Below, in pieces: positions 1 to 64,000 of a stretch of 64,000 bases of DNA (position 1 is the first letter of the stretch; each line of letters opens with the position of its first letter). A program made the translations under genes and the position numbers. Source of the stretch: Puniceicoccaceae bacterium (GTDB lineage Bacteria > Verrucomicrobiota > Verrucomicrobiia > Opitutales > Coraliomargaritaceae). The notes beneath the pieces are model-generated. The model did no database searches and was not told where the DNA came from. It was given only the letters and a program-made list of their open reading frames with translations. The stretch covers positions 124,001 to 188,000 of the forward strand of contig JAGYJE010000002.1 in the NCBI GenBank assembly GCA_018402305.1. The letters are read 5' to 3'.

Positions 1-26
1 TTGAAAAGCGATGTCTAAACCAAAGA

Positions 27-740
27 CTATGATTGGCGACGACGGATCATCACCGCCCCCAGGGCCAGCATGCCGGCAAGCAAGGCAAAGGTACCAGGCT
101 CGGGTATCGTGGTCAGTGACAAGGCAGAGAGATAAGCAACATCGATATTACCAGCCTGAACAAAAAGATCCTGCGTCGTGCCCGATGCGATAAACGTGCC
201 AACTACATAGTCCTTATCACCCATACGTAGCTCAGATGAGATATTGCCGCCAGTTGCAGCATCACTATAGAATGAGGTTCTATTTCCACTATTCACGTCA
301 TCAGATGCAAATAGCTGGACTTGGTACTCTTGACCATCAGTCAAGCCCTGCAATGTCACTTGAAAAGAGTTACCTGATGGGCGAAAGATCACAGTATTAT
401 TTATAGTATCCCAATTCGCATCACCACCGGACCAGTAGGTATCTGTAATGGTACCCATACCACTAAGGAGAGGAACATAAACACCCACACCAGTTGCGGT
501 TCCCCCGATTAATGTCTCTTCAAACAACACATTCGTACCCGAAACGTTTACAGTCAGGTCACCACCGCCACCGCTCAGGTTAGCCGCATAAACGAGATTA
601 TCCGCATTCAGCACAGAAGCGGGACCTGTATTATCAAAGGTTCCGCTTGTCCAAGTAATGGCAGCTCCATGAGCGGCGACTGCAGATAGGAGTAGTCCGG
701 CAAGCATTGATATCTTTAAGTCTGATTGTAGGTATTTCAT
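27..740 (-). CDS. PEP-CTERM sorting domain protein
   Basis: About 237 aa, exported. The start at 740 places a Lys-containing n-region and hydrophobic signal segment (ISMLAGLLLSAVAAHG) at the N-terminus; an upstream in-frame start would prepend 29 residues that do not look like a signal peptide. The C-terminus is a textbook PEP-CTERM tail: PEPGTFALLAGMLALGAV followed by RRRQS, i.e. PEP motif, membrane helix and Arg cluster. In known systems this tail is recognised by an exosortase, which removes it and anchors or releases the protein at the cell surface. The middle is Gly/Thr/Ser-rich and looks like a beta-sandwich of unknown function. It resembles the PEP-CTERM protein at 57809-58543 in its tail and in a 'YxLQ.. 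A' type segment. No exosortase gene is in the window. The gene is divergent from the IclR-type regulator. Confidence 0.88.
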   Translation of the reverse strand: MKYLQSDLKISMLAGLLLSAVAAHGAAITWTSGTFDNTGPASVLNADNLVYAANLSGGGGDLTVNVSGTNVLFEETLIGGTATGVGVYVPLLSGMGTITDTYWSGGDANWDTINNTVIFRPSGNSFQVTLQGLTDGQEYQVQLFASDDVNSGNRTSFYSDAATGGNISSELRMGDKDYVVGTFIASGTTQDLFVQAGNIDVAYLSALSLTTIPEPGTFALLAGMLALGAVMIRRRQS

Positions 741-947
741 AATATTGGGTTGTGGGGTGAATTGAAGTAAGTGCGGTTCGCACTTGTTTAAGTTTGTATT
801 AACACAAAAGCATACGGCATCTGCCATGTCAATTGTATGACTCGGCCTACCGCGACGCTATTTCGGTCATTTTGAAGAGCAGATTGAGTCTTATTGCCGA
901 TTCTTTACCGAGCTTCGCCTCTGGATAATTTCCTTGATTTGTATCAA

Positions 948-971
948 TATAGCATTTTTTTTGACGCTATA
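948..971. promoter_or_regulatory. TATAGC-N12-GCTATA inverted repeat upstream of IclR-type gene
   Basis: A perfect 6-bp inverted repeat (TATAGC at 948-953, GCTATA at 966-971) ends 20 bp before the regulator start at 992, in the gap shared with the divergent PEP-CTERM gene. IclR-family proteins commonly repress their own promoter through such dyads. The operator role is inference from position only. Confidence 0.35.
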
Positions 972-991
972 GTCAATCGACTCCCTACAAG

Positions 992-1678
992 ATGAAACCG
1001 ATTACCTCGCTGATCAAAGCGCTCGACGTGCTCACACTGCTCTCGGCCAAGAGCAAAGGGATGAACATGACTGAGCTGGCGGAAGCCATGAATCTGCCCC
1101 GCTCCACGCTCATGCGCACCCTAAACACATTGACACTCTATGGCCTGGTGGAAAAAAAAGGCCGCAACTATTGCTGTGGCGTAGTTTTCGACCAATGGGC
1201 GCAGCGCGACCGCCAATACCACTGGATCAATCGCTACCGAAAGGTATTGGAGCACGTAGCCTTATCCATAAACGAGCTCGTGCTACTGGGTCTACATGAG
1301 GGCAACGGCATCGTCCACATCGACTACATCGAGAGCGACCAAATGCTGCGAGTGGCACCTGCCCCCGACACGCGTCACATCTTAAAGATCAACGCTCTCG
1401 GAAAGCTCGCCCTCTCCCGACGCCCGGATCTTGTCGAAGCGATCAAAGACCCCAAACTGCTGGAGGAATTGAAGGAAATCGAACGCACGGGGGTCGCCTG
1501 GAACCGAGAAGAATCGGTCCCCGGAATGATCGCTCTGGCCACACACGGGTTCAGTAAGAGCCCCACCGAACCGATGATCGCCGTCGCTTGGCCAGCCCAC
1601 CGTTTTACCGAAGAAGGCGCAGCCCGTGCGCTCAATTCAATCAAAGAAGCACTGAAGCGCTTCGCAGATAATGACTGA
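992..1678 (+). CDS. IclR-family transcriptional regulator
   Basis: 228 aa. Residues about 4-60 form a winged helix-turn-helix typical of IclR proteins (ALDVLTLLSAKSKGMNMTEL followed by a recognition helix containing LPRSTLMRTLNTL). The rest resembles a shortened IclR effector-binding domain (residues about 75-225), with the family-like stretch in which ALGKLAL follows the ligand-domain strand. Family members usually have about 250 aa, so this is slightly short. The protein would bind DNA as a dimer or tetramer and respond to a small metabolite, often a sugar acid or aromatic compound; the ligand cannot be read from the sequence. A dyad directly upstream may be its own operator. It faces away from a PEP-CTERM gene and is followed by transposon debris. 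Confidence 0.82.
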   Translation: MKPITSLIKALDVLTLLSAKSKGMNMTELAEAMNLPRSTLMRTLNTLTLYGLVEKKGRNYCCGVVFDQWAQRDRQYHWINRYRKVLEHVALSINELVLLGLHEGNGIVHIDYIESDQMLRVAPAPDTRHILKINALGKLALSRRPDLVEAIKDPKLLEELKEIERTGVAWNREESVPGMIALATHGFSKSPTEPMIAVAWPAHRFTEEGAARALNSIKEALKRFADND

Positions 1679-1792
1679 AATTCTCACATATAATCGAACT
1701 CATAGTCATCCCATAGGATTTAGTTGAGAGCTCTGTTTAAGCTCAGATAAAAAAAGTGGTCGGCACCGGATTCTGACCAAAGAATCCGCAGC

Positions 1793-1954
1793 GTGAAAAC
1801 CATAACGCCGACCAAGCATTACAGCAGCACATTGCATCAGCTTTGTAAGCTCATCCCGTCGCACTTGACGGAAGAACTTGCCCGCAAGCATGGCGTGGAC
1901 AAAAAGTCCCGCACCTTCACCCCGTGGAGCCACGTGGTGAGTCTTCTCTTTGCA
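1793..1954 (+). pseudogene. IS4-family transposase stump (DUF4372 N-terminal domain)
   Basis: The first 54 codons read like the N-terminal DUF4372 region of IS4-type transposases: LHQLCKLIPSHLTEELARKH, then the TFTPWSHVVSLLFA segment that normally continues into the catalytic DDE domain. After SLLFA the frame runs directly into the repeat that begins GCCGGGTTGGCT and is lost; no catalytic residues follow. This is a dead remnant interrupted by, or recombined with, the dispersed repeat. The other half of the element is not visible in the window. Confidence 0.7.
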
Positions 1955-2145
1955 GCCGGGTTGGCTTTGCCGCCCCGGCCTGAGCTTGTCGAAGCGCCCG
2001 GCCTGAGCTTGTCGAAGCGCCCGGCCTGAGCTTGTCGAAGCGCCCGGCCTGAGCTTGTCGAAGCGCCCGGCCTGAGCTTATCGAAGCGCCCTGGCCGAGG
2101 CCCGTCCAATTCGCCCTGGCCTGAGCCTGTCGAAGGCCTCCTATT
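1955..2145 (+). repeat. Tandem 23-bp CCTGAGCTTGTCGAAG repeats
   Basis: Five head-to-tail copies of a 23-bp unit (core CCTGAGCTTGTCGAAGCGCC) start at 1977, 2000, 2023, 2046 and 2069. A degenerate copy follows at 2117 with the variant core CTGAGCCTGTCGAAGG. The cluster is led by GCCGGGTTGGCTTTGCCGCC, which is also found at 9904 and 10044. Because 23 is not a multiple of three, the open frames it creates (PELVE, SLSK, STSSG strings) are artefacts. Repeats with this core are common in many bacterial genomes as intergenic elements. Confidence 0.9.
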
Positions 2146-2204
2146 CCGACTTAAACCGATAGGTTGTAGCGCTAGGGGGCGATTACCAAGCTCCTAATCC
2201 TAAT

Positions 2205-2857
2205 CGTAATCCGCTCTCGGCCTGCCCGCCGTCGCCTCCGGCGAAGGCTGGGTCACCGTTCTCGTTAACCGATTCCCTCGTAGTCCATTTCGGTTCGACG
2301 ATAGCGGCGACGAGATGGGTGGACGATTACGGGTAACTCCACTCGTAATCCGTTCTGTCGCCGTTCTCGTCAACCGATTCCTCGTAGTCCATTTCGGTTC
2401 GACGATAGCGGCGACGAGATGGGTGGACGATTACGGGTAACTCCACTCGTAATCCGTTCTCGTCGCCGTTCTCGTCAACCGATTCCCTCGTAGTCCATTT
2501 CGGTTCGACGATAGCGGCGACGAGATTGGTGGACGATTACGGGTAACTCCACTCGTAATCCGTTCTCGTCGCCGTTCTCGTTAACCGATTCCCTCGTAGT
2601 CCATTTCGGTTCCACGATAGCGGCGACGAGATGGGTGGACGATTACAGGTAACTCCACTCATAATCCGTTCTCGTCACCGTTCTCGTTAACCGATTCCCT
2701 CGTAGTCCATTTCGGTTCGACGATAGCGGCGACGAGATGGGTGGACGATTACGGGTAACTCCACTCGTAATCCGTTCTCGTCGCCGTTCTCGTTAACCGA
2801 TTCCCTCGTAGTCCATTTCGGTTCGACGATAGCGGCGACGAGATTGGTGGACGATTT
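2205..2857 (-). repeat. Array 1 of the 105-bp tandem repeat (six units)
   Basis: The phrase ACCGATTCC recurs at 2268, 2373, 2478, 2584, 2690 and 2796, giving a period of 105-106 bp. Each unit contains GGCGACGAG and, about 45 bp later, CTCGTCGCC, able to pair, with inner arms GTGGA and TCCAC. Read on the minus strand this is the same repeat family as the arrays at 12685-13712 and 14487-14918, so it is inverted relative to them. Units are highly similar and differ mostly by point changes. The first copy is partial. No gene of this array's own was found; it abuts the 23-bp repeat family on both sides. Confidence 0.92.
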
Positions 2858-2858
2858 G

Positions 2859-2998
2859 CCGTTCTGGCCTGAGCTTGTTGAAGTGCCCGGCCGAGGCCTC
2901 TCGAAAACGCCCTGGCCTGAGCCTGTCGAAGGCCTCCTGTTCCGACGCGAAGCCATCACCACGCAGGGCGAACGGCAAAGCCATTTCGCCTACGGGCA
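2859..2998 (+). repeat. Composite repeat with CTGAGC/GTCGAAG cores
   Basis: Two to three diverged CTGAGCTTGTtGAAG-type cores are followed by a module containing CCATCACCAC and CATTTCGCCTACGG. The same module, with few differences, recurs at about 9978-10034. Together these form a larger dispersed repeat in which the 23-bp core is only one part. Confidence 0.75.
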
Positions 2999-3008
2999 AA
3001 ACCCTCTC

Positions 3009-3662
3009 TCAGGGAACCTTCTGACTGAACATGGCCAGCCGAACCGATTCACCGTCGCCATCCGGCAATAAGACGACTAATTCACGACTACTGTCCTTTG
3101 CATACCAGGTGCTCTGGTAAACATAGCCCGCTTCGCCGACCAATTCGACCTGGACGTAATTGCCCTCATCCGAATCGGCGGCGACCGTCCTGATTTCCCG
3201 GTCGGGCAGGAGGACTTTTTCATCTCCCATTAAGATCCCCAGGCGCAAACCGGAAAGGTTGATGAACCGAAAAGAGCCGCCGGGAAAGGAGCTGAATTCA
3301 TCTTCCATCACGTTCAGACCGAAGCGCTCCGCCCCCGCCTCCTGGTTCCGCGAGATAAAGATCAGCACCCGCTGCAAGCGAGGATCGACTGCCGCCCTTC
3401 CGGCAAGCAGGAAGGGGGGGGCATCCTCGGCGGTGGCTTCATTTTTGACATACAGATTCAGGAATCCGTCTACGTCGAGCTGCGTCGTGCCCGGAAGCGA
3501 ACGACGGCCGTCACGCAAGACAAGCGCATTGAAGTCGCCCTCATCCAGGTAAAACAGGTCTTTCCCCTCGTCCACGGATTCAAGAGTGATGGCGGTGAAA
3601 TCCAAAGCCGAAAGCACCGTGCCGGTAAGGAAAAACAGGAGGTAGATCAATATTTGGCGCAT
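3009..3662 (-). CDS. Secreted protein of unknown function, partner of Verru_Chthon A-type protein
   Basis: 217 aa with an N-terminal signal peptide (ILIYLLFFLTGTVLSA). I do not recognise a named domain. It lies 33 bp downstream of the large pilin-like protein at 3696-7250 and is probably co-transcribed. A homologous protein sits in the same position behind the second large protein (43286-43996). The two share an LFYL(D/N) motif near residue 40, a central segment with FLL/FFL then LxxxL(I)FI/LIFF, then FPxGxxxxxN near residue 130, and a C-terminal LLFLVPD/LVVLLPD motif. Conservation of both pairing and order suggests a two-gene unit. It is probably periplasmic or surface exposed; the function is unknown. 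Confidence 0.75.
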   Translation of the reverse strand: MRQILIYLLFFLTGTVLSALDFTAITLESVDEGKDLFYLDEGDFNALVLRDGRRSLPGTTQLDVDGFLNLYVKNEATAEDAPPFLLAGRAAVDPRLQRVLIFISRNQEAGAERFGLNVMEDEFSSFPGGSFRFINLSGLRLGILMGDEKVLLPDREIRTVAADSDEGNYVQVELVGEAGYVYQSTWYAKDSSRELVVLLPDGDGESVRLAMFSQKVP

Positions 3663-3695
3663 AATGGGTATTTGGATACGAATTTCGCTGGAAAC

Positions 3696-6600
3696 TCAAT
3701 TGAGCCAATTGAAGCCCACTACCTTGTAGCGTCTCCCGAAGGCTGCATTGATAGCGCTCAGAGCGTCCGGCTCGTCGATGGCATCGTTGCTCGCGCGATC
3801 CACATACTCGGGAAAGCGTTGCACGATGGCCTCGCATCGAGCCGTCACGATTTCTCCGCTCGTCGGATTGGTGTATTGGCCCTGCGCGGTGATACGAAAG
3901 GTGTCGGATCGCGCAGTGATCGCGCTGCCGATCGCCTTGAGCAAATCCGCCTGAGTCAAATAGCCACCGATCCCGGAAGCCGTGTTGCCCCAATCGGCGG
4001 AAGTCCCGTCCGGAAAGAGGTTGGTATCCGTGTATTCCGGCGTGGCTCCCTCAGACTGGATCGCACTGTTCAGATTCGCGGCTTCGATCGCGGCCTGCAG
4101 TGCGCCGGCTTCGCCCAAGGCTCCCGACTCGATCCGGCGGTTCACGAAATCACTCAGCCCCATGAACGGCCCCCGGAGTTTCACTTGATTAACAATCTCA
4201 GCGGCCAAGCGGTCGATCTCGGGATCGCTGAGACTGGCATAGCCGGCCCATGAGTCTCCATCGTCTGCCAATGGCTCGGCCGTCTTGGGAAAGGGGGTTT
4301 GCCCCGAACCCGGCGAGGCATTCACGCCTCCCCTGCCCTCCAGCGCCAAATCGCGGTTCGACCGAAGGAGCGCGGTCCATGCCTCGACTGAGCTTGAGTT
4401 GATGTTGAAGGCCCCGTCCTGGAAAGCATACTCCGCTATCCGCTTGTAACCATCGACTGACGATACCGGATCCAACTCGCCCAGGACCGTGCCCGCCTCT
4501 GCGGCTCCGATGGGCTGGATGCGGGAATTCAGGTGAGCGGAAACGGTCTCTTCATCGAGAAAATCGGCCAGCGCCTCGCCCAGATTCCCCTGCGGCGAAT
4601 AGCCCCCTGCAGTGATCTGATAGTCCGGAACAATCCCGGAAAAGAAATAGCGATCCCACAAGGCATCATTGGCCAGCCAGGTCGAGTCATAGATCTCCAT
4701 CGCATGCGGAGCGGGCGTTATCCCATGAATACCATCCAAAGCGATGAGCGGGCTCGGGCTGGACTTGCCGATCGTACGGACCGGATCGAAAATAAAGGGC
4801 GCGATGTCGGCACTCCCCATCGTCGCAAGGGAGACCGGGGGCGTGGTCGGGATCTCACGCATGGGAACGGTCGTCGTGTCTATGTCTACTCCGCCGGATA
4901 TGAGCGAGGCATAGCCATCCCCCCAAGAGGTCTTGCCGTCGTTGATCGTGCTCGGCAACATGGCATTGATATTCGGCTCCACTTCGAGCAGGGAAAAACG
5001 ATTGGGCGGGACCCAGCTCCAGCGTAACGCGTGAAAGGTGCTCGTGGGGTTGAAGTGGGCAAACGGTGCCACCCGCATCGTACCGTCGGCGTCGTCCCGC
5101 GTTCCCTTCATCAAGTTATCGAAATAACCGACCGGATATTTTACACCGGGGGCCATATCGACACTCACACTGATGTCGGATAAAACGACGGTCCGGTCCC
5201 AATTGGCATTGGAATCGACGGGCGAGGCCATGTTGATGAAGAAGTGCTGCAGGTGCTTTGTGCGCCGCTGCGGATCGTTTTGCCGACCGGTTGCGTAGCT
5301 CAAGTCATCGTCGGCAACGAAATCCAAATTAGTGATAAACCAGGCCTTACTCGTCCAGGGATCAGCAAAATCGTCCGGCAAAATGGCATTTCTCAAGTCC
5401 GTCGTCATCTCCACGTCCAGGAGGCTGTTCTCGGTGATGGGAATGGGCAGGCCTCCGGCCTCCGGATGGTTCCGCAGTAAAATGCCCGAGTTGTTGTTTA
5501 ACTGGGGGCCAGGCCAGGATTCTGTGGACGTCCCTGCCTGCTGACTCGAAAAAACCAAGATCTCACCCGGATCCATGACGACATCCCCGCCCCCGTCGTT
5601 AAGAAAGGTTTCAAACTGATTCAGCCCGGGTAAGTTCACAGTGATATAATCATCCAGAAAGGCCCGATAGGTCTGATCTCCGGATGGGTCTTCCACGCTG
5701 ATAGAGACCAAAAGCGGGAGATTACTGTATTGAATTTTAATATTCTCGAAACGGATGGCCTGATCGTAGGGATTCCAGAGATAGAAGAACGGATCAAAGG
5801 CGAGAGCCAACCTACCCGTGCCGGCAACGGAATCCCAATCGACCGGCACCAGAGTGAGAGCAAAACGGTAGCCTAACAGAATGGGCGTATAACTCCCTCG
5901 GCTGGGCATATAACGGTATTGCCCACCGCTACCCAATTCTTGGGTGTAGACGTCGGTAAATCCGGAAGGCTGCGCAAAGCGAGAGCGGTAGAATAAATCC
6001 CTATCGCCCGGCAGTTCGGATCGGTTTGGAAAATAGGGTTGCAGATCCATCTCATAGCCACTCCCGGAACTGCTCAGCCGGAGACGTTTGTATACATTGT
6101 AGTAATCCCGCATCGCATGCCAGGTGCCCCCCCGGGCGATGCCGCCGCTCGTGATTTCGGCGAAAATGAAACGGGTGAAGAAGTTCTGCCCCCCGGCTTG
6201 GTAGATGGCCGAGTGCGGGTCCTCGCTCCGAACGCCACTGCCGACAAACTCACCGATGGCCTGATTGAAATTCGTCAACTGGTTCGGATCCTCGACCGCG
6301 GCATCCATTTCGAAGGCCAGCGACAAGTCACGCTTCAGGCCACCGTTCTTTGTATCCGTCAGCAGACCTTTGGACGCAAGCGTCAGATTGTGGCGCTGGC
6401 TCTGCAGCCAATCCGCCCCAGGATCGGCATCACCGAGCAGTCGAAGCTGATCGGTCTGCTGCACGCGACTCCAACTTGAGAGAAAGTCACGGTTCGCCGG
6501 GTCAGTAAGCGGATAATCCAGCTCGCTGGCAAAGGGCCCCGCAAAAACGGACGTATCCACTCCCGGAGGGGCACTGAGCCGGCTGCGCTGGAGGAGGGAG

Positions 6601-7250
6601 GACGGCAAACTGTTCACCCGATCTTCATCCTCGTTCCAGGACACCTTGGCTTTCAGCCCCTCATCTTCGATCGCGTAGGCGTAGGCGCTCACTTCACTTG
6701 AGCCGCCGTCTATCACGACCAGGGGTGCATGGATTGAACTCTCCGGAATAGCGGAACCCGCACTATCCCGTCCCGCAAAGAGTTCGACGCCCGCAAGGCC
6801 GTCGGTGACGACACCATCTTCCGGATAATCCAGCTGATCGACCCCGGAGTTCTCCGGTGCGGAAACCAGCCAGCCGCGAAATGCCCGCGTATTCGCCGGA
6901 TCGAGCCGGTCATGCGAGGAGCTGTCCCAAACGCCGACCCAGTGCCGGTTCCCGGCGACCGAAGCATTCAATAAGCTGGCCGTGGCGGTCACACGCTGAT
7001 CCGCACCAGTCGCTTTCTGCAAGTCCCCCAAGCCCACCATCAGACCCAGCAGGGCATTTTGCTCCGCTTGCAGGCGTCCGAGCGAAGCCGTCGCCGAACG
7101 CGTCTCAATCCGAACCAAGGTCGTGATGCTCAAAAGCAGCAAAATCACAAAGGCCATCAAGGCCAGAGCAATGACGAGGGCGAAGCCACCGGTCGATCCG
7201 GGCTTTTTGAGTGGGGGAAAGACAGGCATACTGACAGCTCGACAATACAC
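3696..7250 (-). CDS. Verru_Chthon cassette protein A-type large pilin-like protein
   Basis: 1184 aa (or 1177 from the Met at 7229). The N-terminus carries a prepilin-like segment: GGFALVIALALMAFVILLLL then SITTLVRIETRSA, with small/charged residues before a hydrophobic helix as in type IV pilins, though without the usual Glu5. It is followed by LLGLMVGLGDLQKATGADQR and a very long soluble region. A NxNSSSVEAWTALL motif lies near residue 960, a helical GPFxxLxDFVNRR motif near 1030-1045, and the protein ends with RRYKVVGFNWL. These features match the verrucomicrobial cassette A family (TIGR02600-like), whose function is unknown. Companion cassette proteins B, C and D are absent here. It is close to the protein at 44009-47794. 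The downstream small gene is likely in the same operon. Confidence 0.8.
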   Translation of the reverse strand: MYCRAVSMPVFPPLKKPGSTGGFALVIALALMAFVILLLLSITTLVRIETRSATASLGRLQAEQNALLGLMVGLGDLQKATGADQRVTATASLLNASVAGNRHWVGVWDSSSHDRLDPANTRAFRGWLVSAPENSGVDQLDYPEDGVVTDGLAGVELFAGRDSAGSAIPESSIHAPLVVIDGGSSEVSAYAYAIEDEGLKAKVSWNEDEDRVNSLPSSLLQRSRLSAPPGVDTSVFAGPFASELDYPLTDPANRDFLSSWSRVQQTDQLRLLGDADPGADWLQSQRHNLTLASKGLLTDTKNGGLKRDLSLAFEMDAAVEDPNQLTNFNQAIGEFVGSGVRSEDPHSAIYQAGGQNFFTRFIFAEITSGGIARGGTWHAMRDYYNVYKRLRLSSSGSGYEMDLQPYFPNRSELPGDRDLFYRSRFAQPSGFTDVYTQELGSGGQYRYMPSRGSYTPILLGYRFALTLVPVDWDSVAGTGRLALAFDPFFYLWNPYDQAIRFENIKIQYSNLPLLVSISVEDPSGDQTYRAFLDDYITVNLPGLNQFETFLNDGGGDVVMDPGEILVFSSQQAGTSTESWPGPQLNNNSGILLRNHPEAGGLPIPITENSLLDVEMTTDLRNAILPDDFADPWTSKAWFITNLDFVADDDLSYATGRQNDPQRRTKHLQHFFINMASPVDSNANWDRTVVLSDISVSVDMAPGVKYPVGYFDNLMKGTRDDADGTMRVAPFAHFNPTSTFHALRWSWVPPNRFSLLEVEPNINAMLPSTINDGKTSWGDGYASLISGGVDIDTTTVPMREIPTTPPVSLATMGSADIAPFIFDPVRTIGKSSPSPLIALDGIHGITPAPHAMEIYDSTWLANDALWDRYFFSGIVPDYQITAGGYSPQGNLGEALADFLDEETVSAHLNSRIQPIGAAEAGTVLGELDPVSSVDGYKRIAEYAFQDGAFNINSSSVEAWTALLRSNRDLALEGRGGVNASPGSGQTPFPKTAEPLADDGDSWAGYASLSDPEIDRLAAEIVNQVKLRGPFMGLSDFVNRRIESGALGEAGALQAAIEAANLNSAIQSEGATPEYTDTNLFPDGTSADWGNTASGIGGYLTQADLLKAIGSAITARSDTFRITAQGQYTNPTSGEIVTARCEAIVQRFPEYVDRASNDAIDEPDALSAINAAFGRRYKVVGFNWLN

Positions 7251-7454
7251 AGAAATGAAGTTAATACTATCAAAAAGATTGGAATTTTTAAAAAAATACC
7301 ACTGATACAGGCCTTAGCAAGCCATTCAAATGAACCCGGCACGGCACTGCCAATCAATAACATGAAAAACCGCCGATCACAGACTTTAAACAGGAGATAC
7401 CGCTACGGCATCGGCAGGGATGCGGGAGGCCACTCCCGCCTCCCCGGATCAAGG

Positions 7455-9905
7455 ATGCGTACACTCGTGCTTTTAATGAGTCTCGGCGTGCTGATGGTGC
7501 TCCCGTTCCGCGTTGAAGCGGACATGGCGGAGTCGCAGAGTATCCAACCCGCCACTCTGAAAACAGCTGCTGATCTGAGTCCGCCGCCCTTGGACCCGCG
7601 CAATCAAACATTCGCGTACTGGGTTCACGGCTTTCGCAAGAACCCGAAGGAGCGCTCTCCGGATCTTCTTGCCTTTGAGACGGGGCATTACGGCTTCGTG
7701 TTGAATCTTGGCGACATCCGGCAAGCCCGACTCGGCCCCTTGAGACGAGAGGGTTACCTTCGGGGCCTGCTCACCGATCCAGAAGACATTCCAGAACTGC
7801 TCCCTGCCGAGCTCCTGATCCAAGTCACCGCTTCAGGACGAATCTACACTGCCACCCATAATGCGACAGGCCCCCGGACAGACGCCCGGCGGCTGAGGAA
7901 AGCGCGACTCTGGGAGTCAGGACGCTTTGTCCAGCACTATGATTTGATAGATCTCAAACTTGAGGATCCGGAGGGTCATTCATTCGAGGGCGAGGCCCGA
8001 CTGATTCTCGTAGCCTGGCCGGATGCCCTGACCTTCACCCTGGAACTGACTCCGGAAAAATCCCACAGCGGGGTGGTCGCTACGCGTATAGAGCTGGCGA
8101 TCAAGGGTCGCACTTGGGAAGAACGTTCTCCCGTCATCCAACAATGGGAAGCGGGGGAAAGCCGACAGCTGACGCTCAGTTGTGCACTGGCCCCGGGGGT
8201 GTCCACCGACCGGCAGCTCCCAGTCAGGCTGAAAACTGCCGATCATCAAGTACTGACGTCGGTCTTCGATCCTGTGTTGAATTGCCAAGTCGTCCAAGTC
8301 GATCAGCTTCGGCGGGGCTGGAAGACAGGCTACACCGACATCCGGAATTACGACGAATTCACCCTGGAGATCGACAACCCGGGCGACGGGATCCGCTCTG
8401 TGCCCTTCCTGCTCGACCTGCGCGACGTGGCCAACATCACCGGCCTCGTGCCTATGCTTTGCGATAGCGAGGGCAAGCCGACGGGCATCCCGGTCCAGCT
8501 CAGTAAAAACTGGCACAACCGTGAGCTGGGCTCTTATCTCCGAGCCTATACACTGCTCCCCGTTCCACCGGGCACAAAGTCATACACGCTTCGCATCGCC
8601 TACGGATTCTACGGCAGCCTCCCCTCGGCTTCCCATGCCCAGCTCTCTCTCGTCGGCTATAGTGACAAAGGGGGCAATGGACTATGGGACCAGCTGGCCA
8701 TCGGCTGCTGGGGGGAAACCTTCTGCTTCGACGTCGACCGTAGCCTCGTCGATGTCGCCATCACGGACGTTCGCATGCTCATGGCGCGGGACGGCTTGCA
8801 GGGACGGAAATGGGGCTGGACCACAGCCGGCTGGGGCGGCGACTGGCTTAGGGTCCAGCATGACGGCGGTGAGCGCCTCCATCCCAACGAACTAAAGACC
8901 GCCTACCTCGCGCATGGCCCCTGCCTGACGGATGTGCGCTATAGCGGTAAGCTCGGAAGCGAGGACGAAGTCGTCTTCGACGTGCAGGTCAAAACAACCC
9001 GCAGCGACGATTACGCCCGCACCTTCCAGAACCTGCGCTACACCTTCAGCAAAGAAGTACCGACAAAAGACGCCTGGCTGTTCAAAATGGGCCGAACCAG
9101 CCATTACGCTATGCCTCGCTTCGCTTACGGCAATGCGGACGGTCTCATCGCGGAGGCTGCGCCTCCGGAACCACTGGAAAGAGCCGGCTTCCTGATCGAA
9201 AACGCCACCATTGAGGGGCAAGCACCTTTTTGGCTGAGCTTCCCCGGAGCATTTAAGACCAAGGAAGAGGGAATGGCAGACGGCTACCGGGCGCTTGTCA
9301 TTCGCAGCTACAAGGCCACGCTGGGCGGCAGGATTTACCATGAGCCGAGCATCAGCGTGCCGGTGCATCAGATTAATGATGACGGCAGCAAGAACCTCGA
9401 CCTCCACCTGACCGTCCCCGAAGGCGTCGAGCACTTCCAGCCCGGCGATACGATCGAGATGGATCTCGAATGGATCAACCTTCACCGCGAAGCCGACGAC
9501 TACTACGGCCCCAATGAGGCCTACCGCCGGCATCTGAGCGAGCACCCGAGCTCCTGGAGGACCACTTACCGCGAAGCAATCGGCAACGACCTGGTCGTTG
9601 AAGTCGATGCCGGCCATGCCTATCGCAACTATCCGATCCATGTCCGGACTTCGGCCGACGAAGTCACCGTGCGCATCCAAGGCGGCGTGGGCTACGTCCC
9701 CATCCGCTTTGAGGGTTTGTCTTCCGCCAGCGGCTACACACTTTATCGAATCGAAAACGGAGTGGAATCGCCACTCGACCAATCCGTGAACGGCAACGAC
9801 TTTTGGCAAGTCGATTACGACGACGCCAGCGGCACTTATACCCGTGTTTACAACCTACCACTCGACGGACTCGAAAGCTCGATCTGGGTGCTCCGCCGAG
9901 AGTAG
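7455..9905 (+). CDS. Large secreted protein of unknown function
   Basis: 816 aa from the Met at 7455, chosen because GGA lies 6 bp upstream and because it directly starts a signal peptide (RTLVLLMSLGVLMVLPFRVEA). A start at 7362 would add 31 Arg-rich residues. The body is rich in Trp, Asp and Gly and predicted beta-strands, with no transmembrane segment after the signal. Notable stretches are GLWDQLAIGCWGETFCFDVD and WGWTTAGWGGDWLRV in the middle and HRNYPIHV-like segments near the end. This suggests several beta-sandwich modules and possibly carbohydrate contact, but I cannot assign a family. It is divergent from the Verru_Chthon A-type operon with about 200 bp between. A composite repeat begins at its stop codon. 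Confidence 0.7.
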   Translation: MRTLVLLMSLGVLMVLPFRVEADMAESQSIQPATLKTAADLSPPPLDPRNQTFAYWVHGFRKNPKERSPDLLAFETGHYGFVLNLGDIRQARLGPLRREGYLRGLLTDPEDIPELLPAELLIQVTASGRIYTATHNATGPRTDARRLRKARLWESGRFVQHYDLIDLKLEDPEGHSFEGEARLILVAWPDALTFTLELTPEKSHSGVVATRIELAIKGRTWEERSPVIQQWEAGESRQLTLSCALAPGVSTDRQLPVRLKTADHQVLTSVFDPVLNCQVVQVDQLRRGWKTGYTDIRNYDEFTLEIDNPGDGIRSVPFLLDLRDVANITGLVPMLCDSEGKPTGIPVQLSKNWHNRELGSYLRAYTLLPVPPGTKSYTLRIAYGFYGSLPSASHAQLSLVGYSDKGGNGLWDQLAIGCWGETFCFDVDRSLVDVAITDVRMLMARDGLQGRKWGWTTAGWGGDWLRVQHDGGERLHPNELKTAYLAHGPCLTDVRYSGKLGSEDEVVFDVQVKTTRSDDYARTFQNLRYTFSKEVPTKDAWLFKMGRTSHYAMPRFAYGNADGLIAEAAPPEPLERAGFLIENATIEGQAPFWLSFPGAFKTKEEGMADGYRALVIRSYKATLGGRIYHEPSISVPVHQINDDGSKNLDLHLTVPEGVEHFQPGDTIEMDLEWINLHREADDYYGPNEAYRRHLSEHPSSWRTTYREAIGNDLVVEVDAGHAYRNYPIHVRTSADEVTVRIQGGVGYVPIRFEGLSSASGYTLYRIENGVESPLDQSVNGNDFWQVDYDDASGTYTRVYNLPLDGLESSIWVLRRE

Positions 9906-10113
9906 CCGGGTTGGCTCCGCCGCCCTGGCCTGAGCTTGTCGAAGCGCCCGGCCGAGGCCTGTCGAAACCGCGTCCAATTCCGACGCGAACCCATCACCAC
10001 ACAGGGCGAACGGCGGAGCCATTTCGCCTACGGTTCTCACGCACGTAGCCGGGTTGGCTCTGCCGCCCTGGCCTGAGCTTCTGCCTGCCGTGAGTATGTC
10101 GAACGGTCGAAGC
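9904..10113 (+). repeat. Composite repeat cluster (GCCGGGTTGGCT / CTGAGCTTGTCGAAG)
   Basis: Two copies of GTAGCCGGGTTGGCTC (about 9904 and 10044) each lead into CCTGAGCTT cores. The first is also followed by the CATTTCGCCTACGG module seen at 2944-2998. The second core is interrupted (CTTCTGCCTGCCGTGAG) before a GTCGAACGGTCGAAGC end. No gene is seen. The cluster ends exactly where the 41-bp direct repeat flanking the AbiE module starts. Confidence 0.8.
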
Positions 10114-10154
10114 GCCTTGGGTCGGCGCTTCCACGGCCCCTTCTCGATGCGGGA
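10114..10154. repeat. Left 41-bp direct repeat flanking AbiE module
   Basis: Positions 10114-10154 match 11784-11824 at 40 of 41 positions (single C/T difference at the 26th base). The right copy lies within a transcription-factor gene remnant, where on the minus strand it encodes SRIEKGPWKRRPKA. The left copy is an isolated piece of the same gene. The copies have the same orientation and bracket both abiE genes. Confidence 0.85.
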
Positions 10155-10159
10155 GGCGC

Positions 10160-10981
10160 TCAGCCCATCTGCTCTAAAGCAGAGATTAGGAGTTCACGGC
10201 TGCAAAGCATCCTATCGGCGGGCTCGATCAAAAAGGGTTCGAGCTCACGCAACAAACGATCAAAATCAACCTCGTCCAAGCGTTCAATTAATCGCGCTCT
10301 CCACTCGGAGGCAGGCCATGGTTTCGGTTCCAATGCTTTGATCGTCGCGTCCAAGAAGTCTAGATTCGGAGAGACCTCACGAGATAAATACCAGGCAAGA
10401 TCGAAGAAATCGCGCCCTTTGGCGCGGTCGACACGGCAGCAAAGCACGTGCAACTTACCCGCAAATAAGCTGGGCAGGTCGTGCATAGTCAGGGCAAACG
10501 GACGAATCTTCGAACGGATGAGCATGGGAGTCTTCCCCCAACCTTCCGCCGGATTACGGTCGAGATCCAAACGCAGGGTGAAACGGGCGGCTCCGCCCGT
10601 GCGGAACACAGGCGGCAGACGAACGTCCAAGTGGCAGACGTAATCGAGTTTATCAGTCGGACCGCCCATCGGAATCGTCCGAAAATCACGCCTCGAACTG
10701 ATACCAATCTTCAACCGCATGAGTGCCTCGAAGGCAAGATCGCCCAGCTCAATCGTGCGATCAACCGACATCGGTCGCGAAACGGCAAAGTCGAGATCCT
10801 CTGAGAAACGGTTCAGTTGATGGCCGATACGCAAAGCCGTGCCGCCGACGAATGCCATTTCCTCGAAAAATCCAGCCGCGGCCAAAGTTCTCAAAATATA
10901 GCGCTGCACCGATTCACGAAATCCGTTGAGCCCACCGCCAAGCGCTTTGGCCTCCTGAGAAATGCTTACCAGATCTGACAT
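10160..10981 (-). CDS. abiEii: AbiEii/AbiGii-type nucleotidyltransferase toxin
   Basis: 273 aa. The nucleotidyltransferase core is visible: FVGGTALRIGHQLNRFSEDL then DF (residues about 43-65), matching the GGTALR...R.SEDLDF signature with the metal-binding acidic pair. Later come LFAGKLHVLCCRVDRAKGRD then FFDLAWYL (residues about 168-195), the conserved K and RDxxDL motifs. AbiEii proteins are toxins of type IV toxin-antitoxin systems that abort phage infection; characterised relatives modify tRNA acceptor ends with nucleotides. The gene starts 16 bp inside the upstream antitoxin gene, so the two are translationally coupled. The stop codon lies 6 bp from a 41-bp direct repeat. All key motifs are present and the length is normal, so it is probably functional. 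Confidence 0.9.
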   Translation of the reverse strand: MSDLVSISQEAKALGGGLNGFRESVQRYILRTLAAAGFFEEMAFVGGTALRIGHQLNRFSEDLDFAVSRPMSVDRTIELGDLAFEALMRLKIGISSRRDFRTIPMGGPTDKLDYVCHLDVRLPPVFRTGGAARFTLRLDLDRNPAEGWGKTPMLIRSKIRPFALTMHDLPSLFAGKLHVLCCRVDRAKGRDFFDLAWYLSREVSPNLDFLDATIKALEPKPWPASEWRARLIERLDEVDFDRLLRELEPFLIEPADRMLCSRELLISALEQMG

Positions 10982-11595
10982 GCCGCCTCCTTGTATAATT
11001 TGAATTGCTCCACCGAGCGTCTAAGCTTCGCCGCCCCCCATTTTTCAGCATACTGCTGCAGGCGCCCCTCGTTAAGGCAACGGGCATCGACACGTTCTTG
11101 CTTGAACCGATTTTGATCCCAATAAGAATCACTCCAATAAATCGCATCGAGCAGAGCCTTTTCGCAATTAGCCTGCAAAACGCAAAAACCTTGCACTTCT
11201 CGGCTCGAATAACCGAACCAGGCACGCTCGGGCAAGCGATGGTATGTGAAACGCCCATATGCATTCTCAAATTGAACCCTGCGCCCTCTTGTAGCTGCGA
11301 TAACAGCAAAGACCGCTTCGGGTATCACAGAAAACTGCGACAGAACCCAAACACCCGACAGATAACAAGGCTCGACCAATACCGAAGCTAAATAAGCCGG
11401 AGTCAGCGCGACCTCCCTATCGTGCTCGTTCAAAGTATAAAGACCACGACGAAGACGCTCAATCCGACCCGCTTGTGTCCATCGGTGCAGCGCTACTTGC
11501 ACGCTTGAGGAATCCTGCCCGGACACGATCACTACGTCCTGAGCAGAAAACACCGGCAACTGGCATGTCCATTTCCTGAGCTCCTCATAATTCAT
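10966..11595 (-). CDS. abiEi: AbiEi-family antitoxin
   Basis: 209 aa. The N-terminal 70 residues form a winged helix (FSAQDVVIVSG then SVQVALHRWTQAGRIERL then RRGLYTL), typical of AbiEi antitoxins that repress their own operon. The remainder resembles the C-terminal antitoxin domain, with YLSGVWVLSQFSVIPEAV and later ANCEKALLDAIYW, a common AbiEi feature. It is the first gene of a two-gene operon with AbiEii and overlaps it by 16 bp. In the known family the winged helix binds inverted repeats in the promoter. The region upstream of 11595 is AT-rich (ACTTAGCCTATATGTTAAG), which could hold promoter and operator. Confidence 0.85.
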   Translation of the reverse strand: MNYEELRKWTCQLPVFSAQDVVIVSGQDSSSVQVALHRWTQAGRIERLRRGLYTLNEHDREVALTPAYLASVLVEPCYLSGVWVLSQFSVIPEAVFAVIAATRGRRVQFENAYGRFTYHRLPERAWFGYSSREVQGFCVLQANCEKALLDAIYWSDSYWDQNRFKQERVDARCLNEGRLQQYAEKWGAAKLRRSVEQFKLYKEAACQIW

Positions 11596-11704
11596 ACTAG
11601 TAACTTAGCCTATATGTTAAGTTAAATGCAAGATTAATTCGCATAATGACAATCCTGTGATGAGCTTATCGAAGCCTGATAGCAGGACTAAGCTAAGAGG
11701 AGCC

Positions 11705-11944
11705 TTAATCGGGATTCAAAAACGAAGTCGGAATAGCGCAGGACGTTCCTTCAACCAAGCATGGCCGGTTGGGCAAGGTCTTTGCCTTGGGTCGGCGCTT
11801 CCACGGCCCTTTCTCGATGCGGGAAACGAGCAGCTCCGCCGCACGCCGACCGATTAAGTAGGCTTGTTGGTCGAAACTGGTGATTGCGACTCTCCGGTCG
11901 TGGGGCGGGGCGGCGCGCGAGATGTACAGCATCATCACACGCAT
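11705..11944 (-). pseudogene. C-terminal remnant of a LacI/GntR-type sugar-responsive regulator
   Basis: The minus strand encodes DRRVAITSFDQQAYLIGRRA then AELLVSRIEKG, then a Pro/Arg-rich tail ending at a stop at 11705. This is the last helix-strand unit of the periplasmic-binding-protein-like effector domain of LacI-family (or GntR/LacI hybrid) regulators (the 'FD...IGRxAAELL' signature). No DNA-binding domain or N-terminal half is found upstream; 11945-12060 in the same frame shows no clear family match. It is a remnant left after rearrangement around the AbiE module. Confidence 0.6.
11784..11824. repeat. Right 41-bp direct repeat flanking AbiE module
   Basis: Second copy of the 41-bp repeat at 10114-10154 (40/41 identical), inside the regulator remnant. 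See the finding on the AbiE island. Confidence 0.85.
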
Positions 11945-12106
11945 GCGGGGGTGATTCCCCGGATCGGTGGGATCGGGATGATGGTGGGCTTTATCCCCAC
12001 CGGTCCGTGGGTCGGCGCATCGAAAGCGGGCAGGCCCGGCAGCACCCCGGTATTGGGTAAAAGAAAACTTGAAACGAGCTAAAATCGCACTAAATTAAGA
12101 CCTATT

Positions 12107-12358
12107 ATGAGTCCTATATTAAGTGCCTATTCTGCCAGTATTTCTGAATTAAAAAAGAACCCTAGTAAGCTGATTGAGCGGGCTGGGGGTGAATCTGTGG
12201 CGATCCTAAACCACAATAAACCAACGGCTTACCTAATCCCGGCAGAGACTTTTGAGTGGATCAGCAACATGATCGAGGATCAGGAACTGCGAGAGATTAT
12301 CGAGCAAAGGGAAGAAGAAAAAGCACAAGCCAGGGAAATCAGTCTCGATGAGCTATAA
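12107..12358 (+). CDS. Phd/YefM-family antitoxin
   Basis: 83 aa. The first 45 residues match the Phd/YefM fold: SAYSASISELKKNPSKLIER followed by a strand with SVAILNHNKPTAYLIP. The acidic C-terminal tail (EDQELREIIEQREEEKA) is the flexible part that normally wraps around and blocks the toxin. It overlaps the RelE-type toxin gene by 11 bp, the usual antitoxin-first arrangement. Antitoxin dimers typically repress the operon, with the toxin as co-repressor. A TTGAAA hexamer at 12070 could be a -35 element, but this is weak. Confidence 0.88.
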   Translation: MSPILSAYSASISELKKNPSKLIERAGGESVAILNHNKPTAYLIPAETFEWISNMIEDQELREIIEQREEEKAQAREISLDEL

Positions 12359-12650
12359 GCTGAAATTTGTTCCGAGCGCACTGAAAGAATGGAATAAGAT
12401 CGGCTCCACGATACGCGATCAGCTTAAAAAGAAGTTAAAAGAGAGGCTGGAGCATCCCAAGGTATCAGCAGATCGTCTGCACGGTTTTCAAAACCACTAC
12501 AAAATAAAATTAAGGTCATCTGGTTACAGACTGGTCTATGAGGTCGAAAATGAAACGGTTTCAGTCATCGTGATCACAGTCGGAAAGCTTGAGCGTTCCA
12601 GTGTTTACATCAAGGCAGCAAGACGATCGAGAAGACCCAACCAGACGTAG
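12348..12650 (+). CDS. RelE/ParE-type mRNA interferase toxin
   Basis: 100 aa, small and basic. It shows the RelE fold order: N-terminal KLKFVPSALKEWNKI, an Arg/Lys-rich helix (IRDQLKKKLKERLEHP), then a strand with RLHGFQNHYKIKLRSSGYRL followed by VYEV and a C-terminal VIVITVGKLERSSVYIKA. Residues typical of RelE catalysis, the basic K/R cluster and the C-terminal Tyr, are present. Active relatives cleave mRNA in the ribosomal A site. It pairs with the upstream YefM-type antitoxin. The 105-bp repeat array starts about 35 bp after its stop. Confidence 0.88.
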   Translation: MSYKLKFVPSALKEWNKIGSTIRDQLKKKLKERLEHPKVSADRLHGFQNHYKIKLRSSGYRLVYEVENETVSVIVITVGKLERSSVYIKAARRSRRPNQT

Positions 12651-12684
12651 GTGGGCATGGTTCAGCGGGTTGCTTGAACATGCG

Positions 12685-13712
12685 GACAACGAGAACGGCG
12701 ACGAGAACGGATTACGAGTGGAGTTTTTTCAATCGTCCACCAATCTCAGGCCGCTATCGTCAAGCCGATATAGACTATGGGTAAATCGGAATACGAGAAC
12801 GGCGACGAGAGCGGATTACGAGTAGCGTTTTTTTAATCGTCCACCTATCTCGTCGCCGCTATCGTCAAACCGATATGGACTACGGGGAAATCGGAATACG
12901 AGAGCGGTTTACGAGTAGCGTTTCTCAATCGTCCACCAATCTCGTCGCCGCTATCGTCAAGCCGATATAGACTACAGGTAAATCGGTCTACGAGAACGGC
13001 GACGAGAACGGATTACGAGTGGAGTTTTCTCAATCGTCCACCAATCTCGTCGCCGCTTTCGTCAAACCGATATAGACTACAGGTAAATCGGTCTACGAGA
13101 ACGGCGACGAGAACGGGTTACGAGTGGAGTTTTTTTAATCGTCCACCTATCTCGTCGCCGCTATCGTCAAACCGATATGGACTACGGGGAAATCGGACAA
13201 CGAGAACGGCGACGAGAACGGGTTACGAGTGGATTTTTTAAAATCGTCCACCAATCTCGTCGCCGCTATCGTCAAGCCGATATAGACTACGGGGAAATCC
13301 CAATACGAGAACGGCGACGAGAACGGATTACGAGTGGAGTTTTTTAAAATCGTCCACCTATCTCGTCGCCGCTATCGTCAACCGAAATGGACTACGGGGA
13401 AATCCCAATACGAGAACGGCGACGAGAACGGATTACGAGTGGAGTTTTTTCAATCGTCCACCTATCTCGTCGCCGCTATCGTCAACCGATATAGACTACG
13501 GGGAAATCGGAATACGAGAACGGCGACGAGAACGGATTACGAGTGGAGTTTTTTAAAATCGTCCACCTATCTCGTCGCCGCTATCGTCAAACCGATATAG
13601 ACTACAGGTAAATCGGTCTACGAGAACGGCGACGAGAGCGGATTACGAGTGGAGTTTTTTTCAATCGCTTATCAATCTCGTCAATGCTATCGTCAACCGA
13701 TATGAATTACAC
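12685..13712 (+). repeat. Array 2 of the 105-bp tandem repeat (ten units)
   Basis: The anchor GAGAACGGCGACGAG (or close variants) occurs at 12691, 12795, 12900, 12992, 13097, 13202, 13307, 13412, 13516 and 13622. Steps are 104-106 bp except one of 92 bp, where the copy at 12900 has lost about 12 bp including the left stem arm. Most units hold a nested inverted repeat: outer CGGCGACGAG...CTCGTCGCCG (10 bp) and inner GTGGA...TCCAC. The period drifts by one base, so the open frames crossing the array are not maintained and are not genes. The last unit is interrupted by the S23-type gene at 13713. Confidence 0.93.
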
Positions 13713-14486
13713 ATGAGCGAACAAACGCATCAGAATCTACCGCATGAGCGACTCGACATTTACCGGGTCTATCTGGAAGCGGCGAATCTGTGCGCCGATA
13801 TCGTGGCAAACGCCCCATACCCAATCGTGGCATTCGACCATCTTGATCGGGCGATGGAGAGCATAGGCGTGAATTTGATGCGCGGGAACGGGCAGCCCGC
13901 AGGTTCGGCAGCGCGCGCGAACTACCTGAATGTTGCAATCGGTTCGACGCACGAATGTGCGGCTTCCCTCGATGTTTGCCTGGCCAGGTGCGTGATGAAT
14001 GAATCCGCTCACACCGCCGGAACACAGAAGCTCTGGCGGATACGCGGGATGCTGTTGGGCATGAAAAGGGCCAGTATTTCGTGGGCGGTCAGGGAGGAGC
14101 GCGCGCAGTATGGCACCTCGAAATTTCCTTTTACGACCCTCGACATGTATCGGGTTTCGCTCGATGGCGTTCGCTGGATTCAGCAATACGTTGAGGAACT
14201 GGAGCCAAAGAGTCGTACTCAGCGCAAACTGGACACGAGCACCACCGGAACCGTGCTGAATATAGCTGAAGGACATGGGCGTCAAACCGTGGCCGACCAG
14301 AATCGCTTTATGAAGACAGCCCAGGAACACGCTTATCAGACCCTTCTGATGCTGGACCTGATGGTCGCCAAAAATGAAACTACGGAGCATCGAATTGCGG
14401 AGGGCAAGCGAACGCAAGTGAGAATCATCACGATGCTCCATGCCTGGTGTGAATGCAACGAGCAGAGGAATGACCAGCACCCATGA
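13713..14486 (+). CDS. Tandem four-helix-bundle (S23/IVP-like) protein embedded in repeat array
   Basis: 257 aa, with no signal peptide. It consists of two copies of the four-helix-bundle domain seen in 23S rRNA intervening-sequence proteins (PF05635-like). Copy one (about residues 11-118) begins RLDIYRVYLEAANLC and has SIGVNLMRGNGQ and YLNVAIGSTHECAASLDV. Copy two (about 142-250) begins TLDMYRVSLDGVRW and has TGTVLNIAEGHGRQ and FMKTAQEHAYQTLLMLDL. The NIAEG...GS..E signature is conserved in position in both. Family members are usually single-domain (about 120 aa), so the duplication is unusual. Known relatives include Avd of diversity-generating retroelements, a basic nucleic-acid-associated protein, but no reverse transcriptase is near. 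The gene starts and ends at a fixed phase inside one 105-bp unit. No Shine-Dalgarno is visible. Function unknown. Confidence 0.82.
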   Translation: MSEQTHQNLPHERLDIYRVYLEAANLCADIVANAPYPIVAFDHLDRAMESIGVNLMRGNGQPAGSAARANYLNVAIGSTHECAASLDVCLARCVMNESAHTAGTQKLWRIRGMLLGMKRASISWAVREERAQYGTSKFPFTTLDMYRVSLDGVRWIQQYVEELEPKSRTQRKLDTSTTGTVLNIAEGHGRQTVADQNRFMKTAQEHAYQTLLMLDLMVAKNETTEHRIAEGKRTQVRIITMLHAWCECNEQRNDQHP

Positions 14487-14918
14487 GTTCGGCTAACGAG
14501 AACGGCGACGAGAGCGGATTACGAGTGGAGTTTTTTCAATCGTCCACCTATCTCGTCGCCGCTATCGTCAAACCGATATGGACTACGGGGAAATCGGAAT
14601 ACGAGAACGGCGACGAGAACGGGTTACTAGTGGAGTTTTTTCAATCGTCCACCAATCTCAGGCCGCTATCATCAAACCGAAATGGACTACGGGGAAATCG
14701 GAATACGAGAACGGCGACGAGAGCGGTTTACGAGTAGCGTTTCTCAATCGTCCACCAATCTCGTCGCCGCTTTCGTCAAACCGATATAGACTACAGGTAA
14801 ATCGGTCTACGAGAACGGCGACGAGAGCGGATTACGAGTGGATTTTTTTCAATCGTCCACCTATCTCGTCGCCGCTATCGTCAAACCGATAAGGACTACG
14901 GGGAAATCGGTCTACGAG
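14487..14918 (+). repeat. Array 3 of the 105-bp tandem repeat (four units)
   Basis: Anchors occur at 14498, 14603, 14707 and 14811 (steps 105, 104, 104), and a final partial copy ends at TCTACGAG (14911-14918). Orientation and sequence are as in array 2. The first copy starts within 12 bp of the S23-type stop codon, resuming the unit about where it was left before the gene. The right end is sharp: the next base belongs to the META-domain fragment. An ATG overlapping the S23 stop opens an 84-codon frame through the array, judged non-coding. Confidence 0.93.
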
Positions 14919-14919
14919 T

Positions 14920-15111
14920 GGCAGCTTCAAACTGGCCACCGTAGCGACCACCATGATGGCTTGCCCCAATATGGAGGGCGAAGCTGCGTTTCTCAAAGTG
15001 CTGCGTGACTACGAGCGTGCTGTGATTGGCGCGAGCCGAATCCGCCTGCTCGATGATGCGGGCGAAACCGTCGCCATTTTCGAAGCACGGGCACTCCCCG
15101 AAAACGACTAG
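14920..15111 (+). pseudogene. C-terminal fragment of a META-domain (HslJ-like) protein
   Basis: A frame open from the array edge to a stop at 15109-15111 encodes SFKLATVATTMMACPNMEGE, then AAFLKVLRDY, then RIRLLDDAGETVAIFEA. This matches the last strands of META domains, where a T-T-x-M-A-C-P motif precedes a helix and a final L-x-L-x-D-x-x-G strand. There is no start codon or N-terminal half; the 105-bp array replaces it. The missing 5' part was not found elsewhere in the window. The fragment is therefore a boundary marker for the array insertion. Confidence 0.7.
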
Positions 15112-15112
15112 T

Positions 15113-16336
15113 TCACCACGCCCCGCCCAGCGCGAGATTCAACCGGACCCGCTGATCGAGCTGTAGGCGTTGAATGTGGATCGACTGGCTTTTGCGCGCG
15201 GCCACCCGCTGCTGCACGGTGAGCACATCGAGTAAGGAAGACTCGCCTTCTTTGTGGCGCAAGCTGGCTATCTTGAGAGCCCGTTCGGCCTCAAGCGCCG
15301 CTTCGTCCAACTGCCCGGCGCGCCGGTTGAGTGACGAGCCCAGGTCCAGCAGGGTTTCGACCTCGCCGAAGGCCTGCAAGGCCGTCTGGGCGTAGTTGGC
15401 CACTGCTTGCCTCTGCCCTGCCGTGGCGGCGGCCAGGTCTGCGCGGCGGGCACCGCCATCGAGCAATGGGGCGAGCAGATTTCCAGCAGCTTGCCAGGCC
15501 AGATTATCCGGACGAAGGATATCGACCAGCTCTCCGGAACGGTTGCCGAGGTTTCCGGTCAGGCTGAGCGTCGGAAGCCGGGCGGCGCGGGCCCGGGCGG
15601 TCGACTCAAAAGCGGCGGCGACCTCGCGTTCGGCCGCGATCACATCCGGCCGCCGCTCCAGTAGCTCCGAGGGTAAGCCAGCCGGGGGTGCGGCAGGCAG
15701 GCCTGGCAAGGAGAGGGCCAGCTCCAGCTCGGCGCCGGGGTAGCGACCCAGCAGCAACTCCAGTGCTCGCACGGCATCGCGGCGCGCAAGCGTAACCTCC
15801 TCCAGTTGGACCCGCGCCAGCGCCAGATCAGACTTCGAGAGTGCGAGGTCCTGGGCATCCGCTAAACCGTTGTCATGCTGAATCTGGACGATCCGGCTGA
15901 GCGCCTCCAAAGTCTCGATGTTCTCACGCGCCAAATCGACCTGCAGATTGCCCTCAATCGCCGTAAAGTAGGCTTGAGCCGTGGCCGCCGCGATGGCGTG
16001 GCGGGCAAAGACCAACTGCGCCTCGGCCGCCTCCGCGCTGGCGGCCGCACCTCGCTGACCCGCCGACAGCTTACCCCAAATGTCCAACTCCCAGCTGACC
16101 TGAGCACCCACCGAAAAATCCTCCAGAGTCTGCCGGTTTTCGATTAGACCGCTGCTGCCACCACTCCCGGCGACGGCCAGACTGGGCTTGAGCGCCGCAC
16201 CGGCCTTGGCAGCCAGCGCCCGTGCCCGCTCCACTTGGGCCGCAGCCGCCTGCAAATCACGATTGTGCGCCTGCGCTTCCGCGACCAACGCTTCGAGTTG
16301 TGCGCTTTGAAACCTGCTCAGCCACTTTTGCTCCAC
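15113..16336 (-). CDS. RND efflux outer-membrane channel (NodT/OprM family)
   Basis: 407 aa from a GTG at 16336. It shows the TolC-like duplicated helix-hairpin pattern: repeated Ala/Leu/Gln-rich coiled segments, DFSVGAQVSWELDIWGKL near residue 73, ERRPDVIAAEREVAAA near 228, LSLTGNLGN then the barrel-forming strands, and KEGESSLLDVLTVQQ near 365. Family members normally start with a lipoprotein signal. Here the reading frame continues upstream past an SGC lipobox-like triplet but has no start. A signal-peptide-like stretch (LLSLAMLGLVVSL) lies in another frame at about 16450-16490, ending at a stop. A frameshift or small insertion has probably detached the signal, so export may be lost. It is the third gene of an adaptor-pump-channel operon. 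Confidence 0.85.
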   Translation of the reverse strand: MEQKWLSRFQSAQLEALVAEAQAHNRDLQAAAAQVERARALAAKAGAALKPSLAVAGSGGSSGLIENRQTLEDFSVGAQVSWELDIWGKLSAGQRGAAASAEAAEAQLVFARHAIAAATAQAYFTAIEGNLQVDLARENIETLEALSRIVQIQHDNGLADAQDLALSKSDLALARVQLEEVTLARRDAVRALELLLGRYPGAELELALSLPGLPAAPPAGLPSELLERRPDVIAAEREVAAAFESTARARAARLPTLSLTGNLGNRSGELVDILRPDNLAWQAAGNLLAPLLDGGARRADLAAATAGQRQAVANYAQTALQAFGEVETLLDLGSSLNRRAGQLDEAALEAERALKIASLRHKEGESSLLDVLTVQQRVAARKSQSIHIQRLQLDQRVRLNLALGGAW

Positions 16337-16400
16337 GGGGCCGTCGGCCGCAGCCGCCTTGAAACGCTCCGGAGCCTCCGGGCGACCGGCCCCATGGCAT

Positions 16401-16415
16401 CCGCTTGGCGAGCGG
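16401..16415. repeat. Short palindrome between signal-like segment and channel ORF
   Basis: CCGCTTGGCGAGCGG is an inverted repeat (CCGCT/AGCGG, 5-base loop). It lies in the stretch that separates the out-of-frame signal-peptide sequence from the channel reading frame, and may be part of a small inserted element. Evidence is limited to position and symmetry. Confidence 0.35.
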
Positions 16416-16515
16416 CTACCGTATCCCGCCGTCTCAACGGCCGAGCGAGACGACCAGGCCCAGCATAGCGAGCGATAGCAAACTACAGTTTAGAAAACAT
16501 TTCATAAAGGACGGA

Positions 16516-19500
16516 TCAGGGCTCGATGTGGATACGGAAAAAACAGGCGTAAAGCGTCGGCACCACAATCAGCGTCAGAAGTGTGGCAAAACTCAACCCG
16601 AAGACGAGGACGACGGCCATCGATTGAAAGAAGGCATCGAAAAAGAGCGGGAAGACCCCGAGCACCGTTGTCAGTGTGCCCATCATGACCGGTCGCACGC
16701 GACTGCCTGCCGCATGGAGGAGCGCCGCGCCGCGGCCGGCCTCCGTTTTCGTCTCCAAATCCATCTGGTCGACGAGAACGATGGCATTCTTGATTAAAAG
16801 CCCGGAAAGTGAAAGCAGCCCAAGTATCCCCATAAAATCAAGCGGCAGTCCCGTTGCGAGCAGTCCGACCACGACCCCAATGAGCGAGAGCGGCACGACC
16901 AGCCAAATGAGCAGCGGCTGGCGAATGCGCCGAAAGAGAACCACCACGACAAGTACCATCGCGAGAAAGCCAAGCGGAATGGTCGATGCGAGATCGCGCT
17001 GCGACTCGGAGGAATTTCCATACTCCCCGCCCCAGCTTAGTTCGTAACCGTCCGGCAGGGGAAGCGCCTCGATTTGCGGACGCAGGCGGCCCAGCAAGGT
17101 GGAAGCCAGTTCATCACCCATCGGATCGCACTGCACCTTGATCTGCCAGATGCGATCTTCGCGCTTCAAAATCCCGTCCCGCCATTCCGTCCGGAAGCCG
17201 TCGACCAACTGCGCAGCTGGCACGGCCTGCCCACTCAAGGGGCTGATCACTTGCGCGTTGTAAAGCGTCGCCGCAGACCCCCGCTCGGACTCCGGAGCCC
17301 GGGCCATGATCGGCAGAAGCCGGTCCCCTTCCCGATAAATACCAACGCGTGTGCCCTCGGTATGCGTGAGCAAGGCCCCGGAAAAGTCCGCACGCGTAAT
17401 ACCGGCCCGCTGGGCACGGTCGGTCGAAAAGATCGGCCCAATGTAGCTGACTGGTTGCCGCCAATCGGTCTTGATGGAGAGCGCCCGACCGTCCTCCACC
17501 ATGATCGCCTGCACGGGCACCGCAAGCTGGCGCAACACCGCCGGGTCCGGCCCGCTCAATTCAGCCTCGACCTTAGACCCGCCGCCGGGCCCCAGCGAAA
17601 AGCGCCAGACCTTGGCCTGCGCCTCCGTGTATCCGGCGTCCAAATACGCCTGCAATTCCGGTATCAATCGCTGACTCAATCGATAATCCTCCAGCTGCAG
17701 CAGAAACTGCACATAGGCCGGATTCGGCGACTCCGGACCGTAAACCAGCATGTAGCGGAGACCGCCGGAGCCAATCAGCGTCTGAACCGCATCGATACCG
17801 GCCTGATCCATCAGATAGGCCTCGACCGCTTTGGCCGTTTCAGCGGTGCGCCCGATGTCGGTGCCCTCGGGCAACCAGAAATCCACGACCAATTGCGGTG
17901 TCGTCGAATTCGGAAAAAAGCTCCGCTTGGCAAATTGAAAGGCCCAAACCGAAAGCACAAAAAGGCAGGCGGTGCCCGCCAGCACCGCCCAGCGCCAGCG
18001 CAGGGCTTGCACCATGACCCGCTGGTAGAGGCTCGGCTTGGCCACCGCGTCGGCGTCCTCCCCATCCACGCGTCCCCGCCGAAAGCCCAAATAGCAGAAG
18101 AGCGGCGTCAGTGTGATGGCAAGGAACCAGCTACAGAAAAGCGAGATCAGGATCACCCAAAACAGGTGGTTCGTGTATTCCGCCGTCGAACCCGGAGCAA
18201 AGCCAATCGGTGCAAAGGCCAAAATCCCCACCACGGTGCCGCCCAGAAGCGGCCACTGCGTCTGACGGACGACCTCCTTGGCGATTTCCAGCTTCGGTCG
18301 CCCCTTCCCCACGCCCACGAGGATACCCTCAGTCACAACGATGGCGTTATCCACCATCATCCCCAGAGCGATGATCAAAGCACCCAAGCTGATCCGGTGC
18401 ATGGGGATGCCCGCGACATTCATGATCGCCAGAGTCGCCGCCACCGTGAGCAGAAGAATTAAACCGATAACGGCCGCGGCCCGGTAGCCCATGAAAATAA
18501 GTAAGGTCACGATCACAATGACCAGTGCCGCCATCACGTTGACCGCGAAATTACCAATCGCCGCATCGACGACCTCCCCTTGCTGGTAAAAAGCATGCAG
18601 CTCCATACCGAGCGGACGACGGCTGACGGCTTCGGCAATCCGCGCTTCCACTGACGCGCCGACCGTCACGACATTTGCCCCCAGAACGTTGGCCACACCC
18701 AGCGCCAGTGCTGGCATGCCCTGGTAGCGAACCAGCCGCGTCGCTGGCTCCAAATAGTCCCGATAAACCTCCGCAATATCTCCGAGAAAGACCAGACCGC
18801 CCTCTGGAGTCTGGGCCACCGGTAACCGCCGCACCGCCTCGACAGAGCTCAAACCACCACTTGGCTCAACGACCAACCGCTGCCCATCGACCACCACGCT
18901 ACCCGCCGAAGCCACCGTTTTTTGCCGGTTCAGCGTGTTGTAGATTGAATGGATCGACAGCCCCAACCGTGCCGCCTCCGCGCGGGAGATTTCCACGTAG
19001 ATCGCCTCACTCTGCACGCCAAGCAAGCTGACTTTGGCCACACCGTCGACCGTGAGTAACTCATCGCGGAGCGATTCTCCATAGTCGCGCAGTTCCGCCA
19101 TCGAATAATCCGGACCGGTGATCAGATAATACAATCCGTAAACATCCCCGTAGTCGTCATTGACATATGCCTTGCCCGCACCCGGCGGCAGTTGGGCCTC
19201 CGCATCTGCGATGCGGTTGCGCAACTTTGTCCATACGATCTGCAACTCACTCTTTGTTTTTGAAAAATCGTATTTGATATCGACTTTCAACTCAGCCCGA
19301 CCCGCGCGCGCGGTAGATACTATACTTTTGACTTCCTGAAGCTGCTGAATGGCTGTTTCCAGAGGCTCAACAATCTCCTCCGCTACCTCCCGGGGACTGC
19401 CGCCGGGATAGGCCACCGAGACGATCGCCGTGCGGATGGTGAACTCAGGGTCCTCAAAGCGGGGCATTTTCTGGTAAGCCGACCAGCCAAAGCCGAGGAT

Positions 19501-19560
19501 GAGCAGAATAAGTACAGCGCTCAACAACTTGTTGCGAATCGTAAAGTCAGCGGCATTCAT
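16516..19560 (-). CDS. RND-superfamily multidrug efflux pump (inner-membrane transporter)
   Basis: 1014 aa. The start at 19560 is preceded by AAGGTG four bases upstream and begins at the first membrane helix (IRNKLLSAVLILLILGFGWS). The layout is that of AcrB-like pumps: TM1, a large periplasmic loop, TM2-6 (residues about 330-520), a second loop, and TM8-12 at the end. In TM4 GALIIALGMMVDNAIVVTEG carries the conserved proton-relay Asp, with Asn in the place of the second Asp found in AcrB. The second half contains SGLLIKNAIVLVDQMD. It would export drugs or metabolites driven by protons, in complex with the adaptor (19595-20683) and the channel (15113-16336) encoded either side. The length fits the family (about 1020-1050). 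Confidence 0.94.
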   Translation of the reverse strand: MNAADFTIRNKLLSAVLILLILGFGWSAYQKMPRFEDPEFTIRTAIVSVAYPGGSPREVAEEIVEPLETAIQQLQEVKSIVSTARAGRAELKVDIKYDFSKTKSELQIVWTKLRNRIADAEAQLPPGAGKAYVNDDYGDVYGLYYLITGPDYSMAELRDYGESLRDELLTVDGVAKVSLLGVQSEAIYVEISRAEAARLGLSIHSIYNTLNRQKTVASAGSVVVDGQRLVVEPSGGLSSVEAVRRLPVAQTPEGGLVFLGDIAEVYRDYLEPATRLVRYQGMPALALGVANVLGANVVTVGASVEARIAEAVSRRPLGMELHAFYQQGEVVDAAIGNFAVNVMAALVIVIVTLLIFMGYRAAAVIGLILLLTVAATLAIMNVAGIPMHRISLGALIIALGMMVDNAIVVTEGILVGVGKGRPKLEIAKEVVRQTQWPLLGGTVVGILAFAPIGFAPGSTAEYTNHLFWVILISLFCSWFLAITLTPLFCYLGFRRGRVDGEDADAVAKPSLYQRVMVQALRWRWAVLAGTACLFVLSVWAFQFAKRSFFPNSTTPQLVVDFWLPEGTDIGRTAETAKAVEAYLMDQAGIDAVQTLIGSGGLRYMLVYGPESPNPAYVQFLLQLEDYRLSQRLIPELQAYLDAGYTEAQAKVWRFSLGPGGGSKVEAELSGPDPAVLRQLAVPVQAIMVEDGRALSIKTDWRQPVSYIGPIFSTDRAQRAGITRADFSGALLTHTEGTRVGIYREGDRLLPIMARAPESERGSAATLYNAQVISPLSGQAVPAAQLVDGFRTEWRDGILKREDRIWQIKVQCDPMGDELASTLLGRLRPQIEALPLPDGYELSWGGEYGNSSESQRDLASTIPLGFLAMVLVVVVLFRRIRQPLLIWLVVPLSLIGVVVGLLATGLPLDFMGILGLLSLSGLLIKNAIVLVDQMDLETKTEAGRGAALLHAAGSRVRPVMMGTLTTVLGVFPLFFDAFFQSMAVVLVFGLSFATLLTLIVVPTLYACFFRIHIEP

Positions 19561-19594
19561 GGGGCACCTTGGTTCAAATGACAGCCACGGCCGA

Positions 19595-20683
19595 TCAATT
19601 GGCGGCGCGCTCCCAGGGACGCACCGCCATGCCCTCCGCAAGGCTCGAAACCCCGGCGCCCACGATCACCTCACCGGCCTCCAGACCACTCAAGATCGGC
19701 AAAAACTCACCAATCGCCGCCCCCACTTCGACCTCGCGCCGAACCACCCGGTGGGGCTCGCTGCTGCGGTCAACCACCCAAACATAATTCGCCGCCGCCA
19801 CCGCATCAATGGACCGCAGCGGCACCGTCACCAGGCCAACCTCCCCCGGCTGCCCCAACTCCAGCTCGACCTCCGCATTCATCCCGGGCAGCACATTCAG
19901 GCCATCCGGTGACTCGAAACCGAAGGTCACCGCGTAGCTCTGCGAAGCGGCGTCCGCCTCCAGCGCTGCCGATTTAAATTGCGCGGCAATCGCAGCCCCG
20001 GACCCGCCATCCAGTCGCACCGTCGCCCCCAACTCCGCCCGACGAGTCCCATCCGCTGCTAAAATAATTGCCGCCGGCACCGCAATCGTCGCCTCCAGAT
20101 TTGAAAGCGCAAAAATCCGAACCGCTGGCGTGCCCGGCGCGACCGCCTGTGACTCCCGCACCAGGACCCGCGAAACCACACCCGCAAAGGGCGCTTCAAT
20201 CTGCGCCTCAGCGAGCGCTTTTTCCGCCGCTTCAAACTCCGAACGGGCCACCTGCTCCGCTGCCTCCCGCTGCTCCAGCACATTCCGGGCAATGGCATCC
20301 TCCGCAAAAAGGGTCCGGGCACGTTCCAGCGCTTGCACCGCATTCTCCAGCCGCGCCCGCGAGGCGCTGAGCGCGCCCACGTAGTCACGATCATCCAAAC
20401 GGGCCAGGATCTGCCCCGCTACCACCGGGTCCGACTCTTCGACCAGGACCGACGCGACCACTCCCGGCCGCGGAAAGGTCAACTCCCGCAAATCCGATGC
20501 CGTAACCCGCGCCGGGAAAGACCGCACCGAACCACCCTCCGAAGCCACTACCGCATGGTAAATGACCGGCCTTGGCAGATCCTGCACGGTCGACGATTTG
20601 TCTGCACCTCGATCACAGCCGGATAAAAATAAACAACCGTTGATCAAGAGCGGTAGAAGAAAAGCGAGCCGGACAGTACACAT
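19595..20683 (-). CDS. RND efflux periplasmic adaptor (membrane fusion lipoprotein)
   Basis: 362 aa. A lipoprotein signal (FLLPLLINGCLFLSGC, lipobox LSGC at about residue 23) anchors it to the inner membrane. The order of domains is standard for HlyD/AcrA-like proteins: a lipoyl half (FPRPGVVASVLVEESDPVVA), a helical hairpin (about residues 85-145, Ala/Arg/Glu-rich), the second lipoyl half (IEAPFAGVVSRVLVRESQAV), a beta-barrel (residues about 180-280) and a membrane-proximal domain ending ERAAN. It links the pump to the outer-membrane channel. It is the first gene of the three-gene operon, with a 34-bp gap to the pump gene. Confidence 0.93.
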   Translation of the reverse strand: MCTVRLAFLLPLLINGCLFLSGCDRGADKSSTVQDLPRPVIYHAVVASEGGSVRSFPARVTASDLRELTFPRPGVVASVLVEESDPVVAGQILARLDDRDYVGALSASRARLENAVQALERARTLFAEDAIARNVLEQREAAEQVARSEFEAAEKALAEAQIEAPFAGVVSRVLVRESQAVAPGTPAVRIFALSNLEATIAVPAAIILAADGTRRAELGATVRLDGGSGAAIAAQFKSAALEADAASQSYAVTFGFESPDGLNVLPGMNAEVELELGQPGEVGLVTVPLRSIDAVAAANYVWVVDRSSEPHRVVRREVEVGAAIGEFLPILSGLEAGEVIVGAGVSSLAEGMAVRPWERAAN

Positions 20684-20946
20684 GAATAAGACGCCTAGCG
20701 ACCCCTTTGTCGAAAGACAAGCGCTTACTCGAATACGTCCTTGTTGGCTGACTCTTCTAAGTATTCAGTCTACCTGCAAGACCGCTTCCATGGCACTCCA
20801 CCATTCACCGGAATGCATCAATTGACCGCCCCTTTCCTTTCCGGGCGAGCTTGCGTCTTGCCACGGGCGGTGCCTTGGTCACAGTGCACGGTTACATGCC
20901 CTTAACTGTCTGCTGCCTGGTAGGCGGCACCCGGCATCCAGAAATC

Positions 20947-22305
20947 ATGAAGCTTATCGATCTAAACCGACACGGCGCAATCGGCGCGAACTCACTGTTC
21001 GTGCAGATTGGCAGCTTCAACCTCCTTATCGACTCTGGCCTCCATCCAAAAAAACTGGGCTACGATGCGCTGCCGGATTTTGAGCCGATCGAGGACATTG
21101 ACCTCGACCTCATTGTGTTGACGCACTGCCACCTCGACCACGTCGGCTCGATGCCGATTGTGACGGCGCACCACCCCAAGACACCCGTCATCACCAGCGC
21201 CCCCAATGCGACCATCGCCCCGCGCATGCTGCGTAATTCGATCAACGTAATGAAGCGCCAGCGGGAGGAACACGGCATCGCGGAATACCCGCTTTTTCTG
21301 CACCGCGATGTGGCTCAATTCACCCGGCAGATCACCATCCAGCGCTTTGAGCGCGGCGAGGTCTATCGCAAAGGCGCGGACCGGATTGAGGTCATCCTCC
21401 ACCCGGCGGGCCACGTAGCTGGAGCCGCCAGCGTTGAGATCATCCACGAGGGGCGGCGCATCGTTTTTACGGGGGACGTGCTCTTCACCGCGCAGCGCAC
21501 CCTCCCCGGGGCGCGCCTCCCGAAAGGCCCCATTGACACGCTCATTATGGAAACCACCCATGGCGCCAAGCAACCGGACCCCGCGCGGACCCGCGATGCC
21601 GAAGTGGATGACCTGATCGACGAGGTGGGCCGGATTCTGGAGCGCGGCGGGAGTTGCCTGCTTCCCGTTTTTGCGCTGGGGCGGATGCAGGAGCTCTTCA
21701 AAATTCTCTACGAGGCACGTAATAGCGGTCGCCTGCCCAAGAGCCCCATCTTTGCAGCCGGACTGGGTATGGCGATTTGCGAGTATTTTGATACGATCCG
21801 CAAGCAGACGCGCTTGATCGATTTTGACATCAAGATGCTGGATACGATGCGGGTGCGGGCCCTGGATTTGAATATGCGCCCGGGGCGGGATCTACCCCAG
21901 AAAGGTATTTACCTCGTCAGCAGCGGAATGATGGTCGAGCACACGCCCTCCTATAAAGTCGCCGCCTCGCTGCTACCCCACCCGCGGAACGGCCTTTGCT
22001 TCGTCGGCTACTGCGACCCGGACACTCCCGGTGGCCAGCTCCTAGGGGACCCGGGAGCGGAGAGCTTTTTCTTTGACGTGCTCGACTACAACGCGCCCAT
22101 TCGAGCATCGATTGAACGCTTTGATTTGAGCGGGCACGCGGACCGCAGTGAGCTGCTCGACTACGCGGAGGCCAGCGGTGCCCGCAGTGTGGTGCTGACC
22201 CACGGGGATCCCCCCGCCCGTGCCTGGTTTGTGGAGGCATTGGCCGAGCGCATGCCGGCCACCACCGTGCTCGATCCTGTCCCGCTGGCTGCTTACGAGG
22301 TGTAA
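20947..22305 (+). CDS. Metallo-beta-lactamase/beta-CASP fold hydrolase, putative RNA nuclease
   Basis: 452 aa from the Met at 20947; an earlier Met would add 32 residues with no homology. The zinc-binding HxHxDH is present (LTHCHLDHVGSMP, residues about 55-67), followed by HPAGHVAGAASV and the metal-ligand Asp in VFTGDVLF. A beta-CASP domain (about 200-350) precedes the C-terminal motif FDLSGHADRSELLDY and LTHGDP, the RMMBL signature of CPSF73/RNase J-like nucleases. It most likely acts on RNA in the cytoplasm. Some family members are exonucleases, others endonucleases; which applies cannot be told. It is transcribed divergently from the efflux operon. Confidence 0.9.
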   Translation: MKLIDLNRHGAIGANSLFVQIGSFNLLIDSGLHPKKLGYDALPDFEPIEDIDLDLIVLTHCHLDHVGSMPIVTAHHPKTPVITSAPNATIAPRMLRNSINVMKRQREEHGIAEYPLFLHRDVAQFTRQITIQRFERGEVYRKGADRIEVILHPAGHVAGAASVEIIHEGRRIVFTGDVLFTAQRTLPGARLPKGPIDTLIMETTHGAKQPDPARTRDAEVDDLIDEVGRILERGGSCLLPVFALGRMQELFKILYEARNSGRLPKSPIFAAGLGMAICEYFDTIRKQTRLIDFDIKMLDTMRVRALDLNMRPGRDLPQKGIYLVSSGMMVEHTPSYKVAASLLPHPRNGLCFVGYCDPDTPGGQLLGDPGAESFFFDVLDYNAPIRASIERFDLSGHADRSELLDYAEASGARSVVLTHGDPPARAWFVEALAERMPATTVLDPVPLAAYEV

Positions 22306-22325
22306 AGCCTGGAAATCTCACCCGT

Positions 22326-23528
22326 CTATTGGCAAAGCAAGTTCAACGCTCCCTGTAATTGACCGTTGGAAAAAGGCTCCGCTCGGTCGATGACCTGCGC
22401 TTGCTTTAAAAAGCGAAAAAGCCGATCCGGGGCATCGCCGGCTGGCCAGTGCATCCAATAGTCCTCTGCCGGACACAGGCCCTCTGCCCCGGCCAGTGGC
22501 AACAGCGCATCGCAGATGAGCGTATTCAGGCGTTTTGCGCTGATGACCCCGGAAAATACCTCGGAGGAAAGACGTTCAACCAAATCGGCCAGTCCCTGCC
22601 TCCTTCGAAAAGCCGCGGCAGTATTCGCAGGATTCGCAGGCTTCGCAGGATTCGCGGTATTCACTGCCGGGAAGGCCTGGAGCATCCGCCTTAACCGCTC
22701 CGGCCAGTCCGGATGCGTCTCGCAGATCGCCCGGTATTGCCGAAGTCGCTGTTTGGGATGATTTGCCGGGCGCAAGCCGCTTAGGCGCCAGTTCGTGCCG
22801 GATTCCTGAAGCAAATCATCCGGTGCAAGTCGGCCACTGGCAAAATCCCCAATGCCATAAGTCAAGGCAAGACGCCCCATCGGCGCCCGGTTGCGCGCAT
22901 AACCCAGCACTTCAAGACAAAATTGATGGCAGGCTTGCTCCCAACCGGCCCCTGACAGACGCTTTTCAGCAAAACCCAGCTTTCGACGCCACCGAGCCGC
23001 CGCGCCCTCACGCAACTTGGCGCGGCGTGCGTCCAAGGGCAATTCAAAGAATTCCAGCATCCAGACGGCGTCCTCCACTTGCTCCAGCTCGAGGAGTGCG
23101 TCATCCACCGCGTAGTCCTCCAGATCCCGTTCGAGGAGCGGCATTAAATAGAGGGTCTCCGGCGCCTCCCCTTTGCATGTTTGCACAGAGGCGTCCGCAC
23201 TGCCGGGCATCAGCACCACATGCAAGGCGACCCTGGCAAAATTCGGATTGCTCCTGTGGCCGTGCAGCTCCCAATCCGCCGCGTAAAAGTGCACTTCCAC
23301 GTCGCCCACCCAGGCCTGACCATCCAGCTCAAAGCGGGCTTCGAGAAAGTCGGGCCCGTCCAGTAAATTCCAGCGCCCCGGGTGGAGGATGCGCAGCGAT
23401 TTGCCGCTAACTGTCGTGAGTCGGCTTTGATCGAAATCCCCATGAAGCCAGATCTTTTGCAGGACGCGCTCCGATAAACTGAACGGACCATAGAGCCCCT
23501 GAATCTCCTGCACCTCATTCGTTCGCAT
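22326..23528 (-). CDS. DUF2851 family protein
   Basis: 400 aa, no signal peptide or membrane helix. The N-terminal half matches the DUF2851 family: ISGxSxRILHPGRWN-like text (KSLRILHPGRWNLLDGPDFL), followed by WVGDVEVHFYAADWELHGHR and ARVALHVVLM, then a helical second half ending LNLLCQ. The function of the family is unknown; the core EVH/WxxHxH pattern hints at a nuclease-like or metal-binding site, but this is a guess. It sits directly before the citrate synthase stop (17 bp gap) and may share its transcript. A Phe/Ala-Gly-rich low-complexity stretch (near residue 300) is unusual and suggests local slippage. Confidence 0.8.
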   Translation of the reverse strand: MRTNEVQEIQGLYGPFSLSERVLQKIWLHGDFDQSRLTTVSGKSLRILHPGRWNLLDGPDFLEARFELDGQAWVGDVEVHFYAADWELHGHRSNPNFARVALHVVLMPGSADASVQTCKGEAPETLYLMPLLERDLEDYAVDDALLELEQVEDAVWMLEFFELPLDARRAKLREGAAARWRRKLGFAEKRLSGAGWEQACHQFCLEVLGYARNRAPMGRLALTYGIGDFASGRLAPDDLLQESGTNWRLSGLRPANHPKQRLRQYRAICETHPDWPERLRRMLQAFPAVNTANPAKPANPANTAAAFRRRQGLADLVERLSSEVFSGVISAKRLNTLICDALLPLAGAEGLCPAEDYWMHWPAGDAPDRLFRFLKQAQVIDRAEPFSNGQLQGALNLLCQ

Positions 23529-23545
23529 GTCGGCAACGTGGAGGC

Positions 23546-24832
23546 TCAGCGCTTTTCAATAGGCACGAATTGCCGCAGCGCCTTGCCCGTGTAGATTTGG
23601 CGGGGCCGGTGAATTCGGCTTTTCGGGTTTTCTGCAATTTCCTTCCAGTTAGCGATCCAGCCTGGCATGCGGCCGATGGCAAACAGCACCGTAAACATTT
23701 CGACCGGAATCCCGATGGCTTTGAGGATAATGCCACTATAAAAATCGACGTTCGGGTAGAGCTTTCGGCTGACGAAATAATCGTCCTCCAGAGCGGCCTG
23801 CTCGAGCCTGCGGGCGATGTCGAGCAGCGGATCCTCTATGCCGATACTCTCCAGTACGGACTCGGCACTCTTGCCCAGGATTTTTGCCCGTGGGTCGTAG
23901 TTCTTGTAGACGCGATGGCCGAAGCCCATGAGCTTTGCCTCACCCCGTTTGGCCGCTTCGATAAAGCGTGAGCCGTCATCCCCGTTGGCGTGAATCTCCT
24001 CAAGCATTTTGATCACTGCCATGTTGGCACCTCCGTGCGAGGGGCCCCAAAGCGCACAGACACCCGCCGAAACCGACGCAAAGAGATTGGCACCACCGGA
24101 GGCCACCATCCGCACCGTCGAGGTCGAGCAGTTTTGCTCGTGGTCGGCGTGCAGCATCAAAAACAAATCAAGCGCCTTCCCCGCGCCGTGATCGTCGACG
24201 TATTGCTTGTAGGGCTCCGAGAACATCATGTGGAGAAAATTCCCTGTGTAGCTCATATCCGCCGGGTAGACAAAGGGCATGCCCATCTTCATACGATACG
24301 TCATCGCCGCAATGGTTCGGACTTTCGAGATGAGCAAAGCAGCCGTTTCGTCAAAGTGTGCCAGATCCTGCTCGCGGTCGTTGGACGACATTTCCGGGTA
24401 GTAGGCTCCGAGTGAGTTGAGCATCGAAGAAAGAATGGCCATGGGGTGCGCAGCGCTGGGGAATCCATCGAAATGACTGTGCATACCCGTGTGAATCGCG
24501 CCATTTTTACGAATATGCGCCCTAAAGGCATCGAGGCAGCTTTGGTTCGGCAGTTCCCCGTAAATGACGAGCATCGCTGTTTCCAAAAAAGAGGCGTTCG
24601 CTGCCAACTCCTCAATGGAGTAGCCCCGGTGGCGGAGAATGCCCTTCTCCCCGTCGATAAAAGTAATATCGCTCAGGCAGGAACCGGTGTTCCCGTAGCC
24701 TTCGTCGAAGGTGATGCAGCCACTCTTGGCGCGTAAGGTCCGCGTATCCAAAGCCTTTTCGCCTTCAGTGCCCTCGATGATGGGGAACTCAAAATTCTCA
24801 TTGCCTAATCGTATCGTGCCGGTGTTTTCCAT
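23546..24832 (-). CDS. gltA: Citrate synthase
   Basis: 428 aa, the normal length of type II (hexameric, Gram-negative type) citrate synthases. It condenses acetyl-CoA with oxaloacetate to start the TCA cycle. The catalytic segments are intact: [39 protein letters not shown] with its catalytic His, [15 protein letters not shown] and the Asp-containing [20 protein letters not shown]. The N-terminal domain starts with the short beta-hairpin typical of type II enzymes ([16 protein letters not shown]). It is followed by the DUF2851 gene and preceded by hisH, all on the minus strand. Relatives of this type are inhibited by NADH. Confidence 0.97.
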
Positions 24833-24881
24833 GTTTGTCGTTCGTGTCAGCTTTTTGCCAGAGCGGAGCTCGTTTTGATCG

Positions 24882-25520
24882 TTAAAGCGATCTCAAAAAA
24901 TTTCCGTATAGTTGCAATCCTTTTGCCTGACTTTTTTCCGGATGAAACTGCGTCGCGTAGCAATTTCCATGCTGGATGCCGGAAACGAAGCGGCCCCCAT
25001 AGTCCGTGTGGAAGGTGGCCAACCCGGGGTCGACGGGCGCGATGTAGTAGCTATGCACAAAGTAAAACTGGTCCTGGCCGGAAACAATTCCATCCGTCAA
25101 GCCGGTGCCGGGGTCAAAGGTGACTGAGTTCCAACCCATGTGTGGGATCTTTAAACCAGGGTCCACCCGGAAGCGACGGACTTCCCCTTTAAATACGCCC
25201 AAACCCGCAACGTCACCCTCCTCTGAATGCTCAAAGAGTGCCTGGAGGCCAAGGCAAATACCGAAAAAAGGCCGGTCTGCCGCAATCCAATCGCGGATCA
25301 CACGGTCGAACCCAGTCCGCTCCAGCAAGGCCATGGCATCCACGATAGCCCCCTGCCCCGGAAATATCAGCGCGTCCGCCGCACCGATTGCCTGCGGTGA
25401 AGCGGCTAGATAGGCCTCCGCGCCGACCTGTTGCCAGGCCCGCACGACACTGCGCAGATTGCCCATGCCATAATCGATCACGGCAAGCTTGGGCCGTTTT
25501 GAACTGTCATTTATCTCCAT
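24882..25520 (-). CDS. hisH: Imidazole glycerol phosphate synthase, glutaminase subunit
   Basis: 212 aa, standard length. It is a class I glutamine amidotransferase: nucleophile Cys89 in [15 protein letters not shown], with the His193/Glu195 pair in [12 protein letters not shown]. The N-terminus [14 protein letters not shown] is diagnostic of HisH. It supplies ammonia to HisF, which makes imidazole glycerol phosphate and AICAR in histidine synthesis. The other his genes are not adjacent here. The stop codon falls in a small dyad (GATCG/CGATC) that is too short and lacks a U-tract for a terminator. Confidence 0.97.
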
Positions 25521-25648
25521 CCAGTCAGTATCCGAGCTTTCATAGCAAAGTCGATTAAGATTACGAAACCGATTACACAGAAGTCAGGAAACGGGGGGCC
25601 CACTACAGCCTCCACCCCTCCACCACGCTGCGCGCGGTCCCCCTCCCC

Positions 25649-26416
25649 TCAGTGAGGCGAGGAATTACTGGAGCGCCGACACTTGGTGTAGCGCCGCGCT
25701 ACCCCGCGGCACGCGGGATAGCGCCGCTCAATGGCGCGGAGATTCGCTTTTAGGATTGCCGGATTAAATGGCGCTTCGCTGAAGGCAACCACACGATTTT
25801 CATAACCCTCAATTCGGTAGGTGATCGACTCGCTGAAGCGGCGGCGCAGCGCCGCATCCCGGAACATGGGCAAATGCGCCACCTTATCCGGTTCCACCAG
25901 GTTGAAAATGAGCACCCCGCCAGGCCGAAGCATTTGCCCGAGCGACCGGCACCAGGCAGCATCCATCGTCACGCAGCGGGCCGGCAGCCCTTCCGCTTCT
26001 CCGTAAAGGTCTTCGACGATGACATCAAACCGCGCTTCCTCGCAACTTGACTCCACCCACTCGACCGCATCGGCGGCCACTAATTCACAAATATCGGGGC
26101 ATTCGAAAAAGCCCTGAGCGATAGAGAGGTGGATCGGGTCCAAATCGATCCCAACGATGCGCTGGGGAGCAATTAGCGCTGCCATCTGACAACCCACCGC
26201 TCCCGCTCCAAAGCCCAGCATGAGAACGTCTCCAATGGTCTCTGGCTTGCGGTAGAGAGTCGGCACTACAATGAGGTCCCAAATCGAGCCCGCCAGCGGC
26301 CGGTTCGGGTTCCACTGCGAGTGATTCACCCCGTTCCGATACAAACGAACCGACGCACCTGCGGTGCGCACTTCATAGAGCTTTCCATCCAAACTCCGTT
26401 GCCAAATAATTGCCAT
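25649..26416 (-). CDS. Spermidine synthase-like / class I SAM methyltransferase
   Basis: 255 aa. A Rossmann core is visible: DVLMLGFGAGAVGCQMA (glycine motif I, about residue 65), RIVGIDLDPIHLSIAQGFF (acidic motif), then VAADAVEWVES, RFDVIVEDLYGEAEGLP and GGVLIFNLVEPD. This layout resembles polyamine aminopropyltransferases (SpeE-like) more than general methyltransferases, but the canonical substrate-binding gate region is not clear. The substrate is therefore unknown. It is cytoplasmic. The gene lies 16 bp from the next gene (26433-27827), suggesting co-transcription. Confidence 0.75.
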   Translation of the reverse strand: MAIIWQRSLDGKLYEVRTAGASVRLYRNGVNHSQWNPNRPLAGSIWDLIVVPTLYRKPETIGDVLMLGFGAGAVGCQMAALIAPQRIVGIDLDPIHLSIAQGFFECPDICELVAADAVEWVESSCEEARFDVIVEDLYGEAEGLPARCVTMDAAWCRSLGQMLRPGGVLIFNLVEPDKVAHLPMFRDAALRRRFSESITYRIEGYENRVVAFSEAPFNPAILKANLRAIERRYPACRGVARRYTKCRRSSNSSPH

Positions 26417-26432
26417 TGAACGTAGGCGCAGA

Positions 26433-27827
26433 TCAGCGCTTCAATTTGCGCTCCACCATCCCATGCGCCTCCAGGGGAACCCAATCACGCCAGCTCGTAT
26501 CGTCTGCCTCAATCATCTTCATGATCTTGCGCCCCGTATTTGCCAGCAAGCTGGGATCACCCACTCCAATCGGCAGAATTCGCTCGTTTTGAATCAGATG
26601 AGTGTAAAAATGCTGCCAGTTTTCCGGCGCCTTAAAATTCTCCGCGGTGACCAACTCCCTACTGTGGGCATTGTGCCAGGGGTAGACAAACAGCTGCACC
26701 CCGTTTTTGAAGAGGCGCCCGAATGACTCCAGAACACCGCCGGCCAGATTGGCTGACCACTTTTCCTTAAACAACTCGTTGAGCAAACCGATGCTCAGAA
26801 TCACGGCAATCGGCTCAGCGGTGTGGCGGCTCAAATAGGTCGCAATGCGGTGGAACTCCGCACTCCGGCTGATCAGCACGGTCTTGCCCAAGGCCTGCAG
26901 GGCGTCCGCCCGATCGATGAAATCCTCGTGGTCCACCGCGCCGTCACGCAGAAGGTTGTTCATACTGATTTCACAGATCTCCAGTGAGCGCGCTTTCTGT
27001 GCTTCGTCCAAGACGTTGGAAAACACAGTCCGGGACTGTCGGATCATATCAAGATGCAGGTTTAGGACTGGATTGAAACTGCCGCGTAAAAGCAAAATCG
27101 GACGTTTGTAAAGCACGTCCGTCGCCTGCACGATCTCCCCTCTCTCGTTAAACATAGCCGCCTCGGTAAGGCTGCTCTGGACCAGTTGCAGCGCGCACAG
27201 GCGGTTGTCCACATAGCGAAAGTCCTCCCCGGAAAAACGCAGCATATCGACCTCGATACGGCCCTTGGTCAGACCCGCGGCCAGCGACTCGACGAAGTCC
27301 GTCAAATTTTTCCGAAGATAAAAGGCCGCATAAATCAAGTTTACCCCGATTTTGCCCAGGGCGTCCATTTGATCCGCATTCGACTCGTCCAGGAGGCGAA
27401 CGTGTAGAACAATCTCGCAGGGCTTTGTCTCCGGCTTGAGCTGCAGGCGAATCCCCAACCAGCCGTGGCACTCCCCGGAGTCCTGATAGCCCCGCGCCCG
27501 CACCGTGTTACAAAAGGAGAAAAATGTGGTGTCCTTCCCCCGCACAGGACCGAGCCGCTGTTCAAGCAGGCTATACTCATAGGCTAACATGGCATGCAGC
27601 CGCTCCTGTGAGACGTAGCGATTCCCCTTCCCGTAGAGAGCGTCACTCATCGTCATGTCGTAGGCCGAAATCGTCTTGGCCACCGTGCCCGCACTCCCCG
27701 ATACCCGAAAAAACCAATTCGCCGTCTCTTGACCCGCACCGATCTCCGCAAAAACACCGTAGCGCTTTAAATCCAAATTGATGGCCAGCGCCTTTTCATA
27801 CGTGCTTAACTCCGGTTTTTCCGCCAT
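26433..27827 (-). CDS. Conserved protein of unknown function (large Bacteroidota/Verrucomicrobia family)
   Basis: 464 aa, no signal peptide or transmembrane segment. Its text (KALAINLDLKRYGVFAEIGA then GQETANWFFRV, TISAYDMTMSDALYGKGNRY, HGWLGIRLQL, KIGVNLIYAAFYL, ILLLRGSFNPVLNLHLDMI, LEICEISMNNLLRDGAVDHE) matches a conserved cytoplasmic family that I remember from Bacteroidota and Verrucomicrobia. In public annotations it is sometimes mislabelled a TonB-dependent receptor or a nicotinate-nucleotide adenylyltransferase; neither label fits what can be seen. No catalytic motif is obvious. It precedes the spermidine-synthase-like gene and could belong to the same operon. Confidence 0.75.
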   Translation of the reverse strand: MAEKPELSTYEKALAINLDLKRYGVFAEIGAGQETANWFFRVSGSAGTVAKTISAYDMTMSDALYGKGNRYVSQERLHAMLAYEYSLLEQRLGPVRGKDTTFFSFCNTVRARGYQDSGECHGWLGIRLQLKPETKPCEIVLHVRLLDESNADQMDALGKIGVNLIYAAFYLRKNLTDFVESLAAGLTKGRIEVDMLRFSGEDFRYVDNRLCALQLVQSSLTEAAMFNERGEIVQATDVLYKRPILLLRGSFNPVLNLHLDMIRQSRTVFSNVLDEAQKARSLEICEISMNNLLRDGAVDHEDFIDRADALQALGKTVLISRSAEFHRIATYLSRHTAEPIAVILSIGLLNELFKEKWSANLAGGVLESFGRLFKNGVQLFVYPWHNAHSRELVTAENFKAPENWQHFYTHLIQNERILPIGVGDPSLLANTGRKIMKMIEADDTSWRDWVPLEAHGMVERKLKR

Positions 27828-27955
27828 GCCTTATTTCTCTAGGCTGCCAGCCCAAGAAGGCAAACCGGAAGTCAAAGGAATTTAACTTGAAGACAATCCA
27901 TTCCAGACGGCGAACAAAAGAACCCGGCGAATGACAACCACCGCTCGGCGTTGAC

Positions 27956-28675
27956 TCAGCCTGCGCCGCCACGCCCCACCCGCATGATCTGGCTGCTTAG
28001 TGCGTTGAGGTCTTTTTCGTGATCCCGGCGCCGGGGGTCATAGATATCCAGCAAGGCCCAGAAACCAGCGCTATGATTCATCTCCGTGAGATGCGCCAGT
28101 TCATGGAGGATAACGTAGTCCTGCAGCTCCGGTGCGAGGAGAACCAGCCGCCAATTCAGCGAGATCCCGCGCCTCGCTGAACAGGAGCCCCAGCGGCTGG
28201 ATTGATCCCGGACCGACAATGCAGCGTAACTGAGGCCCAAACGCTTCGCCTGGTAAGCCACGCGGCAGGTCAGCGCGTCTTTGGCAAAGTTCAGCACAAG
28301 GGCGCGCAGATTCGCCCCGGTGCCGCTCCGTGGACGCAGCAAAACAACCGAACCGCCCTCGGCGAAGCGGTATTCGGAACGCCCCATCCAGCCATCTTCA
28401 ATACGTACAAAAAACAGATCACCGCTGGCACTGAGCTGGGGCGTCTGTTGCAGCCAGGCTTCAAGACCAATCGCCGGGGGGGCTTTGCCCAATTGCTGAT
28501 TCAGCCAGCGGGTTTGCTTCTCCACGAAGCGGAGCACCTCGGCGTCGCTGGTTCGGAGCGGGGCGGAGGCTACAATCTGATTCTCCAGACCAAGCGTGAG
28601 CTTGAGTCGCCGCGTGCCCTTGCGCCGCCTTATTTCGATGGGCACGAACCGCCCGTCTTCAGAGCGAAAATTCAT
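27956..28675 (-). CDS. YgjP-type (M48-like) zinc metallopeptidase
   Basis: 239 aa from the Met at 28675. The zinc-peptidase motif HELAHLTEMNHSAGFW (HExxH plus a downstream His) is at about residue 190. It is preceded by RDQSSRWGSCSARRGISLNW, a combination diagnostic of the YgjP/WLM-like family. It has no signal peptide, so it is cytoplasmic. Physiological substrates of the family are not known. An upstream Met would add 55 residues with no family match and would overlap mazG; the chosen start is 17 bp after the mazG stop. Confidence 0.88.
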   Translation of the reverse strand: MNFRSEDGRFVPIEIRRRKGTRRLKLTLGLENQIVASAPLRTSDAEVLRFVEKQTRWLNQQLGKAPPAIGLEAWLQQTPQLSASGDLFFVRIEDGWMGRSEYRFAEGGSVVLLRPRSGTGANLRALVLNFAKDALTCRVAYQAKRLGLSYAALSVRDQSSRWGSCSARRGISLNWRLVLLAPELQDYVILHELAHLTEMNHSAGFWALLDIYDPRRRDHEKDLNALSSQIMRVGRGGAG

Positions 28676-28691
28676 GATGTCCGGGTGCGCA

Positions 28692-29345
28692 CTAGGCTTG
28701 ATCGAGGGTATCAACCAGTTTCTGGGTGTAGCGCCGCAGGGCCGATTCCGGGTCAATACCCCGAGCCCGGCAGGCTGCGGCAATCTCAAACAACTCCTCA
28801 CCCAGCCGGGCCGCGTCCATCGATTCGGCACGGGCCTCAATCGCTCCCGTGTTAAGCAAGCCGTCGACCGGGATCGCCTGCTTTTCTATTTGTTTAAAAA
28901 CGTCCTTGGCAAACATCAAAGCGGGTAACTGGCGGGGCAGATCTTTAAACCGTCCCGTCTGCTCGGGACCGCGCTTACGCTCGGCCGCCTTGATCTGATC
29001 CCATTGCTGGAGCACGGCCGCCGTATCCCCAGTCTGGCCACCACCGAATACATGGGGGTGGCGCCGTATGAGCTTCTCGTTAACCACCTGACAGACCGAC
29101 TCAAAGTCGAAATCCCCGCGCTCAGCTGCCATCTGTGCGTGCATGACCACCTGCAGGAGGACGTCCCCCAACTCCTCCTCCATATGATCCATATCAAGAC
29201 GATCAATCGTCTGCAGCAACTCGCAGCACTCATCGACCAGACACTCCGCGATGGACTGATGATCTTGCTCGATGTCCCAAGGGCAGCCGGTTTCCGGCTC
29301 ACGCAAGGACGCTACCGTTTTTAATAAGTCTTCGATCGCACGCAT
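28692..29345 (-). CDS. mazG: Nucleoside triphosphate pyrophosphohydrolase MazG
   Basis: 217 aa. It carries the MazG metal-binding pattern: CPWDIEQDHQSIAECLVDEC then CELLQTID, and EEELGDVLLQVVMHAQMAAE (ExxE...ExxD, about residues 35-70). The protein contains one MazG domain and a partly matching C-terminal half (residues 130-217), shorter than E. coli MazG (263 aa). It hydrolyses (d)NTPs to NMP and pyrophosphate, a house-cleaning role. It lies between the GreA-like gene and the YgjP-type peptidase gene on the same strand, with small gaps consistent with one transcript. Confidence 0.93.
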   Translation of the reverse strand: MRAIEDLLKTVASLREPETGCPWDIEQDHQSIAECLVDECCELLQTIDRLDMDHMEEELGDVLLQVVMHAQMAAERGDFDFESVCQVVNEKLIRRHPHVFGGGQTGDTAAVLQQWDQIKAAERKRGPEQTGRFKDLPRQLPALMFAKDVFKQIEKQAIPVDGLLNTGAIEARAESMDAARLGEELFEIAAACRARGIDPESALRRYTQKLVDTLDQA

Positions 29346-29367
29346 CGCTCAAAAGATGGGGGCAGAA

Positions 29368-29838
29368 TCAAGCGACCGTCAAGACCTGCCCGACACTTCC
29401 ATTCGGCAAGCGAAAGCTTTCTCCGGCTTTCAAGCCCCGCAGCCGGGCGATTAGGGGCGATTGCGCTGTGATCACCGTAACGGTGACGCCCTTCATCTCC
29501 ACAGTCTGCCCGCCGGCAACACCGGCGAAGAAAAAATATTCCGTAGAATCACCAAAGTCACAGCTGAACAAAGCTCCGTGGGCTACCCGGTCCTTTTTTT
29601 GCAGCAAGGTTTCCCGGCGCGAGCACAGGTCCTCGATCGCAGCCGCCCACTGCCGTGCCTGGCCAGCCTGCCCAGCGGCCAAATAAGACGCCTCCAGTCC
29701 CTGCGTGTCCCATTGCGAATCGGCCCGGGACTCGTCGTTTGTGGCATACTCGGCCGCGTCTTTCGATGCTTTCACGGCATCCTGCAGCTCCACCTGCAAG
29801 GCGGCCAGTAGGCGCTCGAAAAAGTCGGCTTTGTTCAT
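29368..29838 (-). CDS. GreA/GreB-like protein (C-terminal domain family)
   Basis: 156 aa from the Met at 29838; an earlier in-frame start would include the terminator stem, so it is rejected. Residues 1-85 are helical (NKADFFERLLAALQVELQDA, then a stretch with SRADSQWDTQGLEASYL), and residues 95-156 form a GreA-type C-terminal domain (GQTVEMKGVTVTVITAQSPL then ARLRGLKAGESFRLPNGS). Factors of this group bind near the RNA polymerase secondary channel. The coiled-coil N-terminus typical of GreA, with its acidic tip, is not clear, so it may be a divergent elongation-factor-like regulator. Confidence 0.75.
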   Translation of the reverse strand: MNKADFFERLLAALQVELQDAVKASKDAAEYATNDESRADSQWDTQGLEASYLAAGQAGQARQWAAAIEDLCSRRETLLQKKDRVAHGALFSCDFGDSTEYFFFAGVAGGQTVEMKGVTVTVITAQSPLIARLRGLKAGESFRLPNGSVGQVLTVA

Positions 29839-29863
29839 GAGAATTCGGGGAAAGTTCGGATAT

Positions 29864-29890
29864 AAAAAACCCGCCGGAGTGGCGGGTTTT
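29864..29890 (-). terminator. Rho-independent terminator after rpmG
   Basis: AAACCCGCC and GGCGGGTTT form a 9-10 bp stem around GGAGT. The minus strand continues with a run of U (plus-strand AAAAAA at 29864-29869), which fits termination of the minus-strand rpmG transcript ending at 29937. Confidence 0.85.
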
Positions 29891-29936
29891 GAATGCAATG
29901 CGTCGAAATTATAAAAAGCTCCCGGAAACGGGCAAA

Positions 29937-30107
29937 CTAGCTCTTGATCTCACGGTGCAGGGTGTGCCGACGAAGAAATTTGTTATATTTCTTCTTCTCA
30001 ACGCGGTCCGGCTGCTGCTTCTTGTCGCGGCTCGACATGTAGCGGGATACGGGCTTCCCCTCAGCGCGGGCTTCGGTGCATTCTAGAATGATGTGCTCTC
30101 TGGGCAT
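29937..30107 (-). CDS. rpmG: 50S ribosomal protein bL33
   Basis: 56 aa, found by reading the minus strand directly. It starts MPREHIILECTEARAEGKPV, continues YMSSRDKKQQPDRVEKKKYN and ends KFLRRHTLHREIKS. This is the bL33 pattern: an N-terminal strand with C-T-E, the RDKK...PDRxExKKYN segment and a C-terminal RRHTLHxE. The paired cysteines of zinc-binding L33 forms are reduced to one, so it is a Zn-independent variant. A strong terminator follows. The start is 212 bp from the esterase start on the other strand. Confidence 0.93.
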   Translation of the reverse strand: MPREHIILECTEARAEGKPVSRYMSSRDKKQQPDRVEKKKYNKFLRRHTLHREIKS

Positions 30108-30327
30108 GACTTTGTGTGGTTGTGGGTTCCTGAAAAAGAGCCGGAAAGTAGGTACTCCCCTTTCGAAAGCAATTCTTTTTTGCAGCTATTTCGTTTGAAC
30201 GCCGGGCCGCTACGAAGCGCCCCCTGCTTGTCCCTCATTTGACGTTCTATGAAGTCCAGCCCCTACCCCGATTATCCGAAAAACCGGATTGCTCATCGCG
30301 CCCGCACTCAACTAGGCTTTGCTCTTA

Positions 30328-31136
30328 ATGGTCTCTACAAGGGAAAAATCACAACTCCTGCACCCCGTCCATCCTGTGCTCTCACAGGCACGGCTCTACC
30401 CCAGCTTTCTTGAAGATGGTAGCGACTTCGCCTGCGTATTAGTCCTGCCCGGGGGTGGTTACGGAATGGTCAGCAACCAGGAAGGGCCCCCCGTCGCCGG
30501 ATGGCTCAACTCCATAGGTATCTCCGCTGCGGTGCTCGAATACACCGTTGCCGAAGGGCACCCGATCTACCCACAACCGCAACAACAAGCACTCTACGCC
30601 CTCCGCTGGCTGCGCGCCCAGGCGAGTGACCTGAACATCGCCCCCCAACGAATCGGCGTCATCGGCTTTTCCGCCGGCGGCCACCTCGCTGCCAGCCTCG
30701 CCAATGGCTTTGATCGTGAGGACTGGTTACTGGACCCGATGGCACACTCGATCAGATCAGCGCCCGACCCAATGCCGCGATTTTAAGTTACCCCGTCATC
30801 AGCTCGGATACGATTGGCCACGCCGGCAGTTTCCAGAACCTTCTTGGTGTCAATGCCAAGCCCGAAGAGAAAAAAGCCCTCAGCTGGGAATTACATGTCC
30901 ACCCCAAGGGTCCCCCCACCTTTCTCTGGCATACTGCCAACGACAACTGCGTCCCCGTCGAAAACAGCTACCGCATGGCCATCGCCCTGCAGAAACAAGC
31001 CATCCCCCACGAGCTCCACGTCTTCCCCGAAGGTGCCCACGGCCTCGGCCTCGGCACAATCGACGATCGCCGCAACCCGAGCGCCGCCCAATGGACCGAC
31101 CTCGCCCGAAACTGGCTCCACGGCCTCGGGTTTTAG
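30328..31136 (+). pseudogene. Frameshifted alpha/beta-hydrolase (acetyl-esterase-like)
   Basis: Two frames together give one BD-FAE/acetyl-xylan-esterase-like protein. Frame one (30328-about 30760) has the oxyanion region VLVLPGGGYGMVSNQEGPPV and the nucleophile GFSAGGHLAASLAN. After about 30750 the text turns to junk in that frame and stops at 30786, while the frame starting at positions divisible by three continues ARPNAAILSYPVISSDTIGH, the Asp site HTANDNCVPVENSYRM, the His site HVFPEGAHGLGLG, and a stop at 31134-31136. All three catalytic residues survive, so a single indel near 30745-30770 is enough to explain it. It is either a recent pseudogene or a sequencing error. No signal peptide. 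Confidence 0.8.
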
Positions 31137-31169
31137 CGCGCCTGTTGAAAATTTAAGGAAAAATTTTAA

Positions 31170-31227
31170 GGACACCCACTTCCCAGAGCATGACGAGCGC
31201 GCTGGCCTCATGAATTTATGGGTGTCC
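31170..31227. repeat. Inverted GGACACCCA / TGGGTGTCC pair
   Basis: GGACACCCA (31170-31178) and TGGGTGTCC (31219-31227) form a 9-bp perfect inverted repeat with about 40 bp between. The same motif occurs at 40611, 40636 and 42737. It lies between the frameshifted esterase and the IS110 stump. Confidence 0.7.
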
Positions 31228-31237
31228 ACAAATTGTC

Positions 31238-31516
31238 TCACAAATTGTCAACTTCTTCAAGCTTTCGATGGAGAACAAAACCAAAGCAGCCCGCTTCGTA
31301 GCAGCTGACCACACGCTTAGCCAGCAGGCGTTGCCGCTGCACCCAAACGAGAAACTCGTCAGGGGTAAACGATTGAAGGGATTGAGGCGGTTGATTGTCA
31401 ATCTGGCGGATCGCGACATACTTCGATTTATGAATGTCGATTCCGAGCTTGATGACTTCGGCGGTGGCTTCAGTCTGTGAATGTGATGTGGGAGTGAGTT
31501 TTTTATTACGTTTCAT
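31238..31516 (-). pseudogene. IS110-family transposase N-terminal stump
   Basis: 92 codons. The segment IKLGIDIHKSKYVAIRQIDN then SLQSFTPDEFLVWVQRQRLL then AKRVVSCYEAGCFGFVLHRK matches the N-terminal RuvC-like (DEDD) domain of IS110 transposases, including the first catalytic Asp in GIDIHK and the Glu in CYEAG. The protein ends after KLEEVDNL, about a quarter of the usual 340-400 aa; the C-terminal transposase_20 domain is missing. The truncation lies 11 bp from the TGGGTGTCC motif, suggesting replacement by that repeat element. Confidence 0.82.
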
Positions 31517-31704
31517 GGTCGAAATGGCAGTCTAGTGATTCCTCACCGTCTGCAACTCCTCCCATGTCATCTTCGCGAAGCCCCTTCGCGAAGCCCTTTC
31601 CAACTCCGTTCTTTTTCGTAACCTAATTTTTACATGTAACTTCTTGAAACGATGCCCTCAATCCAAATGGTAAAGACTCTTTTTAATAGATCCACACGAA
31701 CACT

Positions 31705-32442
31705 ATGAAAAAAATATATAGCACACTCGCAGCCGGATTCGTTCTGGCTTCTTCCGCTTCGGCGAATCTCGTTGCCTTTTGGGATTTTAACGACGGCTTT
31801 GACGTTGGAAGCGGAGCCGTTCAGATTGTCCACGCTGCTTCCTCCGGAACTGGCACTCTATATCAGCAACGCGCCGACATTGACGGCAACGGCAAGGGCG
31901 GCAATGCCTTCATCGATGCCGCAAACAGCATCAACGCCTCGGCCGGCCAATCCATGGCATGGGACGATATCGCGAAGTCCGGAGATAACGATGCCGAGTT
32001 TTTCCTGACTTTCTCGACCTTGGGCTTGAGCAACATTGTGGTTAGCTTTGATCTCTACGGCCGCGCTGATGCTCCCGTTGTCAGCTTTGATGTCAAATAC
32101 GACACCAACGCACTTGTCGATGCCGTCAACCCTGGCGCTGTCGTTGGCACGATCAAGGATTTCGATTCCAGCCTTTCGACCGAATTCTTAAACAATCAGT
32201 CGGTTCCCGCCGGAACCAACGATCCTTCCTTCCAGCGGGTGGTCGTTGATTTCAGTTCGGCGACCGCGCTGAACAATCAGAGTTTTGTAGCGATTCGCTT
32301 CGATGATTTTGACCGCGATACAGGCAACAACTCGATGCGCATCGACAATGTCATGGTTACCGCCGTGCCCGAACCCAGTGCCTTTGCTGCTTTGGCAGGT
32401 GTCATAGCTCTGGGCCTCGTTGCCTTGCGTCGCCGCCGCTAG
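31705..32442 (+). CDS. PEP-CTERM sorting domain protein
   Basis: 245 aa. The signal peptide is MKKIYSTLAAGFVLASSASA. The mature part starts NLVAFWDFNDGFD, an opening common in verrucomicrobial PEP-CTERM proteins, and continues as a beta-rich region resembling a lectin-like sandwich (SVDFDLYGRADAP-type strands). The tail VPEPSAFAALAGVIALGLVA then LRRRR is the sorting signal. It is probably exported and processed by an exosortase encoded elsewhere. It is monocistronic, with its own terminator 30 bp after the stop. Function unknown. Confidence 0.9.
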   Translation: MKKIYSTLAAGFVLASSASANLVAFWDFNDGFDVGSGAVQIVHAASSGTGTLYQQRADIDGNGKGGNAFIDAANSINASAGQSMAWDDIAKSGDNDAEFFLTFSTLGLSNIVVSFDLYGRADAPVVSFDVKYDTNALVDAVNPGAVVGTIKDFDSSLSTEFLNNQSVPAGTNDPSFQRVVVDFSSATALNNQSFVAIRFDDFDRDTGNNSMRIDNVMVTAVPEPSAFAALAGVIALGLVALRRRR

Positions 32443-32471
32443 GTTCGAATTATTAACCGATTAGGTTTTAC

Positions 32472-32504
32472 AAGCCGCTCGTCTCCCGACGAGCGGCTTT
32501 TTTA
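32472..32504 (+). terminator. Rho-independent terminator of PEP-CTERM gene
   Basis: A perfect stem AAGCCGCTCGTC / GACGAGCGGCTT with a four-base TCCC loop is followed by TTTTT. It lies 30 bp after the stop codon at 32442. Confidence 0.93.
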
Positions 32505-32560
32505 TTTTCAAATTCCAACGGTCTTCTTAGTATTATAGGGTGAACTCACGTTATCGTCTC

Positions 32561-32653
32561 GTAGCGAACCCGCGGCAGCGGGGTCGACGTTTGAAGCATC
32601 CAGCAAGTGCCTTGACCGCATCTACGTCGACACGACTATCGTCGCGTCGCTAC
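32561..32653. repeat. Nested inverted-repeat element
   Basis: Outer arms GTAGCGA (32561-32567) and TCGCTAC (32647-32653) enclose inner arms GTCGACGT (32583-32590) and ACGTCGAC (32624-32631), all perfect. The 93-bp element could fold as a cruciform or RNA hairpin; it may be a MITE-like or intergenic repeat. The remaining 32510-32786 stretch holds nothing else recognisable. Confidence 0.6.
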
Positions 32654-32786
32654 AAAAAGCGGTAAACAGCCTATCGCTAGGATATTACCAGAGAAAGTCA
32701 GTTTTTGGTATAAGAGGTCAGAACGACTCTGTCCTGGATCGTAAACAATCCAGGCAGAGTGTCTGTGGCTCGGATCAAACAGGCGA

Positions 32787-35700
32787 CTATGGCAGCGTGA
32801 AACGCAGCCGGAAGAACTGCGCGGGTGTCTCGGTCAGGTTATCGGGAGCGGCGTAGGTGAAGGTGTCAAAGCCCGCCTCGGGATCGTCCACCGATGGGCT
32901 GCCGACTTGGGCCGCCGGGGTGAGTTCGGTCCATGTGCCCGCAAGGTCGTTGGTCCATTCCACGATGACGGTGATGTCGTCGACTGCTTGGCGCAGCGTA
33001 AACTGGAACTGCGGTGTGGGGCTGCCGCTTTCGCTGGCTTCGGGCAGAAAACCTCCGGTCGCATAGAGTACCCCGTTACTGAAACCACGACCCACTGGAT
33101 CGGCGTCGAAGTCCGCCTCGTCGCCGCTGAGTTCCAGGTCGCTCATGAAGCTGGCGAACCCGCCTGCGGCTTCCGCCACCGTCAGGGTGAAGGTCTGAGT
33201 CTGGGAGAGATGGCCGTCCGAAACGGAGAGGACCACCGAGGCCGGGCCCAGATCGGAGGCGTCAGGCGTGCCCGTCAGAGTTGCGCTGCCGTCGCCGTTA
33301 TCCGAAAGCGAGAGCCAGGCCGGGCCGTCCACCAGGGTCAGACTGCGCGGATCACTATCCGTTGTGCTGATGGCGTAGCTGTAGGCCGTGCCTTCCGTCG
33401 CTTCGCTCGCCGGGGTGGAGGTGAAGACGGGCCGGCCGTTTTGCCAGGGGGAGAAGTCCTGCTCCCTCGTTTGGCCATCCCATTCATTCGGCGAGCCGAA
33501 GGTGCTCTGTCTCTTGCCGTCGTCGTAGCCCTCGGTCACGGGATCGTCCGAGGCTTGCACCGTCGGTTTGACAGTCGGGCGAGGCTCGCCCTCAAGCTCG
33601 AAAATTTCCGTATCGGCGATGCCACTACGCGGCGCGATTCCCTCGCCAGCCGGTCCGAAGACCCAGGCATCGGAGGCATCGCGGATGAGGAATTGCGTAT
33701 TGTCATTGCTGATGCGGATACCGCTGACTTCACCCGCCTCCACCGTGAAACCGGAGCTGGCCGCCTGATCGATCATTTGGCTATCACCCACCCAGACATG
33801 GGTCCAGGCGTAGCCGTCGGTGGCGAAGGCATCGTTCATGGCCAGATTGGTATCAAGGCCACCGTTGGCACTGTCGTCTTCGGAGAAGGTTAGGATGGTG
33901 CCAGCGGGCACGGCGGCCCAGAAGGTGTCCTGGGAAAGCACGATGCGCGACTCGGCCTCGAAGGGGAAGACGGCTTCGTCGCGAATCTCGATCGCCCAGC
34001 CGCGCATGTCAACGGTGCCACGACCGCCATCGCCCACCACAACCAACTCGAACCAGTCGCCCCCGTTCCCCTCGACCCGGCCAAAGTGAGTGTCGCGCGC
34101 CACACTGGGCAGGTTGCCCTCTGCATCGGCAGCGGCATCGCCCCCGCCGAGGAAGTTCGAGCCGGGAACAGCGTTATATTCGTTCAGGATAACCGTTGGG
34201 TTTGAGGGGTAAACCGTCAGGCGGACAATCTGGGGGGTGGTATCGCCCCCGGCGGTGGCCTCGATGCGAAGGTCCAGAAAACCGGCATTGCCGACTCCAG
34301 GTGTCCCGGAAAGGGTGCTACCGCTCAGGCTGAGCCAAGCAGGCAAGGCATTGCCATTCGCCTGCGCGACGCTGAGGCTGGCCGTCCGGTCCAGCCCGAT
34401 GACGTAGCTGTAGGTCTCGCCGACGTGCGCCTCGCGTGGTGGGGTGGAGGTGAAAACCGGCGCCGTGTAGGCGCTTGTTGTGAAGACGGAAAAGTCCTGG
34501 CTTTGGTTGCCGCCGCTCCACTCGTTGGGGGCACCGAAGGTGCTGGAGGTGCCATCTTGGTAGAGGCCGAAATACGGATCCGGCTTCAAGCCAAAGGCCA
34601 AGGGATTCTCCTCCAGTTTAAAGACCTCGCGGGAGTTGACTCCAAGTCCGGTGGGCAGGCCATCTTCGAAGTTGGCGGGCACCGGCTCGCCGACGGGACC
34701 GTAGAGTGTTTCGCCCAGAGCGTCTTCGATCCGGATCAGGGTATCGTCGTGGCTGATGGAGAAGCCCGCCAAGTCACTGGCCGACTGATCGATGAAGAAA
34801 GGGTCGTCCAGCTGGATATTCGTCCAGGCGAATCCGTTCGTGCCCAGTTCATTGACCCGATTGATGGCGGTCGATGTGTCGAAGCCCCCGGCATCGGGGC
34901 GGTCAATGAAGGTGAGGATCGTGCCCGCCGGAACAGCCGCCCAGTAGCTGTCTTGTGAGAGCACGATGGAGCGATCCGCCTCCCCGTTGTCGGAAACCTT
35001 GATCACCCAGCCGCGCATATCGACCGTCGATCCGGCAGTGCCGTCGCCGAGCACCACGAGCTCAAACCAATCACCACCATTACCCTCGATCCGGCCAAAG
35101 AAGCTGTCTTCCTTGTCGGAGGCTTCCAATCCATCCGTGTCCAGCCAGCGGTCGCTGCGCACGGCATTGTATTCGTTGACTATGACCGGGCTGTCGTCGC
35201 GAAAAATAATCAAGTTCAGGGTCTGCGTGCCAGTGAGGGCGGCGGGACTGTCGTCGGTCACGAGCAGTTCGATACTATGCTCCCCGACCTCGCTGGAAGT
35301 GAGCGGTCCGGTGCTGGAAAGGGTGGCGGTGCCGTCGCCATTATCGGTCAGCGTGACCCAGGCAGGCTTGCTCGTCGCCGAGATGGTGAGCGAGTCACCA
35401 TTGCCATCCTGGGCGGAAACAGTAAAGACGGACACGGACAAATTGAGTCCCGCTCGCCCGTAGGTAACCGGCTTCGAGGTAAAGGCTGGAGCGAGAGGTG
35501 TCGGCGCGGCTCCGGTCTCGACGACGCCGGGCGAGCCAACATCCAGCCCTTGGGCGGCAGCAAAAGCACCATTTGCGCCTGCCATAGCAAAGGTATAGCG
35601 GGGGGCAGCCACGCTGGAGGTCGGGTCCCAGATCAATGAAAAATAAACCTGGCCCCCACCCGCCGATGGACCCGCATGCCCACCCAGTGAAGGATCGCCA

Positions 35701-36161
35701 CTGCTTCGGGTAAACCCGGCCGCTGCGTAACTCAGCGAAACAACGAGGTTATCACTGGCATCGAAAATGTTCACTTGGTCGTTTTGTCCCAGCCCGAGGC
35801 CACTTCCGCTGTAGGTGAATACCTGGGTCGTCTCCGGGATGCCCCACCAGTTGCGAAATTCAGACGGCGTCAAAGCTTCGACAAAAACGACCGATTCACC
35901 CGGCCCTATCGAAATCGAACCAAAAGTAAATGCGACCGCAGGGTTGGCGGTGTCATCATCATATTTCCAACCCGTTAGGTCCACCGGAGCGGCCCCGAAA
36001 TTCGTCAGTTCGAAGAAGTCCTCACCTCCAGAGAAGTCCTGCTTCGATTGAATCTCCGTGATCAGGATTTGGCTCTGCGCGGAGGCGGCGAAAAAACAGC
36101 TGAAACAGGCGGTGCTGATCCAACGAAGAGTTGATTGGGCGGCGGGCTTTGGATACTTCAT
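32787..36161 (-). CDS. Secreted lamin-tail-domain / Ig-like repeat protein
   Basis: 1124 aa with a signal peptide (STACFSCFFAASAQS). Residues about 31-150 form a lamin-tail domain (ILITEIQSKQDFSGGEDFFE then NFGAAPVDLTGWKYDDD). Next come putative-Ig (He_PIG-like) modules, recognised by PAWVTLTDNGDGTATLSSTG and PAWLSLSDNGDGSATLTGTP. Two long copies of a second lamin-tail-like module follow the text VNEYNAV/LNEYNAV...GNGGDWFELVVxGDG...DMRGW. Such modules are adhesive or help exported enzymes; no catalytic motif is seen. The C-terminus (FFRLRFTLP) resembles a short sorting tail without PEP. It is the last gene after the TonB receptor and choice-of-anchor I genes, 33 bp behind the latter, and probably in one operon. 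Confidence 0.78.
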   Translation of the reverse strand: MKYPKPAAQSTLRWISTACFSCFFAASAQSQILITEIQSKQDFSGGEDFFELTNFGAAPVDLTGWKYDDDTANPAVAFTFGSISIGPGESVVFVEALTPSEFRNWWGIPETTQVFTYSGSGLGLGQNDQVNIFDASDNLVVSLSYAAAGFTRSSGDPSLGGHAGPSAGGGQVYFSLIWDPTSSVAAPRYTFAMAGANGAFAAAQGLDVGSPGVVETGAAPTPLAPAFTSKPVTYGRAGLNLSVSVFTVSAQDGNGDSLTISATSKPAWVTLTDNGDGTATLSSTGPLTSSEVGEHSIELLVTDDSPAALTGTQTLNLIIFRDDSPVIVNEYNAVRSDRWLDTDGLEASDKEDSFFGRIEGNGGDWFELVVLGDGTAGSTVDMRGWVIKVSDNGEADRSIVLSQDSYWAAVPAGTILTFIDRPDAGGFDTSTAINRVNELGTNGFAWTNIQLDDPFFIDQSASDLAGFSISHDDTLIRIEDALGETLYGPVGEPVPANFEDGLPTGLGVNSREVFKLEENPLAFGLKPDPYFGLYQDGTSSTFGAPNEWSGGNQSQDFSVFTTSAYTAPVFTSTPPREAHVGETYSYVIGLDRTASLSVAQANGNALPAWLSLSGSTLSGTPGVGNAGFLDLRIEATAGGDTTPQIVRLTVYPSNPTVILNEYNAVPGSNFLGGGDAAADAEGNLPSVARDTHFGRVEGNGGDWFELVVVGDGGRGTVDMRGWAIEIRDEAVFPFEAESRIVLSQDTFWAAVPAGTILTFSEDDSANGGLDTNLAMNDAFATDGYAWTHVWVGDSQMIDQAASSGFTVEAGEVSGIRISNDNTQFLIRDASDAWVFGPAGEGIAPRSGIADTEIFELEGEPRPTVKPTVQASDDPVTEGYDDGKRQSTFGSPNEWDGQTREQDFSPWQNGRPVFTSTPASEATEGTAYSYAISTTDSDPRSLTLVDGPAWLSLSDNGDGSATLTGTPDASDLGPASVVLSVSDGHLSQTQTFTLTVAEAAGGFASFMSDLELSGDEADFDADPVGRGFSNGVLYATGGFLPEASESGSPTPQFQFTLRQAVDDITVIVEWTNDLAGTWTELTPAAQVGSPSVDDPEAGFDTFTYAAPDNLTETPAQFFRLRFTLP

Positions 36162-36194
36162 AATTTTTGGTGGGTGAAATGTTAAAACGAATGA

Positions 36195-37826
36195 CTATTC
36201 AAGGATTTCGAATATGGCGATGGAGTGACTACCCTCGTAGGCCACAGCCATAAGGAAGCGGCCATCGGCGCGCTTTTCCGGCGCGATCAACTGGATGCTT
36301 TCCGGGGAAAAATCCCCGACTGGTTCGAGGTTGATGTAGGCTTCGAAGACGGGATGGGCAGGGTCTTCCGCGCGGAAGAGAAAGATCCCGTTCTGGCGCT
36401 CAGCCCCCACTGCGATCCAAAGCGCGTCGCGGTAAACCGTGGCCGCGAGGGCCTCAATTTCCGGACCTTTGTTATCGGAGCGGGTATCGCGGCGGCGCTC
36501 GGTGCCTCGGTTGATGTTAAAGCGGCGGGGATCCCGCAGCATGGGGTAACGCTCGAAAAAGGAACCGCTATCGAAAATTCTCTGGCCCGTAGCTCCATCC
36601 AATATGGAGAAGCTGCGCGTCCCGAACATGGTCGGGCGGACGATGCGGCCGTCCGCATCCAGGCCGTCCAACTTCGAAACTTGCAGTCGCCCGAGGTAGG
36701 GATCGCCCAGCGGGTCAGCGCCCAGCTGGGCTTTGAGCTCGGCGCGCAGCTCGGGATGCAGGCGGGGGCCGTCCACCCCGGCATGTTTCAGCCGCATACG
36801 GTCGTCGGCGTCGGAACGGGCATCGCCTTCGTTGGCGGTTAGGATGAGCGTCCGGCCCTGGAATTTAACGGCCTTGATCGTGTCGGGCATGGGCAGGCCA
36901 GCGACTGGATGACGCACCTGGGCACTGGGCGAGCCAAAGGCACCGTCACGATCCGAAGGGTCGATCTCAACCTCGATCGTGCCCAGGTCGTGAATTGCCA
37001 GCCAGCGGCGGGAGGCCAGATCGAAAACCGCGAGGGCATTGTTTTCCTGAAGCGAGACGTAAACGCGCCCCTCCGACTCCGCCACATACTCCGGCTCGAG
37101 GGCGATGCGGATATCGGTCCCAGGGCCATGGTGGTTGCGAATGCCATCGAGCATGGCATCTGTCGCCCCGAGCGCGGCGGTAAAGGGGTAGGTTTGCGCG
37201 GCCTCGGTCGAGAGCTGGCCCAAGTCACTTGCCTGGCCAATGCCAGTGAGATCGATAACGGTCAGCGAACCGGGCACTTGAGGGCCCCGCCGTTGATACT
37301 CAGCCTCGTCCGCGACGAGGAGAAAGCGGCCCTCTGTGGAAAAGAGCACCGAATCGGGGTGGTAACCCGTCGGCAGGACCGCCAAGGTCTCGCCCGAGCG
37401 ATAGTCGAAAAGAACCACGCGCCCGGTCTGCCGGTTGCTGGGCTCGGGAATCAAGGCGGCGGCACCGAAGCCCCGCCCCAGCGGATCCACCGTGACCGAG
37501 CTGACATCAAAGCCGCGCACCTTCTCCGGCCAAACCGAGGCATCGAAATCAATGCGCCGGAGCAACTCGGGCTGCGCCGGGTCCGCCAGATCGATCACTT
37601 CCACACCTCGGCCGTGCCGGTGATGGGAGCGCGTCGAGACCAGCACCTGCTCCTTCGCCGCGTATTCAATAATCTCCGCACCACCCGGCTTCATGGCGTA
37701 GCGGGCCAAGAACTCCAGGCGGACGGTCTCGCCAAGGGCGGGTATTCCGGAAAGAAAGAGAAAGCCCAGACCCGCAAAGAAGCGAGCGTGATTGCCGTGA
37801 ATAAACTGACTCAAGTGAAAGCGCAT
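36195..37826 (-). CDS. Secreted choice-of-anchor I beta-propeller protein
   Basis: 543 aa. A signal peptide is at residues 1-32 (FFAGLGFLFLSGIPALG). The body reads as repeated beta-propeller blades with the family-typical ALEPEYVAESEGRVYVSLQE then NNALAVFDLASRRWLAIHDL then PMPDTIKAVKFQGRTLILTA then NEGDARSDADD, and near the end DNKGPEIEALAATVY, the pattern of the choice-of-anchor I family. Related proteins resemble phytase-like or esterase-like propellers; no definite catalytic site is seen. It starts 10 bp after the TonB-receptor stop, so the two are tightly linked, and it precedes the lamin-tail protein. It is probably surface or periplasmic. Confidence 0.82.
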   Translation of the reverse strand: MRFHLSQFIHGNHARFFAGLGFLFLSGIPALGETVRLEFLARYAMKPGGAEIIEYAAKEQVLVSTRSHHRHGRGVEVIDLADPAQPELLRRIDFDASVWPEKVRGFDVSSVTVDPLGRGFGAAALIPEPSNRQTGRVVLFDYRSGETLAVLPTGYHPDSVLFSTEGRFLLVADEAEYQRRGPQVPGSLTVIDLTGIGQASDLGQLSTEAAQTYPFTAALGATDAMLDGIRNHHGPGTDIRIALEPEYVAESEGRVYVSLQENNALAVFDLASRRWLAIHDLGTIEVEIDPSDRDGAFGSPSAQVRHPVAGLPMPDTIKAVKFQGRTLILTANEGDARSDADDRMRLKHAGVDGPRLHPELRAELKAQLGADPLGDPYLGRLQVSKLDGLDADGRIVRPTMFGTRSFSILDGATGQRIFDSGSFFERYPMLRDPRRFNINRGTERRRDTRSDNKGPEIEALAATVYRDALWIAVGAERQNGIFLFRAEDPAHPVFEAYINLEPVGDFSPESIQLIAPEKRADGRFLMAVAYEGSHSIAIFEILE

Positions 37827-37835
37827 ACCATCGGT

Positions 37836-40457
37836 CTAGAATTTATATTGAAAGCCGAGGAGGAACTCGCGTCCCAGTTCCAGGTATTCCACCACCCGGC
37901 GCGAGTCTCCCTCATAGAGCAGGAAGGGCTCGTTACTGAGGTTGCGAACTTCAAAGAAGACTTCGAACTGGCGCGAGAAATTGTATTCCAGGGAAAAATC
38001 CAGCGTCGTGCGCGCATCGACCCAGCGGTCGCCAGTGCCGAAGCCGCCGTCGGCGGTGCCACCGATGGAATCCAGCTGCTCGCTGGCGTAGCTGGCTACC
38101 AGAGTGGCGAAGAGTCCGTCACGCCGGTAAAAGAGCCCCATGTTGCCAAAGTGCTCAGGTGTCTCCTGCAAGTTGGTGCGCCGCTGGTTGCCGTTGAGGG
38201 TGCTCACATCCTGCCGCGAATCGGTGTAACGATAATTGGCCAAGACGCCGAATCCATCTAAAAAGCCAGGCAGAAAATCGAAGCGTTGATAGGCATTGAG
38301 GCGAAACCCGGTCGCCTCGCCATCCTCGGCATTGAGAAAAGTCTGCACGCGATAGCGGGGCTGATTCAACTGGAAGGGAGAATCACCGAGCGGCAGGCCG
38401 TCTCGAATTTGATCGGCTGTGGCCAGCGCTCCGTGCCGCAAGATCGGACTCTCGTGCCGACGGTGAAAGGCTCCCGCACTGAAGAAGCTGCCGAGGCGAT
38501 TCTGCCAGTCCACTGAAAAATCGAAGTGCATGATTTCGTCGATGTCCAAGCCACTATTAGCGGCCTCCACCGAAGGCTCCTCCCCGTCATCCTCGTCGAT
38601 CGCGATGAGCGGCGCCCGCTCCTCCGCCCGAGGACGGGCGAGTGCGTTGGACCACTGCGCCCGGATAATCAGCTCGGGACGCGGTTGGTAGCGCACCGCG
38701 AGCGCAGGGAGCAAGTGCACCTCGTTCCGCTGTTCACGTTGCGGGTCATTGAAGAAAATTTGCCCCCCCGGAAAAAAAGGATTTCCGCTCGGCTCCTCGC
38801 CATTCCACTCGATGTGCCGGGCGCGGTCGTCGAACTCCGTCCGCTCCGCTCGAACTCCGCCATGGAAACTCCAATCCCCGCGCTGGTAACTCTCGGCCCA
38901 GAAGACGGCCTGGACCACCTGATCGCCGTTGTAATCCTCGCGGGTCGAGCGGTAGGTTGACTCCAATTCCTGCAAACCGGTCGTCGCCAGTCCACGAGCC
39001 GCGTCCGGATCGATGCGCGGACCGAAGTCGTTGCCGAGTATCGGCGGCAAGCTGTCTGCATTCAGAGCGGCACTCAGGGGCGCCCCGCCCGCTGGCTGAA
39101 AACGCAGATACTCTTGGTCGTAGACCTTACGCTGGCGGGTGTAGGCGACACCTCCGCTCCAGGAGCGCCCCGACTCAAAGGATTCCTTGCCTGAATCAAG
39201 CTCCAGAGCCAACTGACGATACTCAAAAAGGCGACGATTGTCTTCGGTTTCGATTCGATCGAGGAGAATATTGGCTGGATCCAGTGCCTGATCGCGCACT
39301 GCATCCGAGACGTAGTCGAGATCCGGCAGGGAATCGCCGCCAAGGGAATACCGGTAGCTGAAATCGCTATCCCGGTGGCGGTATTCACTGTCGCGGCGGT
39401 CGGGCTCGCGCTTATCGCGACGGGCGAACTGAGCGCTCCCCCGCAGCAGCCAGCCGCGCTCAAAGCGGTGCTCAAGAGCCGTATCGAAGCCCCAGCGCTC
39501 CTCCTCCTCCAATTCATCTTTCAGCTTGTGCTCAAGGCGACTTTGCCCCGGCCGGTTGGGCTGCGAGCGCATGGTGGCACTTTCCAGCACGTCTCCCCTC
39601 ACGTCCGTGGCGGGAGTATAATCGAAAATCGCCGAAGCCGCCCGTCCGTCGGAATTGGAGTCGAACTCGATCGCATCGCGGCGCTCGATATCCTGCGTAT
39701 CGACAAAAAGCAGACGCAGGTAGGCTTGGGTGTCTTCCGTGGGCTCCCAATTGAAGTTGAGCCCGTATTCGTAGCGCTCGCGCTCCACCTCAGAGTGGCG
39801 CACTTGGTATTCATCCAGAAAGAGCGGATTGTTCGTTGAATTGACGGGCTGGCTAAAGTCGAAGCCCCAATCGTTTTTCAGCCCGTCCGCCCCGAAGTAG
39901 TAGCGCCGCTGCTGCGCGTAGAAGAAAACACCCAAAGACTCGTCTGCCCCCAACTGAGTGGCCAGACGCACACGGTTCCGCCAGGAGGGACGACCGTCGA
40001 AATCCTCCACCACATCGTAGTAGCGGGCTTGGCCCTGAACGGAGGCGAAGAAGCCATCGTAATCCAAACCGGATCGATTTGACATATTGACGAAGCCACC
40101 CAGCCGCTGGCTTTTTTGCCGCGTGGCCAGATACCCCCCATCGGGCTGAAAAATCCCCTCGTCGCGCTCATCCGAAAACTCGGTAAAAAGCTCCGCCGAA
40201 CTGCTGACAAAGGGCGGACGCTCCATCTGCATGCGCTCGGCCAGATCGTCAGGCAAGAGCTCAAAGGTAAATGCCGGATAGTCGCTCCAGCCCCCGGGCG
40301 GCACGGATTGCCCACTCCCGAATCCATTGATATCGGCGATGCGCTCGTTATCGACGGAGGGAGTCGCACCCAAAAGCGTCGAAACAGCCGAAGCCCAGAA
40401 AAACAGGATTTGGTTGGACCTCATGGAACTAAGTATTCGCTGACGCAGAAGTTTCAT
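37836..40457 (-). CDS. TonB-dependent receptor with shortened plug
   Basis: 873 aa from the Met at 40457, chosen because GGTGA lies just upstream and the next residues lead into a hydrophobic segment (ILFFWASAVSTLLGA). The C-terminal two-thirds is a beta-barrel with alternating hydrophobic strands, many DYNGDQ/EARR-type loops, NYRYTDSRQDVSTLNGNQRR typical of the TonB barrel repeat region, and a final aromatic residue (GFQYKF). The N-terminal plug is poorly recognisable: the usual TonB box and plug core (about 120-160 aa) seem reduced. It would import a substrate through the outer membrane with the ExbBD-TonB energy source, which is not in the window. Its neighbours suggest a shared substrate, unknown. 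Confidence 0.78.
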   Translation of the reverse strand: MKLLRQRILSSMRSNQILFFWASAVSTLLGATPSVDNERIADINGFGSGQSVPPGGWSDYPAFTFELLPDDLAERMQMERPPFVSSSAELFTEFSDERDEGIFQPDGGYLATRQKSQRLGGFVNMSNRSGLDYDGFFASVQGQARYYDVVEDFDGRPSWRNRVRLATQLGADESLGVFFYAQQRRYYFGADGLKNDWGFDFSQPVNSTNNPLFLDEYQVRHSEVERERYEYGLNFNWEPTEDTQAYLRLLFVDTQDIERRDAIEFDSNSDGRAASAIFDYTPATDVRGDVLESATMRSQPNRPGQSRLEHKLKDELEEEERWGFDTALEHRFERGWLLRGSAQFARRDKREPDRRDSEYRHRDSDFSYRYSLGGDSLPDLDYVSDAVRDQALDPANILLDRIETEDNRRLFEYRQLALELDSGKESFESGRSWSGGVAYTRQRKVYDQEYLRFQPAGGAPLSAALNADSLPPILGNDFGPRIDPDAARGLATTGLQELESTYRSTREDYNGDQVVQAVFWAESYQRGDWSFHGGVRAERTEFDDRARHIEWNGEEPSGNPFFPGGQIFFNDPQREQRNEVHLLPALAVRYQPRPELIIRAQWSNALARPRAEERAPLIAIDEDDGEEPSVEAANSGLDIDEIMHFDFSVDWQNRLGSFFSAGAFHRRHESPILRHGALATADQIRDGLPLGDSPFQLNQPRYRVQTFLNAEDGEATGFRLNAYQRFDFLPGFLDGFGVLANYRYTDSRQDVSTLNGNQRRTNLQETPEHFGNMGLFYRRDGLFATLVASYASEQLDSIGGTADGGFGTGDRWVDARTTLDFSLEYNFSRQFEVFFEVRNLSNEPFLLYEGDSRRVVEYLELGREFLLGFQYKF

Positions 40458-40607
40458 GAAATCACCAGATCGTTTCCAGCACGACAGCACCGTCAAGTTT
40501 GTAGGGCGCGAGTAATGTTACAATTGTGAAAACCTACAGTTCTGTCTTCCATCCTCAACATCTGGCTTTTGAGAAAGATTTAAAGTGAGAAAGATTTAAA
40601 AAGATTT

Positions 40608-40666
40608 AAAGGACACCCACATTTTTTGATTTAAAGGACACCCACATTTTTGACACCCACATTTTA
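40608..40666. repeat. Three GACACCCACA motifs in tandem
   Basis: AAAGGACACCCACA occurs at 40608-40621 and 40633-40646, and a shorter TGACACCCACA at about 40650. An inverted copy TGTGGGTGTCCTTT lies at 42734-42747, beyond the HipBST genes. The rest of 40458-40759 has no gene. Confidence 0.8.
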
Positions 40667-40759
40667 GGCGGCAGTGTAAATTAGCCTCTGCTACCTTCAC
40701 GCCTTGGATCGTCTGACAGAACTCTACACACTTCCCGGCTCACGTATCCGTCAAATCAC

Positions 40760-41716
40760 TTACCCTGTCAATTCCAGCCGAAGCGCTCGCTCACGAACCA
40801 ATGCGGCATAGCGTTGCTGGAACTCAACCGAACAGAAACTACACGGGATCAGTTGCAAGGCAGCATCCAGGCTCTTGGCAAAGCGGGCATACGCATTTTC
40901 GATCTGCTTCGCTGTCAATCGTAAGGAAAAACCGAACTGGTCAAAATCGCTGCGCCGCAGTCGCCGTTTACGCCCATTCAAGGTCAATGCCGTCTCTTCG
41001 GGATCCTCCGGCATAAAGAGAATAGTCGGAACCAAATCATAGGCTGGCGATAAGCTCACCTCGCCCCCCAAGCGATAGAGCAGTGAAAAATTCTTCAAAT
41101 GCATATCAGCATTCCCAGTCAGAAAGCAGAAAACATTCAGCTCAAACAGGCACAGTGCATCCAACAACGGGTTATCGCAATGGCACAAGATGACCTTGCC
41201 GACTTGTTCCAATGAGCCGCGATACTTCTCTTCAGTCAATCGATCCGTCAACTGACACATATCTTCCATGTGTTGTTTGGTGGCGCCAATACGATCCATA
41301 CGCCGCGTCACATAACAAAGACGGCCTCCAGCTAACTCAATCAAGCCACATTCCGCAGTGGACAGGCCAAAACACCGCGCCAGACGCATCGTCAAATGCT
41401 CCGACTCGGGTAATTCAGGGAAGCGCTCCACCGGTGGCTTAAGAATATAGCCTCCCTCCATTCCGACCAATGTAAAACGATCATTCTCTCCTTTGGTTCG
41501 CGGCGATTCCAAATGCATAGAGAGCTTGGGCTGCACCCCAGGCACAGTCACTTGTTGACGCACCACTTGCTCGGCCAGTCCATTCAATTGCTCCCAACTA
41601 TAAGGAAACACCGGAGGCTGCTTCGAGCCAAAGAGTTTTTCACAACATACTGGATGATAGCGGGCGGCCGGATCACTCAAAGCCTGAAGGCAAATCTGAC
41701 AGGTGACTTTATGCAT
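40760..41716 (-). CDS. hipT: HipT-type Ser/Thr kinase toxin (HipA C-terminal domain)
   Basis: 318 aa from the Met at 41716. The gene overlaps hipS by 8 bp. HipA-kinase motifs are visible: TVPGVQPKLS (the flexible phosphorylation loop), GGYILKPP with the ATP-binding Lys, SEHLTMRLAR, GNADMHLKNFSLLY (catalytic D and N) and PAYDLVPT (DFG-like Asp). The N-terminus has Cys6, Cys9, His21, Cys24 and Cys25, possibly a zinc site. Known HipT of E. coli O127 has Ser57 and Ser59 in the loop; this protein has Thr57 and Pro59. HipT phosphorylates tryptophanyl-tRNA synthetase in the characterised system. With the small hipS and hipB genes upstream it forms the tripartite HipBST toxin-antitoxin type. Confidence 0.85.
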   Translation of the reverse strand: MHKVTCQICLQALSDPAARYHPVCCEKLFGSKQPPVFPYSWEQLNGLAEQVVRQQVTVPGVQPKLSMHLESPRTKGENDRFTLVGMEGGYILKPPVERFPELPESEHLTMRLARCFGLSTAECGLIELAGGRLCYVTRRMDRIGATKQHMEDMCQLTDRLTEEKYRGSLEQVGKVILCHCDNPLLDALCLFELNVFCFLTGNADMHLKNFSLLYRLGGEVSLSPAYDLVPTILFMPEDPEETALTLNGRKRRLRRSDFDQFGFSLRLTAKQIENAYARFAKSLDAALQLIPCSFCSVEFQQRYAALVRERALRLELTG

Positions 41717-42044
41717 CCTCCACATCCTCCACTGGAATAACGGACACCGCTCCGATACAATCACGGCAACATGCCAACAGCAGCCCCATGCGGTCGCGCG
41801 GGTTCAACTTCCAAGTATGTTCGGCAATATCGAGCAACCAACCTTCGGGGATGAGCCCATCGAAAAAAGGGAACAGCCGCTTATCTTCGTAGCTTTCCAT
41901 TCGTAAAGGCAGCGATAAACTAACCGCCACCGCTCCTTCATCCGCAAGATAGGCACCGTCATAGGTGAAAATATACGATGCGGATCCTTCTTCCAAAACA
42001 CCCGCCAACGAGCCTTGGATAAACACTTCAGCGCGGCGCATCAT
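41709..42044 (-). CDS. hipS: HipS-like small protein (HipA N-terminal subdomain)
   Basis: 111 aa (or 110 from the adjacent Met at 42041). It matches the HipA N-terminal 'couple_hipA' domain: RRAEVFIQGSLAGVLEEGSA, YIFTYDGAYLAD, VSLSLPLRMESYEDKRLFPF then FDGLIPEGWLLD. In HipBST systems this piece is a separate protein, HipS, which acts as the antitoxin to HipT, while HipB represses the operon. The gene overlaps hipB (stop at 42028) by about 14-17 bp and hipT by 8 bp, giving translational coupling. Confidence 0.85.
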   Translation of the reverse strand: MMRRAEVFIQGSLAGVLEEGSASYIFTYDGAYLADEGAVAVSLSLPLRMESYEDKRLFPFFDGLIPEGWLLDIAEHTWKLNPRDRMGLLLACCRDCIGAVSVIPVEDVEDA

Positions 42045-42252
42045 CCACCTCCATACGATAGGCAACTGGCTCCATGCGATGCCCAAACAAGGCCAAGACC
42101 TGGTTGACCTTATCCAAACGCAGCGTGGGCTTCCCCTGCTCCAACTCACGAATAAACCGCAAGCCAACTCCCGCACGATTCGCGAGATCCGGTTGCGTCA
42201 AAGACAAAGCACGACGACGCTGCTTCACAAAACCAGGCAATGGATCTTTCAT
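42028..42252 (-). CDS. hipB: HipB-like Xre-family helix-turn-helix regulator
   Basis: 74 aa from the Met at 42252, with GGGAAG just upstream; a start at 42285 would add 11 residues. A cro/C1-type helix-turn-helix occupies residues 9-65: VKQRRRALSLTQPDLANRAG then GLRFIRELEQGKPTLRLDKV then LFGHRM. It is the first gene of a three-gene hipB-hipS-hipT operon. By analogy it would repress the operon; two identical half-palindromes upstream (42259-42312) are candidate operators. Confidence 0.87.
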   Translation of the reverse strand: MKDPLPGFVKQRRRALSLTQPDLANRAGVGLRFIRELEQGKPTLRLDKVNQVLALFGHRMEPVAYRMEVDDAPR

Positions 42253-42258
42253 AGTCTT

Positions 42259-42312
42259 CCCGTTCGGGTATAAATTCAATGCCAATAGAATAAATGCCCC
42301 CTTTAGGGTATA
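42259..42312. promoter_or_regulatory. Two CCC-N4-GGGTATA sites upstream of hipB
   Basis: CCCGTTCGGGTATA (42259-42272) and CCCTTTAGGGTATA (42299-42312) share a CCCnnnnGGG core plus TATA, exactly 40 bp apart (about four helical turns). This suggests paired repressor sites overlapping the hipB promoter. The base pattern is visible; HipB binding is inference. Confidence 0.55.
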
Positions 42313-42406
42313 GCAAGTTTAAAATATCAAGCATTTGCACCCGGTGGGGTACTGTAAATTTTGAAATCTCCTGCGCAGACAGTGAGCACTTTTCTAATCA
42401 CAGGCC

Positions 42407-42523
42407 TCAATGAGTGTTGGAATCGACTACGCTGGCACGCACCGGATTCAAATCCACATAAGCCATACACGCGAGAATAGCGCCCTCATCCAGCAGGCGC
42501 TGACATTTGAAAAGGCGCTCCCA
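42407..42523 (-). pseudogene. Y1 (IS200-like / RAYT) transposase C-terminal fragment
   Basis: The minus strand encodes WERLFKCQRLLDEGAILACM then AYVDLNPVRASVV, ending at a stop at 42407. The A(Y/C)(V/I)(D/E)LNPVRA motif is characteristic of REP-associated tyrosine (Y1) transposases. No HUH or catalytic Tyr segment is found upstream, only a junk frame, so this is a remnant. It lies inside the segment bounded by the inverted GGACACCCAC motifs. Confidence 0.7.
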
Positions 42524-42689
42524 CGCAGCGCGACAGCACGGAGATGGTGCCGACCAACGAGAGGTGCCCGGAGCACAGCGGAGGGTGTGTAAAGCCGGGT
42601 GCCCTCCGGGCGGGTGCGCGAACAATGATATATCCCTACTTCGTCGATCGATACGACTGCTTTACGCGTCTAAGTCATCTAAAGGTGAA

Positions 42690-43265
42690 TTAATGTTCAC
42701 TTACCTCTGGCGTCAACGTTATTCGTATATTTCTGTGGGTGTCCTTTAATTTTTTCTTTAATTTTTTGACCTTGATCCGACTGCCGCCGCTCACCTCCGA
42801 GGCAATGGTAAGACTGCGATCACCCGATCCGCTTACCTGGGTGCCGCCCCCCTGCCCCTCAAAGACGTTCAGCCCACCGGCAAGAGTAAAGTCACTGTCA
42901 CTGGCCAGATTGAGGCGTCCGCCACCCCATTGAAGGTCATTGAAGGTAATGGTCTTGTCCGCCGAAGCCTTGAAGCCGATTCCCTTACCCGATCGGGCGG
43001 TATTCACCGTCAACGAATCACCGGGAAAAACATCGTCTTCGGCGCCATCGGGGCTGCGCATCGAGAAGTCGCCGTCGATCAGGTAATCTTTGCCCGGGCC
43101 CGCCGGTTGGCCATCGCTCCAATCATCGCCCGTCTCCCAACTCTGCCCCAAAGCGTTATCACCGATCAGGGTAACGAGTTCCGCCTGTAACGATGTCGCC
43201 GCCAGGAGCGAGGCCGTCCAAAGAAGGGGCAGCCGATTAGCCGTGTTTAGAATAAAAACTTTCAC
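42690..43265 (-). pseudogene. 5' fragment of a secreted autotransporter/PEP-CTERM-like gene
   Basis: The first about 165 codons read as a normal exported protein: signal peptide ending ASLLAATSLQA, then beta-strand text (GKDYLIDGDFSMRSPDGAED then GDSLTVNTARSGKGIG then KTITFNDLQWGGGRLNLASD then GSGDRSLTIASE) in the style of autotransporter-associated repeats. After VSGGSRIKV the frame runs into KKLKKKLKDTHRNIR, derived from the AT-rich repeat, and ends in sequence belonging to the Y1-remnant segment. The 3' part was cut off by that element and is not elsewhere in the window. Confidence 0.7.
42734..42747. repeat. Inverted copy of AAAGGACACCCACA
   Basis: TGTGGGTGTCCTTT at 42734-42747 is the reverse complement of the motif at 40608 and 40633. 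It lies at the junction with the truncated secreted-protein gene. Confidence 0.75.
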
Positions 43266-43285
43266 TATGAGCCTAGGATTTATTT

Positions 43286-43996
43286 TTACCTATCCGACTC
43301 TACGCTCCGCCGACGTTCGACAATGCTCTTGACTCTGATCTTTTTATTCCCGTGCTTTTGGTCGGGCACCAGAAACAGCAGTGCTCGTGTTTCTTCGTGA
43401 TAAGGCCAGAGTCCAACGAACTGAAAGCGCCAGTTTCCATTTTCCTGGTGAACGGCAATTTTCACGTCCATCATACCATTGGCACGAATGCCATCAGGCT
43501 GGATTTCAGCGATTGAACGAGAGTCGATTCGGTTTTTGGTGGTTCCCAATTGCATCGCGACATCGTAAGGAGCCATGTTATAGATTTTATACTGGCCGAA
43601 AGGAAACTCCGAGTCACTGTCATTGATCGCGAGGATCCGATATTTGGGGGTTCCGCCAGCCGACTTGCCTTCTTCAAAAAAGATCAGGAGGTAAGGCCCC
43701 TGCCCGGACGGCAGCTCTGTTTGCGCGACCGCTACAGGTTCTTCCCCGCCCGGAAGAAAGAAGGTCAGAGGCCCCTGACCGGTATAACGGTAGTCCTGAC
43801 TCCGCGTGGTCGGCCGCATTCGGACATTCATCCGTTCCTCGTCGTTTAAATAAAAGAGTTCGGAATCCACACGCTGCCATTCGATGCAGCGAAAGACGAC
43901 CGGAGGGCTTTCGTCCTGAATTTGGGAGTGGACCCAGGCAGGAAACAAAAGGATGAACGGAACGAAAAGAAGGAAGTGCTTGAGGTAAAATGGCAT
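43286..43996 (-). CDS. Secreted protein of unknown function, second Verru_Chthon A-type partner
   Basis: 236 aa with a signal peptide (LKHFLLFVPFILLFPAWVHS). It is homologous to the protein at 3009-3662: LFYLNDEERMN, GPLTFFLPGG, GPYLLIFFEEGKSAGGTPKY, FPFGQYKIYNMAP, then LLFLVPD. It starts 12 bp after the stop of the large cassette A-type gene, so a bicistronic unit is likely. The C-terminal Lys/Arg-rich tail (KHGNKKIRVKSIVERRR) is specific to this copy. Function unknown. Confidence 0.78.
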   Translation of the reverse strand: MPFYLKHFLLFVPFILLFPAWVHSQIQDESPPVVFRCIEWQRVDSELFYLNDEERMNVRMRPTTRSQDYRYTGQGPLTFFLPGGEEPVAVAQTELPSGQGPYLLIFFEEGKSAGGTPKYRILAINDSDSEFPFGQYKIYNMAPYDVAMQLGTTKNRIDSRSIAEIQPDGIRANGMMDVKIAVHQENGNWRFQFVGLWPYHEETRALLFLVPDQKHGNKKIRVKSIVERRRSVESDR

Positions 43997-44008
43997 AAGT
44001 TTTGTGAA

Positions 44009-47000
44009 TTACATTTCATCGGCTCCGAGCCAGCGAAACGCAACGATCCGATAACGTCGTCCGAAGTCCTCGTTGACCGGTGAAGTAAGCGTCGGTGTGG
44101 TGAAGCTGGGCGTCTCCGGCTGATCGGCGGGATCGATATAATCGGCAGTACGCTGGACGATTGCTTCACAGACGGCAGTCGCACCCGGCTCCCCGGTAAC
44201 GGAAGTCTCCGCCTCTCCATAGGCACGGATACGAAAAGTGTCGGATCGCGCCGTCAGCAAAGGGCTGATGGTTTGCAACAGGTCGGCTTGTGTCAGGTAG
44301 GTGGTGGCCGCAGCCGATGTGGGGGTGAAGTTCGCATTCTCAGGGAGAAAGTTTGGGCCAGCCGCGCCAGCCTGAAACGAACCCGACATGTGGCTGTTGA
44401 TATCGGTGGCATCAATGGCGGCCTGAAGGGCACCTCGAAGCTCCGTCTCATCGCTGGCACCCAGTCGGCGATTGATGAAGTCGGCCAGCGAAGCGAAGGG
44501 TCCGCGACGCTTCACTTCTTCCACAATGGCGCGCGCCAGCTCATCCACTTCGTCCGAGGCGAGCCGACGAAATCCCCCCCATTCGTCTCCGCCACCTTCA
44601 AGCGACGGCTGGACTGGAGCACCGACCCGGCTCAGGGCCGAACCGCTACGGCTTTCATCGCCCTGCCCGGCGACTGGAACAGCCAATCCGTTTGTACTGG
44701 CGAGCAGCGTCCGCCAAGCCTCAACCGATGTCGAATTGATGTTAAAGGCTCCCTTATTCCGGATATAAGTCCCGATCTTCTCGTAGGCGTCCGCGCGGGG
44801 ACCACTATTGAATAAAGCCACGGAGGCGTCGGCGGCAGTCACGCCTTCGGGTAGCGCAAGTGTAATATTCGAGTTCTCGCCCAGCGTCTCGCTTTGCTTC
44901 CGCGCGAAATCATCCCAGCGATTGGAGAGCGTTTGTTGAAAAGCTCCGATGTCCTCGGCCAGTCCTGAGAAAAAATAAGAATCCCAGAGCGCTTCATTTG
45001 CGAGGTAGCTAACATCCGTGCGGGAGTAGGTACTGCCGGAACCGAAGGTCGTCGTTGCGTGGATTTTATCAATCGGAATAAAAGGTGAAGGATAGGCGTT
45101 ACCAATGGCAAAGGCGGGTTGGTCGACAAATACCCCCGTGCTGAGGTGCTGAAAAGAACCGAGCGACAAGATGGGACGTGAAGGCAAATCGAAAAGAACC
45201 ACCTGGCTCACGCCAGCAGTATGGTTTTCACCCCAGAAACCGTTTTCCGCAGTTAAACCACCCGCCTGTGTGCTGGTCCAGTTTTCATTACGGAAATATT
45301 TAACCCGCCAGTTATCGGAAGGACTTGGATAAGCCCCCGCAGTCCGCAGATCACCCCCATTTATATCATACCCCACGAACTGTGTCGGAGCCCGGGGATT
45401 GAAATGGTTTAACATTTGAACTTCGAAACTAGGATTCTCGCCTGCCGCTTTGAGATAGAGATCCACGACGCCGATCGACTCTTTGCCGGAGATGTCACTG
45501 ATATACGGATCACCTCCAGAGGACTGATAATATTTGAAATTGTCCTCCGCAATATAACCATTGGGATCGGTCAATGAAAAGGACCGGTCGGGAATCGGCC
45601 AATAGAGCGATCCAGTTGCATCGGCACTTACGTCCATTCCCTCGCTGTAAAGATTCGAACCAGTGATACTGTCCGCGTCGAGCGCAACAAAGGTCGCCTG
45701 GCCGATGACATCCTGATAGCCCTGTACCTGCTGGAAAAGGTTGAAAAAGCTTTCGACTCCCGGCTCCCAGGTAAAAGCGAAAGCGACCCGGCTCTCGGGG
45801 GTGAGCCGCAGAGCCTCACCACTATCATTGGTCAGCTCGAGTTCCCTGGCGCGACCGCCTTCCTCGCTAAGATTATAGACCAACCCTTGATCAAACAAGG
45901 CCCCGGCCCCCTGACCGTTCCCCGCAAAAACCCGTAGCTCGCCAGGCCCGAGAACAACAGTCCCACTGGTGCTACTAAAAGCCGGTCTGTAAAGTCCGCC
46001 AAAAATCTCTTTCATCTCAAATGTATTGATGAAAGGACCCGATTCCGCGGTATCGTCCGAAGTTTTTTCCCCTTTATCAAAGAAAACCCGAACCTCCATT
46101 GGCATGTTCTGAAAACTCGCTTTAAGGGGATTGCCCGAGAGGGAAAATTCAAGCTCTACGTTGTAGGGATTCCACAGCACGACGGCGGGATCCATGATCA
46201 TCTCAAGTCGTCCGTTCGACTTTGGCCGAACGCTGACGAAGAAAGCAAAGCGGGTCATTACCGGCATGATGTCCGGAATCACCCGGGTACCCAGCGGATC
46301 TCCATTTCGCTCGACGGTCGACGCCGGAGTATCGTAACCATGTCGATGGCTGAGGTAACCGCGATCCGGCGAGTTGATCTTGATCGCCGAAAAACCTATC
46401 TGCTGAACCACCCGGGTAACGGTTCCGTCACTGTTACGGGTTTTAAGACCAAAATCCTTGCCGGGGTAATAGCCGTTTTCTGACTCCAAAATCGAAAGGT
46501 CGTCATTGACGTCTTTATATAAACGATAATGAGAGCGGAGAAGCTGCCAGGCGGGTCCTCGATAGACCGCGCGTCCTCTGACATTCGGGCTGTTATCAAA
46601 ATCAGTGAATTCAAAGAGGGGCGAAAAATCAAAATCCAGCTCCGTAATGCCCCGGTTACCTTCCCCGCCTGTCGTGTTGACACCATAGGCATCATACCCG
46701 CTGCCAAACTCCGGCTGATCGTTGAACAGCTCCAGCGGCATTTCAAAGGCGAGGCTCAGGTCCCGGCGAAGGCCCCCGTATTTAACATCGGTAAAGAGGC
46801 CTTCGGAAAAAAAAGTGGCATCGTGAAAACGATAATCATCGAGCGGTTCCAGCAGGGGATCGACCAAGCCCGCAGCGGAGAGATCGATCGGTTTGGCCAA
46901 TGCCCGCTGCGGTTCCTGATCGGCGGGATCCAGCGACAGGAAATCACCTGCAGTCGCGGACTCCGGATCCAACTGATTGGAAAACATCTCCAAGCCAACG

Positions 47001-47794
47001 CGCTGCGCGGCGGCAAGCGAGCGCAGACGTTGTGATTCATTGCCTGATTCACGGTGCGGATCCGCTCGGTCAAGGCGCGCTTTCACCCCTTCATCCCCCA
47101 CCCACCATGCGATTTTCCCGTGTTCCGCATTGCCGGATCCTCCAATCGGTATTTTGGGGACCCTCACATAAGAGTTGGTGGCACCGGCGCTACCGACAGT
47201 TCCGGCGTCAATTGTGCCGGGCCCGACAAGCGTCACCAGATCCTCGGCAGGCTGGCTAAAGCCGCCGAATGCGTCATCGATATCGTCTGCCATGCCGGAA
47301 TCACGGTCATAGGATACCAGCCATCCTTGGAACCCGTCCTCTTGGACCGCGTCCAGATCCAGATCTTTTTCGGGATTCAGAGTCCGTGGTGCGCGATTCC
47401 GCGAAACAAGCTCGGAATCGAGGTAATTTTCAGTCGACCAGACGCCCGTCCAGTGGCGCTTGGCATCGTCGCGATCATCGTTAAGATAACCATTGGAATT
47501 GACGATATCGCTGCTCGCCGTGATCCGACGATCCGCCCCCGAGGCCTTCTGAAGCTCGCCGAGCGCGACATTCAGCGCCAGAAGAGCATTCGAGCGTGCG
47601 GCGAGCACCTTGGTCGTCTGCTCAGCGTTTCGAGATTCCACCCGGACAAAAGTGGTTATCGAAAGGAGAAGCAGGAGAATGAAAGCCATCAAACCCAGCG
47701 CAATCACCAAGGCAAAGCCTTGCCGCCCTCCATGCGGATCAAAGCGGGATATGAGTTGGTTTGGAAAAAGACGGCTTTTGCGAATTTCAAGCAT
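44009..47794 (-). CDS. Verru_Chthon cassette protein A-type large pilin-like protein (second copy)
   Basis: 1261 aa. The N-terminus has the same prepilin-like helix as the copy at 3696-7250 (RQGFALVIALGLMAFILLLL then SITTFVRVESRNAEQTTK), followed by ALLALNVALGELQKASGADR. The long body contains NINSTSVEAWRTLLA and KRRGPFASLADFINRRLG segments near the C-terminus, and the end reads GRRYRIVAFRWLG. Similarity runs the whole length, so the two loci are paralogous. The family is specific to Verrucomicrobia and of unknown function; a surface or envelope role is inferred from the N-terminal helix. The AATAGCATTTCC motif lies about 110 bp upstream of the start. Confidence 0.82.
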   Translation of the reverse strand: MLEIRKSRLFPNQLISRFDPHGGRQGFALVIALGLMAFILLLLLSITTFVRVESRNAEQTTKVLAARSNALLALNVALGELQKASGADRRITASSDIVNSNGYLNDDRDDAKRHWTGVWSTENYLDSELVSRNRAPRTLNPEKDLDLDAVQEDGFQGWLVSYDRDSGMADDIDDAFGGFSQPAEDLVTLVGPGTIDAGTVGSAGATNSYVRVPKIPIGGSGNAEHGKIAWWVGDEGVKARLDRADPHRESGNESQRLRSLAAAQRVGLEMFSNQLDPESATAGDFLSLDPADQEPQRALAKPIDLSAAGLVDPLLEPLDDYRFHDATFFSEGLFTDVKYGGLRRDLSLAFEMPLELFNDQPEFGSGYDAYGVNTTGGEGNRGITELDFDFSPLFEFTDFDNSPNVRGRAVYRGPAWQLLRSHYRLYKDVNDDLSILESENGYYPGKDFGLKTRNSDGTVTRVVQQIGFSAIKINSPDRGYLSHRHGYDTPASTVERNGDPLGTRVIPDIMPVMTRFAFFVSVRPKSNGRLEMIMDPAVVLWNPYNVELEFSLSGNPLKASFQNMPMEVRVFFDKGEKTSDDTAESGPFINTFEMKEIFGGLYRPAFSSTSGTVVLGPGELRVFAGNGQGAGALFDQGLVYNLSEEGGRARELELTNDSGEALRLTPESRVAFAFTWEPGVESFFNLFQQVQGYQDVIGQATFVALDADSITGSNLYSEGMDVSADATGSLYWPIPDRSFSLTDPNGYIAEDNFKYYQSSGGDPYISDISGKESIGVVDLYLKAAGENPSFEVQMLNHFNPRAPTQFVGYDINGGDLRTAGAYPSPSDNWRVKYFRNENWTSTQAGGLTAENGFWGENHTAGVSQVVLFDLPSRPILSLGSFQHLSTGVFVDQPAFAIGNAYPSPFIPIDKIHATTTFGSGSTYSRTDVSYLANEALWDSYFFSGLAEDIGAFQQTLSNRWDDFARKQSETLGENSNITLALPEGVTAADASVALFNSGPRADAYEKIGTYIRNKGAFNINSTSVEAWRTLLASTNGLAVPVAGQGDESRSGSALSRVGAPVQPSLEGGGDEWGGFRRLASDEVDELARAIVEEVKRRGPFASLADFINRRLGASDETELRGALQAAIDATDINSHMSGSFQAGAAGPNFLPENANFTPTSAAATTYLTQADLLQTISPLLTARSDTFRIRAYGEAETSVTGEPGATAVCEAIVQRTADYIDPADQPETPSFTTPTLTSPVNEDFGRRYRIVAFRWLGADEM

Positions 47795-47903
47795 GGCGGA
47801 TTAATAAATAGGGGTAAAGGTTTCGTCGATCTCGCTTGCAGTGGATTGACGCACCAAGCATCTGGACCGGCTACAGATAGTATCTGAACTGGCAAGATCA
47901 AAG

Positions 47904-47915
47904 AATAGCATTTCC
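47904..47915. promoter_or_regulatory. AATAGCATTTCC motif upstream of second cassette A-type gene
   Basis: The motif is also found near 52886 and 58637. Read on the minus strand it is GGAAATGCTATT. It is about 110 bp from the start at 47794. It could be a regulator site or an extended -10 (TGCTATT). Low certainty. Confidence 0.35.
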
Positions 47916-48207
47916 GACTTTGTTTATACCTTTTTCAACATTACCAATCGGTCTCGAAGCGACGCTCCCGGCTCTTTCGTCGGCCATCAAAGCTCTGATA
48001 ACTCGGAAACGCCAAAGCGGTTTACCCATCCTGACATTTGCCGACTATCGGTGAGACCAGACAACCAGCCCACAGGCTCAATCGTCCAGTTGCTTTTTAG
48101 AATTTCAGGGCGGGTTACATGGGTTGTCTGCGTCGTCTGGATATGGATTCCAGGCTGCCCTGCGGTATCGAATCCGGCAAGTGCTTTCGCTTCCCTTGAT
48201 TCCATTT

Positions 48208-48314
48208 TTTCACAACCGCTAGAGAGCCCTGCGGGCGAGTATGGGGAGGAGCTTCATGCTGTAAATTCATTCTCTTTCTCCCTTCCTCACCTGACTTGCG
48301 CAGCGGTTGTGAAA
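48208..48314. repeat. 13-bp inverted repeat in intergenic region
   Basis: TTTCACAACCGCT (48208-48220) and AGCGGTTGTGAAA (48302-48314) are perfectly complementary, 81 bp apart. No gene was found between. The rest of 47795-48380 shows nothing else convincing. Confidence 0.55.
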
Positions 48315-48380
48315 TGCATTTTCTTTCCCATATCAAGAGTGTCTCTTACAGGACACCTTGGAATTGCCGGAGTTCCGTTC

Positions 48381-51300
48381 TTAATCAAGGCCCTCGCCCA
48401 CCTCCGGTTGTTCGGCGCTTGGATAGGCCGATGGTGGCTCGAACTCGGCCGGAACATAAGGTGGTTTCCAATAAGCGGTATCACGGCGAAAATGCATGCT
48501 ATCTGTATCGGGGCTCCAGTTGAGCCAGCTGCGGGGATCGGTGCTCACCGGCAGGCTTTTGGGCCCCTCCCCGTTTCCATTGGCTGAGCTTACGGCATAC
48601 TCATATACGATAACATCATCCATTTCCGCAAGTGCATTGGCCTCTGCTCCGGGAAGCGGAAAGGCGGGCACGGTGCCGACTGCGCTCCGGTCGAGAAACT
48701 CAGTCGACAAGCCTTCCGAAAGAAGGGTCCAGGCGAGGTCGCCCACCGCCCGTCGATAGAGCTGATAGCTGTCGACTCCCAGAACGCTGCCCCAGGACAG
48801 ATCAACCTGATCTTCGCCCAGGTTGAGAAAGAGCCCGTCCGGGGGCAAGGGCGCTTCATCACTGACGTAAATCGGATAAGCCGCCGAGGGTACGCTGTGA
48901 TGCGCGTCATTGACTGCGATCACCCGGACGTGAAGCTTGCTGCCATTGTTCAGGCCTTCCAGAAGCTGATCCAACTCAAGCGAACCTTCATCCGCGGAAA
49001 CCTTCTCCCGCTCCTGCCATGTCTCCGTGTTATCTTCACTGATTTCAATTCGATAGCCGGTCGCTCCCTCCGATTTCGTCCAGAAAACACGCGCCCCGCC
49101 ACTCCGGTTCCCGGTCCGCAGCACCGTCGGCCGCATCGGCCGGGGCGAGCGGGCCGAGAGCTCCCATTGGCCCGCTCCCGGGGGGAGCTGCGCCGAGAAG
49201 ACGCCGGTAGCCGCGTCCATCTCCGCCGGATAGGGCGCTCCGTCTACGTAGAAGCTGAAGTCACCCATCTTTTCGGCAGCATCCAAGCGGAGGCTCATGG
49301 ATCCACCGAGCCGACTGTAAAACTGGCCAACATAGCCGCTATGATCGGGATCGGATTTGAGGCTGACCCCGAGTTCGGGTCGATCCACCTCGATCATCAC
49401 CCCATCGGCTCCGATCCGCTTGCTGTGCACCATGGCAAGTTCAAGCAGGTTGTTGTCGCGGCGTCGAATCACCCCGGCTTGCCCTTCAAAATCGACTCCC
49501 TCAGCACTATGGGTAAGGCCGTCCTCGTGACGGAAAAGAAGATCGCGGCTGGTCGGTGTCTGGACCAGATAGGCGCCGGCCGGCAAGTTGCCCTTATCGA
49601 TTCGGCGGTATTCTTTGAGCTTTGGCTGATTGAGAAAAGGGAGCTCGCGGGACCGCATGTTTTCAACCTCCACATCGTCCTTGTGAGTGACCAAAACATG
49701 ATGAGTCCCTTTGGCATCGCGGTGAAAACCTTTGCTGAGCCGGGTGCGCAAGAGGGTCCAATGGTCATCTCGGGTCGATGAGGGCTGCAGGAAAACAAGA
49801 TTTGGAAATTCCTGGTCGTTGGCGGTAAACCAGGTAAAACGCGAACTGTTCCGACCAGTGGTGCCCATTTCGTCACTGAGAATAAAATAATCGGTGCCGA
49901 CCAGGAAGAGGTTTCTGCCAGCATACTCCGGCCAGGAATAAGCACCCGGCCCCTGGCGCGGTGTGATGGCCGCGAATTGGGCGACGCCCAGATCGTAAAG
50001 CGGCTGCTCCAACAGATTCATTCCAATCGAACGATACGTCCCTTCTTTCATTACCCCGAACGTGGTCACACCATCCGTATCGTCCAAATCCCGATCCCCC
50101 GAACTCTCCGTTTCATGGGCGGTAAAAAGCTTGCCCCGAGCGTAAAAATAAAGGATCCCGCTGGCGCCTTCGCCCGTGTTACCCCAGCGGTAATTCGGCC
50201 CGCGGTCCACCTGATTGAGGTGGATGGAAAGTTCCTCCGGCGTGCCGACTCCAGCCCGAACCACGATCCCGTGCCCGGTGTATTTGGTGGACACCAAATC
50301 CGGAGGCGTGCCCTTGTTTTCCCAATCGAAAATTTCGCGTTCGAGACCCTGCCAGTCGGTGTGCGCGACGGTCCGGTAGTCAAAGTCCTTATCGATAAAC
50401 CTCAGCCACATATTGTGCTTCCCAAAAGTACCCTCGCCCTGGTTCACCCACATCAGGTGCTCCCCGAGCAGCGGACGGTACCGGCGCATGGCATGCCCCA
50501 TAAGCCCGACGAAGGAAGGAGGCATGATCGTAGTCCCGGAACCGTGGGCGCCGTGGGCCGGATATTGCCGGGTGAACCCGAACTCCGTTCCCAGCGGATC
50601 GCCCGGCTGCCACTGTGGATCCAGTGCTTTCGGTGCTTCGCCACGGGGGGATTTCATACGCCAGGACGGTTTTGGGTTAAAGATCGGTGCGGTCAGCATA
50701 TCGACCATCCAGCGGCCCCGGTCGGCCGTCCAGGGGTTGGCCCAGCGGTTCCTGCCATCACGCAGCAGGCCCGCCACAAAAGAATGCGAGGTGGGGCGCA
50801 GGTGCGCCCAGTTATAGACGGAAAGACTTTCCGCCCAGCGGCCGCCATGGCTTTCCAGCGCGGGGACGTCCGGACGGGTGAAAAAACGGCTGCTGGTTCG
50901 CATCGTCTGCTCATAATAATCAAGCCATTCCCCGGCCATCGGATGTTTCGGAAATAAGAAGGCTATTTGCCCCGGCACCGACCAGCCATCGGCCGCCATG
51001 TTAGGCGCCCCGGCCAAAGCGGTCAGAATCGGGTGCATTGCCTCGCTACTGGTGATGTAACCGGTTAACAGGAGAAGCGCTTCTATCCGCTTGCGCTGCT
51101 CCGGCCTGAACTCGGAATGGAGCCGGTTATAGCCGTCAGTCACCCAATCGTAAACAAAACGGTGCTGGATCGAGTTGATACCGGGCCAGGTGTTTAAGCC
51201 GAGTGGATAAAAAACGAAGCTCGAACGAAAGAGCATGTCCTCGAACTGGTCCGCGGTCTCAGCGTAGCCCGAGTCGAAAACAGCGTCCGCACGGGGAGCG

Positions 51301-52817
51301 GCTTCAGCATATTCCAGATCCCAGTCCTTGACTTTATTGAGGGACAGAAACCCATGCATGGAGCGAAGAAGCTGGACGTAGCGAAGTTTCATGCTATCCA
51401 CGAGAAAGCGGGTATTGGACGTAATGCCCGCCTGCTCCACTGGCTGATAGTAGGTCCGGTAACGCTCCACCTCGGCTTCTCCGTCAGCCACCCGGTGCAT
51501 TGAGATTCCAGTGGACCGGGTTCCGGTGATAAGCGGCCAAGTCCAGATCAGTTTTTTTTCGTCATCCCCGTCAGCCAAAGTCTCCGACCCGTAACGGAAG
51601 CGGACCTGGAGCAAGGTCGAGTGCTGCCAGACTTCATACTGGTGGTCCTGCCATCTTTCGTGGTCGAGAACAAAGACCCCTAGCTCTCTCCCTTCGGGGG
51701 AACCTTCCCAAAAAGAAATGTGGGGCGGATTTTCCCGCACGCTATTGCCCCCGTAGGGAGACAGGCGAAAGATCATTGCTTCCTCCGGATCTTCGCGCCA
51801 GCCCGGCTGCCAACTGGGATCCTCCTTGTAATAACTGGTCCTAATGGGCCGTTCAATGCCCGGCCAGGCTTCGCCGGGCTGATGCACATCGCGCCAGTCG
51901 GAGCCGAAACGCTGGGTCGGATCGAACTGATTCCATACCATTTCCACCGCCACGTCGTCCATGGGATCCAGTTCCACCATCGTCTCCTCGTATTTCACAA
52001 ATTCATAGCCCGAAATAACCGTCAAAACCACTTGGTAACTGCCTCCCTGGACGAACCGGTAGGTCAGCCGATAGCGGGCGAAGAGATCACCGGATTCCAG
52101 TGTTTCGGTGGTCAAAGATTCCACGGTTTTATTTCCCCCGACCAATCTAGAGCGACCGATCCAACCATCCCCGGTTTTCAAGCCCATGACAGGTCCGGGG
52201 ACGGCATCCTGTGCGCCGAAGTTCCGACTGAGCGGAATTCGAACCCCCAGCGCCCCACCGTCTATTTCCAGTAGTTCATTTCCCAACTGCCTCGATTTTA
52301 CCGGTTCTCTGACAGGTGGTATGGCGGCAGTCGAACCCGATGCGCTCAGGCGATAAGTCCGTGCCTCTCCGGAGGGCAGATCCGCGAAAAAGCTGAGCTT
52401 GGCAAAAGCCAGCTGATCGCCGTCGGAACGGATCCCGGACAACTGGAAAGGCACCGCTTCTCCGTTCTTCTGATTGACCAGCCGCAGGTCTCCGGGCGCC
52501 ACGTCTCCATGAAATCGAATCGGATAGGTCAGCAGCGTGCGTGGCCAGGCGTAGGCGGGAAAATCGAGGTAGTCGACCAGTTCCAGGGAAATGCCCCGGT
52601 CCGGATCAAAATCCCTGACGAAATCCGCTCCCCCGGGCGCAGCCGAAGACGCCAGCAGAAATCCCAAGGAAACCTTGGCCAGCGATTTTAAACCGGCCCG
52701 GCCAGGCCGGGGCCCACGGGGCGGCCCAACCGGCGCCGGCGCACGGAATCGGTTCGAAATATAGCGAAAAATGAAATTGAGGCGCCTGAAAGGGGTTAAA
52801 GAAGTTTTTTCAATCAT
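48381..52817 (-). CDS. Large secreted protein, putative polysaccharide lyase with FnIII-like C-terminus
   Basis: 1478 aa. The N-terminus has a long basic lead then KVSLGFLLASSAAPGGA, a signal-like segment. The middle (residues about 250-820) is alpha-helical with FYPLGLNTWPGINSIQHRFV, AHLRPTSHSFVAGLLRDGRN and many Trp/Tyr motifs; the next third (about 830-1180) is beta-rich. This order, toroid followed by beta-sandwich, resembles heparinase II/III-like lyases, but I see no definite catalytic motif, so the assignment is tentative. Residues about 1210-1420 look like two FnIII modules (ATGYRIEISEDNTETWQERE, VDSYQLYRRAVGDLAWTLLS). It is divergent from a second lyase-like gene and near sulfatases. 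Confidence 0.6.
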   Translation of the reverse strand: MIEKTSLTPFRRLNFIFRYISNRFRAPAPVGPPRGPRPGRAGLKSLAKVSLGFLLASSAAPGGADFVRDFDPDRGISLELVDYLDFPAYAWPRTLLTYPIRFHGDVAPGDLRLVNQKNGEAVPFQLSGIRSDGDQLAFAKLSFFADLPSGEARTYRLSASGSTAAIPPVREPVKSRQLGNELLEIDGGALGVRIPLSRNFGAQDAVPGPVMGLKTGDGWIGRSRLVGGNKTVESLTTETLESGDLFARYRLTYRFVQGGSYQVVLTVISGYEFVKYEETMVELDPMDDVAVEMVWNQFDPTQRFGSDWRDVHQPGEAWPGIERPIRTSYYKEDPSWQPGWREDPEEAMIFRLSPYGGNSVRENPPHISFWEGSPEGRELGVFVLDHERWQDHQYEVWQHSTLLQVRFRYGSETLADGDDEKKLIWTWPLITGTRSTGISMHRVADGEAEVERYRTYYQPVEQAGITSNTRFLVDSMKLRYVQLLRSMHGFLSLNKVKDWDLEYAEAAPRADAVFDSGYAETADQFEDMLFRSSFVFYPLGLNTWPGINSIQHRFVYDWVTDGYNRLHSEFRPEQRKRIEALLLLTGYITSSEAMHPILTALAGAPNMAADGWSVPGQIAFLFPKHPMAGEWLDYYEQTMRTSSRFFTRPDVPALESHGGRWAESLSVYNWAHLRPTSHSFVAGLLRDGRNRWANPWTADRGRWMVDMLTAPIFNPKPSWRMKSPRGEAPKALDPQWQPGDPLGTEFGFTRQYPAHGAHGSGTTIMPPSFVGLMGHAMRRYRPLLGEHLMWVNQGEGTFGKHNMWLRFIDKDFDYRTVAHTDWQGLEREIFDWENKGTPPDLVSTKYTGHGIVVRAGVGTPEELSIHLNQVDRGPNYRWGNTGEGASGILYFYARGKLFTAHETESSGDRDLDDTDGVTTFGVMKEGTYRSIGMNLLEQPLYDLGVAQFAAITPRQGPGAYSWPEYAGRNLFLVGTDYFILSDEMGTTGRNSSRFTWFTANDQEFPNLVFLQPSSTRDDHWTLLRTRLSKGFHRDAKGTHHVLVTHKDDVEVENMRSRELPFLNQPKLKEYRRIDKGNLPAGAYLVQTPTSRDLLFRHEDGLTHSAEGVDFEGQAGVIRRRDNNLLELAMVHSKRIGADGVMIEVDRPELGVSLKSDPDHSGYVGQFYSRLGGSMSLRLDAAEKMGDFSFYVDGAPYPAEMDAATGVFSAQLPPGAGQWELSARSPRPMRPTVLRTGNRSGGARVFWTKSEGATGYRIEISEDNTETWQEREKVSADEGSLELDQLLEGLNNGSKLHVRVIAVNDAHHSVPSAAYPIYVSDEAPLPPDGLFLNLGEDQVDLSWGSVLGVDSYQLYRRAVGDLAWTLLSEGLSTEFLDRSAVGTVPAFPLPGAEANALAEMDDVIVYEYAVSSANGNGEGPKSLPVSTDPRSWLNWSPDTDSMHFRRDTAYWKPPYVPAEFEPPSAYPSAEQPEVGEGLD

Positions 52818-52887
52818 GGTTTTACAAAGTACACAGGGGGATCGACTATCTTCCGCAAATCCTATCAGAAAACAGCGCCAGCAGGAA

Positions 52888-52910
52888 TAGCATTTTCGCT
52901 ATCAATGCTA
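52888..52910. promoter_or_regulatory. TAGCATT-N9-AATGCTA dyad in divergent promoter
   Basis: TAGCATT (52888-52894) and AATGCTA (52904-52910) form a 7-bp inverted repeat. The left arm belongs to GAATAGCATTTTCGCTA, the motif shared with 47904 and 58634. It sits between two divergent large glycan-related genes, about 70 bp from the left one and 240 bp from the right. The operator role is inferred. Confidence 0.45.
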
Positions 52911-53152
52911 CCTATTTCGACAATCAAGAACACGCCAAAGACCGGAAAATGGTTATCAAACAGGCTTCCTCACCTAGGGTATACGCGATCAGCCCTCGAT
53001 ACCCTTTTAGGAGCAGCAAGCGATTGCAGGATCGATCCGTTCTCTTGTTCAAAGTGTTATAATCTCCAGCGGTTTTGCCATGTATTTTTGAACTGCCCCG
53101 CTATATACTGAAAATCGGTTCCGAGAACTGGGTTCTATCACCGGAATATTTC

Positions 53153-55930
53153 ATGAAAAAAATTTTCTTCTTTCTTTTCTTCGCAGTGCTTCTGACGGCT
53201 GCCGGATTTATTGCCTTTTCATTCTTCAACGTGGAGCGGGATCCGGAAGCGACGCCCTCGGAAGCCGTGCCGAAGGGCGAAGACGAGGCCGAAGACAAAG
53301 CAGAAGACAAAGCCGTAGACGAAGCTCGGGAGGAAGCAATGCCCCGAGAGCAACGGGCAGAGGATATGAACACGGCCTCGGATCCGGTTACGGAAGATGA
53401 GCCGGCAAAATTGACTGAAGCGGAGGTGTTGGCATGGCTGCATGCCGACCGGAGCTTGTGGCCGAGGCAACTGGATCTCGCCGCTCCGGTGACTTTTGTC
53501 ATTCATGAAGGAGGGGAAAGAATCGGCGAATCGACTGCGCCCGAAGGCGCTTCCGTCCGCTTGCAGGAGATCGATCTTGAGTCGGGCGAAGTTATGGTGG
53601 CTTTGGGCGAGCTGAGTCGCCGAATCCCGATCACGCAGACGGACCTTCCAAGACGCTCGCTTGAAGCCAGGGATATTTTTCTACAGCGGATCCAAGCGGC
53701 TGGCAAGATGAGTGAACAAACAACAGCAGACAGTGCCGGTTCCGATCAATCAGCGGAGGCTCCGGCTGAGAAATCTTTCAGCAGAGCTGAAGCCAAAAGT
53801 TTGAGAGATGCTCTGGTCGAATGGCTCGAACGGGAACTGGAGATGGCCAAGGCGACCAGCAATTCCGACTCCATCGAGCGCTTCAATCGGGCACTGGATC
53901 AAGCGAAACGAAAAGGGCCCGACGACTTCCGACCACAGGAAAACGACGTCGTCTCGCACCTTCCCGTAATCAGTGATAATCCATACGGCCAAGCCTTTCT
54001 CCGCGCGCGGCGCACTTCCGGCTATTCCTTTCCGGTTAAAAAACGCGATGACCGGTATTTCGAATCAGTATCCGCGGTTGGCTGTAGAAGCAGTGCTTAC
54101 GAGCTCAACCCGGCGGTCTGGGATCTGTGTTCGCCCCAGAGTTCCTTCTATCTTTCCCCGGATCATTTGAAAAGCGTCCTCGCGCATCTGGAGGATCTGA
54201 TATTTCTCCAAAAAGGCGGCAATTTTGTGGTGGGCGGCCGAGGCGACGGTAACATGAACCGTTTCACCTGGGCGTCGCTCAATGACAGCTATCTGATGCT
54301 CGTCCGTACGTTTCCGGACCTGCTGCCTGATCCGCTCCGCGATTATTATGAAAAAGCGATCTGGATGGGGGCAAAACACGAAGTAAAGAGTTTCGAGCCT
54401 GAAATTTACGATTGGGAAAAGCTTAAAAAACGCTGGGAAAACCAGACCCGTGACGCCGATTACCGCCTTCCTTTCTGGTATCCGAATATCGACGCCACCT
54501 ACGCGCTGATGGTTCATCTGGCAGGACGCATCCTGCAGGAAAAAGAACCGTACCGTGAGGATGCTGAAAACTTTCTCGAACTGGCGGAGCTCAGGGTGCG
54601 CCGCTTGGCACAGGTCGCGGATCCGCCCCCACCATATGAGAGCAATAGCGAAATCGGAGTGCAGTTTCCCCATGGCGGCTGGACCTATATGGGATTTACC
54701 AACGAGACCATCAACTACCACAATGTAACTCTGCGGCGGCTGGTGCGTTACTGGCAGCTGAGCGATTCTCCAGCGGCGAAAAAAGCGCTGGTCAACAGTG
54801 CGCCCTATTTTCCGATCAGCATAGAGCCTGCCGGGGTTGGCTTGGATACGGCGGCCCCCTTCTGGAAAACCCTTGGCACCCATCGGGTTTCGTCGACGTA
54901 TCCGGAAATCATAGCCGGGGTTACCGGATGCCCATGGAATAAAGCGCTGGCCGAAAAAATCGCCGCCCGGAACGGCCATGAGGCCAACCTGATGGCGGCC
55001 AGCCTCTATAATCCCGACTTGGAACCGGCGAAACTTTCGGATAACGCCATCATTCTGGACCGAAACATCGTTGGCCCGCGCGGTCGATTCGGCCGGTGGA
55101 GCTTCCTTGCGACCGGGCGCGACACCCGTCGGGACCGGGGCAAGATGAGTTACGTAGGGGCCATGGTGACGAACGAAGATCCCAAGGCCTTCCCCGTGAG
55201 CGGTGCGCTGATGGGCGCTTTTTTTGAATACAAAGAGACGCCCGACGACCGTAAATATATCTCCATGGGGGATCGAACAGGAGGCACTGAAATATCCCAG
55301 ACTCACCTCCACGAAAAAGGGGCCGCCTTCACCGTTGAAACCACACTCCAGGAGCCCAATTCCGGGGGCGGACGCAACAAAGCGGAACGGCTGCCCTGGC
55401 TTCAAACCCAGTTGTGGATCCTGACCGGGCAAAGAATGGTAGGCTATATGGAACTTAGGCCGGAAAGTCGGCAAACAGGCTATGGCCGCGCGGTCATCTT
55501 CCGCCTCGGGAGCGAACGGCGGGGCCCTCATTTCGCCAATATTTTGAAAGAACAGGGAAAGGAAAGCTGGCTGGTCGGCGATCTTGCACTGCGGGTGATT
55601 GAGCACAATTTCGACCGCGCGGTCATTGAAAAAGGAGATCAGCGCAGCTATGATTTCCTCTGGGGCTCTCCCGGCTGGGGCGACATAAGGCTGGAAGACG
55701 CGACCGACGCCGGGGAACAAGTATACACACCCGACGACCCGCGCTTCGTGGTCGTTGAAATTCGCCCGGCATCCAGTCAACCGGCCGGGAACATCACCTT
55801 CAGTGAAAGCCGGAAGGGGCACTACACCCTGAGCGTGGAAAGCGGAGAGGGTCCGATGACGCTCCACTATTACGACGACACCAACGAAGGTCGTCTAAGC
55901 GGCGCCGGATCCAGGCAACCACTGCAATGA
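53153..55930 (+). CDS. Membrane-anchored or secreted lyase-like protein of unknown substrate
   Basis: 925 aa from the Met at 53153, which begins a signal anchor (KKIFFFLFFAVLLTAAGFIA). A highly charged Glu/Lys/Ala linker (residues about 30-75) follows, then a small conserved module (RQLDLAAPVTFVIHEGGERI), and a helical central domain (about 250-600). That domain includes YRLPFWYPNIDATYALMVHL, QFPHGGWTYMGFTNETINYH and GTHRVSSTYPEIIAGVTGCP. The last part is beta-rich (WVVSF-type strands, ending DAGEQVYTPDDPRFVVVEIR). The layout suggests an alpha/alpha-toroid polysaccharide lyase, but no catalytic Tyr/His pair can be named. The sulfatase gene follows 49 bp downstream and is probably in the same operon. 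Confidence 0.6.
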   Translation: MKKIFFFLFFAVLLTAAGFIAFSFFNVERDPEATPSEAVPKGEDEAEDKAEDKAVDEAREEAMPREQRAEDMNTASDPVTEDEPAKLTEAEVLAWLHADRSLWPRQLDLAAPVTFVIHEGGERIGESTAPEGASVRLQEIDLESGEVMVALGELSRRIPITQTDLPRRSLEARDIFLQRIQAAGKMSEQTTADSAGSDQSAEAPAEKSFSRAEAKSLRDALVEWLERELEMAKATSNSDSIERFNRALDQAKRKGPDDFRPQENDVVSHLPVISDNPYGQAFLRARRTSGYSFPVKKRDDRYFESVSAVGCRSSAYELNPAVWDLCSPQSSFYLSPDHLKSVLAHLEDLIFLQKGGNFVVGGRGDGNMNRFTWASLNDSYLMLVRTFPDLLPDPLRDYYEKAIWMGAKHEVKSFEPEIYDWEKLKKRWENQTRDADYRLPFWYPNIDATYALMVHLAGRILQEKEPYREDAENFLELAELRVRRLAQVADPPPPYESNSEIGVQFPHGGWTYMGFTNETINYHNVTLRRLVRYWQLSDSPAAKKALVNSAPYFPISIEPAGVGLDTAAPFWKTLGTHRVSSTYPEIIAGVTGCPWNKALAEKIAARNGHEANLMAASLYNPDLEPAKLSDNAIILDRNIVGPRGRFGRWSFLATGRDTRRDRGKMSYVGAMVTNEDPKAFPVSGALMGAFFEYKETPDDRKYISMGDRTGGTEISQTHLHEKGAAFTVETTLQEPNSGGGRNKAERLPWLQTQLWILTGQRMVGYMELRPESRQTGYGRAVIFRLGSERRGPHFANILKEQGKESWLVGDLALRVIEHNFDRAVIEKGDQRSYDFLWGSPGWGDIRLEDATDAGEQVYTPDDPRFVVVEIRPASSQPAGNITFSESRKGHYTLSVESGEGPMTLHYYDDTNEGRLSGAGSRQPLQ

Positions 55931-55979
55931 AGGCAATGAGCGGATCACCACGCGGAATCCAACCACACAAGAATCAATC

Positions 55980-57482
55980 ATGAAAACAGAATCTCCAAAC
56001 ATCATCTTTCTCCTCACCGACCAGCAGCGGATCGATACGATTGCCGCCCTGGGAAACCCGCACATGATCACGCCGCATATGGATAAACTGGCGTCCAAAG
56101 GTGGGGTTGCCTACTCTCGGGCATTCTGTCCGGGCGCGACCTGCGCCCCCTCCCGAGCGGCCATATTTACCGGGATGTACCCCCACAATACCGGTGCCTA
56201 CAGTTTCGACGAGTGGGGGCACCACCGCACTTGGGTGAATGATCTGGCAGACCATGGCTACTGGTGCGCGAATATCGGCAAGATGCATTATATCCCCCGG
56301 GATGTTAGCGGCGGCTTCCACGAAAGAGTGGTGGTTGAAAATCCGACCAGCGTGATGAACTGGGGCGGCAACGGCGACGACGCCTGGGGGCATTATCTGG
56401 CTTTTCATAATGAGGAACGCCCCAATCACCGGCACCGCAGCGATCCGGACTGGGCCTCCAAACTCCAGGGGGTTCCCTGGGAAAAGGAAGAACACCTCCA
56501 CAGCGACACCTTTACCGCGAACTCGGCCATCAGTTGGGCTCGACAACATAAAGCGGATTGTCCGTTCTTTCTCCAAGTCGGTTTTCCCGGACCACACGAA
56601 CCATGGGACGCTCCGGAGCGCTGGGTGAATCAGTATCTGGAACGACAGGAGATGTTTCCCTCTCCGGTCGAGAACAACTCAGAGGACAAGCCTCCTCAAC
56701 ACGAGGCGACACGTGCGTTTCACGCCTCTTGCGACCACGAGTCCAGACTCGACCTCTCCAACGCCAGTCCGGAGCAGATCAAGCGCATGCAGGCGCATTA
56801 CTACGCTAAAATTTCCTTCGTCGATGAACAAATCGGACGTGTCATGGAAGCGCTCGATGCGCGGGGCTTTCTGGAGAACACGATAGTGGTCCTGAGCTCC
56901 GATCACGGAGAGCACCTCGGTGATCACGGGATGGTTTACAAATGGTTGATGCACGAATCGGTGGTCCGGGTGCCGCTCGTGTTCTGGGAAAAGGAACCCC
57001 GTCACCTCAGCGCCGGAAACCGCGGGGAATTAACATCGTTGATCGATCTCGGCCCCACCTTTCTGGATCTGGCGGGAATCCCCGTTCCGACCCGTCTCGA
57101 AGGGAATTCATTGCGGGCCTCTCTGGCCGGCCAACCGGGACCGCAGCGCGATGCCGTCTTCTGCGAGGACAATTACATGCTTATGATACGAACGGAAAAC
57201 CACAAGCTGGTTCATTATTTCGGCCAGGAAGCGGGTGAACTCTACGATCTGGCCAGTGATCCTTCGGAGACGCACAATCTTTGGGATGCCCCGGATCAGG
57301 AGTCCGTGCGACGAGACCTGCAGCTCCGCCTGTTTGAATGGCTCGGCTCCAGCTGCTATCTGACTTCGGGATACAAACAAAACGCTCAAGATCCAAACTA
57401 TCCCCTGCGCTGGCCTTCCGCCAGCGGCCCCTCTCTCCATGGAGACAACCGGAAACCACGCCCCGACGATCTTTTCTGCTGA
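55980..57482 (+). CDS. S1 family sulfatase (arylsulfatase-type)
   Basis: 500 aa. The formylglycine site is CAPSR at Cys55-Arg59, with the metal ligand Asp14 in FLLTDQQR upstream and the VVLSSDHGEHLGDHGMVYKW motif near residue 305. The His-containing AFHASCDHE and WKWLMHESVVRVPLVFWEKE segments fit the family. It hydrolyses sulfate esters, probably from an algal polysaccharide. No signal peptide is visible at the chosen start, and no in-frame start with one was found, so it may act on imported oligosaccharides, which is unusual for the family. It sits behind the lyase-like gene and may be co-transcribed. Confidence 0.9.
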   Translation: MKTESPNIIFLLTDQQRIDTIAALGNPHMITPHMDKLASKGGVAYSRAFCPGATCAPSRAAIFTGMYPHNTGAYSFDEWGHHRTWVNDLADHGYWCANIGKMHYIPRDVSGGFHERVVVENPTSVMNWGGNGDDAWGHYLAFHNEERPNHRHRSDPDWASKLQGVPWEKEEHLHSDTFTANSAISWARQHKADCPFFLQVGFPGPHEPWDAPERWVNQYLERQEMFPSPVENNSEDKPPQHEATRAFHASCDHESRLDLSNASPEQIKRMQAHYYAKISFVDEQIGRVMEALDARGFLENTIVVLSSDHGEHLGDHGMVYKWLMHESVVRVPLVFWEKEPRHLSAGNRGELTSLIDLGPTFLDLAGIPVPTRLEGNSLRASLAGQPGPQRDAVFCEDNYMLMIRTENHKLVHYFGQEAGELYDLASDPSETHNLWDAPDQESVRRDLQLRLFEWLGSSCYLTSGYKQNAQDPNYPLRWPSASGPSLHGDNRKPRPDDLFC

Positions 57483-57730
57483 GGGGCAGACGGGAGCGCA
57501 GCGGGTGGTTAAAACTCTTTTCCCATCACATTAGCGGTCTCCAGACCGGCTGGAAAATCCGAGGTCCCGGAACTGCTCAGCCGTGGTCCGGCCTAGCCGA
57601 CAACCGCTTCTACCCCATCCCCGGGCCAAACAGGCCTCTGCAAGAGGCTCCACAGCTGCCTGCCGAGCCCTAAGCCGCACCACTGGCGTGAAACGCCGAG
57701 GGCGTGACGTCTCTGTTGGGGGCACAAAAA
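57483..57730. other. Intergenic stretch without recognisable gene
   Basis: 248 bp between the sulfatase stop and the terminator of the PEP-CTERM gene. Open frames are short and GC-rich with no match to a known family. Nothing is supported here. Confidence 0.6.
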
Positions 57731-57757
57731 AAACGCCGTCCGCTTACGGACGGCGTT
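57731..57757 (-). terminator. Rho-independent terminator of PEP-CTERM gene
   Basis: AAACGCCGTCCG / CGGACGGCGTTT around a short TTA loop; the minus strand continues with a run of U (plus-strand AAAAAAAA at 57726-57733). It fits the minus-strand gene ending at 57809. Confidence 0.88.
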
Positions 57758-57808
57758 TCAAATGAAACGGCCACTGAATTCGGCCGAAGCCGGATCAATC
57801 GCCGGGGA

Positions 57809-58543
57809 TTAGCTCCGACGACGCTTGGCTGCGACAAAGGCCAAAGCTAGGGAACCAGCCAACAAGGCGAAAGTCCCCGGCTCAGGGATGACCGCGAGGG
57901 AGGCACCATTAATCATAACCCGGCTCGACATATCAGGAAGTCTTTCAAGATCAAAGCTTTGACTCGTGGCATCGGCTGTCCAAACCACGACGACCGATTT
58001 ACCCGTCACACCGTCGCTAACCACGTCGGCACTGTTTGTACCATCAGATATTCGAAAGCCGCGGTTAGCGTCTTGCCCAGCCTGGTAGGCACCCAGAATT
58101 TGAAGCCTGTATGCAGTCCCGACTGTTAAGCCGCTTAAGCTGAACGTTCCGGCAAATCCACCTCCACCTTGGTTTGTCATCATATTGCTGTCAAACACAT
58201 CTTGAAGCGCAGTCGAATATTGCGAGGGAGCAATTCCATTGACATTTTCGTTTTCGAAGCCAAGAGTCAGCGTCGCCGTGACGCCGTTTTTCGTGATCTC
58301 AGCGACTCCGGCAGTTGCGGACTCCCTGACACCGTCGAATTGGACGCCGTTGATCGACCAACTGTCATTATCTCCATAATTGGCGCCCAACACATAGGTG
58401 CCGTCGTTGAGGATGTCGGATTCGCCGTCGCCGGCCGTACCAATGTCAAAGACCGAATAAGTCGCCGTCGCCGCGTAGATGGAACTACCGCCCAAAAGCA
58501 TGATTGAGGCGATGCCGAGAGTTAATTTTTTAGCTGATTTCAT
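57809..58543 (-). CDS. PEP-CTERM sorting domain protein
   Basis: 244 aa. Signal peptide KKLTLGIASIMLLGGSSIYA; mature text ATYSVFDIGTAGDGESDILN then LGFENENVNGIAPSQYSTAL then LSGLTVGTAYRLQILGAYQA then DMSSRVMINGASLAVIPEPG. The tail IPEPGTFALLAGSLALAFVA then AKRRRS is the sorting signal. It resembles the protein at 27-740, including the same tail wording. It lies between the sulfatase and the symporter. It is presumably exported and surface-associated; function unknown. Promoter-side motif AATAGCATTTCC lies about 95 bp upstream of the start. Confidence 0.9.
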   Translation of the reverse strand: MKSAKKLTLGIASIMLLGGSSIYAATATYSVFDIGTAGDGESDILNDGTYVLGANYGDNDSWSINGVQFDGVRESATAGVAEITKNGVTATLTLGFENENVNGIAPSQYSTALQDVFDSNMMTNQGGGGFAGTFSLSGLTVGTAYRLQILGAYQAGQDANRGFRISDGTNSADVVSDGVTGKSVVVVWTADATSQSFDLERLPDMSSRVMINGASLAVIPEPGTFALLAGSLALAFVAAKRRRS

Positions 58544-58635
58544 ATAGCTGATTTCTTTCTTTTTTGGGGTTGGTTGGTTCTTCTTCCAGAACTGTCTCTG
58601 AAAGGACGTAATCTATCACATCACACTGAATCCGG

Positions 58636-58647
58636 GAATAGCATTTC
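58636..58647. promoter_or_regulatory. AATAGCATTTCC motif upstream of PEP-CTERM gene
   Basis: Same 12-bp sequence as at 47904-47915 and, with TTTTC instead of TTTCC, at 52886. A second partial match, CATTTTCGCTA, follows at about 58665. See the regulon finding. Confidence 0.35.
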
Positions 58648-58732
58648 CGGCACTGAATCTGACATTTTCGCTAAAAAAGCTGGAATAACCGATGCGCTAA
58701 AGGGACTTCCGAAAAGTCCGAAGTTCGACGGA

Positions 58733-61333
58733 TTAGCTCCCGCTGTCCGCATTGCCCGTATTGCCCTTATGCATATTCAGATCCCAAACGGTCAGGCCGG
58801 TCAGGTCTTTGCGGGTTCCGCCGGTCAGCCAGCCTACGATATAACCGAAGGTGAGGGCAAAAACAAATGCGCTCCCCTGAAAGAGCACCCAATGGACCGA
58901 GGTGTAGGTCTGAAGCCAGTAGACCAACCCAACGCTCCCGAACAAAGCGGCAAAGCCGCCGATAGAATTCGTGCGCCGACTGAGCAGGCCGAGCGCAAAG
59001 AGCGCTGGAAAGCCTCCTAAAAAGAGCGCCAGTATACGCACAAAGGTTTCCTGCGCAGAGACGAGGTTCATCGTCGTGATAAGAATCGCGCTGCCAATCC
59101 CCAGCACGCCGCTCAAGACTGTAATGATTCGGGCCAGCCGGAGACATTGCCGTTCGGTGGCGGATTTCTTAAAGCGCTTGTAAAAGTCCGTCACAAAGAC
59201 TGTGGCCACACTGTTCATGGAAGAATCCAGAGTGGACATGGCCGCTGCGATGATACCGACGATCAACAGCCCCATAATTCCAGCGGGCAGCTGACCAGCG
59301 ATAAACTGCGGGAATACCGTATCGGTTGCCAGGGTGGGATCCAGTTTTCCGGGGTAGTCCTTAAAGAAAACAAACAGCGCAATCCCGACGACCCACATGG
59401 CGATCTGAACCGGCACCGCCCAGAGGAAGTTCCAGAGCGTTGCCTTCTGGGCGCTTTTCACATCTTTAACCGCAGAAATGCGTTGGACAAAGGGCTGATC
59501 GCTGAGCGTCTGGAAAGATATCGCTGGTGCGAAAATCAGGAGCAGATAAAAAACGGGCTGCGTCAAATCAAATGAAAACTCAAACAGCTGCCATTTGTTG
59601 TAGGTCGAGGACACATCCAAAAAGGTCCCGAAACCGCCGTCCACCCGAGCGATGACAAGGAAGATGCAGAGAATCGCTCCTCCGAGCATGATGGCAAACT
59701 GAATAACGTCCGACCAGATAACCGAGCTGATCCCCCCGAGAGTGGTATAGATCATCGAGACCAGTCCGGCTACAACAATACAGGCATAAACGTTGATTCC
59801 GGTAACAGCACTCAATGCCATCGCTGGAAGCATCACGACCACTCCCATTCGTCCCACGATCTGGGTGGTCATAAATGCGAGCGCTCCACACAGGCGGACC
59901 ACGATACCAAAGCGTTTTTCCAGGTATTCATAGACACTGAACAGATTCAATCGGCGAAGAATCGGGATGAAAAAGATGGCATTGATGATGACCGGAATAA
60001 TCCCCAGCAAAATATAGCCGACATAACGCAGGCTTTCCATGTAAACAAGCGCAGGAATTGCCATCATGGTAATGGCACTCGCACCCGTCGCCTGCGCACT
60101 GATCGCAGCGGCCCACCACGGGACGTTTCGACCGCCAACGAAATAATCGGCGCTGTTTTTCTCCTTTTTGGCGTAGTAGAGACCGAGGTAAATCATGACA
60201 GCCAGGTAGAATCCAACCACCAGGTAGTCCAGAAATCCGACCCGTCCTTTGGCGGCATCAAACCAGAGCTCGGTTGCTTCTATTCGCTCCCCGTCCGGCA
60301 ACCATGACAACACCACCGGCACTTGTTTTGAAATGGTTTTGAAGCCGGTCCGTTCCGTCACTTTCCAGTTGGTGGCCGCCGTTTTATTTTCGATCCCTTC
60401 AGCTTGGTCGAAATTGTACCATTCGTCCGTGATGATGTGGTAGCTCTTTACTATGTGGTGGTTTTCACGGTCTTCGCTGAAAATAGCTTCCAAACGTTCC
60501 ACCGTAGACTCTACCGGAATATTCACCCCCATCAGGTGCGATTGTCCGACCGAAAACAACGACACGTCGCCCAACGGTTCCGGAGCCTCCATCAGGGCAG
60601 CCCAAGGGTCGGTCGACTGGGAACCTTCCGTCCGAAAGCTCCATATGTCGCTCCTTGCGTGCCATCCCTCCCCGGCGGAATCCGGCGTCCAACCGCCCGC
60701 CACCACCAACCGGTTCAGGTGGGTGACCGCGGCGGGGAGAATACGGGGAGGGAATTGTGAGTCGCGCTGAGTCCACCCAAGCTCCAACTCGGCCAGGGAA
60801 AGTTCGAATACCTGCTCGTTCAGGATCAGCGGATCCAGGGAATGGACCCCCCCCACGACAACTAATTTGCCATCGTGGACCGCAGCAGCTGCCATCGCCA
60901 GAGGCTCTGGCAAAGCTGGCAGGATCTCCGTCCGTACCGAACCGTCCTCGATAATTTCGAGAGCCGCAACCTGATCGAGGGCTGCGCCGGAGCCGATGCC
61001 CCCGACCTGAATCATCCGGCCTTCATGGATCACGCTGGCTGAGAATGCGACGTTCTCAGCCAGGGAAAAAGCCTCCCATTCGGAAGCATCTTCTTTGAGT
61101 CGGTAGAGCATACCCTCTCCGGCGTCCTGCACGAATCCGGCTCTCGACGGAGAGTCGGGAAGCCCCCCGCTGATCAAAATCACCCGGTCTCCGCCCACCA
61201 CAGACGCGCCATAGCTTTGCACTGAAAGCTCGGGGAGTGGAGCCGGATCAAATTGAGCGATCTGGTTTCCGAGCAGCCCAAGTGGAAAAAGCAGAGTGGA
61301 TAACAGTACAATTATTGGGGTTCTCATTCGCAA
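58733..61333 (-). CDS. Kelch-repeat / sodium-solute symporter fusion
   Basis: 866 aa. The N-terminus carries a signal (IIVLLSTLLFPLGLLG) and residues about 30-330 form Kelch-like blades (ILISGGLPDSPSRAGF, MIQVGGIGSGAALDQVAALE, LVVVGGVHSLDPLILNEQV, LVVAGGWTPDSAGEGWHARS). From about residue 370 the chain is an SSS symporter of about 13 helices: LDYLVVGFYLAVMIYLGLYY, FVGGRNVPWWAAAISAQATG, IYTTLGGISSVIWSDVIQFA, LSDQPFVQRISAVKDVKSAQ and AAAMSTLDSSMNSVATVFVT, with the Na+-binding Ser residues expected there. It would import a sugar or sugar acid with Na+; the Kelch part lies outside and may epimerise or bind the substrate. Such fusions are known in Planctomycetes and Verrucomicrobia. Confidence 0.9.
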   Translation of the reverse strand: MRMRTPIIVLLSTLLFPLGLLGNQIAQFDPAPLPELSVQSYGASVVGGDRVILISGGLPDSPSRAGFVQDAGEGMLYRLKEDASEWEAFSLAENVAFSASVIHEGRMIQVGGIGSGAALDQVAALEIIEDGSVRTEILPALPEPLAMAAAAVHDGKLVVVGGVHSLDPLILNEQVFELSLAELELGWTQRDSQFPPRILPAAVTHLNRLVVAGGWTPDSAGEGWHARSDIWSFRTEGSQSTDPWAALMEAPEPLGDVSLFSVGQSHLMGVNIPVESTVERLEAIFSEDRENHHIVKSYHIITDEWYNFDQAEGIENKTAATNWKVTERTGFKTISKQVPVVLSWLPDGERIEATELWFDAAKGRVGFLDYLVVGFYLAVMIYLGLYYAKKEKNSADYFVGGRNVPWWAAAISAQATGASAITMMAIPALVYMESLRYVGYILLGIIPVIINAIFFIPILRRLNLFSVYEYLEKRFGIVVRLCGALAFMTTQIVGRMGVVVMLPAMALSAVTGINVYACIVVAGLVSMIYTTLGGISSVIWSDVIQFAIMLGGAILCIFLVIARVDGGFGTFLDVSSTYNKWQLFEFSFDLTQPVFYLLLIFAPAISFQTLSDQPFVQRISAVKDVKSAQKATLWNFLWAVPVQIAMWVVGIALFVFFKDYPGKLDPTLATDTVFPQFIAGQLPAGIMGLLIVGIIAAAMSTLDSSMNSVATVFVTDFYKRFKKSATERQCLRLARIITVLSGVLGIGSAILITTMNLVSAQETFVRILALFLGGFPALFALGLLSRRTNSIGGFAALFGSVGLVYWLQTYTSVHWVLFQGSAFVFALTFGYIVGWLTGGTRKDLTGLTVWDLNMHKGNTGNADSGS

Positions 61334-61381
61334 TTATTCAAAGGTGGTCGAAGGTGATCAAAGATTTTCCCGGCTACTTGC

Positions 61382-62593
61382 CTAAAACGCGTCTAAATGA
61401 ACCGTCTCTGCTTTTCTCACAGACCAAGGCACCGACATTTCTGAAAAGAGCCGGCCGGCGGCATAAGCCTCATGAAAAGCCGCTTCAATTGATTCGACGT
61501 ACAACAATCTTTCGTCCTCATCAATCCGGGCTTCAGAAATGTATTTCGGGGGTATGGCAGCGACCGACATCGCCTGCAGGCCTTCGATGCATCGCGTGTG
61601 TGCCATGGCCGCCGCCGGTCCGCAAACCACCGGATGGCCCTCCGGATCGCTGCAGCGAGCCAGGTTGCCCCTTAGCTTCCGCATCGGTTCCCCGTTCGGA
61701 TTCCCGTATTTTCTCACTTCTCCGTCTTCGAAACGAGCGACGATACCATCGCTCGCACTATATTCGACGATCGCTTTTTCAAATTTAATACGAAACACAG
61801 GCGTTTCATTCTGCCGGGCGCAATGGGTCGCGTAAAACAGAATCTCGACCTCGTCGTCGGTTAATATGCGACAGCAAACTGAATCAAAATTTTCAATCGG
61901 ATTGACCCGATAACACTCGCCCTCGATCGACTGAGGCCGGGCCGACTGATCGATCACAGGCCCCAGCAGAAAGAGCATGTTGTGTAAAAAGTGGGCCGCC
62001 GCGTTGTTCGCCGGGCTGTCAAACACCGGGTTTTTATTTTCGTCATAGCACTTACCCGCCCAAGCATTACGGCCGAAATAAGCACTGGTGCGGGGCCAGA
62101 GAACCAGGCTGGCGGCCTGGATCGGCGCCCCCATGGCTCCGGACAAAATATCCTGCTTTAGATCCTGTATCGCTTCACTGAACGACCACTGGTATCCGAT
62201 TTCCAAAGTTTTTCCGCTGCGCAAAGCCGCCGCCTCCATTCGGCGGGCATCCTCATAGCAACCGGCGATCGGCTTTTCGCAGAGGACATGCATTCCCCTA
62301 TCAAGCGCCGCGCAAGCCTGATCCGCATGAAAAGCGATGGGCGAGGAAATAACCGCCAGATCCGCCGAGACCTGATCCTCGCTCATCTCCGAAAGAGAAT
62401 TGTAACAGGGTATCTTTTCCGACTGAACCCAGTCCCAGTGCCGCGCCTTCGACGCAAATGGATCCACGACCGCAACAATTCTTGCCGCGATCCCGGTGGT
62501 TCCTGCCTGAATTGCTTCAAGGTATCTTTCGGCGTATCCTGAGATGCCGAAGAGGACGACGGTAGTCGGTGGTTTTGGTTGAGTGGGTTTCAT
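61382..62593 (-). CDS. Gfo/Idh/MocA-family sugar oxidoreductase
   Basis: 403 aa from the Met at 62593. The N-terminal Rossmann domain is visible: TTVVLFGISGYAERYLEAI, then DLAVISSPIAFHADQACAAL, then DRGMHVLCEKPIAGCYEDAR (the EKP motif with its catalytic-site Lys). The rest is a GFO_IDH_MocA C-terminal beta-sheet, e.g. NPVFDSPANNAAAHFLHNML and the tail. The glycine motif is GISGYA rather than GxGxxG, so the NAD(P) loop is unusual. No signal peptide, so cytoplasmic. It probably oxidises or dehydrogenates a sugar derived from the glycan handled by the surrounding lyase, sulfatase and symporter genes. Confidence 0.88.
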   Translation of the reverse strand: MKPTQPKPPTTVVLFGISGYAERYLEAIQAGTTGIAARIVAVVDPFASKARHWDWVQSEKIPCYNSLSEMSEDQVSADLAVISSPIAFHADQACAALDRGMHVLCEKPIAGCYEDARRMEAAALRSGKTLEIGYQWSFSEAIQDLKQDILSGAMGAPIQAASLVLWPRTSAYFGRNAWAGKCYDENKNPVFDSPANNAAAHFLHNMLFLLGPVIDQSARPQSIEGECYRVNPIENFDSVCCRILTDDEVEILFYATHCARQNETPVFRIKFEKAIVEYSASDGIVARFEDGEVRKYGNPNGEPMRKLRGNLARCSDPEGHPVVCGPAAAMAHTRCIEGLQAMSVAAIPPKYISEARIDEDERLLYVESIEAAFHEAYAAGRLFSEMSVPWSVRKAETVHLDAF

Positions 62594-62796
62594 CGTTCTC
62601 GTCTGAAAGCTATTAATAACAGAATTCAGAGACTCAAGGAATGGCATTTACAGCGACGAACATACCATTTTCAACACCCCGGGGTTTCTAACTTGATGAT
62701 GACTAGACTTCCAGGCGAGGAAGGAAGGAAGCCTTGCTGACCGGCAGGTCGATCATAAATGGGAGACCCGCCGGGCCCGCCCGGGCCGACTGCCTT

Positions 62797-64000
62797 TTAC
62801 TCTCCGTCCGCATGGTCGGGATAGGCGACACCGTCTTTGCCGGTTCCATGCTTTTCATACCACTCGCGAATCGCTTCTTCGTGATAGGACGCCCGGTAAG
62901 GCACTTGATCAAAAATTACCGGCCTATTAGTAAAACGGGGGTCCCCGGTCCTCACAAGATAAGAAAGCAGACGCTCATGAAGCTGCCTTTTGACCTCTTG
63001 ATAATCAGCGTCTTCCGCCAGATTGTTGACCTGATAAGGATCCTGCTGAACATCATAGAGTTCCTCCGCCGGGCGACGGCCGAAAGACAGCTGATAGAGC
63101 TGGGGATACTCGTCGGCATGTTCGATCATAAACCGTTTGGTGCCTCCGTCATCAATATCCGAAAAACTGCCCATGGGGTGGGTTGCATTCTGGGGCACCC
63201 CTGCCGGCCAGCGTTCGGGCTCGAGATTTTTAATATAAAGATAGTCATAAGTGCGGATCGCACGGGCGGGATAGCCCCCTTCGGAAGGAATCTCCTGAGC
63301 CGCAGTGTGACGCTCGCGCCCAGTCACCACAAAATCGCGGGAAGCTTCTATCCGGCCGTTTTTCTCGCTCATCAAAATCGGCATCAGTGACCGCCCCGTC
63401 ATCCGGGAGGGGATCTCAATACCCGCCGACTCCAGGAAGGTTGGCGCCAGATCAGTCAGGGACACGAAATCTTTGACGTAGCGCCGTGCATCCACTTTTG
63501 CTCCCCAACGAAGCGCCAGAGGCACCCTGACACTCCAGTCATAGAGGTTACCTTTGACCCGGGGAAACGGCATTCCATGATCACCCGTCATCACGACTAT
63601 CGTATTTTCCAACTCACCCGCCCGCTCAAGAAGTTGAAGCGCACGGGCGACATCGCTGTCCCACCGCTCAACTTCGTAATAATAGTCCGCGATGTCAGAA
63701 CGAACCTCAGTCACGTCGGGATAGAAGGCAGGCACATGCACCTTGCCTAAATCCATGCCACTACCTTCACCGCTACCCTTTTCGTAAGGCCGATGGGGGT
63801 CTGATGTACCCAGCCAGAAGGTAAATGGGCGATCACCACTACGGTCTTCCAGAAAGGACTCGAAATCTTGTTCCGGGCCCATCGGATGCCGGGTATATCC
63901 ACCGGCTTCGAAGTCGCCGGGTCCCCAAGTCTTCCTCCAGTGCCCGATTTCATAGCCTGCCTTTTCCAACAGCATCATAAAATTGGGGTGCTCGACGTCC
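62797..64000 (-). CDS. S1 family sulfatase, 5' end outside window
   Basis: About 400 C-terminal residues; the frame runs open to base 64000, so the start and the formylglycine motif lie beyond the edge. The visible part contains PFTFWLGTSDPHRPYEKGSG, NTIVVMTGDHGMPFPRVKGN then LYDWSVRVPLALRWGAKVDA and SLTDLAPTFLESAGIEIPSR, then EELYDVQQDPYQVNNLAEDA, all typical of sulfatases (the Asp-His metal site DHG and the late LYDxxxDPxExxN motif). It is of the iduronate-2-sulfatase/choline-sulfatase-like branch. Together with the other sulfatase it suggests a sulfated-polysaccharide substrate. Confidence 0.9.
   Translation of the reverse strand, partial: DVEHPNFMMLLEKAGYEIGHWRKTWGPGDFEAGGYTRHPMGPEQDFESFLEDRSGDRPFTFWLGTSDPHRPYEKGSGEGSGMDLGKVHVPAFYPDVTEVRSDIADYYYEVERWDSDVARALQLLERAGELENTIVVMTGDHGMPFPRVKGNLYDWSVRVPLALRWGAKVDARRYVKDFVSLTDLAPTFLESAGIEIPSRMTGRSLMPILMSEKNGRIEASRDFVVTGRERHTAAQEIPSEGGYPARAIRTYDYLYIKNLEPERWPAGVPQNATHPMGSFSDIDDGGTKRFMIEHADEYPQLYQLSFGRRPAEELYDVQQDPYQVNNLAEDADYQEVKRQLHERLLSYLVRTGDPRFTNRPVIFDQVPYRASYHEEAIREWYEKHGTGKDGVAYPDHADGE

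What the first reader, a model, noticed from the sequence alone, without database searches (positions are those of the whole stretch)
12685..14918. Tandem-domain S23/IVP-type protein gene embedded in a 105-bp repeat array: possible undescribed element
Ten repeat units lie left of the gene and four right, all in one orientation, and the gene is the only convincing one in the 2.2-kb block. The gene starts right after CGATATGAATTAC of unit ten and the array resumes with CTAACGAG after the stop, so only about 5-6 nt of the unit are displaced. The four-helix-bundle family is known from rRNA intervening sequences and from Avd of retroelements, but the linkage with a structured tandem array, without a reverse transcriptase, is not something I can name. 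Hypothesis: an RNA-protein or mobile element in which the protein binds the repeat hairpin.
Basis: partly seen in the sequence, partly recalled or inferred. Interest (0 to 1): 0.82.

Follow-up and report, generated by a model that had tools for sequence, protein, structure and literature searches.

The report
Small protein gene inside hairpin-repeat array
A little-understood bacterial protein gene (S23/IVP family) sits inside an array of hairpin-forming DNA repeats, and a survey shows that genes of this family in most bacterial phyla lie between mirror-image runs of short repeats matched to them, so gene and repeats probably form one small spreading element.

Summary
A 257-aa protein with two S23/PF05635 four-helix domains (13713-14486) lies between 10 and 4 head-to-tail ~105-bp units, each a stable hairpin. 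Exactly this unit occurs only on this contig (four arrays, one with the gene); a toxin-antitoxin pair plus array, without the S23 gene, is duplicated 55 kb away. The linkage is not chance and is far more general. S23 genes in six genomes of the genus, 80 named loci from many phyla, plasmids and viral contigs mostly lie between inverted arrays of short repeats (6-15 nt, mostly 7), inside operons, in sense orientation. ParE genes in the same genus show 0/26 against 19/23. Related S23 proteins carry related repeats in unrelated sites (Mantel 0/500). Orthologous sites show full, gene-deleted, solo-repeat and empty states. The window copy belongs to a clade with hexamer arms and reversed polarity; its 105-bp units look like amplified arms. 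Best reading: a free-standing relative of the 23S rRNA IVS, built like RAYT-REP systems but without a transposase. Binding, transcription and movement are untested. I found no paper linking S23 genes to dispersed heptamer repeats (open-access library only).

The parts
12107..12358 (+). Phd/YefM-type (YafN-like) antitoxin gene, 83 aa
   Evidence: PF02604 E 1.4e-11, TIGR01552
12348..12650 (+). RelE/ParE-type toxin gene, 100 aa; with 12107-12358 part of a segment (from 12048) duplicated at G000:C12 about 80.3 kb together with an array
   Evidence: PF05016 E 4.9e-11, TIGR02385; window 12048-12700 aligns to L036 4303-4956
12689..13703 (+). left array, ten ~105-bp hairpin units (second shortened, tenth partial and diverged)
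   Evidence: TRF and unit extraction; hairpin folds
13676..13700 (+). C-rich short-repeat arm directly upstream of the gene (TCTCGTCAATGCTATCGTCAACCGA)
   Evidence: sequence; inverted alignment to the downstream arm
13713..14486 (+). two-domain S23/IVP (PF05635, TIGR02436) gene, 257 aa; two predicted four-helix bundles, residues 12-120 and 142-255
   Evidence: AlphaFold2 model; closest solved folds 2RLD and 2GSC
14489..14513 (+). G-rich short-repeat arm directly downstream of the gene (TCGGCTAACGAGAACGGCGACGAGA), inverse of 13676-13700
   Evidence: sequence
14496..14918 (+). right array, four units
2252..2856 (-). gene-free array of a diverged version of the same unit (86-88% identical to the consensus), inverted orientation, ~6 units

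Best explanation
The window holds a derived copy of a small element made of an S23/IVP gene plus cognate arms: inverted runs of short tandem repeats on either side of the gene. Typical copies are 0.5-0.7 kb, lie in sense orientation between two genes of an operon, and have 6-8-nt (sometimes longer) repeats. SHOWN by comparison: the inverted arms; pairing of S23 type with repeat type across unrelated sites; presence/absence and decay states at orthologous sites; solo arms without the gene. In the window the arms are hexamer-type (GAATAC-GAGAAC-GGCGAC-GAGAAC and inverse) with C-rich side upstream, as in the nearest relatives of this protein. INFERRED: juxtaposed arms (a hairpin) were amplified by unequal exchange or slippage into 105-bp units, and the gene acquired a second domain. 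INFERRED mechanism: the arms pair in the transcript (or in extruded DNA) to a long stem. The S23 assembly (a pentamer in solved relatives) binds it. As for the rRNA IVS, RNase III-type processing of the stem would leave the flanking genes' messages usable, which would make such insertions tolerable. Loss of the gene leaves MITE-like solo repeats. The enzyme that moves the element is unknown; S23 has no known catalytic motif.
For: Inverted flank similarity (score >=18): genus S23 19/23, ParE control 0/26; phylum sample 20/29 vs 16/116 shifted controls; IMG/VR 17/23. 80 named loci of many phyla: median 20.5 vs 11, p 3e-26, direct similarity not raised. Of 613 genes in 800 kb of this genome only 5 score >=22: three are S23 (this one included), one is a RAYT-like transposase beside REP arrays. 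Cognacy: Mantel r 0.48 genus, 0.21 named, 0/500 permutations, pairs with shared flanking genes excluded. Site states: leuB-alaS and aldolase-mdh. Sense orientation in 41 of 46 co-oriented gene pairs; arm duplex z median -3.6 vs 0.2 for ParE. Window clade: period 6/12 in 16/18, upstream C-rich 16/18 vs 8/100 elsewhere; the window has both. Unit hairpin.
Against: No binding, transcript or transposition data. No target-site duplication found. Three further arrays of the 105-bp unit have no S23 gene, and one of them is linked to the toxin-antitoxin pair, so the gene could be a late passenger. Sequence similarity of the window unit to the arms of its clade is modest (6-mers p 0.01; 7-8-mers not significant), and the hexamer pattern (15/18 vs 2/102) was written after seeing the clade. 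Clade members often share insertion sites, so vertical inheritance explains part of the cognacy. Gene starts were chosen by rule, and the ParE upstream flanks are antitoxin coding sequence, not spacer.
Confidence: 0.6

Rival explanations
1. The 105-bp array is a satellite or REP-like repeat that belongs with the toxin-antitoxin module or the contig, and the S23 gene is a chance insertion into one copy.
For: The TA pair plus array exists 55 kb away without S23, and two further arrays on the contig lack it. The right array repeats unit types of the left one (R3 like L3), so exchange is active.
Against: The gene is flanked at both sides by inverted arms of the period and polarity typical of its own S23 clade. 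The unit next to the gene is more diverged than the others, so the junction is not recent. S23 genes elsewhere show the same architecture with unrelated repeats. Homologous TA pairs in other genomes of the genus lack such a repeat beside the toxin gene.
Confidence: 0.22
2. S23 genes do not carry their repeats but insert preferentially into pre-existing short-tandem-repeat arrays (target preference).
For: Solo arrays of the same repeat families are common in the genome without S23.
Against: Insertion into a tandem array would leave same-orientation repeats on both sides; the flanks are inverted and direct similarity is at control level. Related S23 proteins have related arms at unrelated sites.
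Confidence: 0.08
3. The inverted arms are regulatory RNA structures (ribosome-site supply, transcript stabilisers, terminators, RNase III sites) of a resident S23 gene that does not move; the protein regulates its own or neighbouring messages.
For: Strong strand polarity, with G-rich runs upstream that could supply ribosome sites, sense orientation in operons, and long-lived insertions at some sites. Heptamers near start codons were proposed as translational regulators in Beggiatoaceae (PMC4679880).
Against: One S23 clade has the opposite polarity. Decayed and solo copies, and the same S23 type at different sites in different genomes, point to spread.
Confidence: 0.25
4. The protein is an Avd-type accessory of a diversity-generating retroelement acting in trans.
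For: Avd (4DWL, 8UB7) has the same fold, and the genome has one DGR-like reverse transcriptase on contig C76.
Against: No reverse transcriptase near any S23 gene found in this genome; none of the PF05635 genes is on C76. The protein matches S23/IVP profiles directly, while Avd appears only as a weak fold match.
Confidence: 0.03

Closest known systems
23S rRNA intervening sequence (IVS) with S23p/IVP ORF (Coxiella, Leptospira, Haemophilus)
   Same: Same protein family; ORF between complementary termini. The Coxiella IVS has a 28-bp terminal stem and tandem GACAGAT heptamers just upstream of the ORF (PMC4990558).
   Different: Here the element is not in an rRNA gene; arms are arrays of short repeats, here amplified to 105-bp units; the protein has two domains.
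RAYT transposase with REP/REPIN hairpins
   Same: A protein gene flanked by cognate hairpin repeats, with dispersed gene-free repeat copies; this genome has a RAYT-like example with 105-bp-period arrays.
   Different: S23 has no HUH/Y1 nuclease domain, and arms are heterogeneous short tandem repeats rather than one REP.
Dispersed heptamer repeats (GGGAATC in Xanthomonas, GGGGATT in Nostoc, TAACTGA in Beggiatoaceae; cyanobacterial STRR)
   Same: Same repeat style, intergenic, often as inverted pairs (PMC4692102, PMC4679880). L365 has exactly GGGAATC arms on both sides of an S23 gene.
   Different: The sections I read of those papers do not connect the repeats with S23 genes.
DGR accessory protein Avd
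   Same: Same four-helix fold and nucleic-acid setting.
   Different: No adjacent reverse transcriptase, template or variable repeat here.

Membership tests
PF05635 / TIGR02436 (S23, 23S rRNA intervening-sequence protein) | profile match above the curated cut-off | tested here: met
   64.5 bits vs 33.8 and 53.5 bits vs 24, two stretches each
PF05635 / TIGR02436 (S23, 23S rRNA intervening-sequence protein) | four-helix bundle fold | tested here: met
   two four-helix units predicted, first with high pLDDT, second about 65; matches 2RLD/2GSC at TM 0.77-0.87 by target length
23S rRNA IVS element | insertion within a 23S rRNA gene | tested here: not met
   no Rfam match in window 1800-16000; the flanks are a toxin-antitoxin pair and an efflux operon
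23S rRNA IVS element | ORF between complementary (inverted) termini | tested here: met
   arms 13676-13700 and 14489-14513; general for S23 loci
23S rRNA IVS element | excision from RNA by RNase III | not testable with these tools
   needs transcripts
RAYT-REP | Y1/HUH transposase domain in the associated protein | tested here: not met
   only PF05635 matches
RAYT-REP | palindromic repeats flanking the gene plus dispersed solo copies | tested here: met
   hairpin units and gene-free arrays; solo arms of other S23 types
DGR accessory Avd | neighbouring DGR reverse transcriptase | tested here: not met
   the only RVT_1 in the genome is on contig C76
Mobile genetic element | presence/absence at orthologous sites and same type at different sites | tested here: met
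   for other S23 elements of the genus; not for the window copy itself, whose two-domain form is unique among 273 genomes of the order
Mobile genetic element | target-site duplication or observed transposition | tested here: inconclusive
   element ends too repetitive to define

The most novel reading that the evidence does not exclude
S23/IVP genes with cognate inverted short-repeat arms form a pan-bacterial class of small mobile elements that insert in sense between operon genes. The 23S rRNA IVS is only their most visible insertion type, the widespread heptamer tandem repeats of bacteria are largely their solo remnants, and S23 recognises its own arms. A second small family (PDDEXK_3/GxxExxY) uses the same architecture.
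Probability: 0.38. Interest if true: 0.85.

Novelty: new variant of a known kind. Interest (0 to 1): 0.72.

Why it matters
The function of the S23/IVP family has been open since IVSs were described, and the origin of heptamer-type tandem repeats in Xanthomonas, Nostoc, Beggiatoaceae and others is also open. If gene and repeats form one element, both questions become one testable question. It also gives each S23 protein a predicted ligand, its own arms, readable from the genome.

Tried and rejected
The exact unit was searched in 37 relatives: none. Window protein against viral contigs and plasmids: none. A whole-order search found only single-domain relatives, so no second copy of the two-domain, 105-bp arrangement. 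A direct match between the window unit and the arms of 103 other S23 loci was not decisive (best local score 17, median 11; L053 15), and k-mer sharing with its clade was only weakly significant. Rfam: nothing. Avd/DGR role rejected. A Xanthomonas genome could not be reached as search centre.

Full report
WHAT IS THERE. Window 12689-13703 and 14496-14918 are two parts of a tandem array of ~105-bp units, all on the + strand, separated by a single gene at 13713-14486. The 257-aa protein carries two PF05635/TIGR02436 domains. AlphaFold2 gives two four-helix bundles, the first at high confidence and the second moderate because the alignment does not cover it. The nearest solved folds are the S23 proteins 2RLD and 2GSC, and, weakly, DGR Avd. 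Each unit folds into a hairpin with an 11-bp core, CGGCGACGAGA/TCTCGTCGCCG; z is -3.2 to -5.6 for four of the five unit sequences folded and -2.1 for the weakest.

OTHER COPIES OF THE UNIT. In the 3.1-Mb genome the unit occurs only on contig C12: here, at window 2252-2856 (inverted, a diverged subtype), at C12:80944-81964 and as a remnant at 109.8 kb. It is absent from 37 relatives. The C12:80.9 kb array is preceded by a near-identical copy of the YafN/RelE-type toxin-antitoxin pair that precedes the window array; the shared segment begins at window 12048. That copy has no S23 gene. Units are shared between the two arrays (A4 and L6 differ by about one base; A9-L5, A7-L9 are also close), and within the window array R3 is closest to L3. 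So the TA-array module was duplicated recently and units are exchanged, and the exact unit is not tied to the gene in every copy.

THE GENERAL PATTERN. The other three S23 loci of this genome, and those of five other genomes of the genus, are flanked by short tandem repeats on both sides, inverted with respect to each other. Examples: CGGGATn/nATCCCG, GAACATC/GATGTTC, GATGAAT/ATTCATC, GAGTGA/TCACTC, and a 15-mer GTTCGGTTTTCGGTT/AACCGAAAACCGAAC. An inverted-flank score of 18 or more is reached by 19/23 S23 genes and 13/17 PDDEXK_3 (GxxExxY) genes of the genus, and by 0/26 ParE genes. In 80 named loci from Bacillota, Bacteroidota, Acidobacteriota, Chloroflexota, Proteobacteria, Planctomycetota, Spirochaetota, Patescibacteria and others, the median score is 20.5 against 11 for shifted controls (p 3e-26) and direct similarity is not raised. 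The phylum sample gives 20/29 and viral contigs 17/23. Nostoc, Anabaena and Calothrix plasmid copies show the same, including copies between cas6 and cas4 and between cas10 and cmr3. In an unbiased scan of 613 genes in 800 kb of this genome, five score 22 or more: three S23 genes, including the window gene; one IS200/RAYT-like gene beside REP-type arrays, which serves as a positive control; and one gene lying between solo arrays.

POLARITY, POSITION, PERIOD. The sense strand is G-rich for about 100 nt upstream (74/78 loci) and C-rich downstream. Where the flanking genes are co-oriented, S23 is on their strand in 41 of 46 cases, with median gaps of 55 and 48 nt. The arms can pair: RNA duplex z is -3.6 at the median, and 40/75 are below -3, against 0/22 for ParE. 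The dominant period is 7 or 14 nt in 53 of 64 named loci with a clear period.

COGNATE REPEATS AND MOBILITY. Protein identity correlates with arm similarity after excluding pairs that share flanking genes (r 0.48 in the genus, 0.21 across phyla, 0/500 permutations). Pairs above 60% identity have similar arms in 30% of cases, against 1-3% for lower identity. At aldolase-mdh, G000 has the full element, G006 a copy with most of the S23 gene deleted, G001 and G005 only degenerate repeats, and G004 and G009 nothing. At leuB-alaS, three genomes carry S23 with GAACATC arms, two carry a GxxExxY-type gene with ~10-nt inverted repeats, and others have no insert. Solo arms of the same families are scattered over this genome.

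THE WINDOW COPY IN THIS LIGHT. The closest relatives of both domains form a clade beginning FDHEKL. That clade has hexamer arms (period 6 or 12 in 16/18) with C-rich side upstream (16/18, against 8/100 for other S23 loci). The window gene is flanked by TCTCGTCAATGCTATCGTCAACCGA upstream and TCGGCTAACGAGAACGGCGACGAGA downstream, inverted, C-rich upstream, and the G-rich arm reads GAATAC-GAGAAC-GGCGAC-GAGAAC with its strongest self-similarity at lags 6 and 12. This makes chance linkage unlikely. Direct sequence similarity to clade arms is only modest, and the hexamer pattern was defined after seeing the clade. The two-domain form was found once in 273 genomes of the order.

MECHANISM. Shown by comparison: inverted cognate arms, sense insertion in operons, decay to solo repeats, and different occupants at the same site. 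Inferred: stem formation in RNA or DNA, binding by S23, and RNase III-like processing as in the 23S rRNA IVS, where the Coxiella element has terminal inverted repeats and heptamers and is cut by RNase III (PMC4990558). Unknown: what moves it. It works like a RAYT-REP pair in layout, but S23 lacks a nuclease domain, so it is not a member.

LITERATURE. Heptamer repeats are described in Xanthomonas and Nostoc (PMC4692102) and Beggiatoaceae (PMC4679880); in the parts read and term searches run, neither mentions S23. A locus in the present phylum carries exactly GGGAATC arms around an S23 gene (L365). Combined searches found no paper linking the two; the library is open-access only, so novelty is provisional.

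Noticed in passing
L249-L278; e.g. L269, L258 (leuB-alaS site), L249, L250: PDDEXK_3 (GxxExxY) genes are also flanked by short inverted repeats (GCGCAGAG, CGCAGAT and CGCGAATGGA types), and at leuB-alaS they occupy the spacer that holds an S23 element in sister genomes.
   Followed up: partly
G000:C67:119625-124079 (in L246, L247): IS200/RAYT-like transposase gene beside palindromic arrays, two of which also have a 105-bp period (GAGCTCGCTCGGGC core). The same period as the unrelated S23 array may reflect a common amplification process.
   Followed up: partly
L336 (G000:C76:111018-111647): DGR-like reverse transcriptase (motif GLPIGNLTSQ) next to a formylglycine-enzyme-like ORF; no PF05635 gene on that contig.
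   Followed up: partly
window 1974-2135, 2864-2939, 9921-9966; L037 4560-5050: CCTGGCCTGAGCCTGTCGAAG repeats frame two of the gene-free 105-bp arrays.
   Followed up: no
L040 3861-3911 (alaS): CGGGATG heptamers lie inside the alaS coding sequence, giving a PHSESRIPHPESPIP insert in the protein: a solo array tolerated in frame.
   Followed up: no
genus genomes G000-G014: The six genomes of the genus with S23 genes are also the ones with PDDEXK_3 genes; the other nine, mostly 1.2-2.2 Mb, have neither.
   Followed up: no
L049 and L044: Two S23 loci whose flanking repeats look largely same-orientation rather than inverted; possible rearranged copies.
   Followed up: no
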